From Bacteroidales bacterium (lineage in GTDB: Bacteria; Bacteroidota; Bacteroidia; Bacteroidales; Marinilabiliaceae), in contig JAKSLF010000001.1 in NCBI GenBank assembly GCA_024401355.1, positions 186,001-250,000 of the forward strand: DNA of 64,000 bases, read 5' to 3'. Positions 1-64,000 of this stretch are shown piece by piece. The notes under the pieces were generated by a model, which saw only the letters and a program-made list of their open reading frames with translations, was not told the DNA's origin and searched no databases. Position numbers and translations under genes: made by a program. Position 1 is the first letter of the stretch; every line of letters begins with the position of its first letter.

Positions 1-2
1 TG

Positions 3-851
3 AAGAAGGACGAGAACGGAAGCATCATATATGATGACGATTTCTTTGGCAAGACAACGAGCCTTACTGTGTCTGGTCAGCTCGAGGGTGAGCTTGGCGC
101 AACGGGTTTGGGTGCTATCTATACTTTCGGTCCTACGTTCCGTGCCGAGAATTCTAATACACCTCGCCACCTTGCTGAGTTCTGGATGATTGAGCCTGAG
201 GTTTGTTTCTATGACAAGCAGGATCTTATGGATCTTGAGGAGGAGTTTATCAAGTTCTGCGTTCAGTGGGCTCTCGACAATTGCCAGGATGACCTCGAGT
301 TCCTCAACAAGATGGTCGACAAGGGTCTTATCGAGCGACTCAAGTCTGTCGTTGGAATTGACTTTATGCGTCTCCCTTATACTGAAGGTATCAAGATACT
401 TGAAGATGCTATTGCCAAGGGACACAAATTTGAATTCCCTGTATACTGGGGTTGTGACCTTGCCTCTGAGCACGAGCGTTATCTCGTAGAACATCACTTC
501 AAGAAGCCAGTTATCCTGACTGACTATCCAAAGGAGATCAAGGCATTCTATATGAAGATGAATGAGGATAACAAGACGGTTCAGGGTACTGACGTTTTGT
601 TCCCACAGATTGGTGAGATTATCGGTGGTTCGGTACGTGAGGAGAGCTACGAGAAGTTGACTAATCGTATTGAGGAGTTGAATATTCCTATGAAGGATAT
701 GTGGTGGTACCTTGATACAAGAAAGTACGGATCATGTCCTCATGCTGGTTTCGGTCTCGGATTTGAGCGCCTGTTGCTCTTTGTGACTGGTATGTCTAAT
801 ATCCGTGATGTGATTCCATTCCCAAGAACTCCGGGTCATGCCGATTTCTAA
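3..851 (+). CDS. asnS: Asparagine--tRNA ligase, C-terminal part (5' end outside window)
   Basis: Class II aminoacyl-tRNA synthetase that charges tRNA-Asn in the cytosol. The reading frame is open from the first complete codon at base 3, so the gene begins upstream of the window and only about the last 282 codons are present. Visible are class II motif 2 ([19 protein letters not shown]), the acidic substrate-pocket region, and motif 3 near the end ([16 protein letters not shown]), followed by the conserved AsnRS/AspRS-type ending with [12 protein letters not shown]. That ending, with no AspRS-type insertion domain, favours AsnRS over AspRS. A hairpin terminator follows at 901. Confidence 0.93.
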
Positions 852-900
852 TTGGTAAAGGTTATAAGTCATTTCTATTTGGAAATGAGCTACATATAGA

Positions 901-935
901 GAGGAGTGTTTCTAAAAGGGAACACTCCTCTTTTT
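901..935 (+). terminator. Intrinsic terminator after asnS
   Basis: A perfect 10-bp stem (GAGGAGTGTT with AACACTCCTC), a 10-nt loop and five T residues directly after the stem, 49 bases past the asnS stop. Confidence 0.85.
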
Positions 936-1008
936 GGTTTTAATACCATTCGTATGACATGTGATGGACGATAATTGTTAATTTAGAACATAAAAAATGC
1001 TTAAGTGT

Positions 1009-1039
1009 ATTGTTATTTTTGAAAAATAATATAACTTTG
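1009..1039 (+). promoter_or_regulatory. Bacteroidota-type promoter for the beta-helix protein gene
   Basis: ATTG at 1009-1012, a 19-bp spacer and TAACTTTG at 1032-1039 match the Bacteroidota primary-sigma consensus TTTG-N19-TANNTTTG. Transcription would start near 1046, leaving a leader of about 210 nt before the start codon at 1256. Confidence 0.7.
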
Positions 1040-1054
1040 CCCTCGAAAATAATA

Positions 1055-1136
1055 TGGTGAAAAAGATTCACCAACCAAGGATTTGTGAGATGGTTCCCGA
1101 CCTATCGCCTCATCTGGCAACAAAAAAATCTTGGTT
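1055..1136 (+). ncRNA. Candidate structured 5' leader RNA
   Basis: Three nested or adjacent helices can be drawn: TGGTGAA (1055-1061) with TTCACCA (1067-1073), AACCAAG (1073-1079) with CTTGGTT (1130-1136), and inside the latter AGATG with CATCT. The leader lies between a good promoter and a secreted-protein gene. It could stabilise the mRNA or regulate translation. I do not recognise it as a named RNA family. Confidence 0.4.
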
Positions 1137-1255
1137 CATATTAATTGTGATTTTGTTATAGTCTTTAATTGCTATATCATTATCTATATATGTAAAAAAA
1201 CAGGCTTAGCCTAAAAAATAAATAACAACAATTAAAAACTAACATTCTAAAGGAA

Positions 1256-2653
1256 ATGAAAACAAGAAATTTCTTTGCTTTGACAGCCATGATGTTTGTT
1301 GCAGGTACTGCAATGGCACAGACAACATGGTATGTATCAGCATCTACAGGTGGTAACAAGAAGGCAGGCAACACACCTGAGGCACCACTCAAGAACATCC
1401 AGAAGGCAGTTGACAAGGCTGAGGATGGTGACATCATCAAGGTGGCAGAGGGTAACTACTTCGGCACACTCGACAAGGGCACAATCGAGATCAAGAAGCT
1501 CTTGACAATTGAGGGTGGTTATTCGCCTGACTTCAAGACACGTGATATCTTGAAACATGCTACAACAGTAATGCCTACACCTGAGTCAAATGGTACAGCT
1601 AATGGTCAGGGCACAATGATTATTGACTATGGCATGAGAAATGGCGGTGCAATGGACAAGACTATCACTAAGTTGCCTGAAAATGGCAAAATGGTAATCG
1701 ACGGATTGATTTTCGACCGTGGTAACTCAATTGCATACCGCTACCGTCCAAATAACCGTGAGGATTCAGGTTGGCCAGAGGGTATCGAGACTCCTATGAT
1801 GCAGCCTATCGGCAATAAGGGTTCTAATGGTGACTTCTCACAGCCAGAGACTTTGAACCAGAACGTATTCACAAATCAGAGCAACGTTTTGAAGTTGACT
1901 ACAACTCCAGTTGCATACGAGCTCATCGTTAAGAACTGTGCATTCATCAACTGCCCTAACTACGCTATCCAGGGTATGAGCAAGGGTAAGGTAACTATCA
2001 CAAACAACATCTTCATCAACTGTCGTATGGCTGCTGTTGAGGTACGTGGTTGCGATAACAAGATCCCTACTGAATTCTTCTTCAACTACAATACAGTTCT
2101 CTTCTGCTGGGCACGTCTTAAGGACCTCGGTGACATGGGCTACGGCTTCCGTTACATGCCTATGACAAACCAGTATGTTGAGCACAACATCATCGGTTGT
2201 ACAACAGATTCAGGTCTCGACCGTACACATCTCGACAGCGACAAGACTAAGGAGCGTGCACGTGTTACTACTGCTAACTACAATATGTTCTTCCTCAACA
2301 AGAAGGCAGACTTGACATTGCCTGGTGGTGGCATGTATAAGCGTGTATGGAACAATCAGTTCGAGGATGTTGACGAGCTCGCTGAGAGCGATGGCAACGC
2401 AAATCTCGATCCTAAGGCTTTGAAGGGTATCATCGACGAGACTTACCTCAACGAGTTCCTTCATATAAGCTATTCAGAGACAACATCAGTTGATGCTAAC
2501 TCTCCTGCTAACCAGTTCCGTTCAGCAATGGGTATGAACCTCCAGGGTACAATGAGCAGCAAGACTACTATGTACTTCAACCGTTACAACCATGACAAGG
2601 CATTGAAGTTCTTCGGTGCTGTTAAGGGTTGCGGTGCTCAGATGCCAAAGTAA
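1256..2653 (+). CDS. Secreted parallel beta-helix (pectin-lyase-fold) protein, unknown substrate
   Basis: A 465-residue exported protein with a clear signal peptide (residues 1-21, ending AMAQ). After it comes a segment typical of secreted Bacteroidota beta-helix proteins: WYVSASTGG, 'APLKNIQKAVDKAEDGDIIKV' and 'GTIEIKKLLTIEGGY', the entry coil seen in chondroitinase-B-like and other right-handed beta-helices. Later repeated 'ITNNIFINC' style turns fit helix rungs. No catalytic residues can be assigned, so it may be a polysaccharide lyase-like enzyme or a binding or structural surface protein. Codon choice is strongly biased, suggesting high expression, and the leader is long and folded. The start is supported by the signal peptide. 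A terminator follows. Confidence 0.75.
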   Translation: MKTRNFFALTAMMFVAGTAMAQTTWYVSASTGGNKKAGNTPEAPLKNIQKAVDKAEDGDIIKVAEGNYFGTLDKGTIEIKKLLTIEGGYSPDFKTRDILKHATTVMPTPESNGTANGQGTMIIDYGMRNGGAMDKTITKLPENGKMVIDGLIFDRGNSIAYRYRPNNREDSGWPEGIETPMMQPIGNKGSNGDFSQPETLNQNVFTNQSNVLKLTTTPVAYELIVKNCAFINCPNYAIQGMSKGKVTITNNIFINCRMAAVEVRGCDNKIPTEFFFNYNTVLFCWARLKDLGDMGYGFRYMPMTNQYVEHNIIGCTTDSGLDRTHLDSDKTKERARVTTANYNMFFLNKKADLTLPGGGMYKRVWNNQFEDVDELAESDGNANLDPKALKGIIDETYLNEFLHISYSETTSVDANSPANQFRSAMGMNLQGTMSSKTTMYFNRYNHDKALKFFGAVKGCGAQMPK

Positions 2654-2679
2654 TCTAATACTATAAAGCAAATTAATAT

Positions 2680-2715
2680 ATCACTCCTCGTTGGTAACAG
2701 CGGGGAGTGATTTTT
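2680..2715 (+). terminator. Intrinsic terminator
   Basis: ATCACTCCTCG pairs with CGGGGAGTGAT (one wobble) around a short loop, followed by five T. It lies 27 bases after the beta-helix gene. Confidence 0.85.
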
Positions 2716-2731
2716 AGTTGAATATCTCATT

Positions 2732-3142
2732 ATGGAAAATAAATATATTGGCGACTACAAGCCTGTTGAAATCATGGTGAATGTAGGTGATCGCATTGCT
2801 TTCAGGTCTATAGAAGATATTTTGGCGGATGAGAAAAATGAAGAGAGTCGTCGTTCGACAATAGAAATGTCGAAGATATTGATACGCATAGATGATCAAA
2901 AGGTGTATTTTATGAATCCTTTGCCAGAAGGTGTGACGTTGGACGATCCTGAGGTAAAGAAGGCTGTTGAATCGGGTGCGATAAAGATTGTTGACGGCAT
3001 GATAGCAGATGACCAAGAGTATGAACTACGAAAGGATGGAGTCTATATGGTCATGCCTGGTGGTGGCAAGAAGTCGCGTCTTAACACGGATAATGAGGGT
3101 GAATTGATCTTCTTTGTGACGAAATATAGAAAGATAAATTAA
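2732..3142 (+). CDS. Hypothetical protein, 136 residues
   Basis: I do not recognise a family. The protein is short, acidic and soluble-looking, without signal peptide or membrane segment. It reads as mixed beta structure with a glycine loop (MPGGGKKSR). It begins 16 bases after the preceding terminator and is closed by its own strong terminator, so it may be a single-gene unit or be served by read-through. Coding assignment rests on a continuous frame with compositional bias like the neighbours and on the flanking terminators. Confidence 0.65.
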   Translation: MENKYIGDYKPVEIMVNVGDRIAFRSIEDILADEKNEESRRSTIEMSKILIRIDDQKVYFMNPLPEGVTLDDPEVKKAVESGAIKIVDGMIADDQEYELRKDGVYMVMPGGGKKSRLNTDNEGELIFFVTKYRKIN

Positions 3143-3143
3143 A

Positions 3144-3193
3144 GAACAATCAGAAACATGGTTTGCTACGTGTTTCTGATTGTTCATTTTTTT
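3144..3193. terminator. Bidirectional terminator between convergent genes
   Basis: A perfect 15-bp stem (GAACAATCAGAAACA with its complement) with a 12-nt loop. A T7 run follows on the plus strand. The hairpin is shared with the convergent gene ending at 3214. Confidence 0.85.
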
Positions 3194-3213
3194 ACTTTGG
3201 GAAGTGCAGATTT

Positions 3214-5253
3214 TTATTTTGTGATGCGTATCACTTTCTTGTCGTTGTCTATCTCTATTTTGCCCAATTTTGACAAGATGCTCTGACCTAACAAAAGCGG
3301 TGCTTTCTGATTGTTTACTACTGATGCCTTGACATTAGATAGTTGAAGGTCACCAAATTTCACTTCGGCTATGTTGATAACTGTACCTACTGATATGTCA
3401 CCATTGGCATCGGAATAGCGCTGCTTGCCAATTATGTCGCGTTGTGACAGATATTCGTTCTTGAACATGAATGAGGCTTCAATGTTTGAGATTGAGACAT
3501 CGGATGCTCCAGTGTCGAATATGAAATAGAGAGGCAGATTGTTGAGTGTACATTTTACCTTGCAGACGCCATTTTCTCGAGTAAAAGGTATTTCTGAAAC
3601 CTGTACTTCATGGTTGGCTTCGACTTCTGCATGGTTATTGATATTATTGTTGTTCCATCGTCCTTCATATTCTTTGACAAGAGCCTCAAACTCAGGTGTG
3701 CCATGAATGTTTTTCAGGTCTATGTCATTCCGTATGTGATGGAACATGTTGTTCCCTTTGTCCATGGAAATCTTGAGATATTCAAGACTTTTGTTTTTGT
3801 CGCCCATCAAAGAATATGCACAAGCAGCTTCGTATGCGTTGTCCTTTAGGTTGGTTGCCAGCATGTTGTTGAGTATTTCAATTGCCAGGGCATTATTGCC
3901 AAGCATGATATGGGTGTACATCAAGTGATTCTCATCAGGTTGCTTCTTGTTACTTTCTGTTTCGATGATGTTTTCGAATATTTCGTGTGCCTCGTTTGTC
4001 CTTCCTTTAATGTCGAGCATACGGGCATAAAGATATTTGATACTTACATTATCTGATAACGTAGCGTATGTAGTTTCAAAGTTTTCGAAAGCTTCGTCCA
4101 TCATTCCGAAATCGAGGCAAGTCCATCCCTTAGTGTAGTAGAGTTCTGGCTTTTCAGGATTCATCTTGATGATACTGTCGCAGTTGGCAAGAGCCAGATC
4201 CTTCTGTCCCATTTCTGTGTAGATGTTTATCCTTTCGAGATATGGGTCGACACTGTCAGGCTCTCGTTCTATCGCTTTGTTTATTTCGTTGAGTGCTGCC
4301 TTGAGGTCTCTCATTTTTTCATAGCATTTAGCGACATCATAGTGATAGCTATTGAACTCGTTGATTTCATTCGCTTCCCCAAGCAGTTTGATTGCCTCTT
4401 CATAGTTGCCTTTGGTCTTGTGCACGAATGCTGCATAGCCAAACCAAAAGATGTTGTTAGGCTCTGTACGCATTTTAGCCTTCATGTATAGATCTACAAT
4501 GCTAAATGCAGAGTCAACGAGGCAAGCGTTTGTCTTTGGGGATACTTGTGACACGTTTCTCTCGATCACATAGAATAAGTCTGCAACTGCTTTCCCATAT
4601 TTGCCTTGTTCGGTATATGCGTCAGCGCGCAAACTGCGTACCGCAATATTATCAGGGTCATATTTCATTGCTTTGTTGCAATAGTCGACAGCGCTATCGT
4701 AGTTCTTCTCCTTTATGGCGTTATTGGCCAGACCTATATAGGCCTCGGTCTTTCCTGGATTGATCTCAAGAATTGCCTTATAGTCGTTGTTTGATAATTC
4801 TATCTTGTCAATCTTTGAATAGAATTCGGCTCTTGCTTCGTATGGACTTAAGTCTATGGCATCTAGTGTGATGGCACGAGAGAAGTCCTTTTCAGCTTTG
4901 CTTGTCTCACCCAGATCTTGATATAATTGGCCACGTAGTATATATGCATAACACAGCCAATGATTGTCTTTTGACAGGTGCTTGATTGATTTTTCTGCGT
5001 ATGTCAATGATTCGCTGTAGTTTGACTGTATTGCATAACTTTTAGATATCCAGAAATAGGCATATCCATTGTCTGGATGGTTGTTTACTTCCTTGTGCAG
5101 GTAACTGAGAGCAGCATCGTAGTTCTCGTTATTATACATCTCCAAGCCCTGCTTGTAGTTGTATGTCTGCTTGTATTCTATATGCTTGTTGTCAGCCTTG
5201 GCTGCTATAAGGGCCATCACTGTTACGATGAGTATTGCTGCTAATCTTTTCAT
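3214..5253 (-). CDS. Exported TPR-repeat protein with C-terminal retropepsin-like aspartic protease domain
   Basis: A 679-residue protein. Residues 1-20 form a signal peptide. About residues 25-530 are tandem TPR repeats (many 34-residue helix pairs such as 'AYFWISKSYAIQSNYSESLTYAEKSI'). The last ~120 residues hold one copy of a retropepsin/clan AA domain: FIFDTGASDVSI with the catalytic DTG at about 580-582, and later 'APLLLGQSILSKLG', the usual psi-loop partner. A single DTG domain must dimerise to be active (family knowledge). The start codon overlaps the stop of the upstream TPR gene by 4 bp (ATGA), so the two are translationally coupled. Role unknown; likely periplasmic. Confidence 0.8.
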   Translation of the reverse strand: MKRLAAILIVTVMALIAAKADNKHIEYKQTYNYKQGLEMYNNENYDAALSYLHKEVNNHPDNGYAYFWISKSYAIQSNYSESLTYAEKSIKHLSKDNHWLCYAYILRGQLYQDLGETSKAEKDFSRAITLDAIDLSPYEARAEFYSKIDKIELSNNDYKAILEINPGKTEAYIGLANNAIKEKNYDSAVDYCNKAMKYDPDNIAVRSLRADAYTEQGKYGKAVADLFYVIERNVSQVSPKTNACLVDSAFSIVDLYMKAKMRTEPNNIFWFGYAAFVHKTKGNYEEAIKLLGEANEINEFNSYHYDVAKCYEKMRDLKAALNEINKAIEREPDSVDPYLERINIYTEMGQKDLALANCDSIIKMNPEKPELYYTKGWTCLDFGMMDEAFENFETTYATLSDNVSIKYLYARMLDIKGRTNEAHEIFENIIETESNKKQPDENHLMYTHIMLGNNALAIEILNNMLATNLKDNAYEAACAYSLMGDKNKSLEYLKISMDKGNNMFHHIRNDIDLKNIHGTPEFEALVKEYEGRWNNNNINNHAEVEANHEVQVSEIPFTRENGVCKVKCTLNNLPLYFIFDTGASDVSISNIEASFMFKNEYLSQRDIIGKQRYSDANGDISVGTVINIAEVKFGDLQLSNVKASVVNNQKAPLLLGQSILSKLGKIEIDNDKKVIRITK

Positions 5254-6857
5254 GGTCGTATGTTTTTAGATGATATTCTGTTATTGCGTTTTGTCTCGTA
5301 TTGGTTAATTAAGGAATGAAATTCCTTTTCGTCTTTTATGTTGTCAAAGGCAGCGTCATGCGCTATGTGTTCAAAGTCTACATATCCATCTTCCAATGAT
5401 TTTCTCAAGTGTTCCAATGCCAGTTTTTTATTGCCCATCAATGAATATAGACAAGCTTTTGAATACTCATCGTCGTTTATTGTTTCAACGGCTTTGTCAT
5501 TGTCCCCTAAATAGTAGTATGCGAAGGCTATGCATTCTTTACTTCCAAAGTTATTAGGATCAGATTCTATGATGCGTTTGAACCACTTGTCGGCTTCTGT
5601 CTTGTTGCCCATTTTCATATACGATTGCGCTAAGGGCAATATGGTCCAGATATAGTCGTTGTCAAGTTCGTATGCTGTTTTCAGGTTTTCTATTGCTTCG
5701 GCATATTGTCTTCTGTTGTATTGATGAAATCCTTTGCGGTAGTATAAGAAGCTTCTGTTAGGCCAATCTTCAATAGCTTGGTTTATAACTTTATAGAAAG
5801 CTTCTTCGTCACCTGCCGATTCTAGAAACAAAAATTGATTAAACAAGTGATTCAAATTGCGTGAGTCGAGATTGTATGCTTGTTCGCAGTGTCGAGCTGC
5901 ATTGACAAAGTCGCCAAGCAATGCTTCTATGTAATAGTACTCCTCGCATTCGTTGACATCGTTGTCTATTCCCAGTTCATTGTCTATGATGCTAAGAGCC
6001 TCTTCATATCGTTTTGCTTCTTTTGCTATCTGTACTCTTATGTGTATCCAACCTATATTCCCTCTGGGCGCTTTTTCTAGTATTTTGGCATAGGCTTTAT
6101 CATAGTCAATATTGGCATATTCAAAAAGAATAGATTCAGCAAGATTTATGTCTTCGTCTCTCTGTTGATAATGCTTGATACATTCAATGGCGTTGTCGGC
6201 AGCTTTGTCGTATTGGCCAGACTCCTTATATGCTTCAGCCAGTCTTGCATACCCGTATTGGCTTTCTGGGTTTTCGCCAATGCTTTTTTCTGCAAATGAG
6301 ATAGCATCTGCATAGCGTTTGTTTTTTAAGGCGATACTACTTTTCAACCCGTATGCTTGTGCTCTGTCTTCTTCGTTTGTGGCTAATTTCAAACTCTTGT
6401 TGGCACTCTTTTCTGCTTCATTTAGGTCTCTGTCAAGATAGAATGTCGCAAGATACAGGTGGCTCAAGATGTTATTGTTGTCAGTTTTTGCTGCCTTATG
6501 CAGATATTCACCTTCTTTGTCGTGCAATCCCATTTCTTTATAACATAATGAATGAAATAGGTATGCATCTGCCAAAAGCTTTTTGTTGTTTTCGTAGACC
6601 TTGTAGTATTCTGCTTTCTCATACATTTCTAGCGCCGTTGCATAATCCCCGACCTTATGGTATAGCTGGCCTAATACAAAATAGGCTTCTCCATTTTGGT
6701 CGTCTTGGTCTAGCAATTTTTTCAGGCATTCATAGCAACTTTGGTCCATTCCCTCATCCATGAGTGATATGGCGTAATCGAGTGTTGTACATTCTTGAGC
6801 CATGACATTGGCTGATAGTGCAATAGCACATGTGATTGTTAATATTAGCTTTTTCAT
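5250..6857 (-). CDS. Exported TPR-repeat protein
   Basis: A 535-residue protein built almost wholly of TPR repeats after a signal peptide (MKKLILTITCAIALSANVMA, then QECTTLD). The frame extends 11 codons upstream, but I chose this ATG because it starts a proper signal peptide and lies just downstream of the promoter-like element at 6877-6907. It is paralogous in design to the following TPR-protease gene, including the C-terminal stretch (CLYSLMGNKKLALEHLRKSLEDGY here; CAYSLMGDKNKSLEYLKISMDKGN there, about residues 480-505). The two genes overlap by 4 bp. Probably a periplasmic scaffold; function unknown. Confidence 0.8.
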   Translation of the reverse strand: MKKLILTITCAIALSANVMAQECTTLDYAISLMDEGMDQSCYECLKKLLDQDDQNGEAYFVLGQLYHKVGDYATALEMYEKAEYYKVYENNKKLLADAYLFHSLCYKEMGLHDKEGEYLHKAAKTDNNNILSHLYLATFYLDRDLNEAEKSANKSLKLATNEEDRAQAYGLKSSIALKNKRYADAISFAEKSIGENPESQYGYARLAEAYKESGQYDKAADNAIECIKHYQQRDEDINLAESILFEYANIDYDKAYAKILEKAPRGNIGWIHIRVQIAKEAKRYEEALSIIDNELGIDNDVNECEEYYYIEALLGDFVNAARHCEQAYNLDSRNLNHLFNQFLFLESAGDEEAFYKVINQAIEDWPNRSFLYYRKGFHQYNRRQYAEAIENLKTAYELDNDYIWTILPLAQSYMKMGNKTEADKWFKRIIESDPNNFGSKECIAFAYYYLGDNDKAVETINDDEYSKACLYSLMGNKKLALEHLRKSLEDGYVDFEHIAHDAAFDNIKDEKEFHSLINQYETKRNNRISSKNIRP

Positions 6858-6876
6858 ATCAATCGTTTTTTGTCTA

Positions 6877-6907
6877 TTTATACCCAACATATCAAAAAGG
6901 TAAACAT
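6877..6907 (-). promoter_or_regulatory. Non-canonical promoter element TGTTTACC-N16-TATAAA (copy 1)
   Basis: Read on the minus strand: ATGTTTACCTTTT, then TATAAA exactly 16 bp after TTTACC, 20 bp before the TPR gene start. The same arrangement occurs at 7499-7529 and 47293-47323. No TANNTTTG box is seen here. Confidence 0.55.
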
Positions 6908-6916
6908 CAGTGGCTG

Positions 6917-7462
6917 TTATTTTTCATTTGTCTTGCTATCGCTAATTACATCAACAGGATCGATGAAGAATATTTTTTGCCAGTTTCCCATCTTCCAGAA
7001 GTCCTCGTCTTCCTTTGGCCAGTGGTCTAACTGCGGAATGATGGTCGAGATGGAGAAATGGCAATGCGATGGGGTGTTGGCTGCATTGCCTGTATTGCCA
7101 ACCGTGCCTATTACGTCGTCCGTGTCCACAAATGCTCCTTTGTGTGTTTTTATCTCATCCATGTGAGCATAGTAGTATAGACGTCCATGTGTTCCCATTA
7201 TGAGCACGCATTTCCCACCCAGACGTTGGTTCTCTTTTACCGATATTACGATTCCGCATGTGGCAGGATGTATTGGAGTGCCTTTCTTGGCAAATATGTC
7301 AACGCCACGGTGATAGTGATCACCCCATGGGTGCCAGAAGGTTTTGTGGTTATATGACTCTTCGCCACACCCCTCGACCGGATTATGAACTGTCTGTGGA
7401 ATGACTAGATATGCAATGAAAATAGCTACAAGGCCACTGATGATTTTAATAAACATCTTCAT
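6917..7462 (-). CDS. M23-family metallopeptidase (LytM/peptidase-like), membrane-anchored
   Basis: A 181-residue protein with an N-terminal hydrophobic segment (residues about 5-22) that could be a signal anchor or uncleaved signal. Zinc-site motifs of the M23 family are present: HRGVD (His51, Asp55), YYYAHM (His100) and the HxH pair SHCHF (His133, His135). M23 enzymes cut glycyl or D-Ala-containing peptide bonds of peptidoglycan. The protein is short, having the catalytic core but no LysM or coiled-coil part. It lies upstream of the TPR pair on the same strand, each with its own copy of the TTTACC-type promoter element, so the genes may share a regulator rather than one transcript. Confidence 0.85.
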   Translation of the reverse strand: MKMFIKIISGLVAIFIAYLVIPQTVHNPVEGCGEESYNHKTFWHPWGDHYHRGVDIFAKKGTPIHPATCGIVISVKENQRLGGKCVLIMGTHGRLYYYAHMDEIKTHKGAFVDTDDVIGTVGNTGNAANTPSHCHFSISTIIPQLDHWPKEDEDFWKMGNWQKIFFIDPVDVISDSKTNEK

Positions 7463-7498
7463 GATACGAACTGTTTGTTTTAATGAGTTTTACGACAC

Positions 7499-7529
7499 TT
7501 TATACACAGACATAGCAAAAGGTAAACAT
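7499..7529 (-). promoter_or_regulatory. Non-canonical promoter element TGTTTACC-N16-TATAAA (copy 2)
   Basis: Minus strand ATGTTTACCTTTT (7517-7529) with TATAAA (7499-7504) 16 bp after TTTACC, 37 bp before the M23 gene start. Identical architecture to 6877-6907 and 47293-47323. Confidence 0.55.
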
Positions 7530-7553
7530 TTATAGTCCATGTTTACCTTTTGC
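7515..7553. repeat. Perfect 15-bp inverted repeat containing the TTTACC motif
   Basis: GCAAAAGGTAAACAT (7515-7529) and its exact complement ATGTTTACCTTTTGC (7539-7553) around a 9-nt loop. One arm is the -35-like part of promoter copy 2. As RNA the hairpin would follow the 7574 gene, but no U-run follows on the minus strand, so an operator or a combined terminator and promoter are both possible. Confidence 0.7.
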
Positions 7554-7573
7554 CAATCTTCTGGATGCCTTAA

Positions 7574-8092
7574 TTATATCCTACATTTCGCCAGCCGTCG
7601 TCCAAGTTCTGCATCAATCACAAATGGCCCATATAGAGGCTTGTAGCTGTATGGCACATATTGGAATACCATGCATAGGCAGAATTTCTGGTCGTCTGAT
7701 GTGAGTGTGTCTATCCGCAATTGCCCACAGCCTTCAAGCTTAGCATTTGTTCCAAGGGCTATGTTGGCTGTGCGAAGCGATTTCTCTACTGCATCAAGGC
7801 TCGTCGGACTCATATAGCTCGAGTGTATGCGTACAGGGCTGTTGGTCGACATGTATCGCAATTCCGACGAGTTGAAAATGGCGAATCCTATGCCTAGCAT
7901 TATCAGTATAGGACCAAACACAAGACATGACATCATTAGCACGTCACTATCCATGTCCGTGACGAATGGCAAGCCGATGAGCATTGCTCCGATGAGAATT
8001 ATAACCAGTGATCTTGTCACACAACGCCAGTTGCAGCGTTCGATTATTACTTCGCCATAGTCGTTGGCAAAGTCGATGATATTATATTGCAT
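7574..8092 (-). CDS. Hypothetical membrane protein with two transmembrane segments
   Basis: A 172-residue protein of no family I recognise. Two hydrophobic segments (about residues 28-46 and 52-72) form a hairpin near the N-terminus, followed by a soluble C-terminal domain of about 95 residues containing Cys-rich patches (GCGQL, FCLCMVF). Its ATG sits only 2 nt past a nested inverted-repeat structure (8095-8189). It is probably a small inner-membrane protein of the M23/TPR neighbourhood. Confidence 0.65.
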   Translation of the reverse strand: MQYNIIDFANDYGEVIIERCNWRCVTRSLVIILIGAMLIGLPFVTDMDSDVLMMSCLVFGPILIMLGIGFAIFNSSELRYMSTNSPVRIHSSYMSPTSLDAVEKSLRTANIALGTNAKLEGCGQLRIDTLTSDDQKFCLCMVFQYVPYSYKPLYGPFVIDAELGRRLAKCRI

Positions 8093-8094
8093 AA

Positions 8095-8189
8095 ATTTAG
8101 CGGTTTTTGTTTGCCATTACATAATAGATGGTCTGTCCACGAAATAAGCGTGGATAGCAAATGTTGTGATATGTAACTGACCGCTAAAT
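8095..8189. other. Nested inverted repeats abutting the 8092 start codon
   Basis: Three concentric helices: ATTTAGCGGT (8095-8104) with ACCGCTAAAT (8180-8189), TTTGC (8110-8114) with GCAAA (8157-8161), and TCCACG (8136-8141) with CGTGGA (8149-8154). In minus-strand RNA the structure ends 2 nt before the ATG at 8092 and could mask ribosome entry. It also overlaps the last codons of the upstream small gene. Confidence 0.5.
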
Positions 8190-8549
8190 GATTATTCGCC
8201 TCAGCCGATAGATGTGGATGTCTACCGGACGTGATGCCGATATCACCCTCGATGTCGTTGGCTGGCATTCTTTCATGCTCGATGCTGCCAATGTCTGCCG
8301 TAAGCTATTGCATGTCGACGGATGATATGTCCTGTGTGAAAAAGGTAGATATGTCGGCTTGGCTGACGGTGTAGCTATCGATGTCGCTGTCGTGGCCATA
8401 AGTGTGCCGTTGCAGTTGTCAGAAAGTGTGATGCTATCACAGCTACGTTCTGATATGTCTGTCGGACACGTGACAACCATGCTGGCATACAATCCTGCTG
8501 TCAGCATCGCTACCCATAATGACAATATGACTAAAAGCCTCTGAAACAT
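8184..8549 (-). CDS. Hypothetical small secreted protein
   Basis: The 121-residue frame starts with a convincing signal peptide (MFQRLLVILSLWVAMLTAGL). The rest is Thr/Ser-rich with scattered Cys and a basic C-terminus; no family recognised. I chose this ATG, not upstream in-frame codons, because it starts the signal peptide and lies 23 bp downstream of a promoter match (8572-8602). It may form a unit with the 7574 gene. Composition is less typical than its neighbours, so a non-coding region remains possible. Confidence 0.5.
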   Translation of the reverse strand: MFQRLLVILSLWVAMLTAGLYASMVVTCPTDISERSCDSITLSDNCNGTLMATTATSIATPSAKPTYLPFSHRTYHPSTCNSLRQTLAASSMKECQPTTSRVISASRPVDIHIYRLRRIII

Positions 8550-8571
8550 AGGATGATATAATAGTCGCTGG

Positions 8572-8602
8572 CAAACATACATACAATATATGAGAAAAGC
8601 AA
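8572..8602 (-). promoter_or_regulatory. Promoter for the small secreted protein gene
   Basis: On the minus strand TTG (8600-8602), a 20-bp spacer and TATGTTTG (8572-8579) fit the TTTG/TANNTTTG pattern, diverging from the ABC-transporter promoter. Confidence 0.5.
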
Positions 8603-8612
8603 GGATTGGATG

Positions 8613-8643
8613 TTTGAATTGTTGAAAATAGATTTTATCTTTG
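8613..8643 (+). promoter_or_regulatory. Perfect consensus promoter for the ABC transporter
   Basis: TTTG (8613-8616), 19-bp spacer, TATCTTTG (8636-8643), 28 bp before the ATG at 8672. Confidence 0.8.
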
Positions 8644-8671
8644 CAGTTGGAATAAGATAGCAAAAAAGGAA

Positions 8672-11600
8672 ATGTCTGAAGTATTACTTGAAGCACTGAT
8701 GCAGCTGTTTGCCTTGCTTACGGACGTCAAGCATTCTTCGCCCGACGTCGGAAGGCAGAAGGTGAAGGAATACTTGTCCCGTCAGTTCAATGCCGAGTAT
8801 ACCATGCAGTTCCTCATGCGCTATGATTATTATATCAACCGTTTCCATGGTGAGAATGGCTCGTCCAAGCAGACTAGCGACAACCTCAGCAAGATGAATG
8901 CCATCTGCGAGCAGGTCAATCAGGAAATCGACCTTGATGCCAAGGTGCTGATTCTCATCTCACTTCTCAATTACATCCTCAAGCCTGAGGTCAGTGTCGA
9001 TGAGGAGATGTTCGTTGATGCTTTGGCCGACAATCTTCGCATTCCTGCAACCGACTACTGGGCTATCAAGTCATTCACCCTTTATGGTGCACTCAGTGTT
9101 GTCGACAAGTCTCGACTGCTTCTCATCAGTGGCAGCCCCGATAAGCCAAATCCCGACATCAAGCATATCTATAATACTAAGCAGCGTGTCAGCGTATGGG
9201 TTCTCCATGTCCGTGCCACTAACACGTTCCTCTTCAAGTATGATGGCGAACGCAACCTCTACCTCAATGGCCATAAGGTCGAGATAGGCAAGGTCTATCC
9301 GATGGAACCAGGTTCCGTTATCAATACTTCGTCGGTCAAGGCTGTCTACTATGGTCATATCGCCGAGAAGTTCATCACCAAGCAGGATACCGGACGTATT
9401 GTCTACAAGGCTATCGACATAGAGTATAAGTTCAGCGATTCTACTGTCGGCATCCACAAGTTCAGCTTCCTCGGCAAGAGTGGACAGCTTGTTGCCATCA
9501 TGGGTGGCTCTGGCGCCGGCAAGTCTACGTTGCTCAATTTGATGAATGGCAACAACAAGCTGAGTCATGGCTCGATAACTATCAATGGCTACGACCTCCA
9601 CAAGGATAAGGAGGCTCTCCTGGGTGTTATCGGTTATGTGCCTCAAGACGATATTTTGAACGAGGAGTTGACTGTCTACGAAAACCTGATGTTCAATGCT
9701 CGTCTTATTTTCAGCAACAAGACCCGCAAGGAGCAGGAGCAGCTTATCGAAAAGGCACTCTACGACTTCGACTTGGTCGAGGCTCGCAATCTTAAGGTAG
9801 GCAATCCGCTCAACAAGATATTAAGTGGCGGCCAGCGTAAGCGACTCAACATCGCTCTCGAGCTGATGAGGGAGCCTTCGGTGCTCTTCGTCGACGAACC
9901 TACGTCGGGCTTGTCATCCATCGACTCCGAAAAGGTCATGATGCTGTTGAAGCGACAGGTTTTGAAGGGAAAACTTGTCATTATCAACATCCATCAGCCT
10001 AATTCCGACATATACAAGTTGCTCGACAAGCTCTTGATTATCGACCAGGGCGGCCGCATTGTCTATAACGGCAACCCGATGAACGCCATCGTCTACTTCA
10101 AGCGTAAGGCTCATTACGTCAATCCCGAGGAGCGCGAGTGTTTCACCTGTGGCAATGTCAAGACCGAGCAGCCTTTGCGTATTCTCGAAGCTCGCATGGT
10201 CGACCCTTATGGCAAGGTTATCCGCAAGCGTAAGGTCAGTGCCGAAGAGTGGTATAAGCAGTACTGCGACGAGTTTGAAGCTTCGTTCGACTGGAAGTAT
10301 AAGGAGAAGGTCCAGAAGGAGAAACTCCCTGAGAATCTCTATAGCATTCCTGGCCGACGCCAGCAGTTCCAGACCTATATGTACCGCGATGCTCTCAAGA
10401 AGTTGAAGGATAGCCAATATATGTTGATCAACATATTGGAGGTCCCTATCCTGGCGTTCCTTCTGGCTTTCGCTACGCGTTACCTCAACGAACTTGGCAA
10501 CTACTCTTTCTTCTCTAACACCAACATCCCGACATACCTGTTCATGTGTGTCGTGGTCGCCATATTTGTCGGTCTTAATGTGAGTGCCGAGGAGATGATC
10601 AAGGACCGTAAGCTGCTCGTGCGTGAGCAGTTCCTCAACCTGAGCCGTACCGCATATCTCAACAGCAAGATCATGAATCTCATGGCCATCGCCGCTTTCC
10701 AGTCGTTGTGTCTGGTGCTGATTGGCAACTACATACTCGAGATTCATGGTATGTGGTGGGGCTACTGGGCTATCCTGTTCTCTACTTTCGTCCATGCGAT
10801 AATCTTAGGACTTAACATCAGTAGCGGTCTGAAGTCAGCCGTTGCCATATATGTTTCCATCCCGTTGGTGCTGGTTCCTCAGTTGCTCTTTAGCGGCACG
10901 ATGGTAGGTTTCGACAAGCTCCATCCGACGATTTCTCACCGCGAGTTTGTCCCTCGCATCGGCGATGTCATGGTCTCACGCTGGGCCTACGAGGCGTTGT
11001 CTGTCTATCAGTTCAAGAACAACGACTACGAGAAGAACTATTACTATGCCGAACAGAAGCGTAGCGAGGCTTCGTATGCCACTTCAACATGGATTCCCGA
11101 ACTGCGAAAGCTCAACGACAAGTGCGAGTCTTTGCGACTCAACAACGACGAGCAACTCAAGCAGTCGTCCGAACTGTTGTTCACCGAACTCAGCAAGCTC
11201 GCCTCTACTAGGCTGAAGAAGTTGCCTAAGCTCCTGAGGGCTCTGATGTCACCAACCTACGACGCTACAAGTCACGAGTTTGTCAATCAGCAGCTCGATG
11301 TTTTGAAGAGCAGGTATGCCGATCAGTTCAATACTTTCAACACGCGTTGCGATAGTATCAGCACTGCCATGGCTGGCGAACTCGGCAGCCCCGAGGCTCT
11401 TGTCGCCATGAAAAAGGCATATACCAACGAGGCTCTCAACAATCTTATGCTGAGCAAGCACGACTACACTCAGATTTCTATCTATCCCGACCTTATGGTC
11501 CGCAAGAAGCAACCTGTTTATAATGTGCCTGAAAACCATTGGGGACGTGCCCATTTCTATGCACCATATAAGCGTCTTGCACAACTCAAGATTCCTACGC

Positions 11601-11746
11601 CATTGTTCAACATCCTCTTCATCTGGCTTGTGACCGGCGTACTCTACCTGACGCTCTATTTCGATATCCTACGCAGAATATTGAACTACATCGAGAAGAT
11701 GGAGAAGCTGCGTAAGCACAAGATGATTCAGAAGCTGAGAGGATAA
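8672..11746 (+). CDS. ABCG-type half transporter with N-terminal TerB/FHA-like region
   Basis: A 1024-residue fusion. Residues ~1-130 are an alpha-helical region resembling a TerB-like bundle (inference). About 150-230 look like an FHA-type beta domain (NLYLNGHKVEIGKVYPMEPGS). The ABC domain follows: Walker A GGSGAGKST (~278-286), signature LSGGQRKR (~383-390), Walker B VLFVDEPTSGLSS (~403-415). Then comes an ABC2-type membrane domain with several helices between ~590 and 780, a long soluble loop (~800-955, many charged residues) and a last helix near 985-1005. The ATPase-before-permease order and 'EPTSGL' are ABCG/White hallmarks. Two copies would form a transporter; export of lipid or another hydrophobic substrate is usual for the class, but the substrate is unknown. 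The gene stands alone behind its own promoter. Confidence 0.85.
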   Translation: MSEVLLEALMQLFALLTDVKHSSPDVGRQKVKEYLSRQFNAEYTMQFLMRYDYYINRFHGENGSSKQTSDNLSKMNAICEQVNQEIDLDAKVLILISLLNYILKPEVSVDEEMFVDALADNLRIPATDYWAIKSFTLYGALSVVDKSRLLLISGSPDKPNPDIKHIYNTKQRVSVWVLHVRATNTFLFKYDGERNLYLNGHKVEIGKVYPMEPGSVINTSSVKAVYYGHIAEKFITKQDTGRIVYKAIDIEYKFSDSTVGIHKFSFLGKSGQLVAIMGGSGAGKSTLLNLMNGNNKLSHGSITINGYDLHKDKEALLGVIGYVPQDDILNEELTVYENLMFNARLIFSNKTRKEQEQLIEKALYDFDLVEARNLKVGNPLNKILSGGQRKRLNIALELMREPSVLFVDEPTSGLSSIDSEKVMMLLKRQVLKGKLVIINIHQPNSDIYKLLDKLLIIDQGGRIVYNGNPMNAIVYFKRKAHYVNPEERECFTCGNVKTEQPLRILEARMVDPYGKVIRKRKVSAEEWYKQYCDEFEASFDWKYKEKVQKEKLPENLYSIPGRRQQFQTYMYRDALKKLKDSQYMLINILEVPILAFLLAFATRYLNELGNYSFFSNTNIPTYLFMCVVVAIFVGLNVSAEEMIKDRKLLVREQFLNLSRTAYLNSKIMNLMAIAAFQSLCLVLIGNYILEIHGMWWGYWAILFSTFVHAIILGLNISSGLKSAVAIYVSIPLVLVPQLLFSGTMVGFDKLHPTISHREFVPRIGDVMVSRWAYEALSVYQFKNNDYEKNYYYAEQKRSEASYATSTWIPELRKLNDKCESLRLNNDEQLKQSSELLFTELSKLASTRLKKLPKLLRALMSPTYDATSHEFVNQQLDVLKSRYADQFNTFNTRCDSISTAMAGELGSPEALVAMKKAYTNEALNNLMLSKHDYTQISIYPDLMVRKKQPVYNVPENHWGRAHFYAPYKRLAQLKIPTPLFNILFIWLVTGVLYLTLYFDILRRILNYIEKMEKLRKHKMIQKLRG

Positions 11747-11788
11747 TAAGACGCTTGCCTGGCAACTGTCAGACTATGGTCCGACGGT

Positions 11789-12658
11789 CTATTGGGGCAG
11801 TATTATTTCAAAAGTTACTCCATAATTTGGTTCTGCCTTTTTCCGTAGTACGAGTCGTCCGCCCTGGCTCACTATTATCTGTCGGCTCAGCGACAATCCT
11901 ATGCCCGAACCTGTCGATTTTGTTGTGAAGAATGGCGTGAATATCTCTCCCGCATTGACCGAGCTTATCGGCTGCCCGTTGTTGCTTATGAGCAGGGTAG
12001 TGTGGTTGTCTTTCTCCTGATACCTGAGCCCTATTTTCGTCGCTCCTGCTTCGTGGGCGTTTTTCACTATGTTTGTTATCACATGGCGCATCAGGTTGGT
12101 GTCTGCGTTGATCATGGCTCCTTGGGGTGCATCGATGTCAAATGTTATGTCGCTATATACTGATGCTATTTCTTCGATTGTTTTCAGTATGTCAAAGATC
12201 GTCTTCTGCGGTTTTTGCAGTTGTGCCAGTTTCCTGTAGCTGTCGACAAAGCTGATGAGGTGGTCGCTTGTCGCTGCTATGGCTTTCAGTCCTTCGCCTG
12301 TCGAGGTGTTCTGCAGTTCCGGTCGTTTCATCAGCGACTGGCAGATGCTCGATATTGGCGTCACGTCGTTCATTATCTCGTGGGTCAGCACTCGGGTCAG
12401 TTTCTGCCACGACTCCACTTCGTTCTGGTCCACTTGCTTCTGTATCTCGTGCCCTAGGTCGTTCAGCAGTTTCTGCATGTCTCGCTCTCCTTGTAGCAGT
12501 CCGTTCGTCGGCATGTGAAACGAGAAGTCCTTGTTGCGCAATGCTTCACGCATCAGGTATGCCCGTGTGCTCAGTAGCTGCTGGTGAAATACGGTCCATC
12601 CGACGAATCCTGCAACTATCACGACTATTGCTATGACGAGGGCGGTTTCCATAGACAT
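11789..12658 (-). CDS. Sensor histidine kinase (NtrB-like), single membrane anchor
   Basis: A 289-residue kinase with one N-terminal transmembrane helix (~5-25) and almost no periplasmic part. A short linker is followed by the DHp H-box LTHEIMND (phosphorylated His93 predicted) and a HATPase_c domain with N-box NIVKNAHEAGA, F/G-boxes 'FTPFFTTKSTGSGIGLSLSRQI'. The sensory input is therefore probably intramembrane or cytoplasmic. It is the last gene of the export cluster and follows the response regulator with a 3-bp gap, making them an evident pair. It faces the ABCG gene tail to tail. Confidence 0.9.
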   Translation of the reverse strand: MSMETALVIAIVVIVAGFVGWTVFHQQLLSTRAYLMREALRNKDFSFHMPTNGLLQGERDMQKLLNDLGHEIQKQVDQNEVESWQKLTRVLTHEIMNDVTPISSICQSLMKRPELQNTSTGEGLKAIAATSDHLISFVDSYRKLAQLQKPQKTIFDILKTIEEIASVYSDITFDIDAPQGAMINADTNLMRHVITNIVKNAHEAGATKIGLRYQEKDNHTTLLISNNGQPISSVNAGEIFTPFFTTKSTGSGIGLSLSRQIIVSQGGRLVLRKKAEPNYGVTFEIILPQ

Positions 12659-12661
12659 TTC

Positions 12662-13183
12662 CTATTTCTTCAGTTTGTTATATAGTGTCTGTCTCGATAT
12701 GCCCAGCATCTCTGCTGCCTGGCTCAGGTTGCCGTGAGTCTTGTCCACAGCTTTTTGCAGGTGGTTGGCTTCCACTTCTTCCAGTGGAGCTACTTCATTG
12801 CTCTTGTCTATCGCGTCTTTTATCTTTCTCAGCAGTTCGTCATTGTCCCATGGCTTCACCACAAAGTCTGCCGCTCCGTTTTTCAGTCCCCTCACTGCCA
12901 GCTGCACGTCTGCGTATGCTGTCAGCAGTATGATCGGTATGTTCGGGTGTTTGCGCTTCAGCACCTGTAGCCAGAATATGCCGTCCTGACCCGTGTTGAG
13001 ACCCAGCGAGAAGTTCATGTCTAGCAGTATGGCCTCCACTTCCTCTTGGGCCAGTAGGGTCAGTATGTTGTCGGGTTGCTCGAGCGTGATTATCTTCTCG
13101 AATGTTCCTTCGAGGCAGAATTGCAGTGCGGTCAATATCGCTTTGTTGTCGTCTACTGCAAGGATGCTTTTATATTTTGCCAT
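12662..13183 (-). CDS. Response regulator, receiver plus Fis-type HTH (no AAA+ domain)
   Basis: A 173-residue regulator. Receiver domain at residues 1-120 with acidic pair DD (11-12), phospho-acceptor Asp55 (ILLDMNF), conserved Thr and Lys (LLTAYA, VVKPWD). Residues ~138-173 are a Fis-type helix-turn-helix (GNLSQAAEMLGISRQTLYNKLKK). The sigma-54-activating AAA+ module found between these in NtrC proteins is absent, as in the ActR/RegA class, so it should act on ordinary promoters. The start is the ATG of MAKYKSILAVDD; a longer frame begins upstream but runs through the promoter. A promoter embedded in a 12-bp palindrome lies directly upstream, suggesting autoregulation (inference). Confidence 0.9.
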   Translation of the reverse strand: MAKYKSILAVDDNKAILTALQFCLEGTFEKIITLEQPDNILTLLAQEEVEAILLDMNFSLGLNTGQDGIFWLQVLKRKHPNIPIILLTAYADVQLAVRGLKNGAADFVVKPWDNDELLRKIKDAIDKSNEVAPLEEVEANHLQKAVDKTHGNLSQAAEMLGISRQTLYNKLKK

Positions 13184-13208
13184 TGATAATAGTTTTTTTT
13201 CTTTGATA

Positions 13209-13250
13209 CAAATATAAGTTGTTTCAACGTAATTATCAAAACAACTTATA
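13209..13250 (-). promoter_or_regulatory. Response-regulator promoter embedded in a 12-bp inverted repeat
   Basis: TATAAGTTGTTT (13213-13224) and its exact complement AAACAACTTATA (13239-13250) are separated by 14 bp. On the minus strand TATATTTG (13209-13216) is a -7 box and TTG (13237-13239) sits 20 bp upstream of it, so one palindrome arm covers each promoter element. Confidence 0.65.
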
Positions 13251-13277
13251 TTCAATTAAACCTCTATTATCTCTCCT

Positions 13278-15644
13278 TTATTCACTCTTTATGCTGTTTA
13301 TCGGATTCTCCATCGCTGCTTTATAGCTTTGACACACCACTGTTGTCATCACGATTATTGTCACCACTGCAAGCGATAGCGGAAACAGCCACCAGTGTAT
13401 CTCTGTGTGCTCCGAGAAGTTCTGCAGCCAGTTGTCGCCCATGTAGTAGGCCATTGGCGCTGCTATGGCAAAGCTTGTCAGCACGAGTGGCACATATTGG
13501 CGGCTGATGAGGCCGAGCACTTCGCTCACGCTGCTGCCCATCACTTTGCGTATGCCTATCTCCTTGCGTCTGTATTCGGTCTCAAACATCGTCAGGCAGA
13601 AGATACCCACTATCGTGATGATCAGACATATATAGGAGAATATTTCCACCTGACGGATAAATCTGAATTCGTCTTCATACGTCTGCTGTAGTCTCTCGTC
13701 GATAAACTGCACGTCATACGTATGCTCCTGGCCTGTCACTTCTGTTATCTTGTTTTTGATGCGTTTCATCATCTCTATCTTGTCAACGTTGGCTCCTACG
13801 CGTATGTTCGCTACGTTATATGGCGACACCCACCCCTTGAATCTGTCGCCGTATATCATGAATGCACACAGCCTGGTGTCGTTGTCTACGCGTGTCGATC
13901 CAAATCTTATGTTCTCACACACACCAATCACTTTAAGGTCGTTTTCTACCAGCGGCTTATCCATCTCTACCCAGTCACACGCCTGTCTGGTCGCTTTGTT
14001 TATGATATACACGTCGCCGTCATGTTCGTTGAAGTCGCGTCCCTCGATTATCTTTATGCCGTATGTCCTCATGAAGTGCCAGTCTACTGGCATGGCATTG
14101 ATATACACCGAGTGCTCGCTGTCTCCACGTCCAAATATCATGTATTCGTCATTCACTCCGACTGCATCCATTGTATACGACACGTCTACGATTCCCGACA
14201 TGCTGCATAGCTCACTTCGCAATGCTTCCCTCTGTTCGTCGCTCATCTCGTTGATGCGTGTAAACACTATCTCGTCTTTTGCATATCCATAGTCCGAGTT
14301 GAATATGTAGCTGCTCTGCATATACAGTATCGCGATATATACCACCATCGTAAATGCCGCCACCATTTGCACACCTATTAGTATCTTTCTTAGCATTCTG
14401 CCTTCCGACGATAGCCCGAATGTTCCTTTCAGTGCCAGTGCTGGCGGAAAGCTCGTTACGTAATATGCTGGATATATTCCCGACACTATGCCCACTACTA
14501 TCGCTATTGCCAGTGTCATGAGCCATATCGCCATGTTGTCACCAATGCCTATCGAACCCACTACCAGCTGCATGAATGTTGGCCACTGACCAAGCGGATA
14601 TATTATCATTGTCGCTATGCCAAATGCTATAAGCGCCATCATTACGCTCTCTGCTATGAGCGACATTCTGAGCGAGGCTGCCGACGAACCCAACACTTTG
14701 CGTGTGTTGATGCTCTTGATTCTCATCGGTGTCTCGGCAAGGGTGAAGTTGACAAAGTTGATCGCCGCAACGATTATCACCAGTATGCACGCCAGCTGCA
14801 TGATGGTGTGCAAGCCCTTGTTGCCCCTGTCACTCATGACGTCTACTCCCGAGAAGTATGTCTCGCTCACTGGTGTCATCCTGTATTTCAGCATGTCTAT
14901 CGTCTCTGCCTCGCCTTTCGTCACTTCCTGTTCACTCTCCGAATACTGGGCCATGACGCTGCTGATAAGGGTCTCCTTCAGCGTTACGCATATATCTTCC
15001 GTGTTCGCGTTGTCACTCAGGTGGCAGTAGTAGTTATAGTTCCAGTTCATCACGTCGTCGCTTCCCTCATGGCTTATCATTCTGTAGCATCTGTTCTCCA
15101 TCACGCAGTTTTCCGCAAAGTCTTCATATACGCCCACTACTTCCATCTTCCCGCCGTCGCTCAGCTCGATGCTCTTGCCTGCCGCGTCTGTGGTCCCGAA
15201 ATATGTCTCGGCCATCGATGCCGGTATCACACACTGGTCTGTGGTCGTCATCTCCAGCGTTCCCGACACTACGTTGTCGTTCAGGTTTTTCAGTCCTCTG
15301 TCGTTTATGCTGATCGCCTTTATCGTTATCTCGCTTTCACCCTTTTTCGTTTTCAGCTCCGATGAGTTCTCACCTATTACTATCACGTCTTCCACCTGGG
15401 CCATGTTCTCCAGCAACCCCTCCATTATGCGTGGCGTGTGTGCTCCCCAGTTGCCGCCAAACATGCTTCCGAATGTCTCCAGCCTGTACAGGTGCTCGTG
15501 GTCATGCAGATTTTTGTTATAGTTCGAGTTGAACGATACCTGGGTCGCAAAGACATAGTATGCCACAAATGCTGTCGTCAATCCTAGCAGGTTCAGTATG
15601 CTCGCCACTCTGAAGCGACGGAATATAAACATGAATGCTCTCAT
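13278..15644 (-). CDS. MacB/FtsX-type ABC transporter permease
   Basis: A 788-residue permease with the duplicated Bacteroidota architecture: an N-terminal transmembrane helix (~12-35), a large periplasmic MacB_PCD domain (~40-260), FtsX core helices (~285-410), another periplasmic domain (~430-665) and C-terminal FtsX helices (~680-780). The conserved motif 'RRKEIGIRKVMGSS' precedes the last helices, and the protein ends with PINSIKSE like its neighbour. It is the second of two adjacent permeases (gap 4 bp), which with the ATPase, adaptor and TolC-like genes form a MacB-like tripartite exporter. Substrate unknown; antimicrobial peptides or macrolides are handled by relatives. Confidence 0.88.
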   Translation of the reverse strand: MRAFMFIFRRFRVASILNLLGLTTAFVAYYVFATQVSFNSNYNKNLHDHEHLYRLETFGSMFGGNWGAHTPRIMEGLLENMAQVEDVIVIGENSSELKTKKGESEITIKAISINDRGLKNLNDNVVSGTLEMTTTDQCVIPASMAETYFGTTDAAGKSIELSDGGKMEVVGVYEDFAENCVMENRCYRMISHEGSDDVMNWNYNYYCHLSDNANTEDICVTLKETLISSVMAQYSESEQEVTKGEAETIDMLKYRMTPVSETYFSGVDVMSDRGNKGLHTIMQLACILVIIVAAINFVNFTLAETPMRIKSINTRKVLGSSAASLRMSLIAESVMMALIAFGIATMIIYPLGQWPTFMQLVVGSIGIGDNMAIWLMTLAIAIVVGIVSGIYPAYYVTSFPPALALKGTFGLSSEGRMLRKILIGVQMVAAFTMVVYIAILYMQSSYIFNSDYGYAKDEIVFTRINEMSDEQREALRSELCSMSGIVDVSYTMDAVGVNDEYMIFGRGDSEHSVYINAMPVDWHFMRTYGIKIIEGRDFNEHDGDVYIINKATRQACDWVEMDKPLVENDLKVIGVCENIRFGSTRVDNDTRLCAFMIYGDRFKGWVSPYNVANIRVGANVDKIEMMKRIKNKITEVTGQEHTYDVQFIDERLQQTYEDEFRFIRQVEIFSYICLIITIVGIFCLTMFETEYRRKEIGIRKVMGSSVSEVLGLISRQYVPLVLTSFAIAAPMAYYMGDNWLQNFSEHTEIHWWLFPLSLAVVTIIVMTTVVCQSYKAAMENPINSIKSE

Positions 15645-15648
15645 TTTC

Positions 15649-18045
15649 TTACTCTGTTTTTATGTTGTTGATAGGGTTCTCACTGGCTGCTCTGAACGAT
15701 TGCACTAGCACTGTGATCGTTATTACCAATGCTATCGACAATGTCGCCATCGCAAATGCTGCCCAGTTCATCTCTACTGCCATGCCCGACATCGACGCCA
15801 CCATAGGCGCTAGCCACATCGACAACGGTACACTCAATATCACTGCTACCGCAAACTGTATCATCACTATGCGCATCAGCATCACTATCACTTCCGGCGT
15901 GGTCGATCCTAACACTTTGCGCACTGCTATCTCACGCTTGCGGTTTGAGATAAAATAGCTGTTCATTGCTAGCAGACCAAGTATGCTGATGTTGAAGGAC
16001 AGCAAGGTAAATACTTTCAGTACGTCCAGGAATCGGCTGTATTCTCCATACCACCCTCGATGCATGTCACTCAGCAGTCTCGAGTTGAAGTTGTCATGTC
16101 CTGTCACTTCGCCTATTATCCTGCTCATCTTTTCGTTCAGCTTCGACTCTGTTGTCGCTTCTGGGTTATATTTCACTTCGAGGTAGCGTGGCAAGCCATA
16201 TATGTTCAATATCCTGTCCCCCTCCTCATATTCGTCTACTTTGTAGTATATTAGTGGCGATTTCGCATCTCCCGATATCACGCTCTGATACACTATGTCT
16301 GGGTATATCGCTCCAATCCTGTATGTCTTTTCATAGTCACCGCTATGCAATGTGAAGCTGCGTGCATCGTCTGGCAGATGCATCAGTTTGTACAGATACC
16401 TGTTGACGCATACCACTCCATTACCTGGGTCGTCTTTCTCAAATTCTTCACACGGATATATCTCAAGCATGTTAAACATGGCCGAGTCACCCATCAGTAT
16501 GCGTAGCGATACCACTGTCCCGTCTTCTGCATTCATCGTCTGGTTTTCTAGCCACGACATCGGTGTGCTGTAGCCCATGCCGACGCTTTCCACTTCGGGC
16601 AGCGACTTGATGCGGTCACGCACGGTCTTCATCTGTGTCAGCGACTCAAATTGCCCGCTCACTTCTGTTATGTTCTCATACTCATATCCTAGCGGCGTGT
16701 CCATCTTTTCATGCAGGCTGTCCGAGAATACCAGCACCGTCGTCAGCATCACCAGTGTGAATGTCGTCTGCAGCACCATCAGTACATGGCTCCATCGCTG
16801 ACGCACCGTCCTTCTAAAGGTGCCTCTCACGATGTCTATCGGATTATATTTGCTCAGCACTGTCGAAGGCACTATGCCTGCCAATACTCCTATCGCCACA
16901 ATTGCCACTATCGCACCGCCGATATTCCACCACGATATGTCTTTCATGATGTCTATCCTGTAGTTCACCAGTATCGACGCTTTGTCTTCTATTCCTATCG
17001 CCTCTATCAGTCCTACCGCAAAGGCCATACTTGCAAAGACTATGCTCTCTTTTATCAGGCGCCAGAATATCTCGATGCTTTGCGATCCTAGCAGTCGGCG
17101 TGTCGCCATCTCTTTCGAACGGTCACTCGTCAATGCCACACTTAGGTTTACATAGTTGAATATGGCAAATACTAGCGTCAGCAGTCCTATGGCTATGTAG
17201 AGCGCCGTTATCTCACGGCTGCCATGGTTCATGTCACTGCCGCTCAGACTCGCAAGGTTATTTTCATAGTATAGCCTGTTCAGCGGTGTCAGTATGACGT
17301 CTTGGGCTACTCCGTTTTTGTATAGCCAGAAGTATGTCCTGAAGTAGTCCGCCATGTCTTTCTCCCTAGCTTTCAGGTCACTTCCTTCTCGCTCCAGCAG
17401 ATATGTCATCGACGATCCAGCATTGCTCATGCCCTCGTTGTACGCCGACGAGTGGATGTACTTCAGGTTCTCTAGCGGTATCGCACATTCAAATTCACTC
17501 GGTATCGTCGCAAGGTCTAGGTCGTCCATGATGCCACTGATCGTGAACACATGTTTGTCACCAAAGACATCCAGCTCCAGCTGCTGGCCGATGACTTCCT
17601 CGTCGGCATAGTATTTGTCGACAAAGTTGCGCGACACAACGATGTTACCTATGTCGCTCAGCACTGTCGATTTGTCGCCTGTCTGCAGTCCGTAGTCGAA
17701 GAACGTGAAATAGTTCTCGCGCACCAGTAGTACATGGGTCTCTATCTCCATTCCGCCTTTTTTCAGCGTCATGCCATAGCCGTTTATCGCACACCAGTCT
17801 TCCACTTCCGGGAATTTTGCCGCCAGCTGCTCCCCCTCCCTGAAGTTCGACGTCTGGAAGTGCTCATTGCCTACCACGTAGATCCTCTCTCCACGGCTCT
17901 GGAAACTCTCCACCGACGTCTGGCGATAGACAAGGTCACCCAGCAACAGCAGATACGCTATCGACATCGAAAAGCCCGTGAAGGTTATCGCTGTGAACAA
18001 CTTGTGGCTGCTTAGGAATCTCAAGAATGTAACCATAATCGTCAA
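15649..18045 (-). CDS. MacB/FtsX-type ABC transporter permease
   Basis: A 798-residue paralogue of the following permease. First helix ~18-40, MacB_PCD periplasmic domain, FtsX helices (~280-400), second periplasmic region, and final helices (~680-790) preceded by 'NRKREIAVRKVLGSTTPE'. It ends with PINNIKTE, nearly the same tail as its neighbour, indicating an old tandem duplication. The two probably form a heterodimer served by the ATPase encoded upstream. Between this gene and the ATPase gene lies a 7-bp tandem array. Confidence 0.88.
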   Translation of the reverse strand: MTIMVTFLRFLSSHKLFTAITFTGFSMSIAYLLLLGDLVYRQTSVESFQSRGERIYVVGNEHFQTSNFREGEQLAAKFPEVEDWCAINGYGMTLKKGGMEIETHVLLVRENYFTFFDYGLQTGDKSTVLSDIGNIVVSRNFVDKYYADEEVIGQQLELDVFGDKHVFTISGIMDDLDLATIPSEFECAIPLENLKYIHSSAYNEGMSNAGSSMTYLLEREGSDLKAREKDMADYFRTYFWLYKNGVAQDVILTPLNRLYYENNLASLSGSDMNHGSREITALYIAIGLLTLVFAIFNYVNLSVALTSDRSKEMATRRLLGSQSIEIFWRLIKESIVFASMAFAVGLIEAIGIEDKASILVNYRIDIMKDISWWNIGGAIVAIVAIGVLAGIVPSTVLSKYNPIDIVRGTFRRTVRQRWSHVLMVLQTTFTLVMLTTVLVFSDSLHEKMDTPLGYEYENITEVSGQFESLTQMKTVRDRIKSLPEVESVGMGYSTPMSWLENQTMNAEDGTVVSLRILMGDSAMFNMLEIYPCEEFEKDDPGNGVVCVNRYLYKLMHLPDDARSFTLHSGDYEKTYRIGAIYPDIVYQSVISGDAKSPLIYYKVDEYEEGDRILNIYGLPRYLEVKYNPEATTESKLNEKMSRIIGEVTGHDNFNSRLLSDMHRGWYGEYSRFLDVLKVFTLLSFNISILGLLAMNSYFISNRKREIAVRKVLGSTTPEVIVMLMRIVMIQFAVAVILSVPLSMWLAPMVASMSGMAVEMNWAAFAMATLSIALVITITVLVQSFRAASENPINNIKTE

Positions 18046-18053
18046 TTATTAAT

Positions 18054-18109
18054 TCTCCATTATCCATTCTCCATTATCCATTCTCCATTGTCCATTATCC
18101 ATTGTCCAT
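18054..18109. repeat. Tandem array, eight units of 7 bp (TNTCCAT)
   Basis: Units in order: TCTCCAT, TATCCAT, TCTCCAT, TATCCAT, TCTCCAT, TGTCCAT, TATCCAT, TGTCCAT, without gaps, filling the ATPase-permease junction. The 21155-21210 array has the same unit length, the same copy number and a related unit. Confidence 0.85.
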
Positions 18110-18114
18110 TGAAT

Positions 18115-18792
18115 TTAGCACAACGCTAAATTCTCTACTACCTCACCGTCCAGCAGGTTAATGGTCCTGTGGGCGTATGTAGCGTCTCTCTGCGAGTGGG
18201 TCACCATGATGATGGTCGTTCCCTCCTGGTTTAGCTGCGTCAGCAGCTCCATCACTTCCTGCCCGTTCTTCGAGTCGAGGTTACCTGTCGGCTCGTCCGC
18301 CAATATCAGCTTTGGTCTGCTCACCAGTGCTCGCGCTATTGCCACCCTCTGCTGCTGACCACCCGACAACTGCTGCGGAAAGTGCTTCGCCCTGTGCGAA
18401 ATGCTCATCTTTCTCAACATCTCCTCTACGCGCACTTCACGCTCGCTTGCTGGCACTTTCAGATATTTCAGCGGCAACTCCACATTCTCCTCTACGTTCA
18501 GCTCGTCTATCAGATTGAAGCTCTGGAACACAAAGCCTATGTTGCCCTTACGCACCGATGTTCGCTCGCTCTCTTTCAGGTTGCCCACTTCCATGCCGTC
18601 TATCGTGTAGCTGCCTTCTGTCGGATTGTCCAGCAGTCCTAGTATGTTCAGCAAGGTCGACTTGCCACAGCCCGACGGACCCATGATGGCTACAAACTCA
18701 CCATCGTTCACCTCTATGCTCACGTTGTTCAGAGCTACTGTCTCCACCTCTTCTGTGCGGAACACTTTCTTTATGTTTTCAATCTTTATCAT
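18115..18792 (-). CDS. ABC transporter ATP-binding protein (MacB/LolD class)
   Basis: A 225-residue ATPase: Walker A GPSGCGKST (~35-43), Q-loop FVFQSFNL, signature LSGGQQQR (~140-147), Walker B LILADEPTGNLDS and H-loop MVTHSQ. This set, with the 'EPTGNLDS' tail, defines the MacB/LolD/FtsE class that drives FtsX-type permeases. The start is the ATG of MIKIENIKKVF; the upstream in-frame ATG at 18831 would lie at or before the predicted transcription start. It powers the two permeases downstream. Confidence 0.9.
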   Translation of the reverse strand: MIKIENIKKVFRTEEVETVALNNVSIEVNDGEFVAIMGPSGCGKSTLLNILGLLDNPTEGSYTIDGMEVGNLKESERTSVRKGNIGFVFQSFNLIDELNVEENVELPLKYLKVPASEREVRVEEMLRKMSISHRAKHFPQQLSGGQQQRVAIARALVSRPKLILADEPTGNLDSKNGQEVMELLTQLNQEGTTIIMVTHSQRDATYAHRTINLLDGEVVENLALC

Positions 18793-18833
18793 AGTCTTAT
18801 TTTTTTGTTTTTCTCTTTTTTTGTTTGACAATC

Positions 18834-18864
18834 CAAAATTATCTCTTCAACATTTTTTTTCCAA
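18834..18864 (-). promoter_or_regulatory. Promoter of the ATPase-permease part of the export cluster
   Basis: Minus-strand TTG (18862-18864), about 20-bp spacer, TAATTTTG (18834-18841). The 60-bp repeat starts immediately upstream at 18867. Confidence 0.6.
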
Positions 18865-18866
18865 TA

Positions 18867-18926
18867 CTTTTATAGGTCCCAACATCGCTTTGTCCAACAT
18901 TTTTACACCACATTGTCCATTTTTTT
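18867..18926. repeat. 60-bp direct repeat, copy A (upstream element)
   Basis: Sixty bases identical to 22559-22618. It contains spaced copies of a GTCC(C)AAC-like word. It starts 25 bp upstream of the -7 box of the ATPase promoter; copy B starts 26 bp upstream of the -7 box of the tolC-like promoter. The equal placement suggests an activator-binding region. Confidence 0.85.
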
Positions 18927-19013
18927 GACACATGTAATAAATAATGGAGATATTACTTTTCGTAACATCTCCATTTTTATGCTCCTTGAATTGAAACTTA
19001 TCTCAAAAAGACA

Positions 19014-19079
19014 TTAGAATTTAATGTTGTATGTCACAGAAGGCACCCATTGATATACCCAGTTAATAATAGAATTAAT
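19014..19079 (-). pseudogene. Relic of a TonB-dependent receptor C-terminus
   Basis: On the minus strand, out of frame with the preceding gene, the bases encode INSIINWVYQWVPSVTYNIKF and a stop. This resembles the last beta-strand and terminal aromatic of Bacteroidota TonB receptors (the receptor at 28648 ends YLYRWMPSISYCFNL). An in-frame stop lies 18 bp further upstream, so only the tail survives. Confidence 0.4.
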
Positions 19080-19737
19080 TTCTTGACAACAATTCTTCTA
19101 TCTCTATGATACTGATATGAGGTATTGCGCTTTTCGGTTTTTCTGACGATTTTTTTAATGCTGTCGCAATATGGGCAATTACTTCTGTTATGTTCACTTC
19201 TGTGTTCGTGACAAAGCCTTCATTAACCTGTCTGTTGATGTTTTTGTTTATCTCGCGTTTTTGAGCGTCGTCACTATCCAAAATTCCTATGCCACTTCTT
19301 GAAAGTGCAGTCTGTGTCGCCAATTTGACGTTTGAGCTCGCTATTTCATTGTTAATGTCTATTGATATTGGAAGTGTCCTCGACATTACTGATAAATTGA
19401 GCTGGCGTGACTTCACCGTTACTTCTGACAACATAATCGTATCGGGCGACATGAAAACACCGAACAACGTTTGATAATCCAACGTGTCATTCACTGTCAA
19501 TTCTGCTTTCTGATAGCCTATGTGCGAAAACTCAATTGTTTGTCCTACTTCGCATCTTACATTCACTCGCCCCACTTCATCTGCCAGATATACATCCTTT
19601 GATACTGAGACTTTTGCGTATGGCAGAGGGTTCAGACTGACCTTGTCAACTATAATGCCGACCAAAACCCGTTCTTGAGATAAGGACAATATGCAACATA
19701 AGTGCATCGCTATAAATAACAGAATTCTTGTCGTCAT
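19075..19737 (-). CDS. Exported carboxypeptidase-regulatory-like domain protein (possible truncated receptor)
   Basis: A 220-residue protein with a signal peptide (~1-20) and a CarboxypepD_reg-like beta domain at ~22-110 (VGIIVDKVSLNPLPYAKVSV ... FSHIGYQKAEL ... LSEVTVKSR). This is the domain that opens most Bacteroidota TonB receptors. The remaining ~110 residues are helical and unassigned. No plug or barrel follows, but a TonB-receptor tail relic lies directly downstream in another frame. It could thus be a decayed receptor that kept its N-terminus, or an independent small protein. It sits between the adaptor and ATPase genes of the exporter. Confidence 0.6.
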   Translation of the reverse strand: MTTRILLFIAMHLCCILSLSQERVLVGIIVDKVSLNPLPYAKVSVSKDVYLADEVGRVNVRCEVGQTIEFSHIGYQKAELTVNDTLDYQTLFGVFMSPDTIMLSEVTVKSRQLNLSVMSRTLPISIDINNEIASSNVKLATQTALSRSGIGILDSDDAQKREINKNINRQVNEGFVTNTEVNITEVIAHIATALKKSSEKPKSAIPHISIIEIEELLSRN

Positions 19738-19802
19738 ATCTTTGCATTTTGATTTTTTCTGTAAGTTCTGTTTCTTGAAGTCTTAATTTAAGATTTGACA
19801 TT

Positions 19803-19847
19803 GAGCACATCCGACAGTTTTTCCAGGACAATCGATGTGCTCTTTTT
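19803..19847 (+). terminator. Hairpin with T-run between adaptor and regulatory-domain genes
   Basis: GAGCACAT (19803-19810) pairs with ATGTGCTC (19835-19842), followed by TTTTT on the plus strand. The neighbouring genes are on the minus strand, where the hairpin lacks a U-run, so its role there is uncertain. Confidence 0.35.
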
Positions 19848-19904
19848 GTGCGAAATTAAGGTCTTTATTTTAATTTTACAAGAATTTTGTCATAAAAACA
19901 TGTC

Positions 19905-21155
19905 TTATTTCATCACCAGCACCTCATTCTCCTTGAACGCCTCATAGCCGCTCGTGATGACTCTTTCGCCTGGTGTCAGTCCTTCCGTCACTTCATAGTA
20001 TTGCGGATTCTGTCTTCCTATCTTTATCTCTCTCCTATACGCTCGCTTCCCATCTCCATCCATCACAAAGATCCAGTTCCCACCTGTCGTCTGGAAGAAC
20101 GCACCTCGTGGTATCAACACGGCCTCCTCCGGCTGACCTAGCTCCAGGTTGATGTAGTATGTCTGACCACTGCGTATGTTCTCCGGCTTCTCTGACACAA
20201 ATACAAAGTCCGTCCTGAATTTGCCGTTCCTCACTTCCGGATACACTTTCCTCACCTGCATCTCGTATGTTACTTCGCCTCTCACAAACGATGCACTCAG
20301 ACCCTGACGCACTCTGTCTATGTAATGCTCGTCTATGTTCGCCTCCACTTTATAGCTGCTCAAGTCGTTTATCTGGCCTATCTTCTGACCTGGAGTGATG
20401 CTCTGACCCAATACCACATCCAGCAAGCCCAGCTCACCGTCTATCGTACTCCTCACCTCCAGCTTGTTCTTTCTGTCTCTCACTAGCAACACGTTCTTCC
20501 TCATGTTCGCCAGGTTCTCCTCCATCTGGTCCATCTGCACCGACCTGTAGATGCTGTCCTGCTCCAGTCTCCTCCCTATCAGACCATGCTTCTTCATCGC
20601 CAGCTCATAGTCCTCTTTGCTCTGCAGATATACCTCCTTGCTGATCAGCTTCTCCTCATACAGCCTCTCATTCTGCTTGTATGTCCTCTGCTTCCTCTGC
20701 GTGTCTATGTCTAGGCTCACTTTCTCCGTCTCGTTGTTCAGCTTGTCCTGCTGCATCGCCACCTGCGTGTTGCGCAGCAGATTCTGCTTCTCGGCCAGCT
20801 CCGCTTCCGCATTCAATATCTGCAAGTCAAGGTTGCTGTTGCTCAGTCTCACTATCACGTCTCCCTTCTTCACCGTCGCTCCCTCTTCTACTACCTTCTC
20901 CATCACTATTCCTCCCTCCTCTGGCGATATCTGTACCACCTGTATCGGCACTACCTGACCATTCACTCTCACGTAGTCTTTAAACTCATTCCGAGTCACC
21001 GTGCTTATGGTTAGCGCATTCTCTTCCACCTGCATCGTAGCCGCATGATTGCCAAACAACATCCAACCAACGAAAGCCACCAAAACACCACCACATACAA
21101 TATAAGGTATATGCTTCCTCCGCAAACCCTTCTTCTTCTCAATCTGTATATCCAT
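19905..21155 (-). CDS. Efflux periplasmic adaptor (HlyD/MacA-type membrane fusion protein)
   Basis: A 416-residue adaptor. A short cytoplasmic tail and one membrane helix (~18-38) lead to barrel-sandwich hybrid halves ('IVMEKVVEEGATVKKGDVIVRL' ... 'IDGELGLLDVVLGQSITPGQKIG'), a long alpha-helical coiled-coil hairpin between them (~100-215), a beta-barrel and a membrane-proximal domain ending 'GLTPGERVITSGYEAFKENE'. It should bridge the FtsX permeases to the TolC-like protein. I start it at the ATG of MDIQIEKKK. The coding start abuts the 21155-21210 7-bp array. Confidence 0.9.
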   Translation of the reverse strand: MDIQIEKKKGLRRKHIPYIVCGGVLVAFVGWMLFGNHAATMQVEENALTISTVTRNEFKDYVRVNGQVVPIQVVQISPEEGGIVMEKVVEEGATVKKGDVIVRLSNSNLDLQILNAEAELAEKQNLLRNTQVAMQQDKLNNETEKVSLDIDTQRKQRTYKQNERLYEEKLISKEVYLQSKEDYELAMKKHGLIGRRLEQDSIYRSVQMDQMEENLANMRKNVLLVRDRKNKLEVRSTIDGELGLLDVVLGQSITPGQKIGQINDLSSYKVEANIDEHYIDRVRQGLSASFVRGEVTYEMQVRKVYPEVRNGKFRTDFVFVSEKPENIRSGQTYYINLELGQPEEAVLIPRGAFFQTTGGNWIFVMDGDGKRAYRREIKIGRQNPQYYEVTEGLTPGERVITSGYEAFKENEVLVMK

Positions 21156-21210
21156 ATCAATTATCAATTATCAATTATCAATTATCAATTCTCAATTATC
21201 AATTCTCAAT
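21155..21210. repeat. Tandem array, eight units of 7 bp (TATCAAT/TCTCAAT)
   Basis: Units in order: TATCAAT five times, then TCTCAAT, TATCAAT, TCTCAAT, no gaps. It spans the whole junction from the stop codon of the tolC-like gene to the start codon of the adaptor gene. Confidence 0.85.
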
Positions 21211-22477
21211 TGTACATCCTCCAAACCCTGTTCTTCACCGCCAGCATCAGCCTGCTCTGCAGATGTGTCGCTCTGCTCTGCAGCAGTACCGCCGCCGACT
21301 GCTGCACTTCTATTGGCGACGCCAGACCCTCCTCATACTGCCTCCTCACCATCTCATACGCTATGCTGTCTGCCGCCACCTTCTTCTCCATCTGCACCGC
21401 CTGTCTCTCATATCCCTCAGCATCAGCCTCCGCCTGCATTCTCAGCTGGTTCAGCTCCACCTGCTTCGCCTCATATCTCTCCCTCGCTATCTTATAGTTG
21501 TTCTTCGCCTTCTTTACATTCGCCACATTCGACAGCCTGCTGAATATCGGTATGTTCAGCGACGCACCCACATACTCTCCCTTGTTGTCTTTCAATTGCC
21601 TGCCCAGCGATGGAGCACTCTCACCCATCGTCCTGTAATATGAAGTGTTTATCCCAGCATTCACCGACAGCTGAGGCATGAATTCCGCTTTCGCCGCCGC
21701 ATAGCTCCGGCGCGACGCCTCCATCTCATGATATGCCTCTTCTAGCTCACTGTTGCTCCCCGTCGCCTCGTCTTTCTCTCTCGTCCCGACTTCCACTATC
21801 TCGTCCTCTATCTCTAGCTCACCCTCATAGTTCATCTCGCTCTTCAGCCTTATCATCGCTACCCTTAGCATGTTCTCCTGTCTCACCATCTCACACTCGT
21901 CACCTGCCAGCTGAGCCTCCATCTGCGCCACGTCGGCCATGCTCTTCTGACCTATCTCCTCCATCAGCCTCGTCCTCTTCATCATCATCTCACTCTCCTC
22001 GCGCTTCGCCTTCGTCATCTCCACCGTCCCTTTGTAATATAGCACGTCCACATAACTCTGAAACACCGCCAGCTCAGTCTTCTTCTTCTCTGTCTCCAGC
22101 GCATTCTTCCCCATCAGTATGCTCGCCTTCTCCGCCTGCAGCATGTGCACGCGCCTCAAACCGTCAAATATCGGCAGCGACGCATATAGCTCCTCTCCAT
22201 TGTTAAACGTGTTCACATTCGTATATGTGTTCGTCTCCGGGTCTATCGCACGGCCAAAGTTATACTGCGCTCCCACGTTTATGCCCACACTTGGCATGAA
22301 CGATCCTAACACCGCCAACTTGTCTGCCTTGTGGTTATCCAGCATCAATTCGCGCTGGCGCACTCCGTGATTATGCTCCACAGCATAACGCATGCACTCC
22401 TCTACGCTCATCCTCGTCTGACCACTCACCGCTATCACCGATGCTACTGCTGTCAATATTACTATTACTCTTTTCAT
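21206..22477 (-). CDS. TolC-like outer membrane efflux protein
   Basis: A 423-residue outer-membrane factor of the TolC/OprM family. It has a signal peptide (MKRVIVILTAVASVIAVSG), the conserved opening 'MSVEECMRYAVEHNHGVRQREL', and two long coiled-coil helical repeats with the usual 'VQ.LQ' and 'A..Y.A..EFMPQLSVNAG' halves. The frame continues 27 codons upstream, but that part covers the promoter; the ATG at 22477 begins the signal peptide. First gene of the export cluster, with a promoter and large repeat arrays upstream. The stop codon lies in the 7-bp array before the adaptor gene. Confidence 0.9.
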   Translation of the reverse strand: MKRVIVILTAVASVIAVSGQTRMSVEECMRYAVEHNHGVRQRELMLDNHKADKLAVLGSFMPSVGINVGAQYNFGRAIDPETNTYTNVNTFNNGEELYASLPIFDGLRRVHMLQAEKASILMGKNALETEKKKTELAVFQSYVDVLYYKGTVEMTKAKREESEMMMKRTRLMEEIGQKSMADVAQMEAQLAGDECEMVRQENMLRVAMIRLKSEMNYEGELEIEDEIVEVGTREKDEATGSNSELEEAYHEMEASRRSYAAAKAEFMPQLSVNAGINTSYYRTMGESAPSLGRQLKDNKGEYVGASLNIPIFSRLSNVANVKKAKNNYKIARERYEAKQVELNQLRMQAEADAEGYERQAVQMEKKVAADSIAYEMVRRQYEEGLASPIEVQQSAAVLLQSRATHLQSRLMLAVKNRVWRMYN

Positions 22478-22524
22478 CTCATTCCATTTTTTTCTCGCCG
22501 GTCGCATCATCGCTTCCGACATCG

Positions 22525-22532
22525 CAAATCTA
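22525..22532 (-). promoter_or_regulatory. Promoter -7 box of the export cluster
   Basis: TAGATTTG on the minus strand, 47 bp before the tolC-like start. At the -33 position there is only TGTGT rather than TTTG, which would fit dependence on an activator bound at the 60-bp element just upstream. Confidence 0.5.
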
Positions 22533-22558
22533 TCACCTCCTTTCCGATTATACACCAT

Positions 22559-22618
22559 CTTTTATAGGTCCCAACATCGCTTTGTCCAACATTTTTACAC
22601 CACATTGTCCATTTTTTT
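22559..22618. repeat. 60-bp direct repeat, copy B (upstream element)
   Basis: Identical to 18867-18926. It contains TGTCCAAC at 22583-22590 and TGTCCAT at 22606-22612. Recombination between the two copies would remove the tolC-like, adaptor and regulatory-domain genes (3692 bp). Confidence 0.85.
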
Positions 22619-22692
22619 TACACCTTCTTTGGCCAGTTCTTTTTCGCCATCTCTGTCATCGTATATGAACGCACTCGCTGATGGGCATACTT

Positions 22693-22832
22693 TATCGAAC
22701 CTTCACCATCAAAATGTCGAACATTCGCCGTTACTTTATCGAACCTTCACCTTCAAAATGTCGAACATTCGCCATTACTTTATCGAACCTTCACCATTAA
22801 AATGTCGAACATTCGCCGTTACTTTATCGAAC
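22693..22832. repeat. Seven sites phased at exactly 22 bp (3.5 copies of a 44-bp unit)
   Basis: TATCGAAC at 22693, 22737, 22781 and 22825 alternates with TGTCGAAC at 22715, 22759 and 22803, every step 22 bp. The TGTCGAAC sites are centred in the palindrome AATGTCGAACATT. The array lies in the divergent intergenic region between the tolC-like gene and the first DUF4249 gene. Confidence 0.9.
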
Positions 22833-22901
22833 CTTCGACCTTACCTTATTATTAAGGTGTCTATCCCCTTTAGAATTATTTTGCGAATTTTCTGTACTTT
22901 T

Positions 22902-22932
22902 TTTGCAGATAAATGATTTGTTATTAACTTTG
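22902..22932 (+). promoter_or_regulatory. Consensus promoter of the DUF4249 block (copy 1 of a duplicated ~60-bp segment)
   Basis: TTTG (22902-22905), 19-bp spacer, TAACTTTG (22925-22932). The surrounding segment 22883-22941 recurs at 24857-24916 with one substitution and one extra T. Confidence 0.8.
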
Positions 22933-22992
22933 TCATCGGAATAAATGTCAACCCATACAACCTATTGTCGTTTACATCAAATTCCCAATTCA

Positions 22993-23883
22993 ATGAAATA
23001 CCTTGTTTATTCGATATTGACAGTTACACTCCTCATCCTCTCCAGTTGCGTTGAAGAGTTTGATATTATGGTTGACAATCGGTATGAAATGATTGTCATT
23101 GATGCCATGGTGACAGACCTAGATACCGTTCAGACTGTATATATATGTCGCGAACGTGAAAAACTCGATTATGACATAAAATATCCACCAATAGAAGGTG
23201 TTTCTATCCATATTGAGGATGACAATGGATGGAACGGCGAATTTAAGGATATAAGTGAAGATAGAGGACGAAATCGTGGACGTATATTCGCTATTAAGGG
23301 ACATCAGTTCGAGCCAGGCCGAACTTACACTATTACCGTTCTTGTTGGTGACCGTGAGTTCAAAGCCACTGAAACTATGATTCCTCTGCCTGATATCAGA
23401 GGTCTTAAGTTCTATTCTAAAGAAACCAAAGATAATGATGGATGTAGATATCAGCCGATAATATATTTTAAGGATAATCAACCTAATGTCGACAATTACT
23501 ATCTGTTTTCTCGACGGTTTGATGTTATCAGGAGTGAAGAAGCAACTCGTTATGCTCCTTTGCAAAGGCTCAGCGATGTCGGTTTCCGAGATAATCTTGA
23601 TGGCATTGCTTTGTCTGTAGGTTATGGAGCTGAACCGCAATTTACTTTTGATTTGCAGATGGATTCATACTATTATTTTACGTTTATGACCATCAGTAAA
23701 TCCAATTACAATTATTATGGTGTGATGGAAGATAATATTAACAACGATGGTGGCATCTATAAACCTACGCCGACATCGCCTGTGACTAACTTCATCGGCG
23801 AAAATGTTCAGGGTCAGTTCATAGCCGCTTCACGGTTGAATATACATGGGCAAGTTACTCTTGATAATATCATTGACAGATGA
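22993..23883 (+). CDS. DUF4249-family lipoprotein (paralogue 1)
   Basis: A 296-residue lipoprotein with a lipobox near the N-terminus (LLILSSC, Cys at ~19), followed by the DUF4249 hallmark 'VEEFDI', 'VIDAMVTDLDTVQTVYICRERE' and a mainly beta fold. I start at MKYLVYSILTV; the frame opens 16 codons earlier without a signal sequence. The family is known from Bacteroidota next to TonB-receptor genes and has no established function; surface-exposed lipoprotein is likely. It overlaps the next gene by 4 bp. Confidence 0.82.
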   Translation: MKYLVYSILTVTLLILSSCVEEFDIMVDNRYEMIVIDAMVTDLDTVQTVYICREREKLDYDIKYPPIEGVSIHIEDDNGWNGEFKDISEDRGRNRGRIFAIKGHQFEPGRTYTITVLVGDREFKATETMIPLPDIRGLKFYSKETKDNDGCRYQPIIYFKDNQPNVDNYYLFSRRFDVIRSEEATRYAPLQRLSDVGFRDNLDGIALSVGYGAEPQFTFDLQMDSYYYFTFMTISKSNYNYYGVMEDNINNDGGIYKPTPTSPVTNFIGENVQGQFIAASRLNIHGQVTLDNIIDR

Positions 23884-24779
23884 AAACATATAGCAATATA
23901 ATTATCGCCGCATGCCTCATCTTCCTCTCCAGTTGCGTCGAAGAGTTCGACATTAAGGTTGACGGTCAGCCAGAACTAATCGTAATCGATGCCGTGGTTA
24001 CCGATATAGACTCTGTTCAGACTGTCTATATCCGTCGTGATCGTGAGGTGCTTTTGCAGTCTCATGTCTTTAATAAATACCCACCAATTAAAGATGTTAC
24101 CGTGCATATCGAAGATGATAATGGATGGAGTGGCGATTTTGAAGATGTGAGTGAAAATTGGGAAGAAATAGATGAAGGACGTGTGTTTCAGCTTGAGGGT
24201 CATCAGTTCGAGCCAGGCCGAACTTACACAATCACCGTACATGTCGGCGACCGTGTGTTCAAGGCTACTGAAACTATGATCCCTCTGCCTGATATCAAAG
24301 GTCTTAGGTTTTATTCTAAGAACACAAAAGATGATGGGTCTAGGTATCAACCGATGATCTATTTCACGGATAATCAACCTGATGTCGAAAACTATTATCT
24401 GTTTTCTCGACGGTTTGACGTTATTAGATGTGAATCAGAAAGTCGTTATATCCCTTTACAGCGACTCAGCGATGTAGGCTTTCGTGGCGATCTTGATGGT
24501 ATAGCTTTGTCTGTAGGTTACGGCGCTGAGGAGTATTTTACTTATGATTTAGAGTTGGAGTCTTGCTATTATTTCGATTTTATGACCATCAGTAAATCCA
24601 ATTACAATTATTATGGTGTGATGGAAGATAATATTAACAACGATGGCGGCGTCTATAAGCCTTCACCAACTTCACCTCTGACCAATTTTAGTGGTGATAA
24701 TGTACAAGGCCAGTTTATCGCCGCCTCGCGTATTGGTTTGCAAGGAAAGGTTACATTGGATAATATCATTGATAGATGA
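23880..24779 (+). CDS. DUF4249-family lipoprotein (paralogue 2)
   Basis: A 299-residue lipoprotein (lipobox LIFLSSC), very similar to paralogues 1 and 3 from 'VEEFDIKVDGQPELIVIDAVVTD' to the end 'VTLDNIIDR'. Its first codons (MKTYS) match the start of the DsbA-like gene, not of the other paralogues: the junction after paralogue 1 and that after paralogue 3 are nearly identical in DNA, a trace of segmental duplication. Function unknown, as for the family. Confidence 0.82.
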   Translation: MKTYSNIIIAACLIFLSSCVEEFDIKVDGQPELIVIDAVVTDIDSVQTVYIRRDREVLLQSHVFNKYPPIKDVTVHIEDDNGWSGDFEDVSENWEEIDEGRVFQLEGHQFEPGRTYTITVHVGDRVFKATETMIPLPDIKGLRFYSKNTKDDGSRYQPMIYFTDNQPDVENYYLFSRRFDVIRCESESRYIPLQRLSDVGFRGDLDGIALSVGYGAEEYFTYDLELESCYYFDFMTISKSNYNYYGVMEDNINNDGGVYKPSPTSPLTNFSGDNVQGQFIAASRIGLQGKVTLDNIIDR

Positions 24780-24876
24780 AAACTAACCAATTCTTCCTGT
24801 TTGGGCTGATAAATACACATGTTGTCGCAACTCTATTTGCTACTCTAGAAATATTGGCGAATTTTCTGTCCTTTTT

Positions 24877-24907
24877 TTTGCAGATAAATGATTTGTTATT
24901 AACTTTG
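24877..24907 (+). promoter_or_regulatory. Consensus promoter, copy 2 of the duplicated segment
   Basis: TTTG (24877-24880), 19-bp spacer, TAACTTTG (24900-24907), inside the second copy (24857-24916) of the ~60-bp segment. It would drive the lipoprotein gene at 25000. Confidence 0.8.
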
Positions 24908-24999
24908 TCATCGGAAAACGAATGAATACAAACAACCTATCGTCTAATTCATGAACTTTTCCCAATCTACAAGCAAAAGTATTAACTTAACATAAACCT

Positions 25000-25965
25000 A
25001 TGGAAAAATTAATTTACACACACGCACTTGCTGCGTGTAGTCTCGCCTTGGCGAGTGTCATGCTCTCTTGCTCAAGTGAAGCTGACGAACTGAATGTCGT
25101 TTCCTCAGAACCAGAAGAAATGACCGAAGAAATGCTGGAAAAGATAGCCTACGGCTGCGACAGCTACCTCTATGAAAATCCGACTGACCAAAAAGTCGAA
25201 ACATCTGCTTCAGATGAGTATCTTGCTTTCCTGAGGGCAAGATGTTCTCGAGCCAACAAGTCGATTGTGGCTGCTGACGATAATATGATAGGAGTAATAA
25301 AGAGCGATAAAATATATGGATGTGGAAAGTATAAAGAAGTAGAAGTTTATTATGATTGTGAGGATTCTGGTAATAATAATAAATCCAAAGGCTACCATGG
25401 GTCATGGTCAGTTTCGCATAATCTCACAATGAGATTTTGTATTGTCCCGGCTAATCTTTTTGAACAGGTTGATGTGGCTTATGGCGTTGTCGATTTTTCT
25501 TCAGCGCCTTATCTTTGTGGTGATTCTAACTATGAAGATATAGTTCGTGTTGATGTGCGTATGGATTCCGATGATAGTCATAATCCTCAAACTTGTATTA
25601 TGTCTAAAGAATATGGCGCTAGTTGGGTAAATGGAAATGTTGGATCGGTGCAAGTTTACGGCAATAAAAATCTTCAATTTAGATTATTCATCTTCAAGCC
25701 TAAGTCTGGTAAACAAAAGAAATTTCCAAGACTGGGGTTTGAATATGGCGTTTTGGGAAATGTATATTCACATTCGAAAGATGACTATGATAAAGATGAA
25801 TATGGTTATGTATATTCAGATGATGAAGATAGTAATAACGCGAATGGTCTTTGGGTTTATGACAAAGATTCTGGTCGATATGATACCTATGTATATAATA
25901 AAAATGTCTATGGTGTGATTCATCAAGATAAAAATACCAGATTCTATCTATCAAAGGTTAAATAA
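25000..25965 (+). CDS. Hypothetical lipoprotein
   Basis: A 321-residue protein with signal peptide and lipobox (ASVMLSC, Cys at ~24). It is acidic and rich in Tyr, Asp and Ser; the C-terminal ~60 residues are a run of YDKDEYGYVY-like segments. No family recognised. The DNA is notably more AT-rich than in the ribosomal region. It is encoded between two DUF4249 paralogues behind a duplicated promoter and is probably a surface component of the same system, the least conserved one. Confidence 0.7.
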   Translation: MEKLIYTHALAACSLALASVMLSCSSEADELNVVSSEPEEMTEEMLEKIAYGCDSYLYENPTDQKVETSASDEYLAFLRARCSRANKSIVAADDNMIGVIKSDKIYGCGKYKEVEVYYDCEDSGNNNKSKGYHGSWSVSHNLTMRFCIVPANLFEQVDVAYGVVDFSSAPYLCGDSNYEDIVRVDVRMDSDDSHNPQTCIMSKEYGASWVNGNVGSVQVYGNKNLQFRLFIFKPKSGKQKKFPRLGFEYGVLGNVYSHSKDDYDKDEYGYVYSDDEDSNNANGLWVYDKDSGRYDTYVYNKNVYGVIHQDKNTRFYLSKVK

Positions 25966-25974
25966 TAAAAATAT

Positions 25975-26000
25975 GTGGCTTGGTTGCCAAGCCACGTTTT
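25975..26000 (+). terminator. Hairpin after the 25000 lipoprotein gene
   Basis: GTGGCTTGG and CCAAGCCAC form a perfect 9-bp stem with a 3-nt loop, then GTTTT. With a short T-run it may only partly stop transcription before the next gene. Confidence 0.6.
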
Positions 26001-26010
26001 AATACGAATC

Positions 26011-26838
26011 ATGAGAAACTTATTTTTAACTTGTCTCGTTTTTGCATCTCTCCTCACATCATGCGAAGACGATGACAATAGACCCCACTACTCTGATGCT
26101 TCTATCGATGAAATACCATCACTCTGGGAGGTCAATTATTACGAAATCGTTGGAACAACATTTAACAATGCGATAGGTGAAGACTATCTAGAAATAGATA
26201 CTTGTAGCGGAGACAGATACTATGTTTTGTTCGATGTCGATTCAAAGGGACGTGTTTTTCAGACTCACAAGGATAAGATTGAAATGGTTTCCGACTTCGA
26301 TTATCTGACGAACGACAATTGTCATTTTGAATTGTCATTTAATGGAAAAATCGAACATTGGACGTTTGCCAACAAGTCTTATAAAGCAGAGGGCAAACAA
26401 GTCGAACAAGGCATCCTCTATAAGGATTCTGTATATAATGGTTTCAATCTGAAGTGTTGTCACGACTGTCGTGAAATTCGGAACGATTCTGTGCTCTATT
26501 TTTTCGCCCCACAGCTCAGAAATTTGTTACATGTGCCTGCCTGTCGAATATTCCCATCTAAAACTCTACAAGGTAAATTCGATAGTATTTTTACCAATGG
26601 ATATTATGAGTTTTTTAGAAATGGGAAATTTGCACTGGTTAGTGAGACGTCCAATGATAGGTCAAATGGCAAATATGAAATAATATCCACTGACGGAAGT
26701 GCGGATACTTTGACACTCACATTTGATGATGGCACAGTAAAAACTTACAACATTGTTATTGGTGCCGATAATTTCTTCTTGCTTTACGATGAATATGGTC
26801 AGGCACTGCGGTTCGATTATGTTCATTGGCCCTTTTGA
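26011..26838 (+). CDS. Hypothetical lipoprotein
   Basis: A 275-residue lipoprotein (MRNLFLTCLVFASLLTSC, Cys at ~18) followed by an acidic linker EDDDN. It may hold two similar lipocalin-like halves: 'SLWEVNYYEIVG...YYVLFDVDSKGRVFQT' and 'LQGKFDSIF..GYYEFFRNGKFALVSETS'; such repeated beta domains occur in many Bacteroidota lipoproteins (inference). I start at this ATG because it opens the signal peptide. It is 14 bp before the third DUF4249 gene, so probably co-transcribed. Confidence 0.7.
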   Translation: MRNLFLTCLVFASLLTSCEDDDNRPHYSDASIDEIPSLWEVNYYEIVGTTFNNAIGEDYLEIDTCSGDRYYVLFDVDSKGRVFQTHKDKIEMVSDFDYLTNDNCHFELSFNGKIEHWTFANKSYKAEGKQVEQGILYKDSVYNGFNLKCCHDCREIRNDSVLYFFAPQLRNLLHVPACRIFPSKTLQGKFDSIFTNGYYEFFRNGKFALVSETSNDRSNGKYEIISTDGSADTLTLTFDDGTVKTYNIVIGADNFFLLYDEYGQALRFDYVHWPF

Positions 26839-26852
26839 AACGACATTCATCA

Positions 26853-27749
26853 ATGAAACACCTTGTTTATTCGATATTGACAGTTACACTCCTCACCCTC
26901 TCTAGTTGCGTCGAAGAGTTTGATATTAGGGTTGACGGTCAGCAAGAGCTAATCGTAATTGATGCCATGGTGACAGACCTAGATACCGTTCAGACTGTCT
27001 ATATCCATCGTGAACGCGAAACGTTGGAGCTTTACGATGAACTTGACTATCCACCAATCGAAGATGTTTTTGTCCACATCGAAGATGACAAAGGGTGGAG
27101 TGCTGATTTTGAGGATACGAGTTCAGACCGTAATTTGAAGAAAGGACGTGTCTTCTCACTTAGTGGACACCAGTTCGAGCCTGGTCGCACTTACACCATT
27201 ACAGTTCGTGTCGCCGACCGTGAGTTTAAGGCTACTGAAACGATGGTCCCTCTGCCTGATATTGATGGCATTAAGTTCTATTCTAAGCAGTCCAAAGATG
27301 ATGATACTGAATGGCGCCCTATTCTATACTTTAGCGATAATCAGCCCAATACAGACAACTATTATTTGTTTTCAGAAAGTTTGTCGTGGATTAGAGGTGG
27401 TTCCCAAAGTCGTTATGTCGCTTTGCAACGTCTCTCTGATGCTGGCTTTCGTGAGAATCTGGATGGCATAGTCTTGGATTTGGGTATTGGCGCTGAATGG
27501 TATCTGAGCTCTTGGTTGTCGTCTTGGGGCGATCCATATTATTATACTTTATTGACCATAAGCAAGTCCAACTACGACTACTATGGCGTTATGGAAGATC
27601 AGCTCGAAACAGATGGTGGAGTCTACAAACCTTCACCGACTTCACCTCCGACAAACTTTAGTGGCAAGAATGTTCAAGGTCAGTTTATCGCTGCCTCACG
27701 TGTCGATTTGTATGGGAGGCTTACATTAGATAATATCATTGACAGATGA
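26853..27749 (+). CDS. DUF4249-family lipoprotein (paralogue 3)
   Basis: A 298-residue DUF4249 lipoprotein (lipobox LLTLSSC). The first ~100 bases are almost the same as those of paralogue 1, so recent duplication or gene conversion is likely; the middle has diverged (YLSSWLSSWGDPYYYTLL). It overlaps the DsbA-like gene by 4 bp, and that gene overlaps the TonB receptor by 1 bp, so this copy is the one translationally coupled to the receptor. Confidence 0.82.
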   Translation: MKHLVYSILTVTLLTLSSCVEEFDIRVDGQQELIVIDAMVTDLDTVQTVYIHRERETLELYDELDYPPIEDVFVHIEDDKGWSADFEDTSSDRNLKKGRVFSLSGHQFEPGRTYTITVRVADREFKATETMVPLPDIDGIKFYSKQSKDDDTEWRPILYFSDNQPNTDNYYLFSESLSWIRGGSQSRYVALQRLSDAGFRENLDGIVLDLGIGAEWYLSSWLSSWGDPYYYTLLTISKSNYDYYGVMEDQLETDGGVYKPSPTSPPTNFSGKNVQGQFIAASRVDLYGRLTLDNIIDR

Positions 27750-28648
27750 AAACATATAGCATAACTCTTCTTCTCTTGGGCACCCTTCTCCTCACCTTCT
27801 CCTCTTGCTCCGGCAAGAAGAATAACCATGTCGTTGCAACTATTGGCAATGAAGAGATTGATGCGTCGATAGTAAATCGCTTGGTCGAAAGAGATATCTA
27901 CGAAAATCTATATCGCATTTACGAAATACGCCTCGAGGCTACACGCGAATATGTCGGAATGATGCTTCTCAAGCGCTCTGCGGATGAAAAGGGCATCTCT
28001 GTCGATTCCGTATTGGCTTCTTATATCAATGGTCATCGACTACATGACCAGTCAGATGAAGATTTGAGACGTTTGCTTATTGACAGCCTCTTCGTCCGCT
28101 ACGATGCTAATATTACTCTCGACGAGCCTGTCGCTCCTCTCATTAGGACCAGTCAGGCGTTGACTCATACCAGAGGATGTCTAGATTCTAAGATTGTTGT
28201 CACCGAATTCTCCGATTTCGATTGCGGACTCTGCTCTTATATGCATAAAGGATATTCTGAGCTCTATCGTAAATATGCCGACCGTGTCAAGTTCGTTCAT
28301 TCTATCTTCTCTGCTGAGGTGTCGCCTTCTGCAAGAGCCGCCTATGCTGCCGGCCTTCAGGAAAAATATTGGGAAATGGCCGACACTTTGTTCGCTTTGC
28401 CTGTCGCTGCCGATTCTTCTACTGTGATGAACATTGCTATGCAGATGGACATCGACTTCGACCAGTTCGTTTCTGATTTCTCTTCATCAGAGAATGTCCG
28501 ACTTTTAAGCGATAACAACGCCTATCTCTCTTCATGTGGAATACAACGCACTCCAACCGTCCTTCTCAATGGTCATCCATTGCGCCGCCCAGATGATTTG
28601 GAATACATATCCACACAAATAGACAAGGTGCTTAATGAAATACACTGA
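27746..28648 (+). CDS. DsbA-like thioredoxin-fold lipoprotein with SurA-like N-terminal region
   Basis: A 300-residue lipoprotein (lipobox FSSC, Cys21). Residues ~30-125 are helical and resemble the SurA N-terminal chaperone part (ATIGNEEIDASIVNRLVERDIYENL). Residues ~135-300 are a DsbA/thioredoxin-4 fold with active site CGLC (Cys160 and Cys163) and the cis-proline loop 'RTPTVLLNG'. Such proteins exchange disulfides in the periplasm. Here it is wedged between a DUF4249 lipoprotein and a TonB receptor with coupled translation, suggesting a dedicated role in folding or loading of those proteins or of a cysteine-containing ligand (inference). Confidence 0.78.
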   Translation: MKTYSITLLLLGTLLLTFSSCSGKKNNHVVATIGNEEIDASIVNRLVERDIYENLYRIYEIRLEATREYVGMMLLKRSADEKGISVDSVLASYINGHRLHDQSDEDLRRLLIDSLFVRYDANITLDEPVAPLIRTSQALTHTRGCLDSKIVVTEFSDFDCGLCSYMHKGYSELYRKYADRVKFVHSIFSAEVSPSARAAYAAGLQEKYWEMADTLFALPVAADSSTVMNIAMQMDIDFDQFVSDFSSSENVRLLSDNNAYLSSCGIQRTPTVLLNGHPLRRPDDLEYISTQIDKVLNEIH

Positions 28649-30888
28649 TGAAAAAATACATACTACTTATATTATTTACATTCCTGAGCATCGCTTCTCA
28701 GGCACAAAGCACTTTCGGATACATTAAGGAAAAGGCTACTGGCGAGTCCATACCCAATGCTGTCATCACCGATGGCTCTCGATATGTCGTCTCCAACGCC
28801 TATGGCTACTATTCTATTGATGCCTCTTCTAGCATCATCAATGTCAACGCCTATGGCTTTTCTACTGCCAAAAAGAATGCTTCCGAAGCTGTCAACGGAC
28901 GACTCGATTTCTTCCTCGAACCACTCCATTCCGACATCGACGAGGTTACTGTCAAGTCCAAGAGCCTCTTCCAGGCCGAACTTAATATGCCTCGCATGAG
29001 CCGACATTCCATATCCGCGGCCGACATTAAGAGCACCGCCGTACTTTTCGGCGAACCAGATGCTATTAAGATCCTACAGAATCTACCTGGCGTCAATTCC
29101 GGCGCCGACGGTAGCGTCAACCTCTCCGTCCGTGGTAGCTCACACGACCAGAATATGATCATCATCGACGAGGCTACTGTCTACAACCCTTCTCACGCTC
29201 TCGGCATTTTCTCCGGGTTCAATCCCGACGCTATATCCAATGTCGAGTTCTACAAAAGCGGATACTCACCTAAGTATGGCGGCAAAATCGCCGCTGTCGT
29301 CGACATCCGCATGAAGGAGGGTAGCAACCAGCAGTTCCATCTCGATGGAGGCATCGGAAATGTCGTGTCCAAACTCGTCATCGAAACTCCTGTCGTCAAG
29401 AATGTCGGATCTCTTATGCTCGCCGGACGTTATGGCAACGGAGCTCTCGTTAATACCATCGCTGAACATCTCTTCTATGAAGGCGGCTCTGATCATGATA
29501 TCGTCAAGTTCTACGACTTCTGCGCCAAGACTAACTGGAACCTTTCCGCTTCCGACCGTCTCTTCGCTTCCGGTTATATGAGCCACGATAAGTTCAGGTG
29601 CGATATCCTTCTTCAGGATAATAATCAGGAATGGGGCAACCAGACTGCTACTCTCCGATGGAATCATATCTTCAGCGACCGACTCTTCTCCAATTTTACT
29701 GCTACTGCTTCTCGCTACGACTATTTCCAGCAGCAGGAAAAGGATGTAAGAGATTTTAAGTGGACTGCCGGACAGTCCGAAGTCACTCTTAAGGCCGACT
29801 TCGACCACTACCTCGGTAATCTCCATCTTACCTATGGCGCCGATCTTGAAAAGCATTGGTACAATCCCGGACAGGTCGATCCGCTCAACGCACACTCTGC
29901 TATGCTCCCTCATCACCTCACCAAGAAGGATATGACTCTCGGAGCTCTCTACATCAATGGCGAGATTAAGTTCTCCGACCGCTTCAATGCCAGCCTCGGC
30001 GCCCGACTCTCTTCGGCTTACAATGCCAAGAGATATACTAGGGTCGAGCCTCGCGCCGCTCTCTCTCTTTCTCTCGGTGATAATACTGCCATCAAGGCTT
30101 CTTATGCTCATACGGCCCAGTTCGACCACATGCTCACCAACTCCGTACTCAGCATGCCTACCGACATCTGGATGCCTGTTAGTAAGATTGTCGCACCTGA
30201 AACTGCCAACACTTTCTCTGCTGGTATCCATAGTGCTCTCGCTGATGGTGCCGTCGAACTCTTCTGCGAAGGTTACTACAAACGCATGGACAACACTATC
30301 GACTACCGCGACAACGCCAACCTTAGCATGAACGAGGATGTCGACCTCGAGGTCAAAAAGGGCGAGGGTAGAGCTTATGGCGTCGAGACTATGGCTAAAT
30401 ACGAAAAACGAGCTTTCAAGGCCCAGATTAGCTATACCATCTCACTCTCCGAACGTAGGTCCGACGAGATAAACAGCGGCAACTGGTATTATGCAGCATA
30501 CGACCAGCGTCATAACCTCTCCGCTACAACCACTATCCGCGGTAAGAAAAACGAGGTCTCGTTCGTCTTCAAGTACCACACCGGCGGACGTGCTACCGTC
30601 CCTTACACCACTTTCTCCTACGACGGCGTAGCACTCGCTCAATACACCGAACGCAACGGTTACGTCCTACCTGTGTTCCACCGACTCGACTTCTCGTGGC
30701 GTCACAATTTCCCCGACCACGGACGATACCACTCTCACATCCTCTTCTCACTCTACAACTGCTACGGACGCAAAAATGCCTACTCCGTCTTCGTCAAAGG
30801 CAACGAGTATAGCATGTCTGTCGCTGATGGATACATGATGTATCTCTACAGGTGGATGCCTTCTATCTCTTATTGCTTCAACCTTTAA
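28648..30888 (+). CDS. TonB-dependent receptor with N-terminal CarboxypepD_reg domain
   Basis: A 746-residue outer-membrane receptor: signal peptide (~1-19), CarboxypepD_reg-like domain (~20-95), plug ('FGEPDAIKILQNLPGVNSGADGSVNLSVRGSSHDQNMIIIDEATVYN'), then a 22-strand-type barrel ending in the aromatic/hydrophobic YLYRWMPSISYCFNL. No SusD gene accompanies it, so it is not a classic glycan SusC. DUF4249-linked receptors are a known arrangement of unknown substrate. No obvious T-rich hairpin terminator follows before the rplM promoter. Confidence 0.88.
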   Translation: MKKYILLILFTFLSIASQAQSTFGYIKEKATGESIPNAVITDGSRYVVSNAYGYYSIDASSSIINVNAYGFSTAKKNASEAVNGRLDFFLEPLHSDIDEVTVKSKSLFQAELNMPRMSRHSISAADIKSTAVLFGEPDAIKILQNLPGVNSGADGSVNLSVRGSSHDQNMIIIDEATVYNPSHALGIFSGFNPDAISNVEFYKSGYSPKYGGKIAAVVDIRMKEGSNQQFHLDGGIGNVVSKLVIETPVVKNVGSLMLAGRYGNGALVNTIAEHLFYEGGSDHDIVKFYDFCAKTNWNLSASDRLFASGYMSHDKFRCDILLQDNNQEWGNQTATLRWNHIFSDRLFSNFTATASRYDYFQQQEKDVRDFKWTAGQSEVTLKADFDHYLGNLHLTYGADLEKHWYNPGQVDPLNAHSAMLPHHLTKKDMTLGALYINGEIKFSDRFNASLGARLSSAYNAKRYTRVEPRAALSLSLGDNTAIKASYAHTAQFDHMLTNSVLSMPTDIWMPVSKIVAPETANTFSAGIHSALADGAVELFCEGYYKRMDNTIDYRDNANLSMNEDVDLEVKKGEGRAYGVETMAKYEKRAFKAQISYTISLSERRSDEINSGNWYYAAYDQRHNLSATTTIRGKKNEVSFVFKYHTGGRATVPYTTFSYDGVALAQYTERNGYVLPVFHRLDFSWRHNFPDHGRYHSHILFSLYNCYGRKNAYSVFVKGNEYSMSVADGYMMYLYRWMPSISYCFNL

Positions 30889-30929
30889 TCTTTTATAACA
30901 TCTTCTATGACAAAATATTTTCGCAAAAG

Positions 30930-30960
30930 TTGCTTTATTGCAAAATAACAAGTAATTTTG
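30930..30960 (+). promoter_or_regulatory. Promoter of the rplM-rpsI operon
   Basis: TTG (30930-30932), 20-bp spacer, TAATTTTG (30953-30960). It leaves a leader of about 150 nt before rplM, in which I see no single strong hairpin. Confidence 0.65.
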
Positions 30961-31120
30961 CGCCCGATTATTATCCAAAACTATGGGCTTGTTGTGCCTT
31001 TACTGTATGGAATGTCAGATGAGTTGGCAAAAGGCTGGCGTTCTCAGATGCAGCAGTATTAGTATAATAGGTACCGGTTAATTAATAAAAGTTGGTCTAA
31101 TAAAAACAAAAAGGAAGACT

Positions 31121-31576
31121 GTGAACACATTAAGTTACAAGACAGTTGCCGCTAATAAGGCTACTGTTGACAAGCAGTGGGTTCTTGTCGACGCTGAAGG
31201 TCAGATCCTCGGTCGTCTCGCATCGAAGGTCGCTAAGCTCCTCCGCGGCAAGCACAAACCCAATTTCACTCCAAACGTTGACTGTGGCGACAATGTTGTC
31301 ATCATCAACGCTAGCAAAGTTCAGCTCACTGGTAACAAGTGGGACGCTCGTTTGCTCTTCAACTATAGTGGTTACCCAGGTGGCCGTCATGACAAGACTC
31401 CTCGTCAGATGATCGCTGAGTCGCCTGAGCGTTTGCTCGAGCGCACTGTTAAGGGTATGCTCCCTAAGAATCGTCTTGGCGCTAAAATCCTCAAGAACCT
31501 CTACGTTTACGCAGGCGCAGAGCACCAGCAGGAAGCACAGCAGCCAAAAGTGTTGGACATTAACGCTATGAAGTAA
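31121..31576 (+). CDS. rplM: 50S ribosomal protein L13 (GTG start)
   Basis: A 151-residue L13 of the large ribosomal subunit, full length. Recognised by LSYKTVAANKATVDKQWVLVDAEGQILGRLAS, 'LLRGKHKPNFTPNVDCGDNVVIINA' and the C-terminal 'VKGMLPKNRLG'. The start is GTG: the protein aligns from this codon, there is no in-frame ATG at the right place, and AAGGAAG lies just upstream. It is followed 2 bp later by rpsI, the conserved pair. Confidence 0.97.
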   Translation: MNTLSYKTVAANKATVDKQWVLVDAEGQILGRLASKVAKLLRGKHKPNFTPNVDCGDNVVIINASKVQLTGNKWDARLLFNYSGYPGGRHDKTPRQMIAESPERLLERTVKGMLPKNRLGAKILKNLYVYAGAEHQQEAQQPKVLDINAMK

Positions 31577-31578
31577 TT

Positions 31579-31965
31579 ATGGAAGTTACAAACGCTATAG
31601 GCAGAAGAAAAGCTGCAGTTGCCCGCGTTTACGTAAGCGCTGGCAAGGGCGAGATCACTATCAACAAGCGTGAACTCGCTAACTACTTCCCTGATGCAAC
31701 TCTCCAGTTCATCGTGAAGCAGCCTCTCAACACCCTCGGTGTTGCAGAAAACTATGACATCACTGTTAACCTCAATGGTGGCGGTATCAAGGGTCAGGCT
31801 GAGGCAGTTCGTCTCGGTATCGCTCGCGCCCTTGTTAAGATCAATGAGGAAAACAAGCCAGCCTTGAAGGCTCAGGGCTTCATGACACGCGACTCTCGTG
31901 TCGTTGAACGTAAGAAGCCAGGTCGTCCAAAGGCACGCAAGAGATTCCAGTTCTCTAAGCGTTAA
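31579..31965 (+). CDS. rpsI: 30S ribosomal protein S9
   Basis: A 128-residue S9, full length, with the N-terminal 'GRRKAAVARVYVSAGKGEITINKR' and the invariant basic tail ending KARKRFQFSKR, whose last residues reach the P-site tRNA. Starts 2 bp after rplM. The rpsB gene follows after a 192-bp structured gap. Confidence 0.97.
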   Translation: MEVTNAIGRRKAAVARVYVSAGKGEITINKRELANYFPDATLQFIVKQPLNTLGVAENYDITVNLNGGGIKGQAEAVRLGIARALVKINEENKPALKAQGFMTRDSRVVERKKPGRPKARKRFQFSKR

Positions 31966-31998
31966 TCTTCTTTTAGCAGCTTAGCAGAACATCATCTC

Positions 31999-32095
31999 AG
32001 ATGTTTAGCATCTAAATCATCAGGACGTAATACTTTCATTGCCTACCTGGTGGTTGCCTCGAAATGGAGCGCTTGAGGTACTTATAGAGATCACC
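31999..32095 (+). ncRNA. Candidate structured leader of rpsB-tsf
   Basis: Between rpsI and rpsB the RNA can fold into AGATG/CATCT (31999-32003 with 32009-32013) and a two-part arm: GGTGGT (32049-32054) with ATCACC (32090-32095), and directly inside it TGCCTC (32055-32060) with GAGGTA (32075-32080), leaving a one-sided bulge of nine bases. S2 autoregulates its operon in other bacteria; whether this is such a site is inference. Confidence 0.45.
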
Positions 32096-32157
32096 CACAA
32101 GCCCGACCGTAAGAGGAAAACAAAAAGAACGTAAACTACACAAAAAATTTAGACAAA

Positions 32158-32973
32158 ATGTCAAGAACTAATTTTGACCAGTTATTGGAAGCCGGAGTTC
32201 ACTTCGGTCACTTGAAGCGTAAGTGGAACCCTGCCATGAAGCCATATATCTTCATGGAGAAGAACGGCATCCATATCATTGACCTCTATAAGACAGTAGC
32301 CAAGATCGACGAGGCAGCTGACGCTCTTAAGCAAATCGCAAAGTCGGGTCGCAAGATCCTCTTCGTTGCAACTAAGAAGCAGGCTCGTGACATCATCGCT
32401 GAAAAGGTCGGTGGCGTTAATATGCCTTATGTCGTTGAACGTTGGCCGGGTGGTATGTTGACCAACTTCCCTACTATCCGTAAGGCTGTCAAGAAGATGG
32501 GTTCTTTGGACAAGCTCATGAGCGATCCAGCTTATAATAGCCTTTCAAAGCGTGAGCGTCTCCAGATTACTCGCCAGCGCGAGAAGCTCAACAAGACTCT
32601 CGGCTCTATTGCTGACCTGACACGTCTTCCATCAGCAATGTTCGTCTTCGACGTAACTAAGGAGCATATCGCTGTTAAAGAGGCTAACCGCCTCAACATC
32701 CCTGTATTCGGTGTGGTTGATACCAACTCTGATCCATCGAATATCGACTACGTTATTCCAGCAAACGACGATGCATCTAAGTCTATCGAGATCATCACTG
32801 ACGTAATGACTCAGGCTATCAAGGAAGGTCTCGAGGAGCGCAAGGTTGAAAAGCTCGACGAGGTTGAGGCTAAGGACAAGAAGCCTGCCGCACCTAAGGG
32901 CAAGAAGACTAGCGCACGCAAGGGCGAAGAGTCAGAATCTGAGGAGGCTGCTACAGCTGAATCAGCAGAATAA
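32158..32973 (+). CDS. rpsB: 30S ribosomal protein S2
   Basis: A 271-residue S2 with 'LLEAGVHFGHLKRKWNPAMKPYIF', 'RWPGGMLTNFPTI' and 'NIPVFGVVDTNSDP'. The last ~45 residues form a Lys/Ala/Glu-rich extension, longer than in E. coli S2 and typical of Bacteroidota. It binds the head-body junction of the small subunit. A terminator-like hairpin separates it from tsf. Confidence 0.97.
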   Translation: MSRTNFDQLLEAGVHFGHLKRKWNPAMKPYIFMEKNGIHIIDLYKTVAKIDEAADALKQIAKSGRKILFVATKKQARDIIAEKVGGVNMPYVVERWPGGMLTNFPTIRKAVKKMGSLDKLMSDPAYNSLSKRERLQITRQREKLNKTLGSIADLTRLPSAMFVFDVTKEHIAVKEANRLNIPVFGVVDTNSDPSNIDYVIPANDDASKSIEIITDVMTQAIKEGLEERKVEKLDEVEAKDKKPAAPKGKKTSARKGEESESEEAATAESAE

Positions 32974-33000
32974 TCTGGGGGTTATTCTAACACAGATACT

Positions 33001-33050
33001 TTCCGGCTCTGGGGTTGGGGCATTCCCGTAAGCCCAGATGCCGGAATTTT
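33001..33050 (+). terminator. Attenuator-like hairpin between rpsB and tsf
   Basis: TTCCGG with CCGGAA outside and TCTGGG with CCCAGA inside form a long stem (33001-33046), followed by TTTTATTT. The placement suggests partial termination that lowers tsf relative to rpsB, unless tsf has its own promoter. Confidence 0.65.
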
Positions 33051-33091
33051 ATTTAGTAACTTTTGTAAATAACTATAAAACATTATATCCT

Positions 33092-34066
33092 ATGGCAATT
33101 ACAGCACAGGACGTTAAGAAGCTCCGTGAGATGACTGGAGCAGGCGTTATGGACTGCAAGAAGGCTCTTACTGAGTGTGACGGCGACTTCGAGGCAGCAG
33201 TTGACGCTCTTCGCAAGCGCGGACAGGCTATCGCTAACAAGCGTGCCGATCGTGAAGTAACTGAAGGCGCATGCCTCGCTAAGGTTGACGCTACTGGTAA
33301 GTATGGCGCAGCTGTTAAGCTTAACTGCGAAACTGACTTCGTAGCTACTAACGCTCAGTTCGTCGACCTCGCTAAGCAGGTCCTCGACATCGCTCTCGCT
33401 CAGAAGCCTGCCGACCTCGCTGCTCTCCAGGCTATCGTAGCTGATGAGGTTACTCGCCTCTCTGGTGTTATCGGTGAAAAGATCACTGTTAGCGAATATA
33501 AGGTTATTGAGGGTGAATGCGTTACTGCTTACATCCACATGAACAACAAGATCGCTACTCTCGTAGCTCTCAACCAGGCCGCTGAAGCTCAGGTTGGTAA
33601 GAACATCGCTATGCAGGCCGCTTCTATGTCACCAGTTGCTGTCGACGCTGCTAGCGTTCCACAGGAAACTATCGACCGCGAACTCGCTGTCGCTGTCGAG
33701 AAGACTAAGGAAGAACTCGTTAAGAAGGCTGTCGACGCTGCTCTCAACAAGGCTGGTATCAACCCTGCTCACGTTGACTCTGACGAGCACATCGAGTCCA
33801 ACACTGCTAAGGGCTGGTTGACTCCTGAACAGGCTCAGCAGGCTCGCGACATTAAGGCTACTGAAGGCGAAAAGGCTGCCGCTAACATCAAGGAGCAGAT
33901 GGTTCAGAACATCGCTCAGGGCCGTCTCAAGAAGTTCTTCAAGGATAGCTGCCTCATGGAGCAGGAGTACTTCATCGACTCTAAGCTCTCTGTCGCTCAG
34001 TACCTCGAGTCAGTTAGCAAGGGCCTCAAGGCTACTGCTTTCTGCCGCCTTACTACTAAGGACTAG
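33092..34066 (+). CDS. tsf: Elongation factor Ts
   Basis: A 324-residue nucleotide exchange factor for EF-Tu. It begins MAITAQDVKKLREMTGAGVMDCKKAL, the diagnostic N-terminal UBA-like domain, and contains 'LNCETDFVATNAQF', the EF-Tu contact region with the TDFV motif. I start at this ATG; an open frame of 18 codons upstream runs through the hairpin. Codon use is very strongly biased (high expression). A clear terminator follows. Confidence 0.96.
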   Translation: MAITAQDVKKLREMTGAGVMDCKKALTECDGDFEAAVDALRKRGQAIANKRADREVTEGACLAKVDATGKYGAAVKLNCETDFVATNAQFVDLAKQVLDIALAQKPADLAALQAIVADEVTRLSGVIGEKITVSEYKVIEGECVTAYIHMNNKIATLVALNQAAEAQVGKNIAMQAASMSPVAVDAASVPQETIDRELAVAVEKTKEELVKKAVDAALNKAGINPAHVDSDEHIESNTAKGWLTPEQAQQARDIKATEGEKAAANIKEQMVQNIAQGRLKKFFKDSCLMEQEYFIDSKLSVAQYLESVSKGLKATAFCRLTTKD

Positions 34067-34106
34067 TCTTTAGTTTCACGGTTCTAATCGTGACTAATAT
34101 AGCATC

Positions 34107-34145
34107 GATGACCTGTGGCTCTTTCGCCATAGGTCATCTTTTTCT
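34107..34145 (+). terminator. Intrinsic terminator after tsf
   Basis: GATGACCTGTGGC pairs with GCCATAGGTCATC (one wobble), 6-nt loop, then TTTTT. Confidence 0.9.
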
Positions 34146-34197
34146 TGATGCCTGTTTTTTGATACCACATTTTTATTCGAATTTTTCTCCCTCGAAA

Positions 34198-34229
34198 TTT
34201 GGTTTATAAAATAAACTAACCTATATTTG
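34198..34229 (+). promoter_or_regulatory. Promoter with palindromic operator in its spacer
   Basis: TTTG (34198-34201), 20-bp spacer, TATATTTG (34222-34229). The spacer holds the palindrome GTTTAT-AAA-ATAAAC (34202-34216). Confidence 0.65.
34202..34216. promoter_or_regulatory. Operator-like palindrome 1, GTTTAT-N3-ATAAAC
   Basis: GTTTAT and ATAAAC are perfect inverted halves with centre AAA, followed by TAAC. The same palindrome recurs at 34315-34329. Probable binding site of the winged-helix regulator encoded at 35044 (inference). Confidence 0.6.
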
Positions 34230-34255
34230 CATTGTCATTATCTCCTAAAGATTTT

Positions 34256-34305
34256 GTCTTCGGCCAAAGACATTACGCAGTGGTGTACAACACTGCTTTC
34301 TTTTT
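34256..34305 (+). terminator. Two hairpins with T-rich tail in the leader (attenuator or end of a small RNA)
   Basis: GTCTT (34256-34260) pairs with AAGAC (34267-34271). Next GCAGTG (34277-34282) pairs with CACTGC (34291-34296), followed by TTTCTTTTT. Transcripts from the promoter at 34198-34229 would stop here after about 70 nt unless they read through. Confidence 0.5.
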
Positions 34306-34314
34306 CGAGAAATG

Positions 34315-34329
34315 GTTTATTTTATAAAC
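34315..34329. promoter_or_regulatory. Operator-like palindrome 2, GTTTAT-N3-ATAAAC
   Basis: Same 6-3-6 palindrome as at 34202 with centre TTT, again followed by TAAC, 113 bp downstream, 44 bp before the membrane-protein start codon. Confidence 0.6.
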
Positions 34330-34372
34330 TAACTTTTGACCTATATATTTAGGTCATATAATACTAAAGAAA

Positions 34373-35044
34373 ATGGAAGATATTAAAATAACTGAGCAGG
34401 AGAGTCTCGATATCATTCAGAAGATGATCGATAAGACTCGACAGGGTATGTTCAACGGCAAACCTTTACTTTGGTTTGGCTATGTTCTCGCTATTGGCAT
34501 AATAGTTTTCAACCTGTTGGCTTTCTATGTCAATGAAGCGTGGGCCGAGAATTTGGTCATATTCTATCTCATCACTTTGGGCGTAGCTATTATCTCTATT
34601 ACCATATTTATGGAAAACCGGAAAAAGAAATCTCATGTCAGTAGTTATTCCGATAGAATAGTTTATGGTGCATGGAGTATCGGGTTGATATTTATGGGAT
34701 TAGTATGCTATTTTTTCTTGCAAGCCATATATGCTTATGGCATAGTAGCTGTCGGATATATGCAGTTTGTACTTGCCGGATTCTTGTATATGACCAATCT
34801 ATTTTCTGGCATTGCTCAGTCAACAGGCAAGATGCTTCTTGTTACCAAGGCCACCTATGGTGTTACTTTTGGTCTTTTTGGAGGAATCGCAACCACTTTA
34901 TTTGGTGATAATGTCAGTTCGATGAAGGTTCTAATCGAAGGTAGTTTTATCTTTTTGTTTGTTGTTGTAGTTGCTTTGATTATTCCAGGTCATCGTCTTT
35001 GCGTATGGAATAGACAGCAAACTGATGCTAAAAAAGTTGCGTAA
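34373..35044 (+). CDS. Multi-pass membrane protein paired with a winged-helix regulator
   Basis: A 223-residue protein with a short cytoplasmic N-terminus and six predicted transmembrane helices (about 33-52, 62-80, 98-117, 123-142, 155-175, 185-207). No catalytic motif or family recognised. Its stop overlaps the next gene's ATG by 1 base (TAATG), so it is translationally coupled to the regulator. Membrane protein plus HTH_34-type regulator pairs are common in bacteria; role unknown. Confidence 0.75.
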   Translation: MEDIKITEQESLDIIQKMIDKTRQGMFNGKPLLWFGYVLAIGIIVFNLLAFYVNEAWAENLVIFYLITLGVAIISITIFMENRKKKSHVSSYSDRIVYGAWSIGLIFMGLVCYFFLQAIYAYGIVAVGYMQFVLAGFLYMTNLFSGIAQSTGKMLLVTKATYGVTFGLFGGIATTLFGDNVSSMKVLIEGSFIFLFVVVVALIIPGHRLCVWNRQQTDAKKVA

Positions 35045-35328
35045 TGATAGAGCTTGATCCTTTGCTTCATAGTCAGCTTCGTCTGGCCATAATGTCGATA
35101 CTGCTCAGTGTCGAGTCTGCCGACTTTGTCTATCTTCGTACACAGACCGAGTCTACTGCAGGCAATCTCAGCATCCAGCTCGACAAACTTAGCGAAGCAG
35201 GATATATCAACGTCAATAAGCTTAATGAAGGCAATCGCCCACGCACTCTCTGTTCCATCACCGAAAAGGGACGCGACGCTATGGCCGCCTACACTCAGGC
35301 TCTTCGCTCTTATCTTGCTGGATTGTAA
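35044..35328 (+). CDS. Winged-helix DNA-binding regulator (HTH_34/MarR-like)
   Basis: A 94-residue winged helix: 'LHSQLRLAIMSILLSVESADFVYLRTQTESTAGNLSIQLDKLSEAGYINVNKLNEGNRPRTLCSITEKGRDAM' contains the HTH (~30-55) and the wing, with little else, as in the HTH_34 family of small dimeric repressors. The two GTTTAT-N3-ATAAAC palindromes before the operon are likely targets, implying negative autoregulation (inference). Confidence 0.85.
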   Translation: MIELDPLLHSQLRLAIMSILLSVESADFVYLRTQTESTAGNLSIQLDKLSEAGYINVNKLNEGNRPRTLCSITEKGRDAMAAYTQALRSYLAGL

Positions 35329-35340
35329 TTTCTGTCGTCT

Positions 35341-36027
35341 ATGGAGGTGATTGCACATATATTCAATGATTTCGACACCAAGTTCGGCGTCCCTCGACAG
35401 AGTGGGGTAGTGTCGTCTCTTCGCGGACGCATTGTCTTCGAAAAGGAATATCGTGTCCGTGAGGCGTTCCGTGGTCTTGACGAGTTCTCTCATATATGGT
35501 TGCTCTGGGATTTCTCCGAGGCACACAAGGAGAAGTGGTCGCCAACTGTCCGCCCACCACGTCTTGGCGGTAACCAGCGTATGGGCGTCTTCGCCACTCG
35601 CTCGCCTTTCCGTCCTAACAATATCGGGCTGTCGTCTGTACGCCTTCTGACAATTGACTACAACGACCCTGAAGGCCCTGTACTGATTGTCGAAGGTGCC
35701 GATCTCATGAATAATACTCCGATTTTCGACGTCAAGCCTTATCTGAGGTATACCGACTGCCACGAGGACGCTACAGGTGGGTTCACCTCTTCGTCTGGCG
35801 ACGAGATGTTCCGTCTCAAGGTCGAAATGTCCGACGAGGTCTCTGCCCTTCTGCACAACTCTCTGTCCGACATTCAGATGAAGGCTCTGGTCGATATATT
35901 AAGCAACGATCCTCGCCCCCACTACAAAAAGGATGGAGACAAGGACTACGTTATGGAATATGCCGGCAACGAGATACGGTTTTCCGTTTCCAACGGCATT
36001 GTAACGATCATTGGAATAGGTGTATAG
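35341..36027 (+). CDS. trmO: tRNA (t6A37) N6-methyltransferase TrmO-type protein
   Basis: A 228-residue protein of the TsaA/TrmO (UPF0066) family, which uses SAM to methylate N6-threonylcarbamoyladenosine at position 37 of certain tRNAs. Hallmarks are 'GVPRQSG', 'EFSHIWLLWDF', 'VRPPRLGGNQRMGVFATRSPFRPNNIGLS' and 'DVKPYLRYTD'. The beta-barrel fold binding SAM lies in the first ~140 residues; the C-terminal ~80 are a family extension. 12 bp downstream of the regulator gene, so likely co-transcribed. Confidence 0.88.
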   Translation: MEVIAHIFNDFDTKFGVPRQSGVVSSLRGRIVFEKEYRVREAFRGLDEFSHIWLLWDFSEAHKEKWSPTVRPPRLGGNQRMGVFATRSPFRPNNIGLSSVRLLTIDYNDPEGPVLIVEGADLMNNTPIFDVKPYLRYTDCHEDATGGFTSSSGDEMFRLKVEMSDEVSALLHNSLSDIQMKALVDILSNDPRPHYKKDGDKDYVMEYAGNEIRFSVSNGIVTIIGIGV

Positions 36028-36033
36028 CCACTT

Positions 36034-36918
36034 CTAGAACACTCGCTTGGTGCCATGGAATGTCTGGCGGAATTCCGTCGGTGTCAGTCCTTGGCGCTTC
36101 TTGAAGATGCGGTTGAAGTTCGATATGTTGTTAAAGCCACACGAGAAGCATATCTCGCTGATGTTCATGTCGCTGTCTACCATCATTCTCGTCGCAAAGC
36201 CTAGGCGTATGTCGTTCAGGAAGTCGATGAATGATTTGCCCGTGCGTTGCTTGATCAGGCGTGTGACTGTCACTGGCGCCATGTTCAGGTGCTGGGCTAC
36301 GTCGGTCAACATTACCTTCTGGTTGTGGTTCTGCATGATGAAGTTGTGGATGCGTTCCATGCGTGCGTCAAAGAATACCGTGTTGTCCTTCTGGAACGAC
36401 TCCGATGCTAACGTACGCTGGTCGGGCGATACCGCAAGTTCATACATTATTCGCTGGAAGATGAGGTATGCTTCGAAACCTTTGGTCTGTGCCAGCTCAC
36501 TCAGCAGTGGCTCTATGCGCTGTGCCGTCTCAGCGGTAAATAGCACTCCATGCTCTGCTCTCTTCAGCAAGTCGGCTATCGGCTTGATGATGTCTTTTGA
36601 TAACAACTCCTTCGGGAATAGTGTCGGAACAAACTGTGTCGTGATTTCACGCGATGTCTTGACTACTTCACACTTGCCCTTCTGCCAGTCGTGATACAGG
36701 TTCGGACCAACAAGGCATAGCTCGAACTCACCTATCTGCTCGATGCTGTCACCCACTATGCGTGTGGCGTCTTTGCAGTCACATATATAGTTCAATTCGT
36801 ATTCCGGATGATAATGTAGTGGGTAGTTGAAGTCATCCTTATAACGGTCAAAAACAAGCATCGCATCGGTCTGCTCGTTCAGTGTCGTTACCTCACGGGA
36901 TATTATAATGTCTTTCAT
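36034..36918 (-). CDS. AraC-family transcriptional regulator, cupin plus HTH
   Basis: A 294-residue regulator. Residues ~15-110 form a cupin-like sensor ('FNYPLHYHPEYELNYI', 'LVGPNLYHDW'); ~190-294 are the double AraC HTH ('KVMLTDVAQHLNMAPVTVTRLIKQRTGKSFIDFLNDIRL' and 'ISEICFSCGFNNISNFNRIFKKRQGLTPTEFR'). The start is the ATG of MKDIIISREV; an in-frame ATG 16 codons earlier is possible. It is divergent from the mannan operon and the natural candidate to control it. It is a cytosolic AraC protein, not a hybrid two-component sensor. Confidence 0.88.
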   Translation of the reverse strand: MKDIIISREVTTLNEQTDAMLVFDRYKDDFNYPLHYHPEYELNYICDCKDATRIVGDSIEQIGEFELCLVGPNLYHDWQKGKCEVVKTSREITTQFVPTLFPKELLSKDIIKPIADLLKRAEHGVLFTAETAQRIEPLLSELAQTKGFEAYLIFQRIMYELAVSPDQRTLASESFQKDNTVFFDARMERIHNFIMQNHNQKVMLTDVAQHLNMAPVTVTRLIKQRTGKSFIDFLNDIRLGFATRMMVDSDMNISEICFSCGFNNISNFNRIFKKRQGLTPTEFRQTFHGTKRVF

Positions 36919-37076
36919 TTGTTTTGATGTTATATGTGGTGCTCTTGAGTTCTTAATTATTTGCAATTATAAGAATAATGGGTGAATTATACAAGTATAT
37001 ATAGGTAAGATTTTGCATAGTGTTTCGCTCATGTGCTGCCAATATTACTAAAATATATTACAAATAGCTGCAATGT

Positions 37077-37122
37077 ATTGTAAATGAGGTATGTATAAAA
37101 TACAATAAACTCTATTGTAAAT
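37077..37122. promoter_or_regulatory. Candidate AraC-regulator sites before the mannan operon
   Basis: ATTGTAAAT occurs at 37077-37085 and 37114-37122 in direct orientation, with TACAATA (37101-37107) inverted between them. They lie 85-154 bp upstream of the -7 box. Assignment to the divergent AraC regulator is inference. Confidence 0.4.
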
Positions 37123-37206
37123 ATAATTATTACGCTATATGTACTCTAAGTGCCTGTTTGTGACGCTTATTTTATTATAAAATCATTAGAATATGATTGA
37201 ATAGTA

Positions 37207-37238
37207 TTTGACTTGTGAAAAAGTGTATAGTAACTTTG
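37207..37238 (+). promoter_or_regulatory. Promoter of the mannan operon
   Basis: TTTG (37207-37210), 20-bp spacer, TAACTTTG (37231-37238). Leader of about 75 nt. Confidence 0.75.
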
Positions 37239-37319
37239 TGATGTCTTGAAAGAGCATTTGATTGGTGCTCCCGAAAGGCAAAAACTAATGATCGAATCAC
37301 AAACAAAAACTAAAAACGT

Positions 37320-38495
37320 ATGTCGGTTTTTACAGAACGCAAGGAAAAGATTCAGAAGGATTTCGAGGCACTCGTGACACGAAAGAATGAAGAGTTGTTT
37401 AGCGTCAATGGCGTATATAATAAGTATAAGTATCCAGTGGTCACACGCGAACATGTGCCATTGGAGTGGCGCTATGATTTCGACGAGAAGTCCAATCCAT
37501 ATTTCATGGAGCGTATCTCGTTCAATGCAACATTGAATTCTGGCGCCATGAAGCTCGGCGACAAGTATATCGTTGTCGTTAGAACAGAGGGCGTCGACAG
37601 AAAGTCTTTCTTCGCTGTTGCCGAAAGCCCTAACGGTATCGACAATTTCCGATTCTGGAGCCGACCTATTACTATGCCTCAAATCCCTGGCAATCCAGAT
37701 ACCAACGTTTATGATATGCGTCTCACTCAGCACGATGACGGTTATATCTATGGCGTGTTCTGCTCCGAGAGAAAGGATCCACAGGCTCCTGCTGGCGATA
37801 CTTCTAGTGCCGTGGCTGCGGCTGGCATCGCACGCACTAAGGATCTTAAGACTTGGGAACGTCTCCCTGATCTTATCTCACATGCCGGACAGCAACGCAA
37901 TGTTGTGCTCTTCCCTCATTTCGTCGAGGGTAAGTATGCTTTCTACACTCGTCCTCAGGATGGATTTATCGACACTGGTTCCGGTGGAGGCATCGGTTGG
38001 GGTCTTTGCGACGATATCTGCCACGCCGAGGTCAAGGACGAATATATCATGGATGCAAAGACTTATCATACTGTCTATGAGGTCAAGAACGGACAGGGAC
38101 CTGCTCCTATCAAGACTAAGTATGGTTGGCTCAATCTCGCTCATGGTGTGAGAAATACTGCTGCCGGTCTTCGCTATGTGCTCTACATGTTCATGAGCGA
38201 TCTCGAGAAGCCTTGGATCGTTACTCACAAGCCTGCCGGACATTTCATCGCCCCTTATGGCGCTGAGCGTGTCGGCGACGTTTCCAATGTCGTTTTCTCC
38301 AACGGTTGGATCGCCGATGAGGATGGTAAGGTCTTTATCTACTACGCTTCGAGCGATACTCGACTCCATGTCGCTACTTCGACTATCGATAAGCTCGTCG
38401 ACTATGTAATGAATACTCCTCAGGACGATTTGATCTCTGCCGCTTCGGTCGAGAGAATCAATGCCCTGATTGATAAAAACGAAAAGGTAAAATAA
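37320..38495 (+). CDS. GH130 4-O-beta-D-mannosyl-D-glucose phosphorylase
   Basis: A 391-residue cytosolic enzyme closely fitting the GH130 subfamily of the Bacteroides fragilis mannosylglucose phosphorylase: phosphate converts mannosyl-beta-1,4-glucose to mannose 1-phosphate plus glucose. The proton donor Asp is in TNVYDMRLT (Asp132 here; Asp131 in the described enzyme, from memory). Conserved '[19 protein letters not shown]', 'WERLPDLIS' and '[21 protein letters not shown]' are visible. No signal peptide. First gene of the operon; the epimerase at 41097 should supply its substrate. Other GH130 specificities (mannosyl-N-acetylglucosamine) are less likely with this context. Confidence 0.9.
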
Positions 38496-38541
38496 GTATA
38501 TAGTTAAGGTTTAGAATCATAATAATCAATCTGAAAATGGA

Positions 38542-38574
38542 CAGATTCTACAAGGTCCCACTTTGTAGAATCTG
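38542..38574 (+). other. Intra-operon hairpin
   Basis: A perfect 12-bp stem (CAGATTCTACAA with TTGTAGAATCTG) without a T-run, between the GH130 gene and the first esterase. It fits an mRNA-processing or stability element better than a terminator. Confidence 0.55.
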
Positions 38575-38595
38575 CCTTTAGTAAATGGAGGTTGG

Positions 38596-40005
38596 ATGAT
38601 GAAGAAGGTTTTATTGATACTTATGATGGTGTGGTGCTTGTCTGCTCAGGCCAAGGTGACTCTGCCTTCGATCTTTTCCGATGGCATGGTACTCGAGCAG
38701 AATTCCGACATCAAGATATGGGGTTGGGCCAAGCCTAAGGAGCCTGTTAAGGTCACTGCTTCCTGGGATGGTCTGACTGTCGAAACCGAGGCTAGTGCCG
38801 ACGCTACATGGAGCGTGACGTTGCATACGCCAGCTGGCTCTATGGATGTTTACGAAATAGAGTTCAACGGATGGGGTCACTTCAGCATCAGCAATGTGAT
38901 GGTTGGCGAAGTTATCCTCTGCTCTGGCCAGAGTAATATGGAGTGGTCTGTAGGTGCCGGTTTCATCGGTAAGGATAAGGTGGTCGAAGAGGCTAACCAT
39001 AGCGACATCCGTATGTTCCATGTCGACTATCGCACTTCCGAAACTCCTAATCATGACGCGTCTGGCAAATGGGCCGAGGCTAATAAGAATAATATTGGCG
39101 ATTTTAGTGCTATCGGCTATTTCATCGCTCTCAAGATGGAAAAGGAACTCGGTGTACCTGTCGGCATTATCAATTCAAGCTGGGGCGGTACGCCAATTGA
39201 ATGTTGGACTCCACAGGAGGCTTACGACAATTGCGATCGTCTGCGCCGTGTCAACGAAGAGTTGTCTCAGGGCGAATGGGGCCCTTGCCGACCTGGTCGC
39301 ATCTACAATGCTATGATTGCTCCTTTCGTCAATTATAAGGTTAAGGGTGTAGCATGGTATCAGGGCGAGGAGAATACTAACAATCCGAGTGCTTATACCG
39401 ATATGATGTTTGCCTTGGTCAACGAATGGCGTTTCGCTATGGACAATGATAAACTCCCTTTTGTCTATGCTCAGATTGCTCCTTATAGCTATGGAAGCGG
39501 AAAGGGCGTTGAGATAAGGGAACGACAGAGAAGAGCTCTCGATATTCCTGGTACAGCTATGGTTGTCATCGGCGACCTTGGCGATACTACTAATATTCAT
39601 CCAAAGCAGAAGATTGAAGCAGGCGAGCGTTTCGCCAATGCTGTGCTCAACCATATTTATGGCATGAAGGAGATGAAATACGAGGCTCCATTGTTCGACA
39701 AGATGACTGTCGAGGGTAGCAAGGCTGTTGTCTCGTTCAAGAACGATGAGGGTCTTCACCTGACTACTGGCAAGTCGCCCAATCTGTTCGAGATTGCCGG
39801 AGCCGATGGCGTCTTCTATCCTGCCAAGGCTAAGATTGTCGCAAAGAAGAAGGGAGCTAATACACACTATAGCATCGAGCTGACAAGCAAGAAGGTCAAG
39901 TCTCCAGTAGCTGCTCGCTACGCCTGGAGCGATACCGCTTGGCCTAATCTCGTCAATGCTAATGGCGTTCAGGCTTCATGCTTCAATACGTTGGAAGATT
40001 TTTAA
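38596..40005 (+). CDS. Exported SGNH-type (sialate O-acetylesterase-like) carbohydrate esterase
   Basis: A 469-residue exported protein (signal peptide ~1-19, ending SAQA). An N-terminal beta domain (~20-105) precedes the SGNH core: nucleophile Ser113 in GQSNMEW, oxyanion block 'INSSWGGTPIECW', 'GVAWYQGEENTNN' and the catalytic Asp/His region 'GDLGDTTNIHP'. Database relatives are called sialate O-acetylesterases, but in this operon removal of acetyl groups from mannan is more plausible (inference). A second ATG directly follows the first. Confidence 0.85.
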   Translation: MMKKVLLILMMVWCLSAQAKVTLPSIFSDGMVLEQNSDIKIWGWAKPKEPVKVTASWDGLTVETEASADATWSVTLHTPAGSMDVYEIEFNGWGHFSISNVMVGEVILCSGQSNMEWSVGAGFIGKDKVVEEANHSDIRMFHVDYRTSETPNHDASGKWAEANKNNIGDFSAIGYFIALKMEKELGVPVGIINSSWGGTPIECWTPQEAYDNCDRLRRVNEELSQGEWGPCRPGRIYNAMIAPFVNYKVKGVAWYQGEENTNNPSAYTDMMFALVNEWRFAMDNDKLPFVYAQIAPYSYGSGKGVEIRERQRRALDIPGTAMVVIGDLGDTTNIHPKQKIEAGERFANAVLNHIYGMKEMKYEAPLFDKMTVEGSKAVVSFKNDEGLHLTTGKSPNLFEIAGADGVFYPAKAKIVAKKKGANTHYSIELTSKKVKSPVAARYAWSDTAWPNLVNANGVQASCFNTLEDF

Positions 40006-40032
40006 GTTTAATATAATAAATACATACATATT

Positions 40033-41100
40033 ATGAAGAAGATATTCAGTACGGCTATGGCCATCGCTTTGGCTGTATTATGTGCAACAGGTTTCGGCAT
40101 CGCTTCTTGCAAGAACGAAACTCAGTCTCTTAAGAATGGCGCCTATGCTCCAGTCAACAAGAATGCTTCACCCGAGGCTAAGGCTCTCTTGGCTTTCCTC
40201 TATCAGCAGCGTGGCAAAGGTCTGCTGACGGGTCAGCATAGCTATCCTTTGTATAGCGATGTCTTTACCGAGCGTGTCGAAAATCTTACTGGCGAACACC
40301 CTGCTGTCTACGGACAGGATTTCGGCTATAGCAAGATGGGCTCACTCGATGGCATCAATTTCCGTCAGAGGGTTGTCGACAATGCTATCAAATGGTACCA
40401 GAAGGGCGCTATCATCACTCTTATGTGGCACTCCGTTCCTCCTACTCAGGATGAGTTCTTCACTGAATGGCAGGGCGACCAGTGTATTCAGAGTAAGTTG
40501 ACTGACGAACAGTGGAAGGAACTCCTCACCGATGGCACCGAACTCAACAATCGTTGGAAGACTCAGGTCGATGTTGTCGCTTTCTTCCTCAAGCAACTTC
40601 AGTATCAGAATATCCCTGTTATCTGGCGTCCTTACCACGAGATGAATGGTAGCTGGTTCTGGTGGGGTCAGCGTCCTGGCAAGGGCGGATATGAGGCTCT
40701 CTACAGAATGCTCTACGACCGTCTCACAAACTATCATAAGCTCAACAACCTCCTTTGGGTCTTCAATGCTAATGAACTCGGCTCCTCTAATGTCGGCGAC
40801 TACAAGGATTTCTATCCTGGCGACGATGTTGTCGATATCCTCGCTACTGATATCTACCACAGCGAGTTCAAGGGCAACGACTACGAGTTGCTTGCCGAAC
40901 TTGGTAAGGGCAAGATCGTGGCTTGGGGCGAGGTCGGTAAGATGCCTACTGAGGATGATGTCAAGAAGCACCCTAACATGTCTTGGTTCATGACCTGGTG
41001 CGAGTTCCTCGAGAAGGACAACACTTGGCAGGAGGCTAACGACATTTATAAGAGCAATCTTACAATTACACTTGACGAACTTAATAAGATAAGAAAGTGA
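40033..41100 (+). CDS. GH26 endo-beta-1,4-mannanase, lipoprotein
   Basis: A 355-residue GH26 enzyme. A lipoprotein-like signal ends at GIASC (Cys26), so the protein is probably anchored in the outer membrane or periplasm. Catalytic residues: acid/base Glu203 in WRPYHEMNGSWFWWG and nucleophile Glu300 in IVAWGEVG, with 'LTGQH' and 'ITLMWHSVPP' as typical GH26 segments. It would release mannobiose from mannan. Its end overlaps the epimerase start by 4 bp (GTGA). Confidence 0.92.
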   Translation: MKKIFSTAMAIALAVLCATGFGIASCKNETQSLKNGAYAPVNKNASPEAKALLAFLYQQRGKGLLTGQHSYPLYSDVFTERVENLTGEHPAVYGQDFGYSKMGSLDGINFRQRVVDNAIKWYQKGAIITLMWHSVPPTQDEFFTEWQGDQCIQSKLTDEQWKELLTDGTELNNRWKTQVDVVAFFLKQLQYQNIPVIWRPYHEMNGSWFWWGQRPGKGGYEALYRMLYDRLTNYHKLNNLLWVFNANELGSSNVGDYKDFYPGDDVVDILATDIYHSEFKGNDYELLAELGKGKIVAWGEVGKMPTEDDVKKHPNMSWFMTWCEFLEKDNTWQEANDIYKSNLTITLDELNKIRK

Positions 41101-42290
41101 AAGAGCTTAGCACACTGAAGGCACAGATGGAGGCTGAATACGCCAACATCATGCGATATTGGATCGACAAGATGGAAGACAACGAAAACGGTGGCTTCTA
41201 TGGCGAAAGAGATGCCAACGACAATCTTGTCAAGGATGCCCTGAAGGGCTGTATCCTCAATGGCCGTATCTTGTGGTCGTTCTCTTCTGCTGCCAACAAT
41301 TTCGGCAAGGAGGAGTATAAGACTGCCGCTAAAAGGGCATTCGACTATATCTGCAAATATTTCTACGATGCCAAGAATGGCGGTTTCTTCTGGTCACTCG
41401 ATGCCAAGGGTAATCCTGTCGATACCAAGAAGCAGGCTTATGCTCAAGGCTTCGTGATCTATGGTCTCTCTGAATATTACATCCTGACTAAGGATCAGAA
41501 GGCTCTCGACCTCGCCTACGAGACTTACCACCTCATCGAAAAGCATTTTCGCGATACGAAGGATGGCGGTTACACCGAGGCTCTGGCTGCCGACTGGACT
41601 CCAATGGCCGACGTCCGTCTCAGCGACAAGGACGAGAATACGCCTAAGTCAATGAATACTCACCTCCACATCCTTGAGCCTTATACTAATCTCTATAGAG
41701 CCAAACCAACTCCTGAACTCAAGGAGTCTATCGAGCATTGTGTCGACATTTTCTGCAATAGGATTATCGATGCTAAGACCGGCCGCTTCAACCTCTTCTT
41801 CGACATGGACTGGACTCTCAAGAGCCAGATCGATTCCTATGGACACGACATCGAGGGAGCATGGCTTATCTATGAGGCTGCCGAGGTTATCGGCAATACG
41901 GCTCTCATAGAAAAACTCAAGCCTGTCTGCAAGCGACTTGTCGACATTACTATCGAAGAGGGTTTCGACGGCGATTCGTCTATCTATTATGAAAAGGTCA
42001 ACGGTCATCTTGATACCGATAAGCACTGGTGGCCTCAGGCCGAGACTCTTGTCGGACTTACTGATACTTGGCGACTTACTGGCGACGAGAAGTATCTCGA
42101 ACGTATGACTAAGGTGTGGGATTTTATCCAGACTCATCTTGTCGACAAGAAGGGTGGCGACTGGTTCTGGCGTGTCAATAAAGAGGGCAAGGTTGCCTAT
42201 AACGACATGAAGGCCGGCTTCTGGAAGTGTCCTTACCACAATTCAAGAGCTATCGTCGAGGTGCTTCACAGAATAAAAAATGTGAAATAA
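41097..42290 (+). CDS. Cellobiose/mannobiose 2-epimerase (AGE family)
   Basis: A 397-residue cytosolic (alpha/alpha)6-barrel of the N-acylglucosamine 2-epimerase family. Key residues: 'CILNGRILWSFSSAAN', His189/His191 in NTHLHILEPY, His250 in SYGHDIEGAWL, His310 in DKHWWPQAE and a C-terminal CPYHNSRA. Cellobiose 2-epimerases turn beta-1,4-mannobiose into mannosylglucose, exactly what the GH130 enzyme of this operon needs. The start is GTG, overlapping the mannanase stop; no ATG lies nearby. Confidence 0.9.
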   Translation: MKELSTLKAQMEAEYANIMRYWIDKMEDNENGGFYGERDANDNLVKDALKGCILNGRILWSFSSAANNFGKEEYKTAAKRAFDYICKYFYDAKNGGFFWSLDAKGNPVDTKKQAYAQGFVIYGLSEYYILTKDQKALDLAYETYHLIEKHFRDTKDGGYTEALAADWTPMADVRLSDKDENTPKSMNTHLHILEPYTNLYRAKPTPELKESIEHCVDIFCNRIIDAKTGRFNLFFDMDWTLKSQIDSYGHDIEGAWLIYEAAEVIGNTALIEKLKPVCKRLVDITIEEGFDGDSSIYYEKVNGHLDTDKHWWPQAETLVGLTDTWRLTGDEKYLERMTKVWDFIQTHLVDKKGGDWFWRVNKEGKVAYNDMKAGFWKCPYHNSRAIVEVLHRIKNVK

Positions 42291-42340
42291 TATTAACGAC
42301 ATTTGCTTGAATTTATTACTTTTGTAATACTGAATAAATA

Positions 42341-43459
42341 ATGGTATTCATGAGGACAAGATTAAGTACATTCGCAATGGCTGCTATCACTATGATGTCA
42401 TGCAGTCATGAGATGAAGACTTTCAATGGTGGCGACGAGAATATTACTTTCGTTGGCCGTACAGACTATTCCAATGCCAATGCTCCAAAGCAATGGGCCG
42501 CAGGCGGATATTTCACTTTCGGTTTCGAAGGCGACTATTGCAATGTCAAGGTGGCTACCGAAACTCCCAATGGCATCAATAGGAATATTCTTGAGGTCGT
42601 TGTCGATGAGACATACGTCACTACTCTCAAGTTCGACAGCATCGTCGGTGCCGATGGCAATAAGGTGATTTGCGATTCCAATTTCTTTAATATCGAAATA
42701 GGTAGTGATGCTGTCCCTATGAATCCATCTCTCAGTAAGCACCATGTCACTATCTGTCGCGATACCGAGACTGCTATGGGTTATACTCAACTCCAGTCTG
42801 TAACGGCCGAAAACCTTTTCAAGTGGGCTCCAGGCGAAGGTCTCAAGATTGAGTTTATCGGCAATTCCATCACTTGTGGTGCCGAAGCCGACACTACTCT
42901 CAAGGCTCGCGATCAGTACAAGTGGGGCGATTGGCACAGAGCCTATGAAGGTTATGGTCCTAAGACTGCACGCGCTCTCGACGCTCAGTGGTCTCTTGTC
43001 TCTGTCTCTGGTATAGGTCTCATCCGCAGCTGCTGCGATATGGGTATCACGATGCCTGATGTCTACGACAAGGTTATCCTTCGCGACGGCAAGCTCGACT
43101 ACGATTTCTCATATCAGCCAGATATCATCTGCTCTTGTCTCGGACAGAACGACGGCATTCAGGATTCTACGGCTTTCTGCTCGGCTTATGTCGATTTTAT
43201 CAAGGTGGTAAAGGAGAAGAACCCACAGGTCAAGAATATTGTCCTGCTCTCTAGCCCTATGGATCATGGCGACCTCAACGAATGGCTCTGCCGCATGATT
43301 AAGGCTGTCGCCGACCAACTGAAGGCCGATGGCATCGACAATGTGTCATACTTCTTCTATAGTAAGGCATGGAATGCCGGTGGCGCCGATCACCCTAGCG
43401 TCTCTGAACATAACGAAATCGCTGATGAACTGAGCGCTTATCTCAAGTCTCTATTGTAA
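42341..43459 (+). CDS. CE2-type acetyl esterase, exported (SGNH with N-terminal jelly roll)
   Basis: A 372-residue protein: lipoprotein-like signal (MRTRLSTFAMAAITMMSC, Cys21), an N-terminal beta-sandwich (~30-160), then an SGNH hydrolase core with nucleophile Ser176 in IEFIGNSITCG, 'GQNDG' and a C-terminal 'GADHPSVSEH' holding the catalytic Asp and His. This two-domain form is that of CE2 acetyl esterases, which deacetylate mannan and xylan. The more likely start is the second Met (42350), since the signal peptide begins there. A B. fragilis mannan operon also holds an esterase. Confidence 0.85.
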   Translation: MVFMRTRLSTFAMAAITMMSCSHEMKTFNGGDENITFVGRTDYSNANAPKQWAAGGYFTFGFEGDYCNVKVATETPNGINRNILEVVVDETYVTTLKFDSIVGADGNKVICDSNFFNIEIGSDAVPMNPSLSKHHVTICRDTETAMGYTQLQSVTAENLFKWAPGEGLKIEFIGNSITCGAEADTTLKARDQYKWGDWHRAYEGYGPKTARALDAQWSLVSVSGIGLIRSCCDMGITMPDVYDKVILRDGKLDYDFSYQPDIICSCLGQNDGIQDSTAFCSAYVDFIKVVKEKNPQVKNIVLLSSPMDHGDLNEWLCRMIKAVADQLKADGIDNVSYFFYSKAWNAGGADHPSVSEHNEIADELSAYLKSLL

Positions 43460-43495
43460 CCTAAACTAATAATCGATCAAACAAACTAACCAACA

Positions 43496-44740
43496 ATGAA
43501 GACAAAGCACATATTGGCTGCAACTCTTGTCGCTTGTGCGACTTTGAACTCTGTGGCACAGAAATTCGAAGGGCTTGCTCCTACTCCTCCTATGGGATGG
43601 AATAGCTGGAATACTTTCGCTTGCGACATCAGCGAAAAGACTGTAAAAGAGACTGCCGACCTGTTTATCAAACTCGGCCTTAAGGATGCTGGTTACGAGT
43701 ATGTAGTTATCGACGATGGCTGGATGGAAATGGAACGCGACCCTGAAACTCTCCTCCTCGTGCCTAACAAGGTGAAGTTCCCAAACGGTATCAAGAGCGT
43801 TGCCGACTATGTTCACTCTAAGGGTCTTAAGTTTGGCATCTACAATTGTGCCGGCATATATACTTGTGGTGGCTACCCTGGTACTCGTGGCTTCGAGTTC
43901 ATCGATGCTAAGCAGTATGCCGAGTGGGGCGTCGATTTCCTCAAGTTCGACTGGTGCTCGACAGGTGGCGAAAACGGCGGTTACGCTTATCAGCAGGATG
44001 CCAAGGCTTCATACACTATCATGAGCCAGGCTATCAGAAAGGCTGGTCGTCCTATGATTTTCAACCTCTGTGAATGGGGTAACAATAATCCTTGGGAATG
44101 GGCCGCTCCTGTTGGTCATTCATGGCGCGTGTCTGGCGATATCGCTCTTTGCTGGGATTGCGAACTCAACTACGGTAACTGGGCTTCACTCGGTTTCTGG
44201 CAGATTATTCGCAAGCATCCCGACATCCGTAAGTACTCTGGTCCTGACCATTGGAACGACTACGATATGCTCGAGGTCGGCCGTGGCATGACTGCTGCCG
44301 AAGACCGCACTCACTTCAGTATGTGGTGTATGCTCGCTTCTCCTCTCATTCTCGGCAACGACATCAGCAAGATGAACAAGGAGACTCTCGAACTCGTTAC
44401 TAACAAGGAACTTATCGCTGTCAACCAGGATAAACTCGGTATACAGGGCTATCGTTTCATCAACGAAGACGGTTTCGAACTTTGGGTTAAACCACTCTCA
44501 AACGACGAATGGGCTTTTGCTTTCGTCAACATGACTGAAGGCGACCTCAAGATTTCTTACGACTGGGCTCGTCACTACGTTAAGGATGGTCTCGTTAGCC
44601 GCGAAATCAACTGGAACAACAGTAAGTTCTCTGTCCGAGATTGTATCGACCATAAGGACCTCGGCGACACATCAAAGAAGTTCGAGAAGACGCTCACGCG
44701 TCACGATATTGTTGTGCTCAGACTTGCTCCTAAGAAGTAA
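43496..44740 (+). CDS. GH27 alpha-galactosidase, exported
   Basis: A 414-residue enzyme with a signal peptide (~1-21, SVAQ). GH27 signatures: 'LAPTPPMGWNSWNTF', 'YVVIDDGWM', nucleophile Asp152 in LKFDWCST and acid/base Asp215 in WRVSGDI. A C-terminal beta domain (~320-414) completes the usual architecture. It would remove alpha-1,6-galactosyl branches from galactomannan, exposing the backbone for the mannanase. Confidence 0.92.
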   Translation: MKTKHILAATLVACATLNSVAQKFEGLAPTPPMGWNSWNTFACDISEKTVKETADLFIKLGLKDAGYEYVVIDDGWMEMERDPETLLLVPNKVKFPNGIKSVADYVHSKGLKFGIYNCAGIYTCGGYPGTRGFEFIDAKQYAEWGVDFLKFDWCSTGGENGGYAYQQDAKASYTIMSQAIRKAGRPMIFNLCEWGNNNPWEWAAPVGHSWRVSGDIALCWDCELNYGNWASLGFWQIIRKHPDIRKYSGPDHWNDYDMLEVGRGMTAAEDRTHFSMWCMLASPLILGNDISKMNKETLELVTNKELIAVNQDKLGIQGYRFINEDGFELWVKPLSNDEWAFAFVNMTEGDLKISYDWARHYVKDGLVSREINWNNSKFSVRDCIDHKDLGDTSKKFEKTLTRHDIVVLRLAPKK

Positions 44741-44766
44741 TAACTAACAATGTAAATATAGAATCT

Positions 44767-46110
44767 ATGGCAAAATTATCAGAAAAGATCGGTTATGCAC
44801 TTGGCGATGCTGCATCAGGCGGTATCACATGGAAGATCATGTCCATTGCTTTCCCGTTTTTCTTTACGAATGTATTCGGACTTTCACTTGGCGACACAGC
44901 CGCACTTATGCTTATTGCACGAATGTTCGATGTTGTCACCGACCCATTGATGGGTAGCCTTGCCGACCGTACTCAGTCACGCTGGGGCACATACCGTCCA
45001 TGGCTCATCTTTGGTTCAATACCTTTCGGACTGATTTTTGCCATGCTTCTCTTTACACCAGATTTTGGCCCTGTAGGCAAGCGTGTGTGGGCCTATGCAC
45101 TCTATCTGCTCATGATGGCTGTCTACACTCTTGTCAACGTGCCTTACGGTTCGCTCCTCGGTGTGATGACTGACGATGATAACGAGAAAAACCAATTCTC
45201 GTCTTACCGCATGGTAGGTGCCTATGCTATGGGCTTCGTCACTCTTCTCTCGTTCCCATATCTCCAGAAGATGGTAGGTGGAACCGACCAGCATCAGTAT
45301 GCCGTACTCGGAGCTAGCTTTGGTGTTCTCGCTTGTCTCATGACTTTGGCTTGCGGACTTATGACTAAGGAACGTATCAAGCCTAAACGTGCCGAGAAGT
45401 TCTCTTTCAAGCAGTTCGCCGACCTCTTCAAGAATAAGCCTTGGATCTACCTCACTACTATAGGTATATGCACCAACTTCTTCAACGGATTCCGTTATGC
45501 AGTGGCTAGCTACATTTTTACCTATTGCATGGGTGGCGATATTACGGTCAGCGGTCTCATCATCAACTATACAGTCTTTATGGCTTTCGGTGAGGTTACC
45601 TGTATGATCTTTGGCGGTGTATCACCTAAGTTCACTGAGTGGATTGGTTCTAAGCGTATGGCTTTCGTTTGGTCGTCTGTCATCTGCTGCATCCTGTCGG
45701 TCTTCTTCTTCTTCATCCCGATGGATCCTTCTTGCATCTGGCTTATGGTGGTTCTCGTTGTTCTTACTTCTGTCGGTGTCGGCCTCTATTCGCCACTCTT
45801 GTGGTCTATGTATGCCGATGTGGCTGACTATGCTACCGAGAAGTTCGGCACTTCATCTACAGGTCTCATCTTCTCGTCTGGTACTATGTCGCAGAAACTT
45901 GGTGGAGCTGTCTCTGGCGCTCTCATCACTCTCCTTCTCGGATGGGCTGGCGCTACGATGATTACCGACGCCATGGGCAATGAGAGCATCGACCCTGCAT
46001 CTGTCAACGACTCTGTCAAGACTATGATCTGGTCGCTCTTCTCTCTCTTCCCTGCAGCCATAGCACTCGTCATGGGACTCCTCGCCTATTTCTTCCCTAT
46101 CAAGAAGTAG
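44767..46110 (+). CDS. GPH/MelB-type sugar:cation symporter
   Basis: A 447-residue, 12-helix membrane protein of the glycoside-pentoside-hexuronide (MelB) family: 'KIGYALGDAASGGITWKIMSIAFPFFFTNVFGLS', 'DVVTDPLMGSLADRTQSRWGTYRPWLIFG' with the cation-site aspartates, and 'NVPYGSLLGVMTDD'. As last gene of the operon it most likely brings mannobiose or small manno-oligosaccharides across the inner membrane. Confidence 0.9.
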   Translation: MAKLSEKIGYALGDAASGGITWKIMSIAFPFFFTNVFGLSLGDTAALMLIARMFDVVTDPLMGSLADRTQSRWGTYRPWLIFGSIPFGLIFAMLLFTPDFGPVGKRVWAYALYLLMMAVYTLVNVPYGSLLGVMTDDDNEKNQFSSYRMVGAYAMGFVTLLSFPYLQKMVGGTDQHQYAVLGASFGVLACLMTLACGLMTKERIKPKRAEKFSFKQFADLFKNKPWIYLTTIGICTNFFNGFRYAVASYIFTYCMGGDITVSGLIINYTVFMAFGEVTCMIFGGVSPKFTEWIGSKRMAFVWSSVICCILSVFFFFIPMDPSCIWLMVVLVVLTSVGVGLYSPLLWSMYADVADYATEKFGTSSTGLIFSSGTMSQKLGGAVSGALITLLLGWAGATMITDAMGNESIDPASVNDSVKTMIWSLFSLFPAAIALVMGLLAYFFPIKK

Positions 46111-46140
46111 AATTTATTTCAAAAAAATCATATCGACATG

Positions 46141-46186
46141 CACAGCAAAGATAACATTAGTGTATCTTTGCTGTGTAGTCTTTTTT
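46141..46186 (+). terminator. Terminator of the mannan operon
   Basis: A perfect 13-bp stem (CACAGCAAAGATA with its complement), 9-nt loop, T6 run shortly after. Confidence 0.85.
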
Positions 46187-46200
46187 AATAGAGATGTATC

Positions 46201-46590
46201 ATGAAGGAGTATCTAAAGCAATATGTGGCCATGACCGTTGCCTTGCTCAAGGCTGATGGCAAAGTCGGAACCGACGAGCTCTGTGTTATCCAGTACCTGG
46301 GTATGAGTTATGGCATGGACGGCAATGAAATCAAAGAGTCTATCAAGAACGAAATCAATAGCAATGCTTCGATTGAGGACGTGGCTCAGACTATTTCCGA
46401 CGATAAGTGCAAGAATATGATTCTCGAGTCATGTGCCGTTGTGGCTCTCGCCGATAAGCACCTCGCTGAAAAGGAAATCGAAATCCTCCTCCGCATCAGC
46501 AATGCCCTTGGCATCTCAGCTGTCAAAACCATACTCGCTATAGCCAAAGTGGTCCAAACCGATCAAAACATTTCCATCGCGGAAGTCTAA
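46201..46590 (+). CDS. TerB-like protein
   Basis: A 129-residue all-helical protein. 'VAMTVALLKADGKVGTDELCVIQYLGMSYGMDG' and 'ALADKHLAEKEIEILLRISNALGIS' are the paired helix motifs of the TerB/DUF533-like fold, with an acidic residue pattern after each 'ADG/ADK'. No other Ter genes are near, so a role in tellurite resistance is not implied. It starts only 15 bp after the terminator T-run, so its promoter would have to overlap that hairpin. Confidence 0.7.
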   Translation: MKEYLKQYVAMTVALLKADGKVGTDELCVIQYLGMSYGMDGNEIKESIKNEINSNASIEDVAQTISDDKCKNMILESCAVVALADKHLAEKEIEILLRISNALGISAVKTILAIAKVVQTDQNISIAEV

Positions 46591-46607
46591 GTGATATCAA
46601 CCCTTCT

Positions 46608-47249
46608 TTAGAAAAACGCCTTAAGCACTTTCTTGAACACGTCATTAGGAGACACATGATTGAAGAGGTTCATGCTTGTCTCTAGCTTCAGCACGTCAAT
46701 GTCACTGCCCATGATATCTATGATGTCTCGCTTCCCCTTGTGACCCAACAATGCTTGGCAGCATTCACGCAGGCGACTGCCTAATACTGGGTGTGCTAGA
46801 TATGCCTTGGCCTCATCTATTCCGTCCAAGCCATAATAATTCGAATTGTAGCTGTGTCCTAATCCTTTCTGTTGAGGGAAGATAAACCATATCCAGTGGC
46901 TGCGCTTACATCCATCTTTCAGTTCCTCAATTGCGGTTTCATATTCTATAACCTGAGCGTCCACAAATCGTTCAAGATCATATGTCGATGTTTCTGGATG
47001 CTCTTCCGCTTTTTTCACTTCTTCCCTCCACGCTTCCAGAAAGTCCTTCATGCTGTATTTTAGTCTTTTAACATCATCTCGTTTAAACACACCGCTTTTG
47101 ACAATATACTCCTCTATTTTCTTTCGTACAGTTGCTTCCGTCTTATACTGCGCCATTTCTTCTGGGTCCATCTCAAAAGCAAATGACTTGTAGTTTGTTC
47201 TCTTGCCACCAATCTCGTCAAACTTTATAACCGAAATCTTAATTTTCAT
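46608..47249 (-). CDS. DUF1810-family protein with N-terminal extension
   Basis: A 213-residue protein. Residues ~80-213 are a full DUF1810 domain ('YDLERFVDAQVIEYETAIEELKDGCKRSHWIWFIFPQQKGLG', 'AYLAHPVLGSRLRECCQALLGHKG', 'SPNDVFKKVLKAFF'). DUF1810 proteins are usually only about 140 residues; the extra ~75 N-terminal residues are charged and helical and unassigned. A fused NADAR-type enzyme is not seen. The promoter upstream is of the rare TTTACC type. Confidence 0.82.
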   Translation of the reverse strand: MKIKISVIKFDEIGGKRTNYKSFAFEMDPEEMAQYKTEATVRKKIEEYIVKSGVFKRDDVKRLKYSMKDFLEAWREEVKKAEEHPETSTYDLERFVDAQVIEYETAIEELKDGCKRSHWIWFIFPQQKGLGHSYNSNYYGLDGIDEAKAYLAHPVLGSRLRECCQALLGHKGKRDIIDIMGSDIDVLKLETSMNLFNHVSPNDVFKKVLKAFF

Positions 47250-47292
47250 TTGTTATAGGATTAGATTGTTATAATTGTTTTGTTTTCGCTAT

Positions 47293-47323
47293 TATATACC
47301 TTTCCAATAGAAAAGGTAAACAT
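47293..47323 (-). promoter_or_regulatory. Non-canonical promoter element TGTTTACC-N16-TATATA (copy 3)
   Basis: Minus strand ATGTTTACCTTTT with TATATA (47293-47298) 16 bp after TTTACC (47315-47320), 44 bp before the DUF1810 gene. Same spacing as the copies at 6877 and 7499. Confidence 0.55.
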
Positions 47324-47614
47324 CAAAAAATCAACTTTGACCAATGACCGTGACCATTCCAACTTTTCTGTTATATACTCCAAGTTATCTGCCCGCATTT
47401 AACGGTTTTTAACCGGCCACGTTTGTTAATTTAAGCATCTCTCCTTTAGTGATGTTTAACGATCTTTCACGATTCAAGCAGCCTCGACTTCAGACACTTT
47501 TCTCGGAGGGATAACGGTACCTTACCGTACCTTTACCATACCTTTTTGACTCTATTAAAAAAGACATTTCTTTAACTCGCTTTAACGAAGGTTGTGGTCA
47601 AAGTGGTCAAAATA
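47324..47614. other. Intergenic region without recognisable gene
   Basis: No frame with gene-like features. It contains an AACGGTTTTTAACCGG near-palindrome around 47400 and a short run of TACC-containing words near 47510-47545. Possibly decayed sequence. Confidence 0.4.
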
Positions 47615-47652
47615 AAAAAGGAGACGCCTCTGCTTTAGAGCGTCTCCTTTTT
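47615..47652. terminator. Terminator after the OmpA-family gene
   Basis: GGAGACGC with GCGTCTCC, extended by a TCT/AGA pairing, flanked by A-run and T-run, so functional on either strand. It closes the minus-strand gene ending at 47668. Confidence 0.85.
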
Positions 47653-47667
47653 AACTATATTTTAACA

Positions 47668-48798
47668 CTACTTCGTCGACAAAATTCCAATAACCTGGTC
47701 CATGTTAGGAGCAAGGATTATCTCTGTGCGGCGGTTCTTCTTGCGTGCCTCTGGTGTGTTGGCTTTGTCTACTGGACATGTGTCGGCACGTCCTGTCGCC
47801 TGAATGTGTGCTGCATCAACAGAGCCGTTGGCAAGGATGATACGAAGCACCGATGTCGCACGCTTCACCGAAAGGTCCCAGTTGTCAAGTATCACCTGAC
47901 CATGGTATGGCACGTTGTCCGTGTGTCCTTCTACTACGATATCAAGCTCATGGTGGCTCGCCAATACTGATGCTATCTTCTTGATGGCTGTCTGTCCTTT
48001 GGCATTGACGTCATATTTTCCCGACTCAAACAACAACTGCTCTTCGAGCGATACATATACACGTCCGTCTTTGTGCGATACTGTCAAGTCTTCGCTGCTG
48101 AAGTCTGTAAGTGCGTTTGCTATCGTATTGCGAAGCTCTGCCATCGCATGGTCCTTGGCTGCAAGCGCTGCCTCCAGTTCGCGCAGACGTGCCGCCTGCT
48201 CTTCTATTTCGTTGCGTGCATTGGCAAGTGCCGCATTCTGCTGCTGTATCTGTTCTGCCTTGTCATTCAGCTCGATGTCTTTGTCGACAAGCTGCTGGGC
48301 GCTGCGGGCTAGGTTCTCTTCGCTTTCTGCCAATGCGTTCTCTGCGTCTGCCAATGCTTTTTTCTGCAGTTCGATAGCACGTTCTGTGTCGAGTCGCTTG
48401 TCCTCACTGTCTACTAGGTTGTCCTGCATCTGCAGAAGATGCTTCATGAGGGCCTTATATTCTGGCATGTCACCATTCTTGGCTGCAAGCGCTTTGAGGT
48501 CGTTCTCAAGTGTTGCAAGCTGGCTCAGGAGTGTGCGGTTCTTCATGCCATAGAGTGTGGTGTCCTGCTCGAGGGCATGCTTGTCTGCCTCCAGTTGCGC
48601 TATGTCGCTTTCGAGTTGTTTCACTTTTTTCTTGAGAAGGTCTACTTCAACCTTGCACTCATCGCTCTTGTCACGATAGAAGCTGATTGACCTTTCGGCC
48701 TCGTGGTAGCGTTTCGCTGGTACACACGCCACCATCATGGCGGCTATTGCTGCAATTGTTAGGAGCGAAAATGACCCCGACTTGAATGACTTTGGCAT
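47668..48798 (-). CDS. OmpA/MotB-family lipoprotein with long coiled coil
   Basis: A 376-residue envelope protein: signal with lipobox (MMVAC, Cys25), long alpha-helical coiled coil (~35-235, heptad-rich KKKVKQLESDIAQLEADK), then a C-terminal OmpA-like peptidoglycan-binding domain (~250-370) with 'LLFESGKYDVNAKGQ', 'VVEGHTDNVPY' and 'NRRTEIIL'. It probably links the outer membrane to peptidoglycan. Single gene, divergent from dxs. Confidence 0.88.
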   Translation of the reverse strand: MPKSFKSGSFSLLTIAAIAAMMVACVPAKRYHEAERSISFYRDKSDECKVEVDLLKKKVKQLESDIAQLEADKHALEQDTTLYGMKNRTLLSQLATLENDLKALAAKNGDMPEYKALMKHLLQMQDNLVDSEDKRLDTERAIELQKKALADAENALAESEENLARSAQQLVDKDIELNDKAEQIQQQNAALANARNEIEEQAARLRELEAALAAKDHAMAELRNTIANALTDFSSEDLTVSHKDGRVYVSLEEQLLFESGKYDVNAKGQTAIKKIASVLASHHELDIVVEGHTDNVPYHGQVILDNWDLSVKRATSVLRIILANGSVDAAHIQATGRADTCPVDKANTPEARKKNRRTEIILAPNMDQVIGILSTK

Positions 48799-48836
48799 AA
48801 ATATGAAAATTTTACGATTGCTTATATCTTTATTTT

Positions 48837-48871
48837 GTGCAAAGATATTTCGTTTTTCTGTATCTTTGCAC
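48837..48871. promoter_or_regulatory. Palindrome with opposed -7 boxes between the OmpA-type gene and dxs
   Basis: GTGCAAAGATA (48837-48847) and TATCTTTGCAC (48861-48871) are exact inverted copies, each containing TATCTTTG. They may be back-to-back -7 boxes; matching -33 boxes at the usual distance are poor. Confidence 0.4.
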
Positions 48872-48934
48872 GCTTGATGGCAAAAAACTACGGTTTTTGT
48901 CTGAAAAAAATGGTATTTTTGTAATCAGGAATTC

Positions 48935-50815
48935 ATGTACGAACTGTTAAATGCAATAGAAACACCGGCCGATCTCAAGAAATTGCCGATCGAAAAGCTT
49001 CCGCAGGTATGCGACGAGCTTAGGCATTTCATTATTGAGTCGCTCTCCAACAACCCAGGCCACTTCGGTGCAAGCCTTGGTGTGGTGGAGCTGACGGTCG
49101 CATTGCACTATGTCTTTAACACTCCGTATGATAAACTCATCTGGGATGTCGGCCACCAGGCTTATGGACACAAGATCCTCACAGGACGACGAAAGCGTTT
49201 CGTTACCAACAGAAAGCATGGCGGACTTAGTGGTTTCCCTAACATCTTCGAAAGCGAATACGACGCTTTTGGTGTCGGACATTCATCCACTTCCATCTCT
49301 GCAGCACTCGGCATGGCAATCGCATCACACCTCAATGGCGAGACCGATCGTAATATTGTCGCTGTCATTGGCGACGGCTCACTGACCGGTGGCATGGCCT
49401 ATGAGGCGCTCAATAATATGGCATCGGCCAATCCTGACATGCTCGTTATCCTCAACGATAACAACATGGCTATCGACAATGTGACCGGTGGCATGAGCCA
49501 GTATCTGCTCGACATCTCAACTTCAAAGACTTATAATAAGTTCAGAACAAGGCTCAGCGATGCCCTTGCCAAGGGAGCTCATAAGAGAAATATCTTCACG
49601 CGATTCACCAACACAATTAAGAATCTCGTGACCCGTCACACTAATATGTTTGAGGGTCTCAACATCCGCTATTTCGGTCCTGCCGACGGACACAATGTGA
49701 TCCACCTGGTCCGCATTCTACAGGATATAAAGAAGATCAAAGGCCCGAAGATGCTTCATATCATCACCGTGAAGGGCAAGGGCTTCAAGGCGGCAGAGGA
49801 AAATCAGACGGCTTGGCATGCTGTCGGCGGACGCTTCGATATCGCAACAGGTCGTGCACTCGACGAACCTGAAACTACTCCACATCCTCCTAAGTTCCAG
49901 GATGTCTTCGGCAATACTATACTCGAACTCGCCCGCAAGAACGATAAGATTTTGGGCATCACTCCTGCAATGCCTTCCGGCTGCAGTCTCAACATCATGA
50001 TGAAGGAGATGCCAAACAGAACTTTTGATGTCGGAATTGCCGAACAGCATGCTGTGACTTTCTCGGCAGGTCTGGCTATCAGTGGCTACATACCTTTCTG
50101 TAACATATATTCTTCGTTCGCACAAAGGGCTTTCGACCAGATTATACACGATGTCGCTCTGCAAAAGCTCAACGTGGTGTTCTGCTTCGATAGGGCTGGT
50201 ATTGTTGGTGCTGATGGCGCTACTCATCACGGCATTTTCGACGTGTCGATGCTTCGACCAATACCAAATCTCGTTATCTCATCACCAATGAATGAGATCG
50301 AGTTGCGCAATCTGATGTTTACTGCACAGTTGCCAGATATGGGACCTTTTGTGATCCGTTATCCACGCGGACGTGGCTCCGTTGTCGACTGGCAGCAGCC
50401 GATGGAGGAAGTCGCTGTCGGTCGAGGCAGGAAGATAAGCGAAGGCAATGATGTGGCTGTGCTTACTCTCGGACCACTCGGCGTCCGTGCACAGAATGTG
50501 GCACGCAAGCTCAAGGACGAGGGTATTGGTGTCGAGCATTATGATATGCGTTTCGCAAAGCCTCTCGATACAGCGATACTCGACGATGTGATGAAGCGGT
50601 ACGATTACATCGTCACTATAGAAGATGGATCAATAAAGGGTGGTTTCGGTGCCGCAATTGTAGAATATGCCAACGAGAAAGGCTACAAGGGTGAAATTAA
50701 TGTTCTTGGTATCCCTGATCGTTTCATCGAGCATGGAACAGTAGCCGAGTTGCATCAGGAGTGTGGTCTCGACGAGGAGGGTATAAGGAAGGCCCTAATA
50801 AAAAAGAAGGGATGA
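48935..50815 (+). CDS. dxs: 1-deoxy-D-xylulose-5-phosphate synthase
   Basis: A 626-residue thiamine-diphosphate enzyme joining pyruvate and glyceraldehyde 3-phosphate, first step of the MEP isoprenoid pathway. Landmarks: '[23 protein letters not shown]', TPP motif '[20 protein letters not shown]...NDNNMAI', '[18 protein letters not shown]', 'GADGATHHG' and the C-terminal transketolase domain. Full length. Not followed by a co-directional gene. Confidence 0.97.
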
Positions 50816-50865
50816 GTCAAAGCCCATCCACTTCAAAACTACAAATGAAAATATTAGAAAAATCT

Positions 50866-52161
50866 TTATCTCAAATCAAGGAATTTTATTGGCTTGCGGC
50901 TCATTTCAGGATACTGCAGCTTAGAGATGTATTCAGGCGATTCGAAGCTCACCTGTGGAGCTACACGCACTTTCGATCTGAAAATGTCCTTAATCTCTTT
51001 TGAAAATGCTTCGTCGTTGCGGTCTGAGCCAATGCGCACTTTGATGTCGTCGGTACCGAGCACGTTGGTGTAGACTTCTACTACATAGTTGACTACTCCC
51101 GGTATGTCGTCCAAAATGTCGAAAAGTGCTGGTGGATAAAGTGTCGTGCCCTTGTATTTTATCATCTGTCCCTTGCGTCCAATTACTGATGATAGTCTCA
51201 TGGTGTGGCGACCACACTTGCATGGCTCTGTATAGTGGTAGCAGACGTCTCCTGTCTTGAAGCGTAGCAGAGGCATGCCTTCAACACCAAGCGATGTGAT
51301 GGTCACTTCGCCTGCTTCATTTGGTGCTACTGGATTGTTGTTCTCATCAAGGAACTCCACTATTATGAGCTCTGGCTGTGCATGTCCACCATTAAATTCT
51401 GGACAGTCAGTAAATGACGACTGCATCTCTGTCGAAGCGTATGTGCCGTGGAGGATTAGCTCCGGCCACTTGTCGTGAATCTTCTGGCCAAGGGTAGTGT
51501 ATTTGCCGTCTGGCGTGCGGAGTGCTTCACCTATGCAGACGCATTTTTTGAGGCTCGACTCGTGATAGTTTATGTTGTTCTTCTCTGCAAAATCAATGAG
51601 CTTGATGAGGAACGATGGAACGCACATGCACAATGTCGGCTTGATGCGTTTGATGGTGTCCCACTGTAGTTCTGGAATGCCGTTGCCAACACGGCTGACA
51701 CCCATGCCAAGTTCACGCGCACCAAGGAAATATGCCAAACCTGCCATGAAACGACGGTCTATGGTGACCATCTCTTGCATCACGTCATCACGCGAACATC
51801 CAGCTGTGTCAAATGATAGATGTTCGTTGTATGCCAAACGGTCAAGGTCGCCTTCGGTAAGCATAAATGTGACCGGATTACCCATCGTACCCGACGTGGT
51901 GACGAAGTCTATGACGTCACGACGGTCGACACACAAGAAGTCATCGTTGTAGGCCTGCAGGTCCGCCTTAGTCGTTACAGGTAGTTTCTGCAAGTCCTCG
52001 ATGGTCTTTATTTCTGAAGGATTGATGCCTTGCTCCTTGAACATTCGCTGATAAAATGGCGAATGGGCTGCAATGTAGTCTATTGTTTTGCGGAGCTGCT
52101 CTTCCTGAAATTGCTTTATCTCTTCTGCACTTTTATATTGAATCTCCGGGCGTCTTATCAT
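50866..52161 (-). CDS. Phenylacetate-CoA ligase-like AMP-forming enzyme (PaaK family)
   Basis: A 431-residue adenylate-forming ligase: P-loop 'VTTSGTMGNPVTFML', 'HGTYASTEMQSS', 'LRFKTGDVCYHY' and the small C-terminal domain beginning 'VIGRKGQMIKYKG'. It is of PaaK size and architecture; in anaerobic gut Bacteroidota it may activate aryl acids or take part in another pathway, as no paa genes are nearby. The gene runs tail to tail with dxs. Confidence 0.82.
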   Translation of the reverse strand: MIRRPEIQYKSAEEIKQFQEEQLRKTIDYIAAHSPFYQRMFKEQGINPSEIKTIEDLQKLPVTTKADLQAYNDDFLCVDRRDVIDFVTTSGTMGNPVTFMLTEGDLDRLAYNEHLSFDTAGCSRDDVMQEMVTIDRRFMAGLAYFLGARELGMGVSRVGNGIPELQWDTIKRIKPTLCMCVPSFLIKLIDFAEKNNINYHESSLKKCVCIGEALRTPDGKYTTLGQKIHDKWPELILHGTYASTEMQSSFTDCPEFNGGHAQPELIIVEFLDENNNPVAPNEAGEVTITSLGVEGMPLLRFKTGDVCYHYTEPCKCGRHTMRLSSVIGRKGQMIKYKGTTLYPPALFDILDDIPGVVNYVVEVYTNVLGTDDIKVRIGSDRNDEAFSKEIKDIFRSKVRVAPQVSFESPEYISKLQYPEMSRKPIKFLDLR

Positions 52162-52230
52162 TGTCTTAGTTTTTACATCGCAAAAGTAAGAATTTTTGTA
52201 GTTTATCTCGCCCTCAAATAAAAATATTTG

Positions 52231-52238
52231 TATATTTG
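52231..52238 (+). promoter_or_regulatory. -7 box TATATTTG before the 52289 lipoprotein gene
   Basis: Matches TANNTTTG, 50 bp before the ATG. A -33 TTTG at the expected distance is missing, so assignment is moderate. Confidence 0.45.
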
Positions 52239-52288
52239 CACCAAAAATAAGTTTATATTATAGAAGTAAAATATTTCTCTACATAATT

Positions 52289-53101
52289 ATGAAAAAGTCA
52301 GTATTCATTTCGGTTTCGGCTCTCGCTGCAATGACTTTGGTTTCTTGCGCAGGCGGCAATAAAAGCAACAATGACAATGCAGTAATCACTAAGGAAAACG
52401 TAGCCGAAGAGGTGCGTGATTTTGTATACCCTCTTCCAACAGCATTTCAGATAACTGACATGCTCAACGAAATTGGTGCTGACTATATGCTTACACTCTG
52501 CAACGACGATGCTGCCGTTGACAAGTATCTTACTGAGTCAAAGCGCGCCATCAACCTTGGCGTTTATAGCGCTGACGTATGCTATGCGTCAACATACAAT
52601 CAGCATCAGACTGTTATGGTCTACATGGAGGCTATCAAGAAGCTTATCGATGATCTTGATATGACTCAGGCTGTTGACCCAGAGTTGCCAAGCAAAATCG
52701 AAAACAACGAGAATAACAAGGACGAGTTGACTAATCTTATCACTGATTCGTTCTACGACGCATACGACTACCTCAACAAGAACGAGCGCGGTCCTGTTTC
52801 ACTCCTTATTGTTGCTGGTAGCTGGACTGAAGGTCTCTATCTCGCTACTCACATCTCTGAATATACTTTCAACAACAAGGAGATGGTCAAGATCGTTATG
52901 TCACAGAAGGAGCCTCTCATGAAGCTTGTCGAACTCCTCAACAAGTATAAGGGTGTTGAGAATATCGACAACATGTTGGCCGACCTCGCTCCACTTCATG
53001 CTATTTTCAGCCAGGTTGACGAAGGCGGTATCTCTGAGCAGCAGAGTGAGAATATCAGAACTGCTGTTGAGGCTATCCGTAGCAAGGCTGTAGCATACTA
53101 A
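52289..53101 (+). CDS. Hypothetical lipoprotein
   Basis: A 270-residue lipoprotein (MKKSVFISVSALAAMTLVSC, Cys20) followed by an Asn/Ser linker and an all-helical body with no recognised motif. Conserved-looking helices include 'FVYPLPTAFQITDMLNEIGADYML' and 'GPVSLLIVAGSWTEGLYLATHI', the kind of core seen in conserved Bacteroidales lipoproteins of unknown function. Highly biased codons suggest good expression. Single gene with its own terminator. Confidence 0.75.
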   Translation: MKKSVFISVSALAAMTLVSCAGGNKSNNDNAVITKENVAEEVRDFVYPLPTAFQITDMLNEIGADYMLTLCNDDAAVDKYLTESKRAINLGVYSADVCYASTYNQHQTVMVYMEAIKKLIDDLDMTQAVDPELPSKIENNENNKDELTNLITDSFYDAYDYLNKNERGPVSLLIVAGSWTEGLYLATHISEYTFNNKEMVKIVMSQKEPLMKLVELLNKYKGVENIDNMLADLAPLHAIFSQVDEGGISEQQSENIRTAVEAIRSKAVAY

Positions 53102-53130
53102 GGATCTATTCGACAAAAGGTAATATGTGT

Positions 53131-53163
53131 GGAGACGGAGCTAAGCCCCGTCTCCGCTTTTTT
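53131..53163 (+). terminator. Terminator after the lipoprotein gene
   Basis: GGAGACGG with CCGTCTCC stem, followed after GC by T6. Confidence 0.8.
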
Positions 53164-53178
53164 GCATAGAAGGTACAA

Positions 53179-53670
53179 ATGATAGGACAACAGCAGGTTT
53201 ATGATAGGCTGGCAAGCCTTGGTATCGAATTTGATTATCTCGAGCATCCCGAAGCTCCAACGATTGAAATAGCACGCCAATATTGGAAGGGTTTCGCTGG
53301 CACTCATTGCAAGAATCTTTTCTTCCGCAACCATAAGGGCAATAAGCATTATCTTGTGATTGTCCATTGCGATCAGGCACTCGACATTCATTCACTCGAA
53401 AAGGTCCTTGGTGAAGGCAAACTGAGTTTCGCCTCGCCCGAGAGAATGATGAAATATCTTGGCCTGAAGCCAGGATCGGTAAGTCCGTTCGGTTTGGTTA
53501 ACGACCAGAACAAGGAGGTGATAGTTTTCCTCGACGACAACCTTCTCAATGCATCAAGATTATCATTCCATCCCAACGACAATCGTGCTTCGCTCTCTAT
53601 TGCACTCGACGATTTCAAGAAGTATATGGATTCGACGGGTAACCACTATGAATGGCGACACCTCTACTAA
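53179..53670 (+). CDS. Free-standing prolyl-tRNA editing protein (ProX/YbaK family)
   Basis: A 163-residue INS-superfamily deacylase: 'YDRLASLGIEFDYLEHPEAPTIE', 'GTHCKNLFFRN', 'LSFASPERMMKYLGLKPGSVSPFGLVND' including the catalytic-lysine region of the family around 'CKNLF'. Free-standing ProX proteins clear Ala-tRNA-Pro. It is followed 16 bp later by the pyridoxal kinase gene. Confidence 0.85.
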   Translation: MIGQQQVYDRLASLGIEFDYLEHPEAPTIEIARQYWKGFAGTHCKNLFFRNHKGNKHYLVIVHCDQALDIHSLEKVLGEGKLSFASPERMMKYLGLKPGSVSPFGLVNDQNKEVIVFLDDNLLNASRLSFHPNDNRASLSIALDDFKKYMDSTGNHYEWRHLY

Positions 53671-53686
53671 TCTGAAACATACAGCA

Positions 53687-54523
53687 ATGGCCAATTTTCA
53701 AGAAATACAAGGTGCAAAACGCGTATTGCTCGTCAATGACATGTGCGGCTATGGTAAGGTGGCTCTCGCTGCTATGATTCCTATTGTTACACATGCAGGA
53801 CATGTGACGTATAATATGCCTACCTGTGTGGTGAGCAATAATTTGGAGCTTGGCAAGTTCAGCTTGCTTGATACTACTGACCACATAAGGCGTACTATAG
53901 CCGTATACGACGAACTTGGTTTCCGTTTCGATGCTATATCGACTGGTTTCATTGTCAACCAGACGCAGGCAAAGATGATATCAGAATACTGTCAGCGTAA
54001 GGCGGAGGAAGGTGCTATGATTTTTGTCGACCCTATTATGGGCGACGAGGGTCGTCTATATAATGGTGTTGAAGAACCTACGATTGTATGCATGCGTGAG
54101 TTGGTTCGTATCGCCGATGTTATTGTGCCAAACTACACTGAGGCCGCATATCTGACCGGTATGCCATACAAGGAGAATATAACAACCAGTGAGGCACATG
54201 AGTTGATTGATGCTCTCCGCAAGATAGGTAGCAAATCGGTGATCGTAACAAGCGCTATGGTAAATGGCAATACTGAGGTGATTGGCTACGATGTTAAGGA
54301 GAATGAGTATTTCACTTTGCCATATAGTGTGGTGCCTGTAAGGTTGCCTGGTACTGGCGATATGTTTTCTGCAGTACTTGTGAGCGAGGTGCTCAACGGG
54401 AAGTCACTGCGCAATGCTACACAACGTGCTATGGATGTTGTCCGCAATCTCGTAATCAAATATAAGGATACGCCAGAAAAATGCTATGGCATTCCTATTG
54501 AAGAGTGTCTCGATATGATATAA
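53687..54523 (+). CDS. Pyridoxal/pyridoxamine kinase
   Basis: A 278-residue ribokinase-fold kinase of the PdxK/PdxY type that phosphorylates B6 vitamers. Visible are 'VLLVNDMCGYGKVALAAMIPI', 'VDPIMGDEGRLYNG', 'VPNYTEAAYLTG' and the anion hole and base 'RLPGTGDMFSAVLVSE' (catalytic Asp in GTGD). I start at ATG 53687 (MANFQEIQGAKRV); the long upstream frame is inside proX in another phase. Likely co-transcribed with proX. Confidence 0.88.
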   Translation: MANFQEIQGAKRVLLVNDMCGYGKVALAAMIPIVTHAGHVTYNMPTCVVSNNLELGKFSLLDTTDHIRRTIAVYDELGFRFDAISTGFIVNQTQAKMISEYCQRKAEEGAMIFVDPIMGDEGRLYNGVEEPTIVCMRELVRIADVIVPNYTEAAYLTGMPYKENITTSEAHELIDALRKIGSKSVIVTSAMVNGNTEVIGYDVKENEYFTLPYSVVPVRLPGTGDMFSAVLVSEVLNGKSLRNATQRAMDVVRNLVIKYKDTPEKCYGIPIEECLDMI

Positions 54524-54594
54524 AAAGAGATTGCCAGCCAGGATTGGGTACCCGACTGACAATCTGAAGGATGGATAACTAATGTTTTTTCTTT

Positions 54595-55185
54595 TTAGCA
54601 AGCCATAGGCTCAAGTGTTGCACGTCGTGCTCTTACGTCTCTCTGCCACATGGCGTAGATGTCATGGCTGGCGAGACGCGCATTGCCTTCGGTCTGAACC
54701 AGTCTGCTACGGCGAGCATAGATGTCTGCACCGGCAGTAAGAAGGAAGTCAATGCTGAAGGTGTTGACTTCGCTGAAATCTATGGTGTCAGAGGTGTTGT
54801 CCGCAATGAGTGATTTGTGATATGTACGAGCCATGTCACCAATGAGTTTTAGGCTCTCGGTTGCACGGTCTGTACTGCAGATGATGTGGGTAATGTGCTT
54901 GTTCGAGTTGAGAATAGCTGTGAGAGCTGTCTCAAGGTCGGCCTCAGTGTCCTGTATGGCAATAACCGAGGTATTGATGCTCATGGCACGGCACATCGTT
55001 TTCCAGTTGCTGCATACGTCACTCTGTCCTATGATGAGAAGTTCGCCATCAAAAGGGATGACTGATGAGATAACTGATTCGCACAATGTGAAATGGTCTG
55101 TGTCAAGTTTGATGTGCTCAAACCCTGTCTTGTATGTGCAAGCGTTGATGAAGCTTGTTGCCATATTTGTTATCTCTGTCCTCAT
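54595..55185 (-). CDS. Hypothetical protein, resembles part of a class V aminotransferase fold
   Basis: A 196-residue cytosolic-looking protein. 'LCESVISSVIPFDGELLIIGQSDVCSNW', 'THIICSTDRATESLKLIGDMARTYHKSLIADNTSDTIDFSEVN' and 'SIDFLLTAGADIY' recall the order of strands in the large domain of fold-type I PLP enzymes (TDxxT-like, xDxxS, and the strand that should carry the PLP lysine). The lysine is not seen and the small domain is missing. So it is either a decayed or repurposed aminotransferase-like protein, or the likeness is accidental. Confidence 0.5.
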   Translation of the reverse strand: MRTEITNMATSFINACTYKTGFEHIKLDTDHFTLCESVISSVIPFDGELLIIGQSDVCSNWKTMCRAMSINTSVIAIQDTEADLETALTAILNSNKHITHIICSTDRATESLKLIGDMARTYHKSLIADNTSDTIDFSEVNTFSIDFLLTAGADIYARRSRLVQTEGNARLASHDIYAMWQRDVRARRATLEPMAC

Positions 55186-55313
55186 AGTCGTGCGTCTTAC
55201 CTGTTTTCACTTACATGACAATCAAATGTCCTTTCACACGTATGCTTATAAAGAAAAAATTGCAAAAAATTTTCATTGTGTTACTAGATTATGCTCTTCT
55301 TGATTAAAAAGTG

Positions 55314-55321
55314 TAACTTTG
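55314..55321 (+). promoter_or_regulatory. -7 box TAACTTTG before the M20 deacylase gene
   Basis: Matches TANNTTTG; 15 bp before the ATG at 55337, giving a very short leader. No clear -33. Confidence 0.45.
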
Positions 55322-55336
55322 TGCTGGTTAATTTTG

Positions 55337-56410
55337 ATGGATATGACTTACGACATAAAAACACTTACGGCCGAGTCTGTTGATCTTCTCAAACAGATGA
55401 TTGCAACTCCTTCTTTGTCACGAAATGAGAATGATGTGGCAGATCTGATCGAGAAATGGATGAACGATAGAGGTCTGAGGGTTGAAAGGATAGGCAACAA
55501 CCTTATTCTTGGTCTTGACAATGTTGTTGATGGCAAGCCTGTGATAATGCTCAATTCGCATATTGACACTGTGAAACCGGCTTCTGGCTATACACGCGAC
55601 CCTTTCACACCAAGTGTCGAGGAGGGTAGGTTGTGGGGACTAGGTAGCAATGATGCAGGTGGACCAATGGTGTCACTTCTGGCAACATATCGCTTCCTGA
55701 CACAGAGCGAACAGCCATATAACCTTATTTACGTTGCATCGTGTGAGGAAGAAGTGAGCGGCAAGGGTGGTGTCGAGTCTGTTATACCGAAACTTGGTCG
55801 TGTCGATCTTGCTGTGGTCGGCGAACCGACGAAGATGCAGATGGCTGTTGCCGAAAAGGGTCTTATGGTGCTTGATTGTACTGCTCATGGCAAGAGTGGA
55901 CATGCCGCACGCAACGAAGGTGTCAATGCCATTTACGAGGCGTTGCCAAGCATTGAGTGGTTTCGCACTTATGTGTTCGATAGGGTATCACCGTTCCTTG
56001 GACCTGTCAAGATGAGTGTTACTCAGGTCGAGGCTGGCACACAGCATAATGTTGTTCCCGACCAGTGTAAGTTTGTTGTCGATGTCAGGGTGAATGAGAT
56101 GTATAGCAATGTCGAGTTGCTCGGCATGATTAAGAGTATGGTGGCCTGCGACGTGCAGGAACGCTCAACACGTCTCAATAGTTCGGCTATCAACATGGAT
56201 CACCCTATTGTGCGCCGCGGATCAGAAATGGGATTGACTACATTCGGATCGCCAACAATGAGCGACCAGGCGCTGATGCCATTTACGTCAATAAAGATCG
56301 GACCTGGCGATTCTGCTCGTTCGCATACTGCTGACGAGTATATCTATATTTCTGAAATTGAAGATGGTGTAGCCAAATACATTGATCTTCTCGACAAGCT
56401 CAAGCTGTGA
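55337..56410 (+). CDS. argE: M20-family N-acyl-ornithine deacylase (ArgE-like)
   Basis: A 357-residue metallohydrolase: 'VIMLNSHIDTVKPASGY' (first metal His and Asp), 'LWGLGSNDAGGPMVSLLA' (bridging Asp), 'VASCEEEVSGKGG' (Glu-Glu general base and ligand) and 'AVVGEPTKMQMAVAEKG'. It releases ornithine from N-acetyl- or, in Bacteroidota, probably N-succinyl-ornithine. Start chosen at 55337; Met at 55343 is also possible. It ends 11 bp inside the convergent glycosyltransferase gene. No other arg genes are adjacent. Confidence 0.82.
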   Translation: MDMTYDIKTLTAESVDLLKQMIATPSLSRNENDVADLIEKWMNDRGLRVERIGNNLILGLDNVVDGKPVIMLNSHIDTVKPASGYTRDPFTPSVEEGRLWGLGSNDAGGPMVSLLATYRFLTQSEQPYNLIYVASCEEEVSGKGGVESVIPKLGRVDLAVVGEPTKMQMAVAEKGLMVLDCTAHGKSGHAARNEGVNAIYEALPSIEWFRTYVFDRVSPFLGPVKMSVTQVEAGTQHNVVPDQCKFVVDVRVNEMYSNVELLGMIKSMVACDVQERSTRLNSSAINMDHPIVRRGSEMGLTTFGSPTMSDQALMPFTSIKIGPGDSARSHTADEYIYISEIEDGVAKYIDLLDKLKL

Positions 56411-57422
56411 GTTTGTTGAAGGTCTTTCTCCCTTTGAGATAATAATTGAATATAAGACTGAACTTCATTACTTCTACTGGGAGTGATGAGGTTCTTTTAT
56501 TTTTTAAGGCATTGCGTTTTCTTAGGGTGTGTCTGATAGAACCGAAGAAGCTCCAGTGTGCTTTGACGATGGATGCACAAAATGCCCACTGCCCATTAAT
56601 GATAAATCGTACTCCAGCAACACCATCGAGTATCAGTCTTAGGAATATGACAATCGGCCACATGTGGCTGTTATAGTTCTTCGCCATCATGATGAGGTTG
56701 TTGCGGAAATTGAGGTAGGTCTTTCGTGGATTGGTGCTGTTGAGTGTTGCACCTCCTAGATGATAAACTGATGAAGTGCCACATGCTACGATACGTTTCC
56801 CGTCATTGCGCATGCGCCAACAGAGGTCTATCTCCTCCATGTGCGCAAAGAAGTCTTCATCCAGACCTCCATAGCTAAGATACAATGCCCGGCGAACCAT
56901 TAGTGCAGCACCACTTCCCCATAGGCAATCTGCATTATCGTCATACTGTCCGTGGTCTTCTTCTATCGTGTCCATTATTCTGCCACGGCAGAATGGGTAT
57001 CCAAGCCAGTCGATGTAACCGCCTGCTGCACCGGCATATTCAAAGTGTGTATGGCGCTTGTCGTCAATTATCTTTGGTGTGCATGCGGCAATTTCACTGT
57101 CGGAGTCCATCAGAGAGAGTAGTGGTTCTAGCCAATGAGGTGTTGTCGCTACGTCCGAATTGAGGAGAACTATATATTCGTAGTCAAGTTGTGCTATGGC
57201 TCTATTATAGCCTCCTGTGAAGCCGTAGTTCTTGTCCAGCCGTACGATATGCACTTCTGGAAATGTAGTCGTGACATACTCTATGCTACCATCGATCGAG
57301 GCATTGTCTGCCACTATGACATCGACAATGTCACTTGACGAGGTCTCTACTACGGTCGGAAGATAGCGCTTTAACAGCGCTTCACCGTTCCAGTTCAGTA
57401 TGACAACACCTACTCGTTTCAT
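56400..57422 (-). CDS. Glycosyltransferase family 2
   Basis: A 340-residue GT-A enzyme resembling rhamnosyltransferases: 'VGVVILNWNGEALLKRYLPTVV', 'VIVADNASIDGS', 'YNRAIAQLDYEYIVLLNSDVATTP' (nucleotide and metal site), and 'FFAHMEEIDLCWRMRNDGKRI'. C-terminal hydrophobic stretches (~258-300) suggest membrane association. Probably glycan or lipopolysaccharide assembly. Precedes the inositol-phosphatase family gene by 4 bp on the wrong side (that gene lies upstream), so the minus-strand order is mtaB, suhB-like, GT2. Confidence 0.85.
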   Translation of the reverse strand: MKRVGVVILNWNGEALLKRYLPTVVETSSSDIVDVIVADNASIDGSIEYVTTTFPEVHIVRLDKNYGFTGGYNRAIAQLDYEYIVLLNSDVATTPHWLEPLLSLMDSDSEIAACTPKIIDDKRHTHFEYAGAAGGYIDWLGYPFCRGRIMDTIEEDHGQYDDNADCLWGSGAALMVRRALYLSYGGLDEDFFAHMEEIDLCWRMRNDGKRIVACGTSSVYHLGGATLNSTNPRKTYLNFRNNLIMMAKNYNSHMWPIVIFLRLILDGVAGVRFIINGQWAFCASIVKAHWSFFGSIRHTLRKRNALKNKRTSSLPVEVMKFSLIFNYYLKGRKTFNKLTA

Positions 57423-57426
57423 GGAA

Positions 57427-58218
57427 CTATTCTGCTATGGTGTCTTTGATTATTTGCATGAATTCGTCATGCAAGATGCCGTTGCTAGCCACTATTTCAC
57501 GTCCGAATAGGTAGTTGCTATTGCCATTGAAATCGCAAACTTTGCCTCCTGCTTCAGTAACCAGAAGACTGCCTGCTGCCACGTCGTATGGCTTAAGGTC
57601 ATATTCATAGAAGACGTCAAAACGTCCGGCTGCTGTATAGGCAAGGTCTGTCGCTGCTGAACCTATGCGACGAACGCCCTGCGCATCGATCATGAGTTTG
57701 TTGAGCGATTTCATATAGCCATCCATGCGGTCGAAGTTGTTGTAGGGAAAACCTGTGGCTACAAGTGCGTTCCCTACGGCTGGCGCTTTGCTTGCCTTTA
57801 TTGGTTCTCCGTTCAGATAAGCACCACCACCAAGCCATGCTGAATATAGTTCGCAGCGGCTCAGTTCATAGACTACACCGACTACTATGCGTTCATTTTC
57901 CATCAGTCCGATGCTGATGGCGTAAGGTGGCATGCTGTGGATGAAGTTGGTCGTGCCATCTATTGGATCGACTACCCAGTTGTATGTTTCACCCCTGTCA
58001 GTACGTGTCGATTCCTCGGTAATATATCCAGCCTCAGGCAATATTTTCTCTAGTCCTTCAACAAGCAGCTTTTCTGAATATTTGTCCATCTGAGTCACAA
58101 AGTCATTATGGCCTTTGCTCTCTATTACAAGACCGTTGGCTTTGCGGTATTCTTTCAGCTTCTCACCTGTCGACTGGGCTAGTTTAGCTACTTCTTGGCA
58201 TATATCCTTGTAGTTCAT
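57427..58218 (-). CDS. Inositol monophosphatase-family protein (SuhB-like)
   Basis: A 263-residue phosphatase with the two metal motifs 'YITEESTR' and 'WVVDPIDGTTNFIHSMP' and the C-terminal 'LKPYDVAAGSLLVTEAGG'. It hydrolyses inositol 1-phosphate or related sugar phosphates; in some bacteria SuhB also aids rRNA transcription. Short gaps on both sides (4 and 10 bp) indicate co-transcription with mtaB and the GT2 gene. Confidence 0.87.
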   Translation of the reverse strand: MNYKDICQEVAKLAQSTGEKLKEYRKANGLVIESKGHNDFVTQMDKYSEKLLVEGLEKILPEAGYITEESTRTDRGETYNWVVDPIDGTTNFIHSMPPYAISIGLMENERIVVGVVYELSRCELYSAWLGGGAYLNGEPIKASKAPAVGNALVATGFPYNNFDRMDGYMKSLNKLMIDAQGVRRIGSAATDLAYTAAGRFDVFYEYDLKPYDVAAGSLLVTEAGGKVCDFNGNSNYLFGREIVASNGILHDEFMQIIKDTIAE

Positions 58219-58228
58219 GGGAATATGG

Positions 58229-59545
58229 TTAAATGAGTGTGCCTACGATGGCTTGTTTATCTAGTGTTAGCATGTCGAGTCTGACACGCTGAATCGTATT
58301 TGTCAGTTCTGGATGTGATGGTATTTCTACTTTGAGATAATTCTCTGTAAATCCACTCATCTTGCCCTCCTTTTCGCTCGATTCTACGAGTATTGTTGCC
58401 TCTGAGCCTATAAAATTTTTATAGAAGGCTATGCGTCGCTCTTCTGATAGGTCGTGAAGAACTGCATTTCGTCTGTGTCGTTCCGGAATAGGTACAACGG
58501 GCTTTATCTTTAGGGCCATGGTGTTGGGCCTTTCGCTGTATGTGAAGACGTGCAGCTGACTGAAGTCTATGCTTTCGATAAATTTGTGCGACTCGTTGAA
58601 GCATTCTTCTGTCTCACCGTTGACGCCTACAATGACGTCAATGCCAATGAAGGCATGTGGCATGTAGTGTTTGATACACGCAATCTTGTCAGCGAAGAAG
58701 GCTTTGTCATAGCGTCGGCGCATAAGCTGTAGTACGGCGTCTGAACCCGACTGCAACGGAACATGAAAATGAGGCATGAACTTGCTCGACTGGCTGACAT
58801 GGCGTATTATATCTTCAGTAAGAAGGTTGGGTTCTATTGATGATATGCGGTAGCGTTCAACTCCGCTGACTCCTTCAAGTGCTTCAACTAGTTGGAGAAA
58901 CGATTCTCCATTGCGGTGACCAAAGTCGCCAATGTTGACTCCTGTGAGTATTATCTCTTTCGCACCATGCTGTGCCGCACATCGTGCTTCGGCAATGGTG
59001 TTCTCGATGGTGTCGCTGCGACTTGTTCCACGTGCAAACGGAATTGTACAGTATGAGCAGAAATAGTCACAGCCGTCCTGTATCTTGAGAAAGGATCTTG
59101 TTCGGTCGCCCGATGAGAATGATGGCTTGAAGGCCTTGTCTTTCATTATTTCACCAGCAACTATGTCTGTGTCCTTCTTTTTCTGCAGATTGCTTAGGTG
59201 CTCGACTATGTCGTTCTTCTCGTTGGAACCCAGCACAAGGTCTACACCCTCTATGGCGGCTACTTGTTGTGGCTCAAGTTGTGCATAGCAGCCTGTGACA
59301 ACAATGAAGGCGTCGGCATTTCTCTTGATGCAACGTTTTATCATCTGTCGGCATTTCCTGTTGGCCTCTTCTGTGACAGAACATGTGTTTATCACATATA
59401 CGTCGGCACGCGAGTCGAAATCTACGCGCTCAAAGCCCACCTCTGCCATGCGACGACTCATTTCTGATGTCTCACTAAAATTTAGTTTGCATCCAAGAGT
59501 GTGGAAGGCTGCCTGCTTATGCTGGAATATTGAAGAATCTATCAT
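58229..59545 (-). CDS. mtaB: tRNA (t6A37) methylthiotransferase MtaB
   Basis: A 438-residue radical-SAM methylthiotransferase: N-terminal UPF0004 domain ('AAFHTLGCKLNFSETSEM', cysteines in NTCSVTEEANRKC and TGCYAQ), radical-SAM CxxxCxxC in CDYFCSYC, and a C-terminal TRAM domain. The 'HTLGCKLN' start separates MtaB from MiaB and RimO. It converts t6A37 to ms2t6A37 in tRNA-Lys. The start is ATG 59545 (MIDSSIFQHKQ); 18 further codons upstream look non-coding. Confidence 0.92.
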   Translation of the reverse strand: MIDSSIFQHKQAAFHTLGCKLNFSETSEMSRRMAEVGFERVDFDSRADVYVINTCSVTEEANRKCRQMIKRCIKRNADAFIVVTGCYAQLEPQQVAAIEGVDLVLGSNEKNDIVEHLSNLQKKKDTDIVAGEIMKDKAFKPSFSSGDRTRSFLKIQDGCDYFCSYCTIPFARGTSRSDTIENTIAEARCAAQHGAKEIILTGVNIGDFGHRNGESFLQLVEALEGVSGVERYRISSIEPNLLTEDIIRHVSQSSKFMPHFHVPLQSGSDAVLQLMRRRYDKAFFADKIACIKHYMPHAFIGIDVIVGVNGETEECFNESHKFIESIDFSQLHVFTYSERPNTMALKIKPVVPIPERHRRNAVLHDLSEERRIAFYKNFIGSEATILVESSEKEGKMSGFTENYLKVEIPSHPELTNTIQRVRLDMLTLDKQAIVGTLI

Positions 59546-59568
59546 TGACGGCTGGTGAAAGGTGTAAA

Positions 59569-59607
59569 ATAAAAAGTGGCCATTCCGTAGAAAAGCCACT
59601 TTTTATT
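59569..59607. terminator. Terminator after rpmE2
   Basis: AAAAAGTGGC with GCCACTTTTT, flanked by A/T runs on both sides; closes the minus-strand L31 gene before mtaB. Confidence 0.85.
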
Positions 59608-59649
59608 TCGTCATCGTACGGAATCAGAAATAAACCTCGGTAAGGTATA

Positions 59650-59913
59650 TTACTTCTTGCGATTCTCGAAGTGCTTCTGATAACGATTCATGAACTTGTC
59701 TACGCGACCTGCTGTGTCAACGAGCTTCACCTTACCAGTGTAGAATGGGTGTGAGCTGCTAGAGATTTCGAGCTTTACCTGTGGGTAAGTTACGCCATCG
59801 ATTTCAACAGTGTCCTTTGTAGCTGCAGTCGAGTGAACGAGGAATGTCTCGTTGTTTGACATGTCAGTGAATGCTACAAGTCTGTAGTTCTCAGGATGAA
59901 TACCTTTTTTCAT
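59650..59913 (-). CDS. rpmE2: 50S ribosomal protein L31 type B
   Basis: An 87-residue L31 of the type B form: 'MKKGIHPENYRLVAFTDMSNNETFLVHSTA' and 'SSHPFYTGKVKLVDTAGRVDKFMNRYQKH'. The zinc-binding cysteines of type A L31 are absent, so it works without zinc. It has its own promoter, a structured ~110-nt leader and its own terminator. Confidence 0.96.
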   Translation of the reverse strand: MKKGIHPENYRLVAFTDMSNNETFLVHSTAATKDTVEIDGVTYPQVKLEISSSSHPFYTGKVKLVDTAGRVDKFMNRYQKHFENRKK

Positions 59914-59955
59914 TGTAGTATAATTATATAATTATTCGTTTTTAATAGCTATTCT

Positions 59956-60015
59956 CGACAGTCCCCTGTCGGGGTTCGCTTTGTTTTTGTTGATATTCTA
60001 TCCATGAAAGGATAG
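59956..60015 (-). ncRNA. Candidate L31 leader RNA with alternative hairpins
   Basis: CTATCC (59998-60003) pairs with GGATAG (60010-60015). Nearer the gene two overlapping helices compete: CGACA (59956-59960) with TGTCG (59967-59971), or CCCC (59963-59966) with GGGG (59971-59974). L31 leaders regulate several phyla; none known to me fits this one. Confidence 0.45.
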
Positions 60016-60027
60016 TCTATCGGGGTG

Positions 60028-60057
60028 CAAAGGTACAATTAAAAGTCGAGATTTCAA
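60028..60057 (-). promoter_or_regulatory. Promoter of rpmE2
   Basis: Minus-strand TTG (60055-60057), 19-bp spacer, TACCTTTG (60028-60035). Confidence 0.75.
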
Positions 60058-60138
60058 TAAAATTGCATAAATAATTTGGTTAAAATAGTTTATGCATTAT
60101 TCTAGTGAAATAGATTCTTGCCCTTGTCGCCAGAACCC

Positions 60139-61002
60139 TCACCTCTTGCTCTCTTCAAACAAGGTCTTCTTCTCCTCACTCGTCAGACTGTCGTAACCCG
60201 ACTCCTTTATCTTGTCCAATATCCTGTCCACCTCTCGATTCCTCTCATTCTTCCTCTCGTTATATTCCATGTCGGTCAACGGTCTGCTATATACTACTTT
60301 CATTTTTGTCTTCTTCTTTCCAAACAATCCATCCAGCACACTCTTTCCTCCTTGCTTCATTGTCGGCAGTCCGTTCTTCTTCCATGAATACGCCATTGCA
60401 AATCCAGCTATCATGCCACCCACATGAGCCACATTCCCACCAAGATTGCTCGATCCGTCAAGTATAAACACTAGATACATCACTACGAAGAATAACGCAT
60501 AGTATTTCAATTTGACTCTTCCTATGAATACTACTTCTACATAATGGTCCGGATAGTATGTTGCCACTGCTGTCACAAGCGCCAATACTGCCGCCGAAGC
60601 ACCAAGCATATATCCATTTATCGGATTTACCAGCACACCATAAAGCAGACAGGCTACGGCTCCTGCTATACCACCTGTTAGATATAGCCTCAACACCAGA
60701 TGCTCACCCATATAGGCTGACACCATCTTTCCAAACCAGTAAAGACACATCATGTTGAACAGCACGTGAATAAACCCTTGGTGCGTAAACATATATGTTA
60801 TGATTGTCCATGGTCTGAATATCACTTCCTCTAGCTGTGTAGGCATCCACATATAGTCCAGGATGTTAATCCAGCCAAGTGTATGCGCAAGGAATCCATT
60901 GAGTACTATCAGCAGATATATGGCCAAGTTTATATATATCAGCCTTATGGTCATCGATCCTTCCCTGAATGTCTCTCTCAGGTCTTCCAGAAGCCAGCTC
61001 AT
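60139..61002 (-). CDS. Rhomboid-family intramembrane serine protease
   Basis: A 287-residue protein with six predicted helices and the rhomboid dyad: Ser136 in GASAA and His193 in NVAHVGGMIAG. 'FTHQGFIHVLFNMMCLYWFG' is the conserved L1/TM2 region. A charged cytosolic tail (~215-287) follows. It overlaps the preceding rhomboid gene by 4 bp. Confidence 0.88.
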   Translation of the reverse strand: MSWLLEDLRETFREGSMTIRLIYINLAIYLLIVLNGFLAHTLGWINILDYMWMPTQLEEVIFRPWTIITYMFTHQGFIHVLFNMMCLYWFGKMVSAYMGEHLVLRLYLTGGIAGAVACLLYGVLVNPINGYMLGASAAVLALVTAVATYYPDHYVEVVFIGRVKLKYYALFFVVMYLVFILDGSSNLGGNVAHVGGMIAGFAMAYSWKKNGLPTMKQGGKSVLDGLFGKKKTKMKVVYSRPLTDMEYNERKNERNREVDRILDKIKESGYDSLTSEEKKTLFEESKR

Positions 61003-61784
61003 AACTCACCCTCCCTCTGCCATTTCCTGATGAGGAAGAAGCCGAATAGCATGCCACCCAGATGCGCCCAATGAGCCACATTGTCAAAGCTGAAGTTGTG
61101 CACTCCTTCAAACAACTCTATCAGACCATATATTATCACTAGGTATTTCGCCTTGATAGGTATTGGCGGTATTAGTAGCATTATTGTCATGTTTGGAAAC
61201 ATCATTCCAAAGGCCAATAATATACCAAAGCACGCTCCCGATGCACCAACGGTGTTGAACGAGTCTATATGATAGTCCTGTAGCTGCATGACAAAGTTTC
61301 GCATGAACTCATTCACCTCTGCCACTTGACCTTCTGACATCATGGCGTCATATTTCATCTGGAAGTCACTGTTGACATACTGCGCTATGTACGCATAGAA
61401 TCCCTCTGAGGTCTGGTTGTTCAAATAGGCGTCCACATTGTTTATGATCGATGATGCCTGTATGTAATATGTCAACTCCTGCACAAAGGCGGCTCCTATA
61501 CCTGTTACAAAATAGAATACCAGAAATCTTCGCGTCCCCCAATACTGCTCTATCAAGCGACCAAACATATACACAGAAAACATATTGAAGAATATGTGCG
61601 ATATGCCGTCGTGCATAAACATATAGGTAACAAACTGCCATGTGTGAAATTTCTCCGACGCACAGTAGTGTAACCCCAGCCACTCATATAGATCTATACC
61701 TAGACTCGACTGGAATACGTATGTCGCCACGAAACATAGTACGTTGATTATCAACAGATTCTTTATGGCTGGTGTCATCTGCAT
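60999..61784 (-). CDS. Rhomboid-family intramembrane serine protease
   Basis: A 261-residue rhomboid: Ser182 in GASGACFG and His241 in HWAHLGGMLFG; 'TYMFMHDGISHIFFNMFSVYMFG' is the L1/TM2 signature. Between ~108 and 172 it has a longer soluble insert than its neighbour. Two different rhomboids in a row, coupled by a 4-bp overlap, downstream of mutL. Confidence 0.88.
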   Translation of the reverse strand: MQMTPAIKNLLIINVLCFVATYVFQSSLGIDLYEWLGLHYCASEKFHTWQFVTYMFMHDGISHIFFNMFSVYMFGRLIEQYWGTRRFLVFYFVTGIGAAFVQELTYYIQASSIINNVDAYLNNQTSEGFYAYIAQYVNSDFQMKYDAMMSEGQVAEVNEFMRNFVMQLQDYHIDSFNTVGASGACFGILLAFGMMFPNMTIMLLIPPIPIKAKYLVIIYGLIELFEGVHNFSFDNVAHWAHLGGMLFGFFLIRKWQREGEL

Positions 61785-61812
61785 TTCTTTCCGTTTTTTT
61801 ATTGGTTTCTAT

Positions 61813-63753
61813 TCAAAAACGACTATCTATGTCGTCATTGCTTATTATTACAAATATTCTTTTGCCACTTGGGCTTATCGACGGTGAATCGCATGCAAAC
61901 AATCTGCTGCATATCGATGCCATCTCTTCACCACTGAGCTGCTTCCCGTATGCCATGGCACTCTTCGATGACAAGGTCTTGATGATATATTCCATGATGT
62001 TGCTCTCCACGTCCGTCTCACCATTCCTGACGTCATATATCAGCGTCTCTACAAAGTTGCCTATCTCCGAAGCGCCTATCTGCGACGGTATTGCCGTGAA
62101 GCTCAACTGACCTTTCTCCGAGTCGTATGACATCTCCATGCCTGCTCTGTCCAGTTCCGCACTCATCTCTTCTATGATGCATGCATCTTCCGCACTTATC
62201 GTGACATACTCCGGAAATATCAGCTTCTGCGAATGATTCCTCTTTGCCGTAACCATTCTCTTTATCGCTTCATACTGTATGCGCTCATGTGCCCTGTGCT
62301 GGTCCACAAACATCAGACCGTTCTTCACCGGCATCACTATGTAGCGATTCCTGAACTGATACAGATTGCCTTGCTCGGCTACTGTCTCCACTTGGCTGAT
62401 GTCAAACAGCATCTGCTCCTTGATGTCTGTTGGCTCTTCCTTTATTTCGTGTTCTACTGTCGATTCCTTCAGATGCGAATACAACTGCTCCCAACCTGTC
62501 ACCTCCTGCCTCTGTGGCTGATATCCACCTGCCATACGTGAGGTGTACATCGATGATGATGACGTCTGTCCTTGTCCCATCCTGCTCACTACATTGCCTG
62601 CTTCTATGCCCGATGACGACTCTCCCTCATGCTCAAACGGATTGTATATCATCCCTCCACCTGGCTGGAGCGAACTGACGCTCTCCGGGTCCACCTGGCG
62701 ACCTGGTATGTATGTCGGTATGTTTATCGGATCGGCTGTGTCAAAGTCTAGCGACGGCATGATGTTGTACTTACCCAAGCACTCCCTTACCGCTGCATTC
62801 AATATCTGCCATATTGCCGTCTCCTCCTCAAATTTTATCTCCGTCTTCTGAGGATGCACATTCACGTCTATGCTCTTCGCATCTACCGTCATGTATATGT
62901 AATATGCTGGCGACAAGTCTGGAGATATGATGTTCTTATATGCGTCTATTACCGCCTTGTTGAAATAGGCGCTGCGCATATATCTGTCGTTCGCAAAGAA
63001 ATACTGGTCTGTGCTGGTCTTTCGACCCGTCGTTGGTGTGCCAACAAAACCCTTGATGTTCACTATGTCGGTCTCCACTTCTATCGGCAGCAACTCCTGC
63101 GACAACGCTCTGCCCGCTACTGCCGACACTCGCTGCTTCATGTTGCCTTGCATCAATGTATATAGTGGAGTGCCGTTCGATACCAACGACATCGCTACAT
63201 CTGGATGAGCCAACGCCACTCTCAAAAACTCCTGCACTACATGTCGCATCTCAGCCGCATCCGACTTCAGAAACGCACGACGTGCCGGTATGTTGAAAAA
63301 TAGGTTCTTGACATTAAACTGACTTCCCACCGCAGCTGATACCAACTCCTGATTTGTTACTCTCGACCCCGAAATCTCTATCCTCACACCCAACTCGTCA
63401 CTCGGTCTGCGTGTCGTAAGCTCTACCTGCGCCACAGCCGCTATCGACGCCAGCGCCTCACCACGGAAACCCATCGTGTGAAGCTTGTATAGGTCTGTTA
63501 CATCACTTATCTTCGACGTCGCATGCCTCTCAAAGGCCAAGCGTGCATCCGTCTCCGTCATGCCACAGCCATTGTCTATCACCTGTATCAACGTCCTGCC
63601 CGCATCTTTGACAACAACTTTCACACTCGTGGCACCCGCATCTATCGAGTTCTCCACAAGCTCCTTTATCACCGACGCCGGACGCTGTATCACCTCGCCA
63701 GCAGCTATCTGATTCGCTACCGCATCAGGCAACAGATGAATGACACCTTGCAT
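61813..63753 (-). CDS. mutL: DNA mismatch repair protein MutL
   Basis: A 646-residue protein. The N-terminal GHKL ATPase shows 'ELVENSIDAGATSV', 'IDNGCGM' and 'TMGFRGEALASIAAVAQ'. A long Ser/Gly-rich linker (~345-440) leads to the C-terminal dimerisation domain with 'FVDQHRAHERIQYE', close to the MutL endonuclease motif DQHA-x2-E-x4-E except Arg for Ala. It couples MutS mismatch recognition to strand removal. Starts 43 bp after the partial gene upstream. Confidence 0.95.
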   Translation of the reverse strand: MQGVIHLLPDAVANQIAAGEVIQRPASVIKELVENSIDAGATSVKVVVKDAGRTLIQVIDNGCGMTETDARLAFERHATSKISDVTDLYKLHTMGFRGEALASIAAVAQVELTTRRPSDELGVRIEISGSRVTNQELVSAAVGSQFNVKNLFFNIPARRAFLKSDAAEMRHVVQEFLRVALAHPDVAMSLVSNGTPLYTLMQGNMKQRVSAVAGRALSQELLPIEVETDIVNIKGFVGTPTTGRKTSTDQYFFANDRYMRSAYFNKAVIDAYKNIISPDLSPAYYIYMTVDAKSIDVNVHPQKTEIKFEEETAIWQILNAAVRECLGKYNIMPSLDFDTADPINIPTYIPGRQVDPESVSSLQPGGGMIYNPFEHEGESSSGIEAGNVVSRMGQGQTSSSSMYTSRMAGGYQPQRQEVTGWEQLYSHLKESTVEHEIKEEPTDIKEQMLFDISQVETVAEQGNLYQFRNRYIVMPVKNGLMFVDQHRAHERIQYEAIKRMVTAKRNHSQKLIFPEYVTISAEDACIIEEMSAELDRAGMEMSYDSEKGQLSFTAIPSQIGASEIGNFVETLIYDVRNGETDVESNIMEYIIKTLSSKSAMAYGKQLSGEEMASICSRLFACDSPSISPSGKRIFVIISNDDIDSRF

Positions 63754-63796
63754 AGTTTAACGTAAAACTTATAACCTAATTTCTTAAATCTTTATC

Positions 63797-64000
63797 CTAA
63801 AACACAACTTCCACTATCTCGTCCAAATAGTCACGCATCATGTAGTAGGTCAATATGCTCAAGCCTATGATCAACGCTATCAGTATCACTTGCGATTTGC
63901 GCTTCTGGCTCTCCATCTTCTGGTTGAACTGCTCATGACGCGCCCTCATGCCACCACTCCTGATCAACGATCCAGTTGTGTAGCCCGCCGACTCGCTTTC
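63797..64000 (-). CDS. Small membrane protein, C-terminal part (runs off the window)
   Basis: Reading the minus strand from the window edge gives 67 codons and a stop. The piece has a basic/polar stretch (RARHEQFNQKMESQKRKSQ), one transmembrane helix (VILIALIIGLSILTYYMM) and a short acidic tail ending EVVEVVF-like (DEIVEVVF). Family not recognised. It lies just upstream of mutL on the same strand, so probably in one operon. Confidence 0.6.
   Translation of the reverse strand, partial: ESESAGYTTGSLIRSGGMRARHEQFNQKMESQKRKSQVILIALIIGLSILTYYMMRDYLDEIVEVVF

Follow-up and report, generated by a model that had tools for sequence, protein, structure and literature searches.

Between the genes of an efflux pump and a group of DUF4249 and TonB-dependent receptor genes, a Bacteroidales genome carries seven TRTCGAAC sites in strict succession. 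What is this array, and does a protein read it? In the first-pass annotation, it was taken for a set of operators to which the response regulator of the pump cluster would bind cooperatively on one face of the helix. We analyzed the array in the window, by which we mean the whole stretch of 64,000 nucleotides, in the rest of its assembly and in related genomes.

The array and its surroundings

The features of the locus are collected in Table 1. The left side of the array is occupied by genes for OEP/TolC, HlyD, an ABC ATPase, two FtsX/MacB permeases, a histidine kinase and a response regulator with a Fis-type HTH, and the right side by DUF4249 genes followed by a TonB-dependent receptor, so the gene neighborhood was described correctly at the outset. 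The positions and exact 22-bp steps of the seven sites were also confirmed, with TATCGAAC and TGTCGAAC alternating in a 44-bp super-repeat. Tandem Repeats Finder reported a 44-bp unit in 3.4 copies with 95% matches (22688-22836) and a 22-bp unit reaching 22849. The word AATGTCGAACATT, which had been called a palindrome at every second site, is present but imperfect, its arms AATGT and ACATT standing around CGA. In the window as a whole, TRTCGAAC occurs 17 times, compared with 4.36 expected and a count of 17 in none of 100 shuffles, and seven of these copies make up the array. The promoter-side region of the DUF4249 gene is duplicated ahead of a gene at 25000, and the array is missing from this duplicate.

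Table 1. Features of the locus, in positions of the window unless marked as contig positions.
Feature	Position	Strand	Remarks
Array, heads every 22 bp (two 11-bp units), 44-bp super-repeat	22688..22849	+	Tandem Repeats Finder; register per family matrix
Head type TATCGAACCTTC	22693..22704; more starts 22737, 22781, 22825	+	TATCGAAC at all four starts; contig 208693, 208737, 208781, 208825
Head type TGTCGAACATTC	22715..22726; more starts 22759, 22803	+	TGTCGAAC at all three starts; contig 208715, 208759, 208803
TolC-like outer membrane efflux ORF	21206..22558	-	start probably nearer 22478, by eye
DUF4249 ORF, downstream of array	22945..23883	+	
Promoter-side region of DUF4249 gene	22880..22983	+	duplicated at 24854-24958 as 81-92% identical pieces
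65-bp element upstream of TolC-like gene	22559..22623	-	two TGTC-N9-TACA dyads (22583-22599, 22606-22622), 23 bp apart
Second 65-bp element upstream of ABC ATPase gene	18867..18931	-	dyads 18891-18907, 18914-18930
Response regulator	12662..13255	-	receiver domain + Fis-type HTH_8; no AAA domain matched
Histidine kinase adjoining response regulator	11789..12658	-	

A coding function of the array was rejected, as the ORF that crosses it (22605-22916) showed no Pfam match and an 11-bp period cannot hold a reading frame. A structured RNA was likewise rejected, the sole Rfam match at E up to 1 in 17900-25100 being located inside the TolC-like gene and scoring 19.1 bits, below the gathering score of 38. 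Other repeats were observed in the window. The adjoining DUF4249 genes (23029-24630) are tandem duplicates with 77-83% DNA identity over long stretches; two arrays with a 7-bp period occupy gene junctions of the pump cluster, at 18052-18110 (ATTATCC/ATTCTCC) and 21155-21211 (TATCAAT/TCTCAAT); and a 24-bp tandem repeat of 2.5 copies lies within an ORF at 32870-32930.

Dispersal of the head words

The assembly to which the window belongs (G000) comprises 2.92 Mb in 69 contigs, and the contig of the window is 280 kb long. We found 38 exact copies of TRTCGAACMTTC in this assembly and none of the reversed pattern, and 60 other genomes contained 0-6 copies each. According to gene calls from our own codon-usage script, on which the spacer typing and the head-free scan described below also depend, 14 of the 38 copies are coding, one of them at a gene end, and 24 are noncoding, at 14 loci including the window. 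The coding copies plausibly reflect codon usage (ATC GAA CCT TC, by eye). The 22-bp step was found again at two other loci, L035 (five heads) and L031 (two heads). A second head, GAAACACGTACTYTC, occurs with at most one mismatch in 31 copies in G000 and 12 in G005, while 13 other genomes of the genus have 0-2; its reversed control gave 0-2 per genome. Copies of both heads adjoin nudC-, mnmA-, pyrC-, purD-, metG- and glmS-like genes (names read from translations), and the genes beside the TRTCGAACMTTC loci are mostly unrelated to efflux. An array specific to the efflux cluster was thus rejected, since its words are dispersed over the genome. The first-pass annotation had itself held that the same array scattered at unrelated loci would speak against operators, and the head copies beside unrelated genes largely present that picture.

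The 36 noncoding GAAACACG sites of G000 and G005 lie in divergent spacers in 20 cases, in tandem spacers in the same sense in 10 and in the opposite sense in 5, with one untyped and none convergent; by length, the sampled G000 spacers are 69% tandem, 28% divergent and 3% convergent. Three of the five opposite-sense tandem sites stand by genes of the protein family described below. This lean towards the downstream gene could hint at regulation. A covariance model, R1, was built from sequences chosen by the query word, and its conserved head columns are therefore circular; its column T29, one 22-bp step further on, lies outside the query.

An 11-bp register downstream of the heads

When the flanks were printed in blocks of 11, the heads were followed on one side by units in register, about four 11-bp units in all. 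In particular, at 39 noncoding GAAACACGTACTYTC loci the downstream identity at lag 11 was 0.396, compared with 0.281 +- 0.009 after shuffling (z 12.9), and lags 22 and 33 were also raised (z 7.6 and 4.3), with no such lag peak upstream of the 39 heads. The unit reads roughly WWTA(C/A)(C/G)C(T/A)ACC. For a register matrix, we took three tail units from each of 33 loci, excluding the six of the 39 with TCGAAC in the tail. The matrix placed the window array in register with 3.11 bits, as opposed to scores of -0.9 to -7.7 for the other ten registers; none of 1993 random window segments and none of 2000 shuffles equalled it. The 22-bp step of the array is two 11-bp units, and the words of the array recur throughout the genome.

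The spacing between neighboring heads followed the same quantum. In G000, 16 close head pairs were found, each separated by a multiple of 11 bp; six of them are the window's own, and only the 12 pairs of the same type are free of the offset between head types that had been preset from the alignment. Including the 25 pairs of a second subclade with another head, 41 of 41 close pairs are multiples of 11 bp apart, although some are recent tandem copies and not independent. The strict helical phasing noticed in the array is thus real and more general than first seen, which keeps cooperative protein binding attractive, whereas the attached claim of pump control found no support.

A second subclade with another head

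The word AAAYTGCGAGYAA emerged from the DNA that precedes family genes in G007, G009 and G013. It was counted 153 times in G009, 112 in G013, 73 in G010, 62 in G007, three in G003 and once in G011, and it was absent from the nine other genomes of the genus, the reversed control being 0 in all 15. We fetched 99 distinct AAAYTGCGAGYAA heads, drawn from part of the places where the word occurs, and some stretches were picked partly for listed neighboring heads, though not by spacing. All 25 same-strand pairs less than 400 bp apart are separated by multiples of 11, namely 44, 55 (15 times), 66, 77 (3), 88 (4) and 121 bp. Downstream of the 75 heads that are not followed by a further head, lag-11 identity was 0.396 compared with 0.272 (z 17.5); upstream, lags 11 and 22 were slightly raised (0.299 and 0.301; other lags 0.26-0.30). 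At 65 noncoding heads, conservation was 7.1 bits in unit 1 and had dropped to 1.3 by unit 5; the heads have 3.8 units on average, which gives a module of about 55 bp, the commonest spacing.

As read from these alignments, a module in either subclade consists of a head word and about four 11-bp units in exact register, some 55 bp or five helical turns. Dispersed modules, their polarity, the 11-bp quantum and a promoter location in two species are established at the level of sequence. The 69 second-subclade arrays were distributed over -H- (18), -H+ (16), +H- (11) and +H+ (11) spacers, with 7 coding and 6 untyped, and those in tandem spacers displayed no strand preference (11 in the same sense, 18 in the opposite). 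As the arrays occur in all spacer types and in both senses, we read the solo modules as having no common transcriptional role.

A genus-restricted family of basic proteins

Heads are also embedded in the promoters of a multicopy family of strongly basic proteins that was seen only in this genus. The proteins have about 160-190 residues. Of the 71 GTDB-family genomes searched by profile, 10 encode them, and all 10 belong to this genus (G005 12 genes, G000 11, G013 10, G007 9, G009 8, G002 4, G010 3, G003 2, G008 and G011 1 each); the other five genomes of the genus had no family gene at E 1e-5. The matches in G007, G009, G010 and G013 were weaker (best 2.7e-10) and mostly covered the C-terminal half of the domain. 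In the first group, which leaves out these four genomes, 18 domains had a pI of 10.0-11.8 and a net charge of +12 to +21. Eighteen members gave no Pfam match below E 0.02, searches of NCBIfam and PHROG at E 1 with two members yielded no family, and PDB matches were found only at E 0.2 and above. Three other origins or roles of the family were considered and rejected: phage or plasmid, as no relative was detected in viral contigs or, for the one member searched, in plasmids; defence, for which 1 of 18 members gave a marginal PADLOC match (E 0.0098); and mobile element, as no module was seen by eye 3' of six inspected gene copies.

The placement of the heads in these promoters was compared with the consensus of -33 TTTG and -7 TAnnTTTG given in an earlier study (PMC7366714). 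Four TCGAAC heads, at L033, L054, L058 and L059, belong to promoters of genes that resemble one another; by eye, TTG stands on one side of the head and a TAnnTTTG-like box on the other. In genes of this A type, the TCGAAC head stands by the core promoter and the tail occupies the leader between the -7 box and the ATG. In most B-type genes, a GAAACACG head is reversed near the -33 region and its tail runs away from the gene; one B-type copy, G000:C24, has the head forward. The second head, GAAACACGTACTYTC, stands just upstream of family genes in 6 of its 12 copies in G005 and 3 of its 31 in G000. With head patterns loosened to admit variants, the 300 bp upstream contained a head for 8 of the 11 G000 family genes (of the three others, one was unparsed), for 11 of 12 in G005 and for only 4 of the 15 examined in the second subclade (2 of the 15 unparsed), where the other family genes share different words upstream. 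Three family-gene leaders of G002 and G003 gave lag-11 matches of 10/22, 12/22 and 8/22, the third not distinct from other lags, and the word ATGTCGTATGTTTG of these two genomes is little above background elsewhere.

Across the 15 genomes of the genus, at least 10 heads were present in 6 of the 7 with at least three family genes and in 0 of the 8 others (Fisher 0.0014, Spearman 0.74), figures that ignore the kinship of the genomes and are partly circular because the head words were found in family-carrying genomes. The exception, G002, has four family genes and none of these heads. A head-free scan of spacers, covering 80-180 kb per genome and having little power for sparse arrays, revealed an excess of lag-11 windows in G013 (6, compared with 0-3 at other lags), a weak one in G009 (6, compared with 0-4), and none in G000 (10, compared with 2-11), G005 (2, compared with 0-5), G001, G002, G003, G004 or G012.

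Several side observations were made in these spacers. Upstream of family genes, CGGACA/GGGACA recurs by eye at ~10-bp steps, a period unlike that of the modules, before the promoter at L266, L270, L271 and L273, and a promoter word near GGTAACGGTTTGGCACA is common to G013, G007 and G009 (L258, L264, L278, by eye). At L162, the 5' flank of a family gene has a further, distinct tandem repeat (CTCCGATAACTTTCAACTTTT...) ahead of the head. The G002 spacers showed a strong excess at lags 7, 14 and 21 (17, 16 and 12 windows).

A separate candidate for the pump operator

The related element that had been noticed beside the array, then put at 60 bp, is real; it is 65 nt long and present in two copies of 98% identity, upstream of both pump units (Table 1). 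It includes TGTCCAAC, which resembles TGTCGAAC. Within the window, TGTC-N9-KACR dyad pairs were found only in these two elements, and the array has no such dyad on either strand; in sampled stretches totaling 1,036,829 bases, the background was 2 pairs. Of 20 channel-gene relatives, 6 have upstream pairs with a spacing of 21 or 23 bp (in G001, G012, G047, G007, G009 and the Prevotellaceae MAG locus L091) and 14 do not, and three loci entered the alignment of the element. The nearest relative of the channel gene within the genus is 47% identical. Upstream of related channel genes, where the first-pass annotation proposed to look for the array, none of the window's kind was seen at L091 or L094, checked in upstream DNA, or at L093, checked by Tandem Repeats Finder. 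The 65-bp element, separate from the array, thus appears to be the better candidate for a pump operator, and its dyad pair would fit the Fis-type response regulator of the cluster as reader.

Interpretation of the array

The reading that we prefer, with about even confidence, is that the array represents a locally amplified member of a genus-specific set of dispersed modules that would be read by a protein, most simply the basic family, with one subunit per helical turn. A DNA-binding protein, most simply a family member, would nucleate at the head, and the assembly would grow along one face of the DNA, by one subunit with each 11-bp turn. At the family promoters, where the heads lie at or beside the -33 and -7 boxes, this would lead to repression; elsewhere, the modules may serve as chromosomal binding or titration sites with no dedicated target gene. 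We infer protein binding, the identity of the binder, the single subunit per turn and the autorepression. Weighing against this reading are G002, with its family genes and none of these heads, the few second-subclade family genes that have a head nearby, the partial circularity of the co-occurrence, and the head-free scan, in which G000 and G005 showed no excess. In the window, the heads would have been amplified every two turns, an amplification that looks recent given 44-bp units 95% alike, and the dense site is therefore probably an accident of location and not a pump switch. A wider version is more speculative and, in our estimate, unlikely: an expanding set of small basic proteins restricted to the genus would polymerize from a directional start by exactly one subunit with each 11-bp turn, regulate their own genes and mark tens to more than 100 intergenic sites, with heads that differ by subclade. 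If this were true, sites and proteins would coevolve like a private chromosome-organizing code, a new class of bacterial DNA-protein system.

The main rival is a neutral family of dispersed repeats, whose short modules would have spread by copying or gene conversion and lengthened in whole 11-bp units with no function, the promoter copies being the origin and the window array a local satellite. We regard it as a serious possibility that nevertheless falls short of an even chance. The solo modules beside unrelated genes favor it and tell against the protein reading, and the occurrence of the 69 second-subclade arrays in every spacer type and both senses also favors it. Copying is also suggested by the units themselves, as neighboring units within a locus are somewhat more alike than units of different loci (0.419 and 0.340), identical 11-bp units recur in 101 pairs compared with 0.44 expected, and the same local likeness is seen in the 44-bp units of the window. 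However, the units vary in sequence between and within loci and yet keep the exact 11-bp phase, and slippage alone would not explain one phase across different heads and species. The fixed places of the heads in family-gene promoters of two species also count against a neutral origin.

An improbable alternative is that the modules work at the RNA level, as sites of leader or terminator type for an RNA-binding protein, 11 bp being also a turn of A-form helix. The tails between the -7 box and the ATG of the A-type genes are consistent with it, and the array RNA folds better than its shuffles (z -3.0, with 1 of 200 as good), but most B-type modules point away from the gene upstream of the promoter, and the tandem spacers of the second subclade display no strand preference. 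Finally, an operator array for the response regulator of the efflux cluster, which the exact phasing, the position between the two operons and the likeness of TGTCCAAC to TGTCGAAC would favor, is highly improbable in view of the dispersed heads, the dyad-free array, the related channel genes with no array upstream and the promoter duplicate that lacks it.

If a protein reads the phase, the modules would be a natural ruler for helical-phase cooperativity and would bring forward an unexamined gene family; if no protein reads it, a repeat family copied with perfect 11-bp phase needs an explanation of its own. In both cases, annotating arrays of this kind as operon-specific operators should be avoided.

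Comparison with known systems

Dispersed bacterial repeats are usually recognized by a palindrome, and the invariant here is a distance, multiples of 11 bp. No such repeat family was recognized in the open-access literature, to which our search was confined. Plasmid iterons are tandem sites about two turns apart; unlike them, the array has no replication initiator beside it and lies on a 280-kb contig, with copies on many contigs. It also differs from a satellite or VNTR confined to one locus in that its register is common to many loci, though its 44-bp units are locally 95% alike.

Heptamer arrays such as TAACTGA in Beggiatoaceae, Cyanobacteria and some Bacteroidetes, proposed to be translational sites by start codons (PMC4679880), are similar in being intergenic direct repeats dispersed next to genes with no common function; they differ, as described there, in their 7-bp period and single word. 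Genome-wide dinucleotide periodicity of ~11 bp likewise involves multiples of ~11 bp, and is a modulation of ~2% in the E. coli genome (PMC7537859); in contrast, lag-11 identity at the defined modules described here is about 0.40, compared with about 0.28, and the tested pairs are exact.

The closest genomic analogue is REPIN-RAYT. According to a study of REP/REPIN elements and RAYT genes (PMC3116915), short dispersed extragenic repeats are linked there to a gene family that has the repeat beside its members, and a gene family bearing the repeat alongside was also found here. The defining features that we tested fail: REPINs are inverted hairpin doublets, while these modules are direct, polar and quantized at 11 bp, with AAAYTGCGAGYAA not a palindrome by eye, and RAYTs are transposases, while no transposase family was among the Pfam matches of 18 members of the basic family even at E 1. 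The closest mechanical analogue is parC of plasmid R1, of which ParR needs at least two direct 11-bp repeats and along which it assembles (PMC9426499). A ribbon-helix-helix fold was sought in the basic family and gave no Pfam match in 18 members and no significant PDB match. The units described here are likewise direct, in-phase 11-bp repeats; unlike the one plasmid centromere of that account, a single site beside parM/parR, they form tens to more than 100 chromosomal modules on many contigs, and the neighbors of the array are pump and DUF4249 genes.
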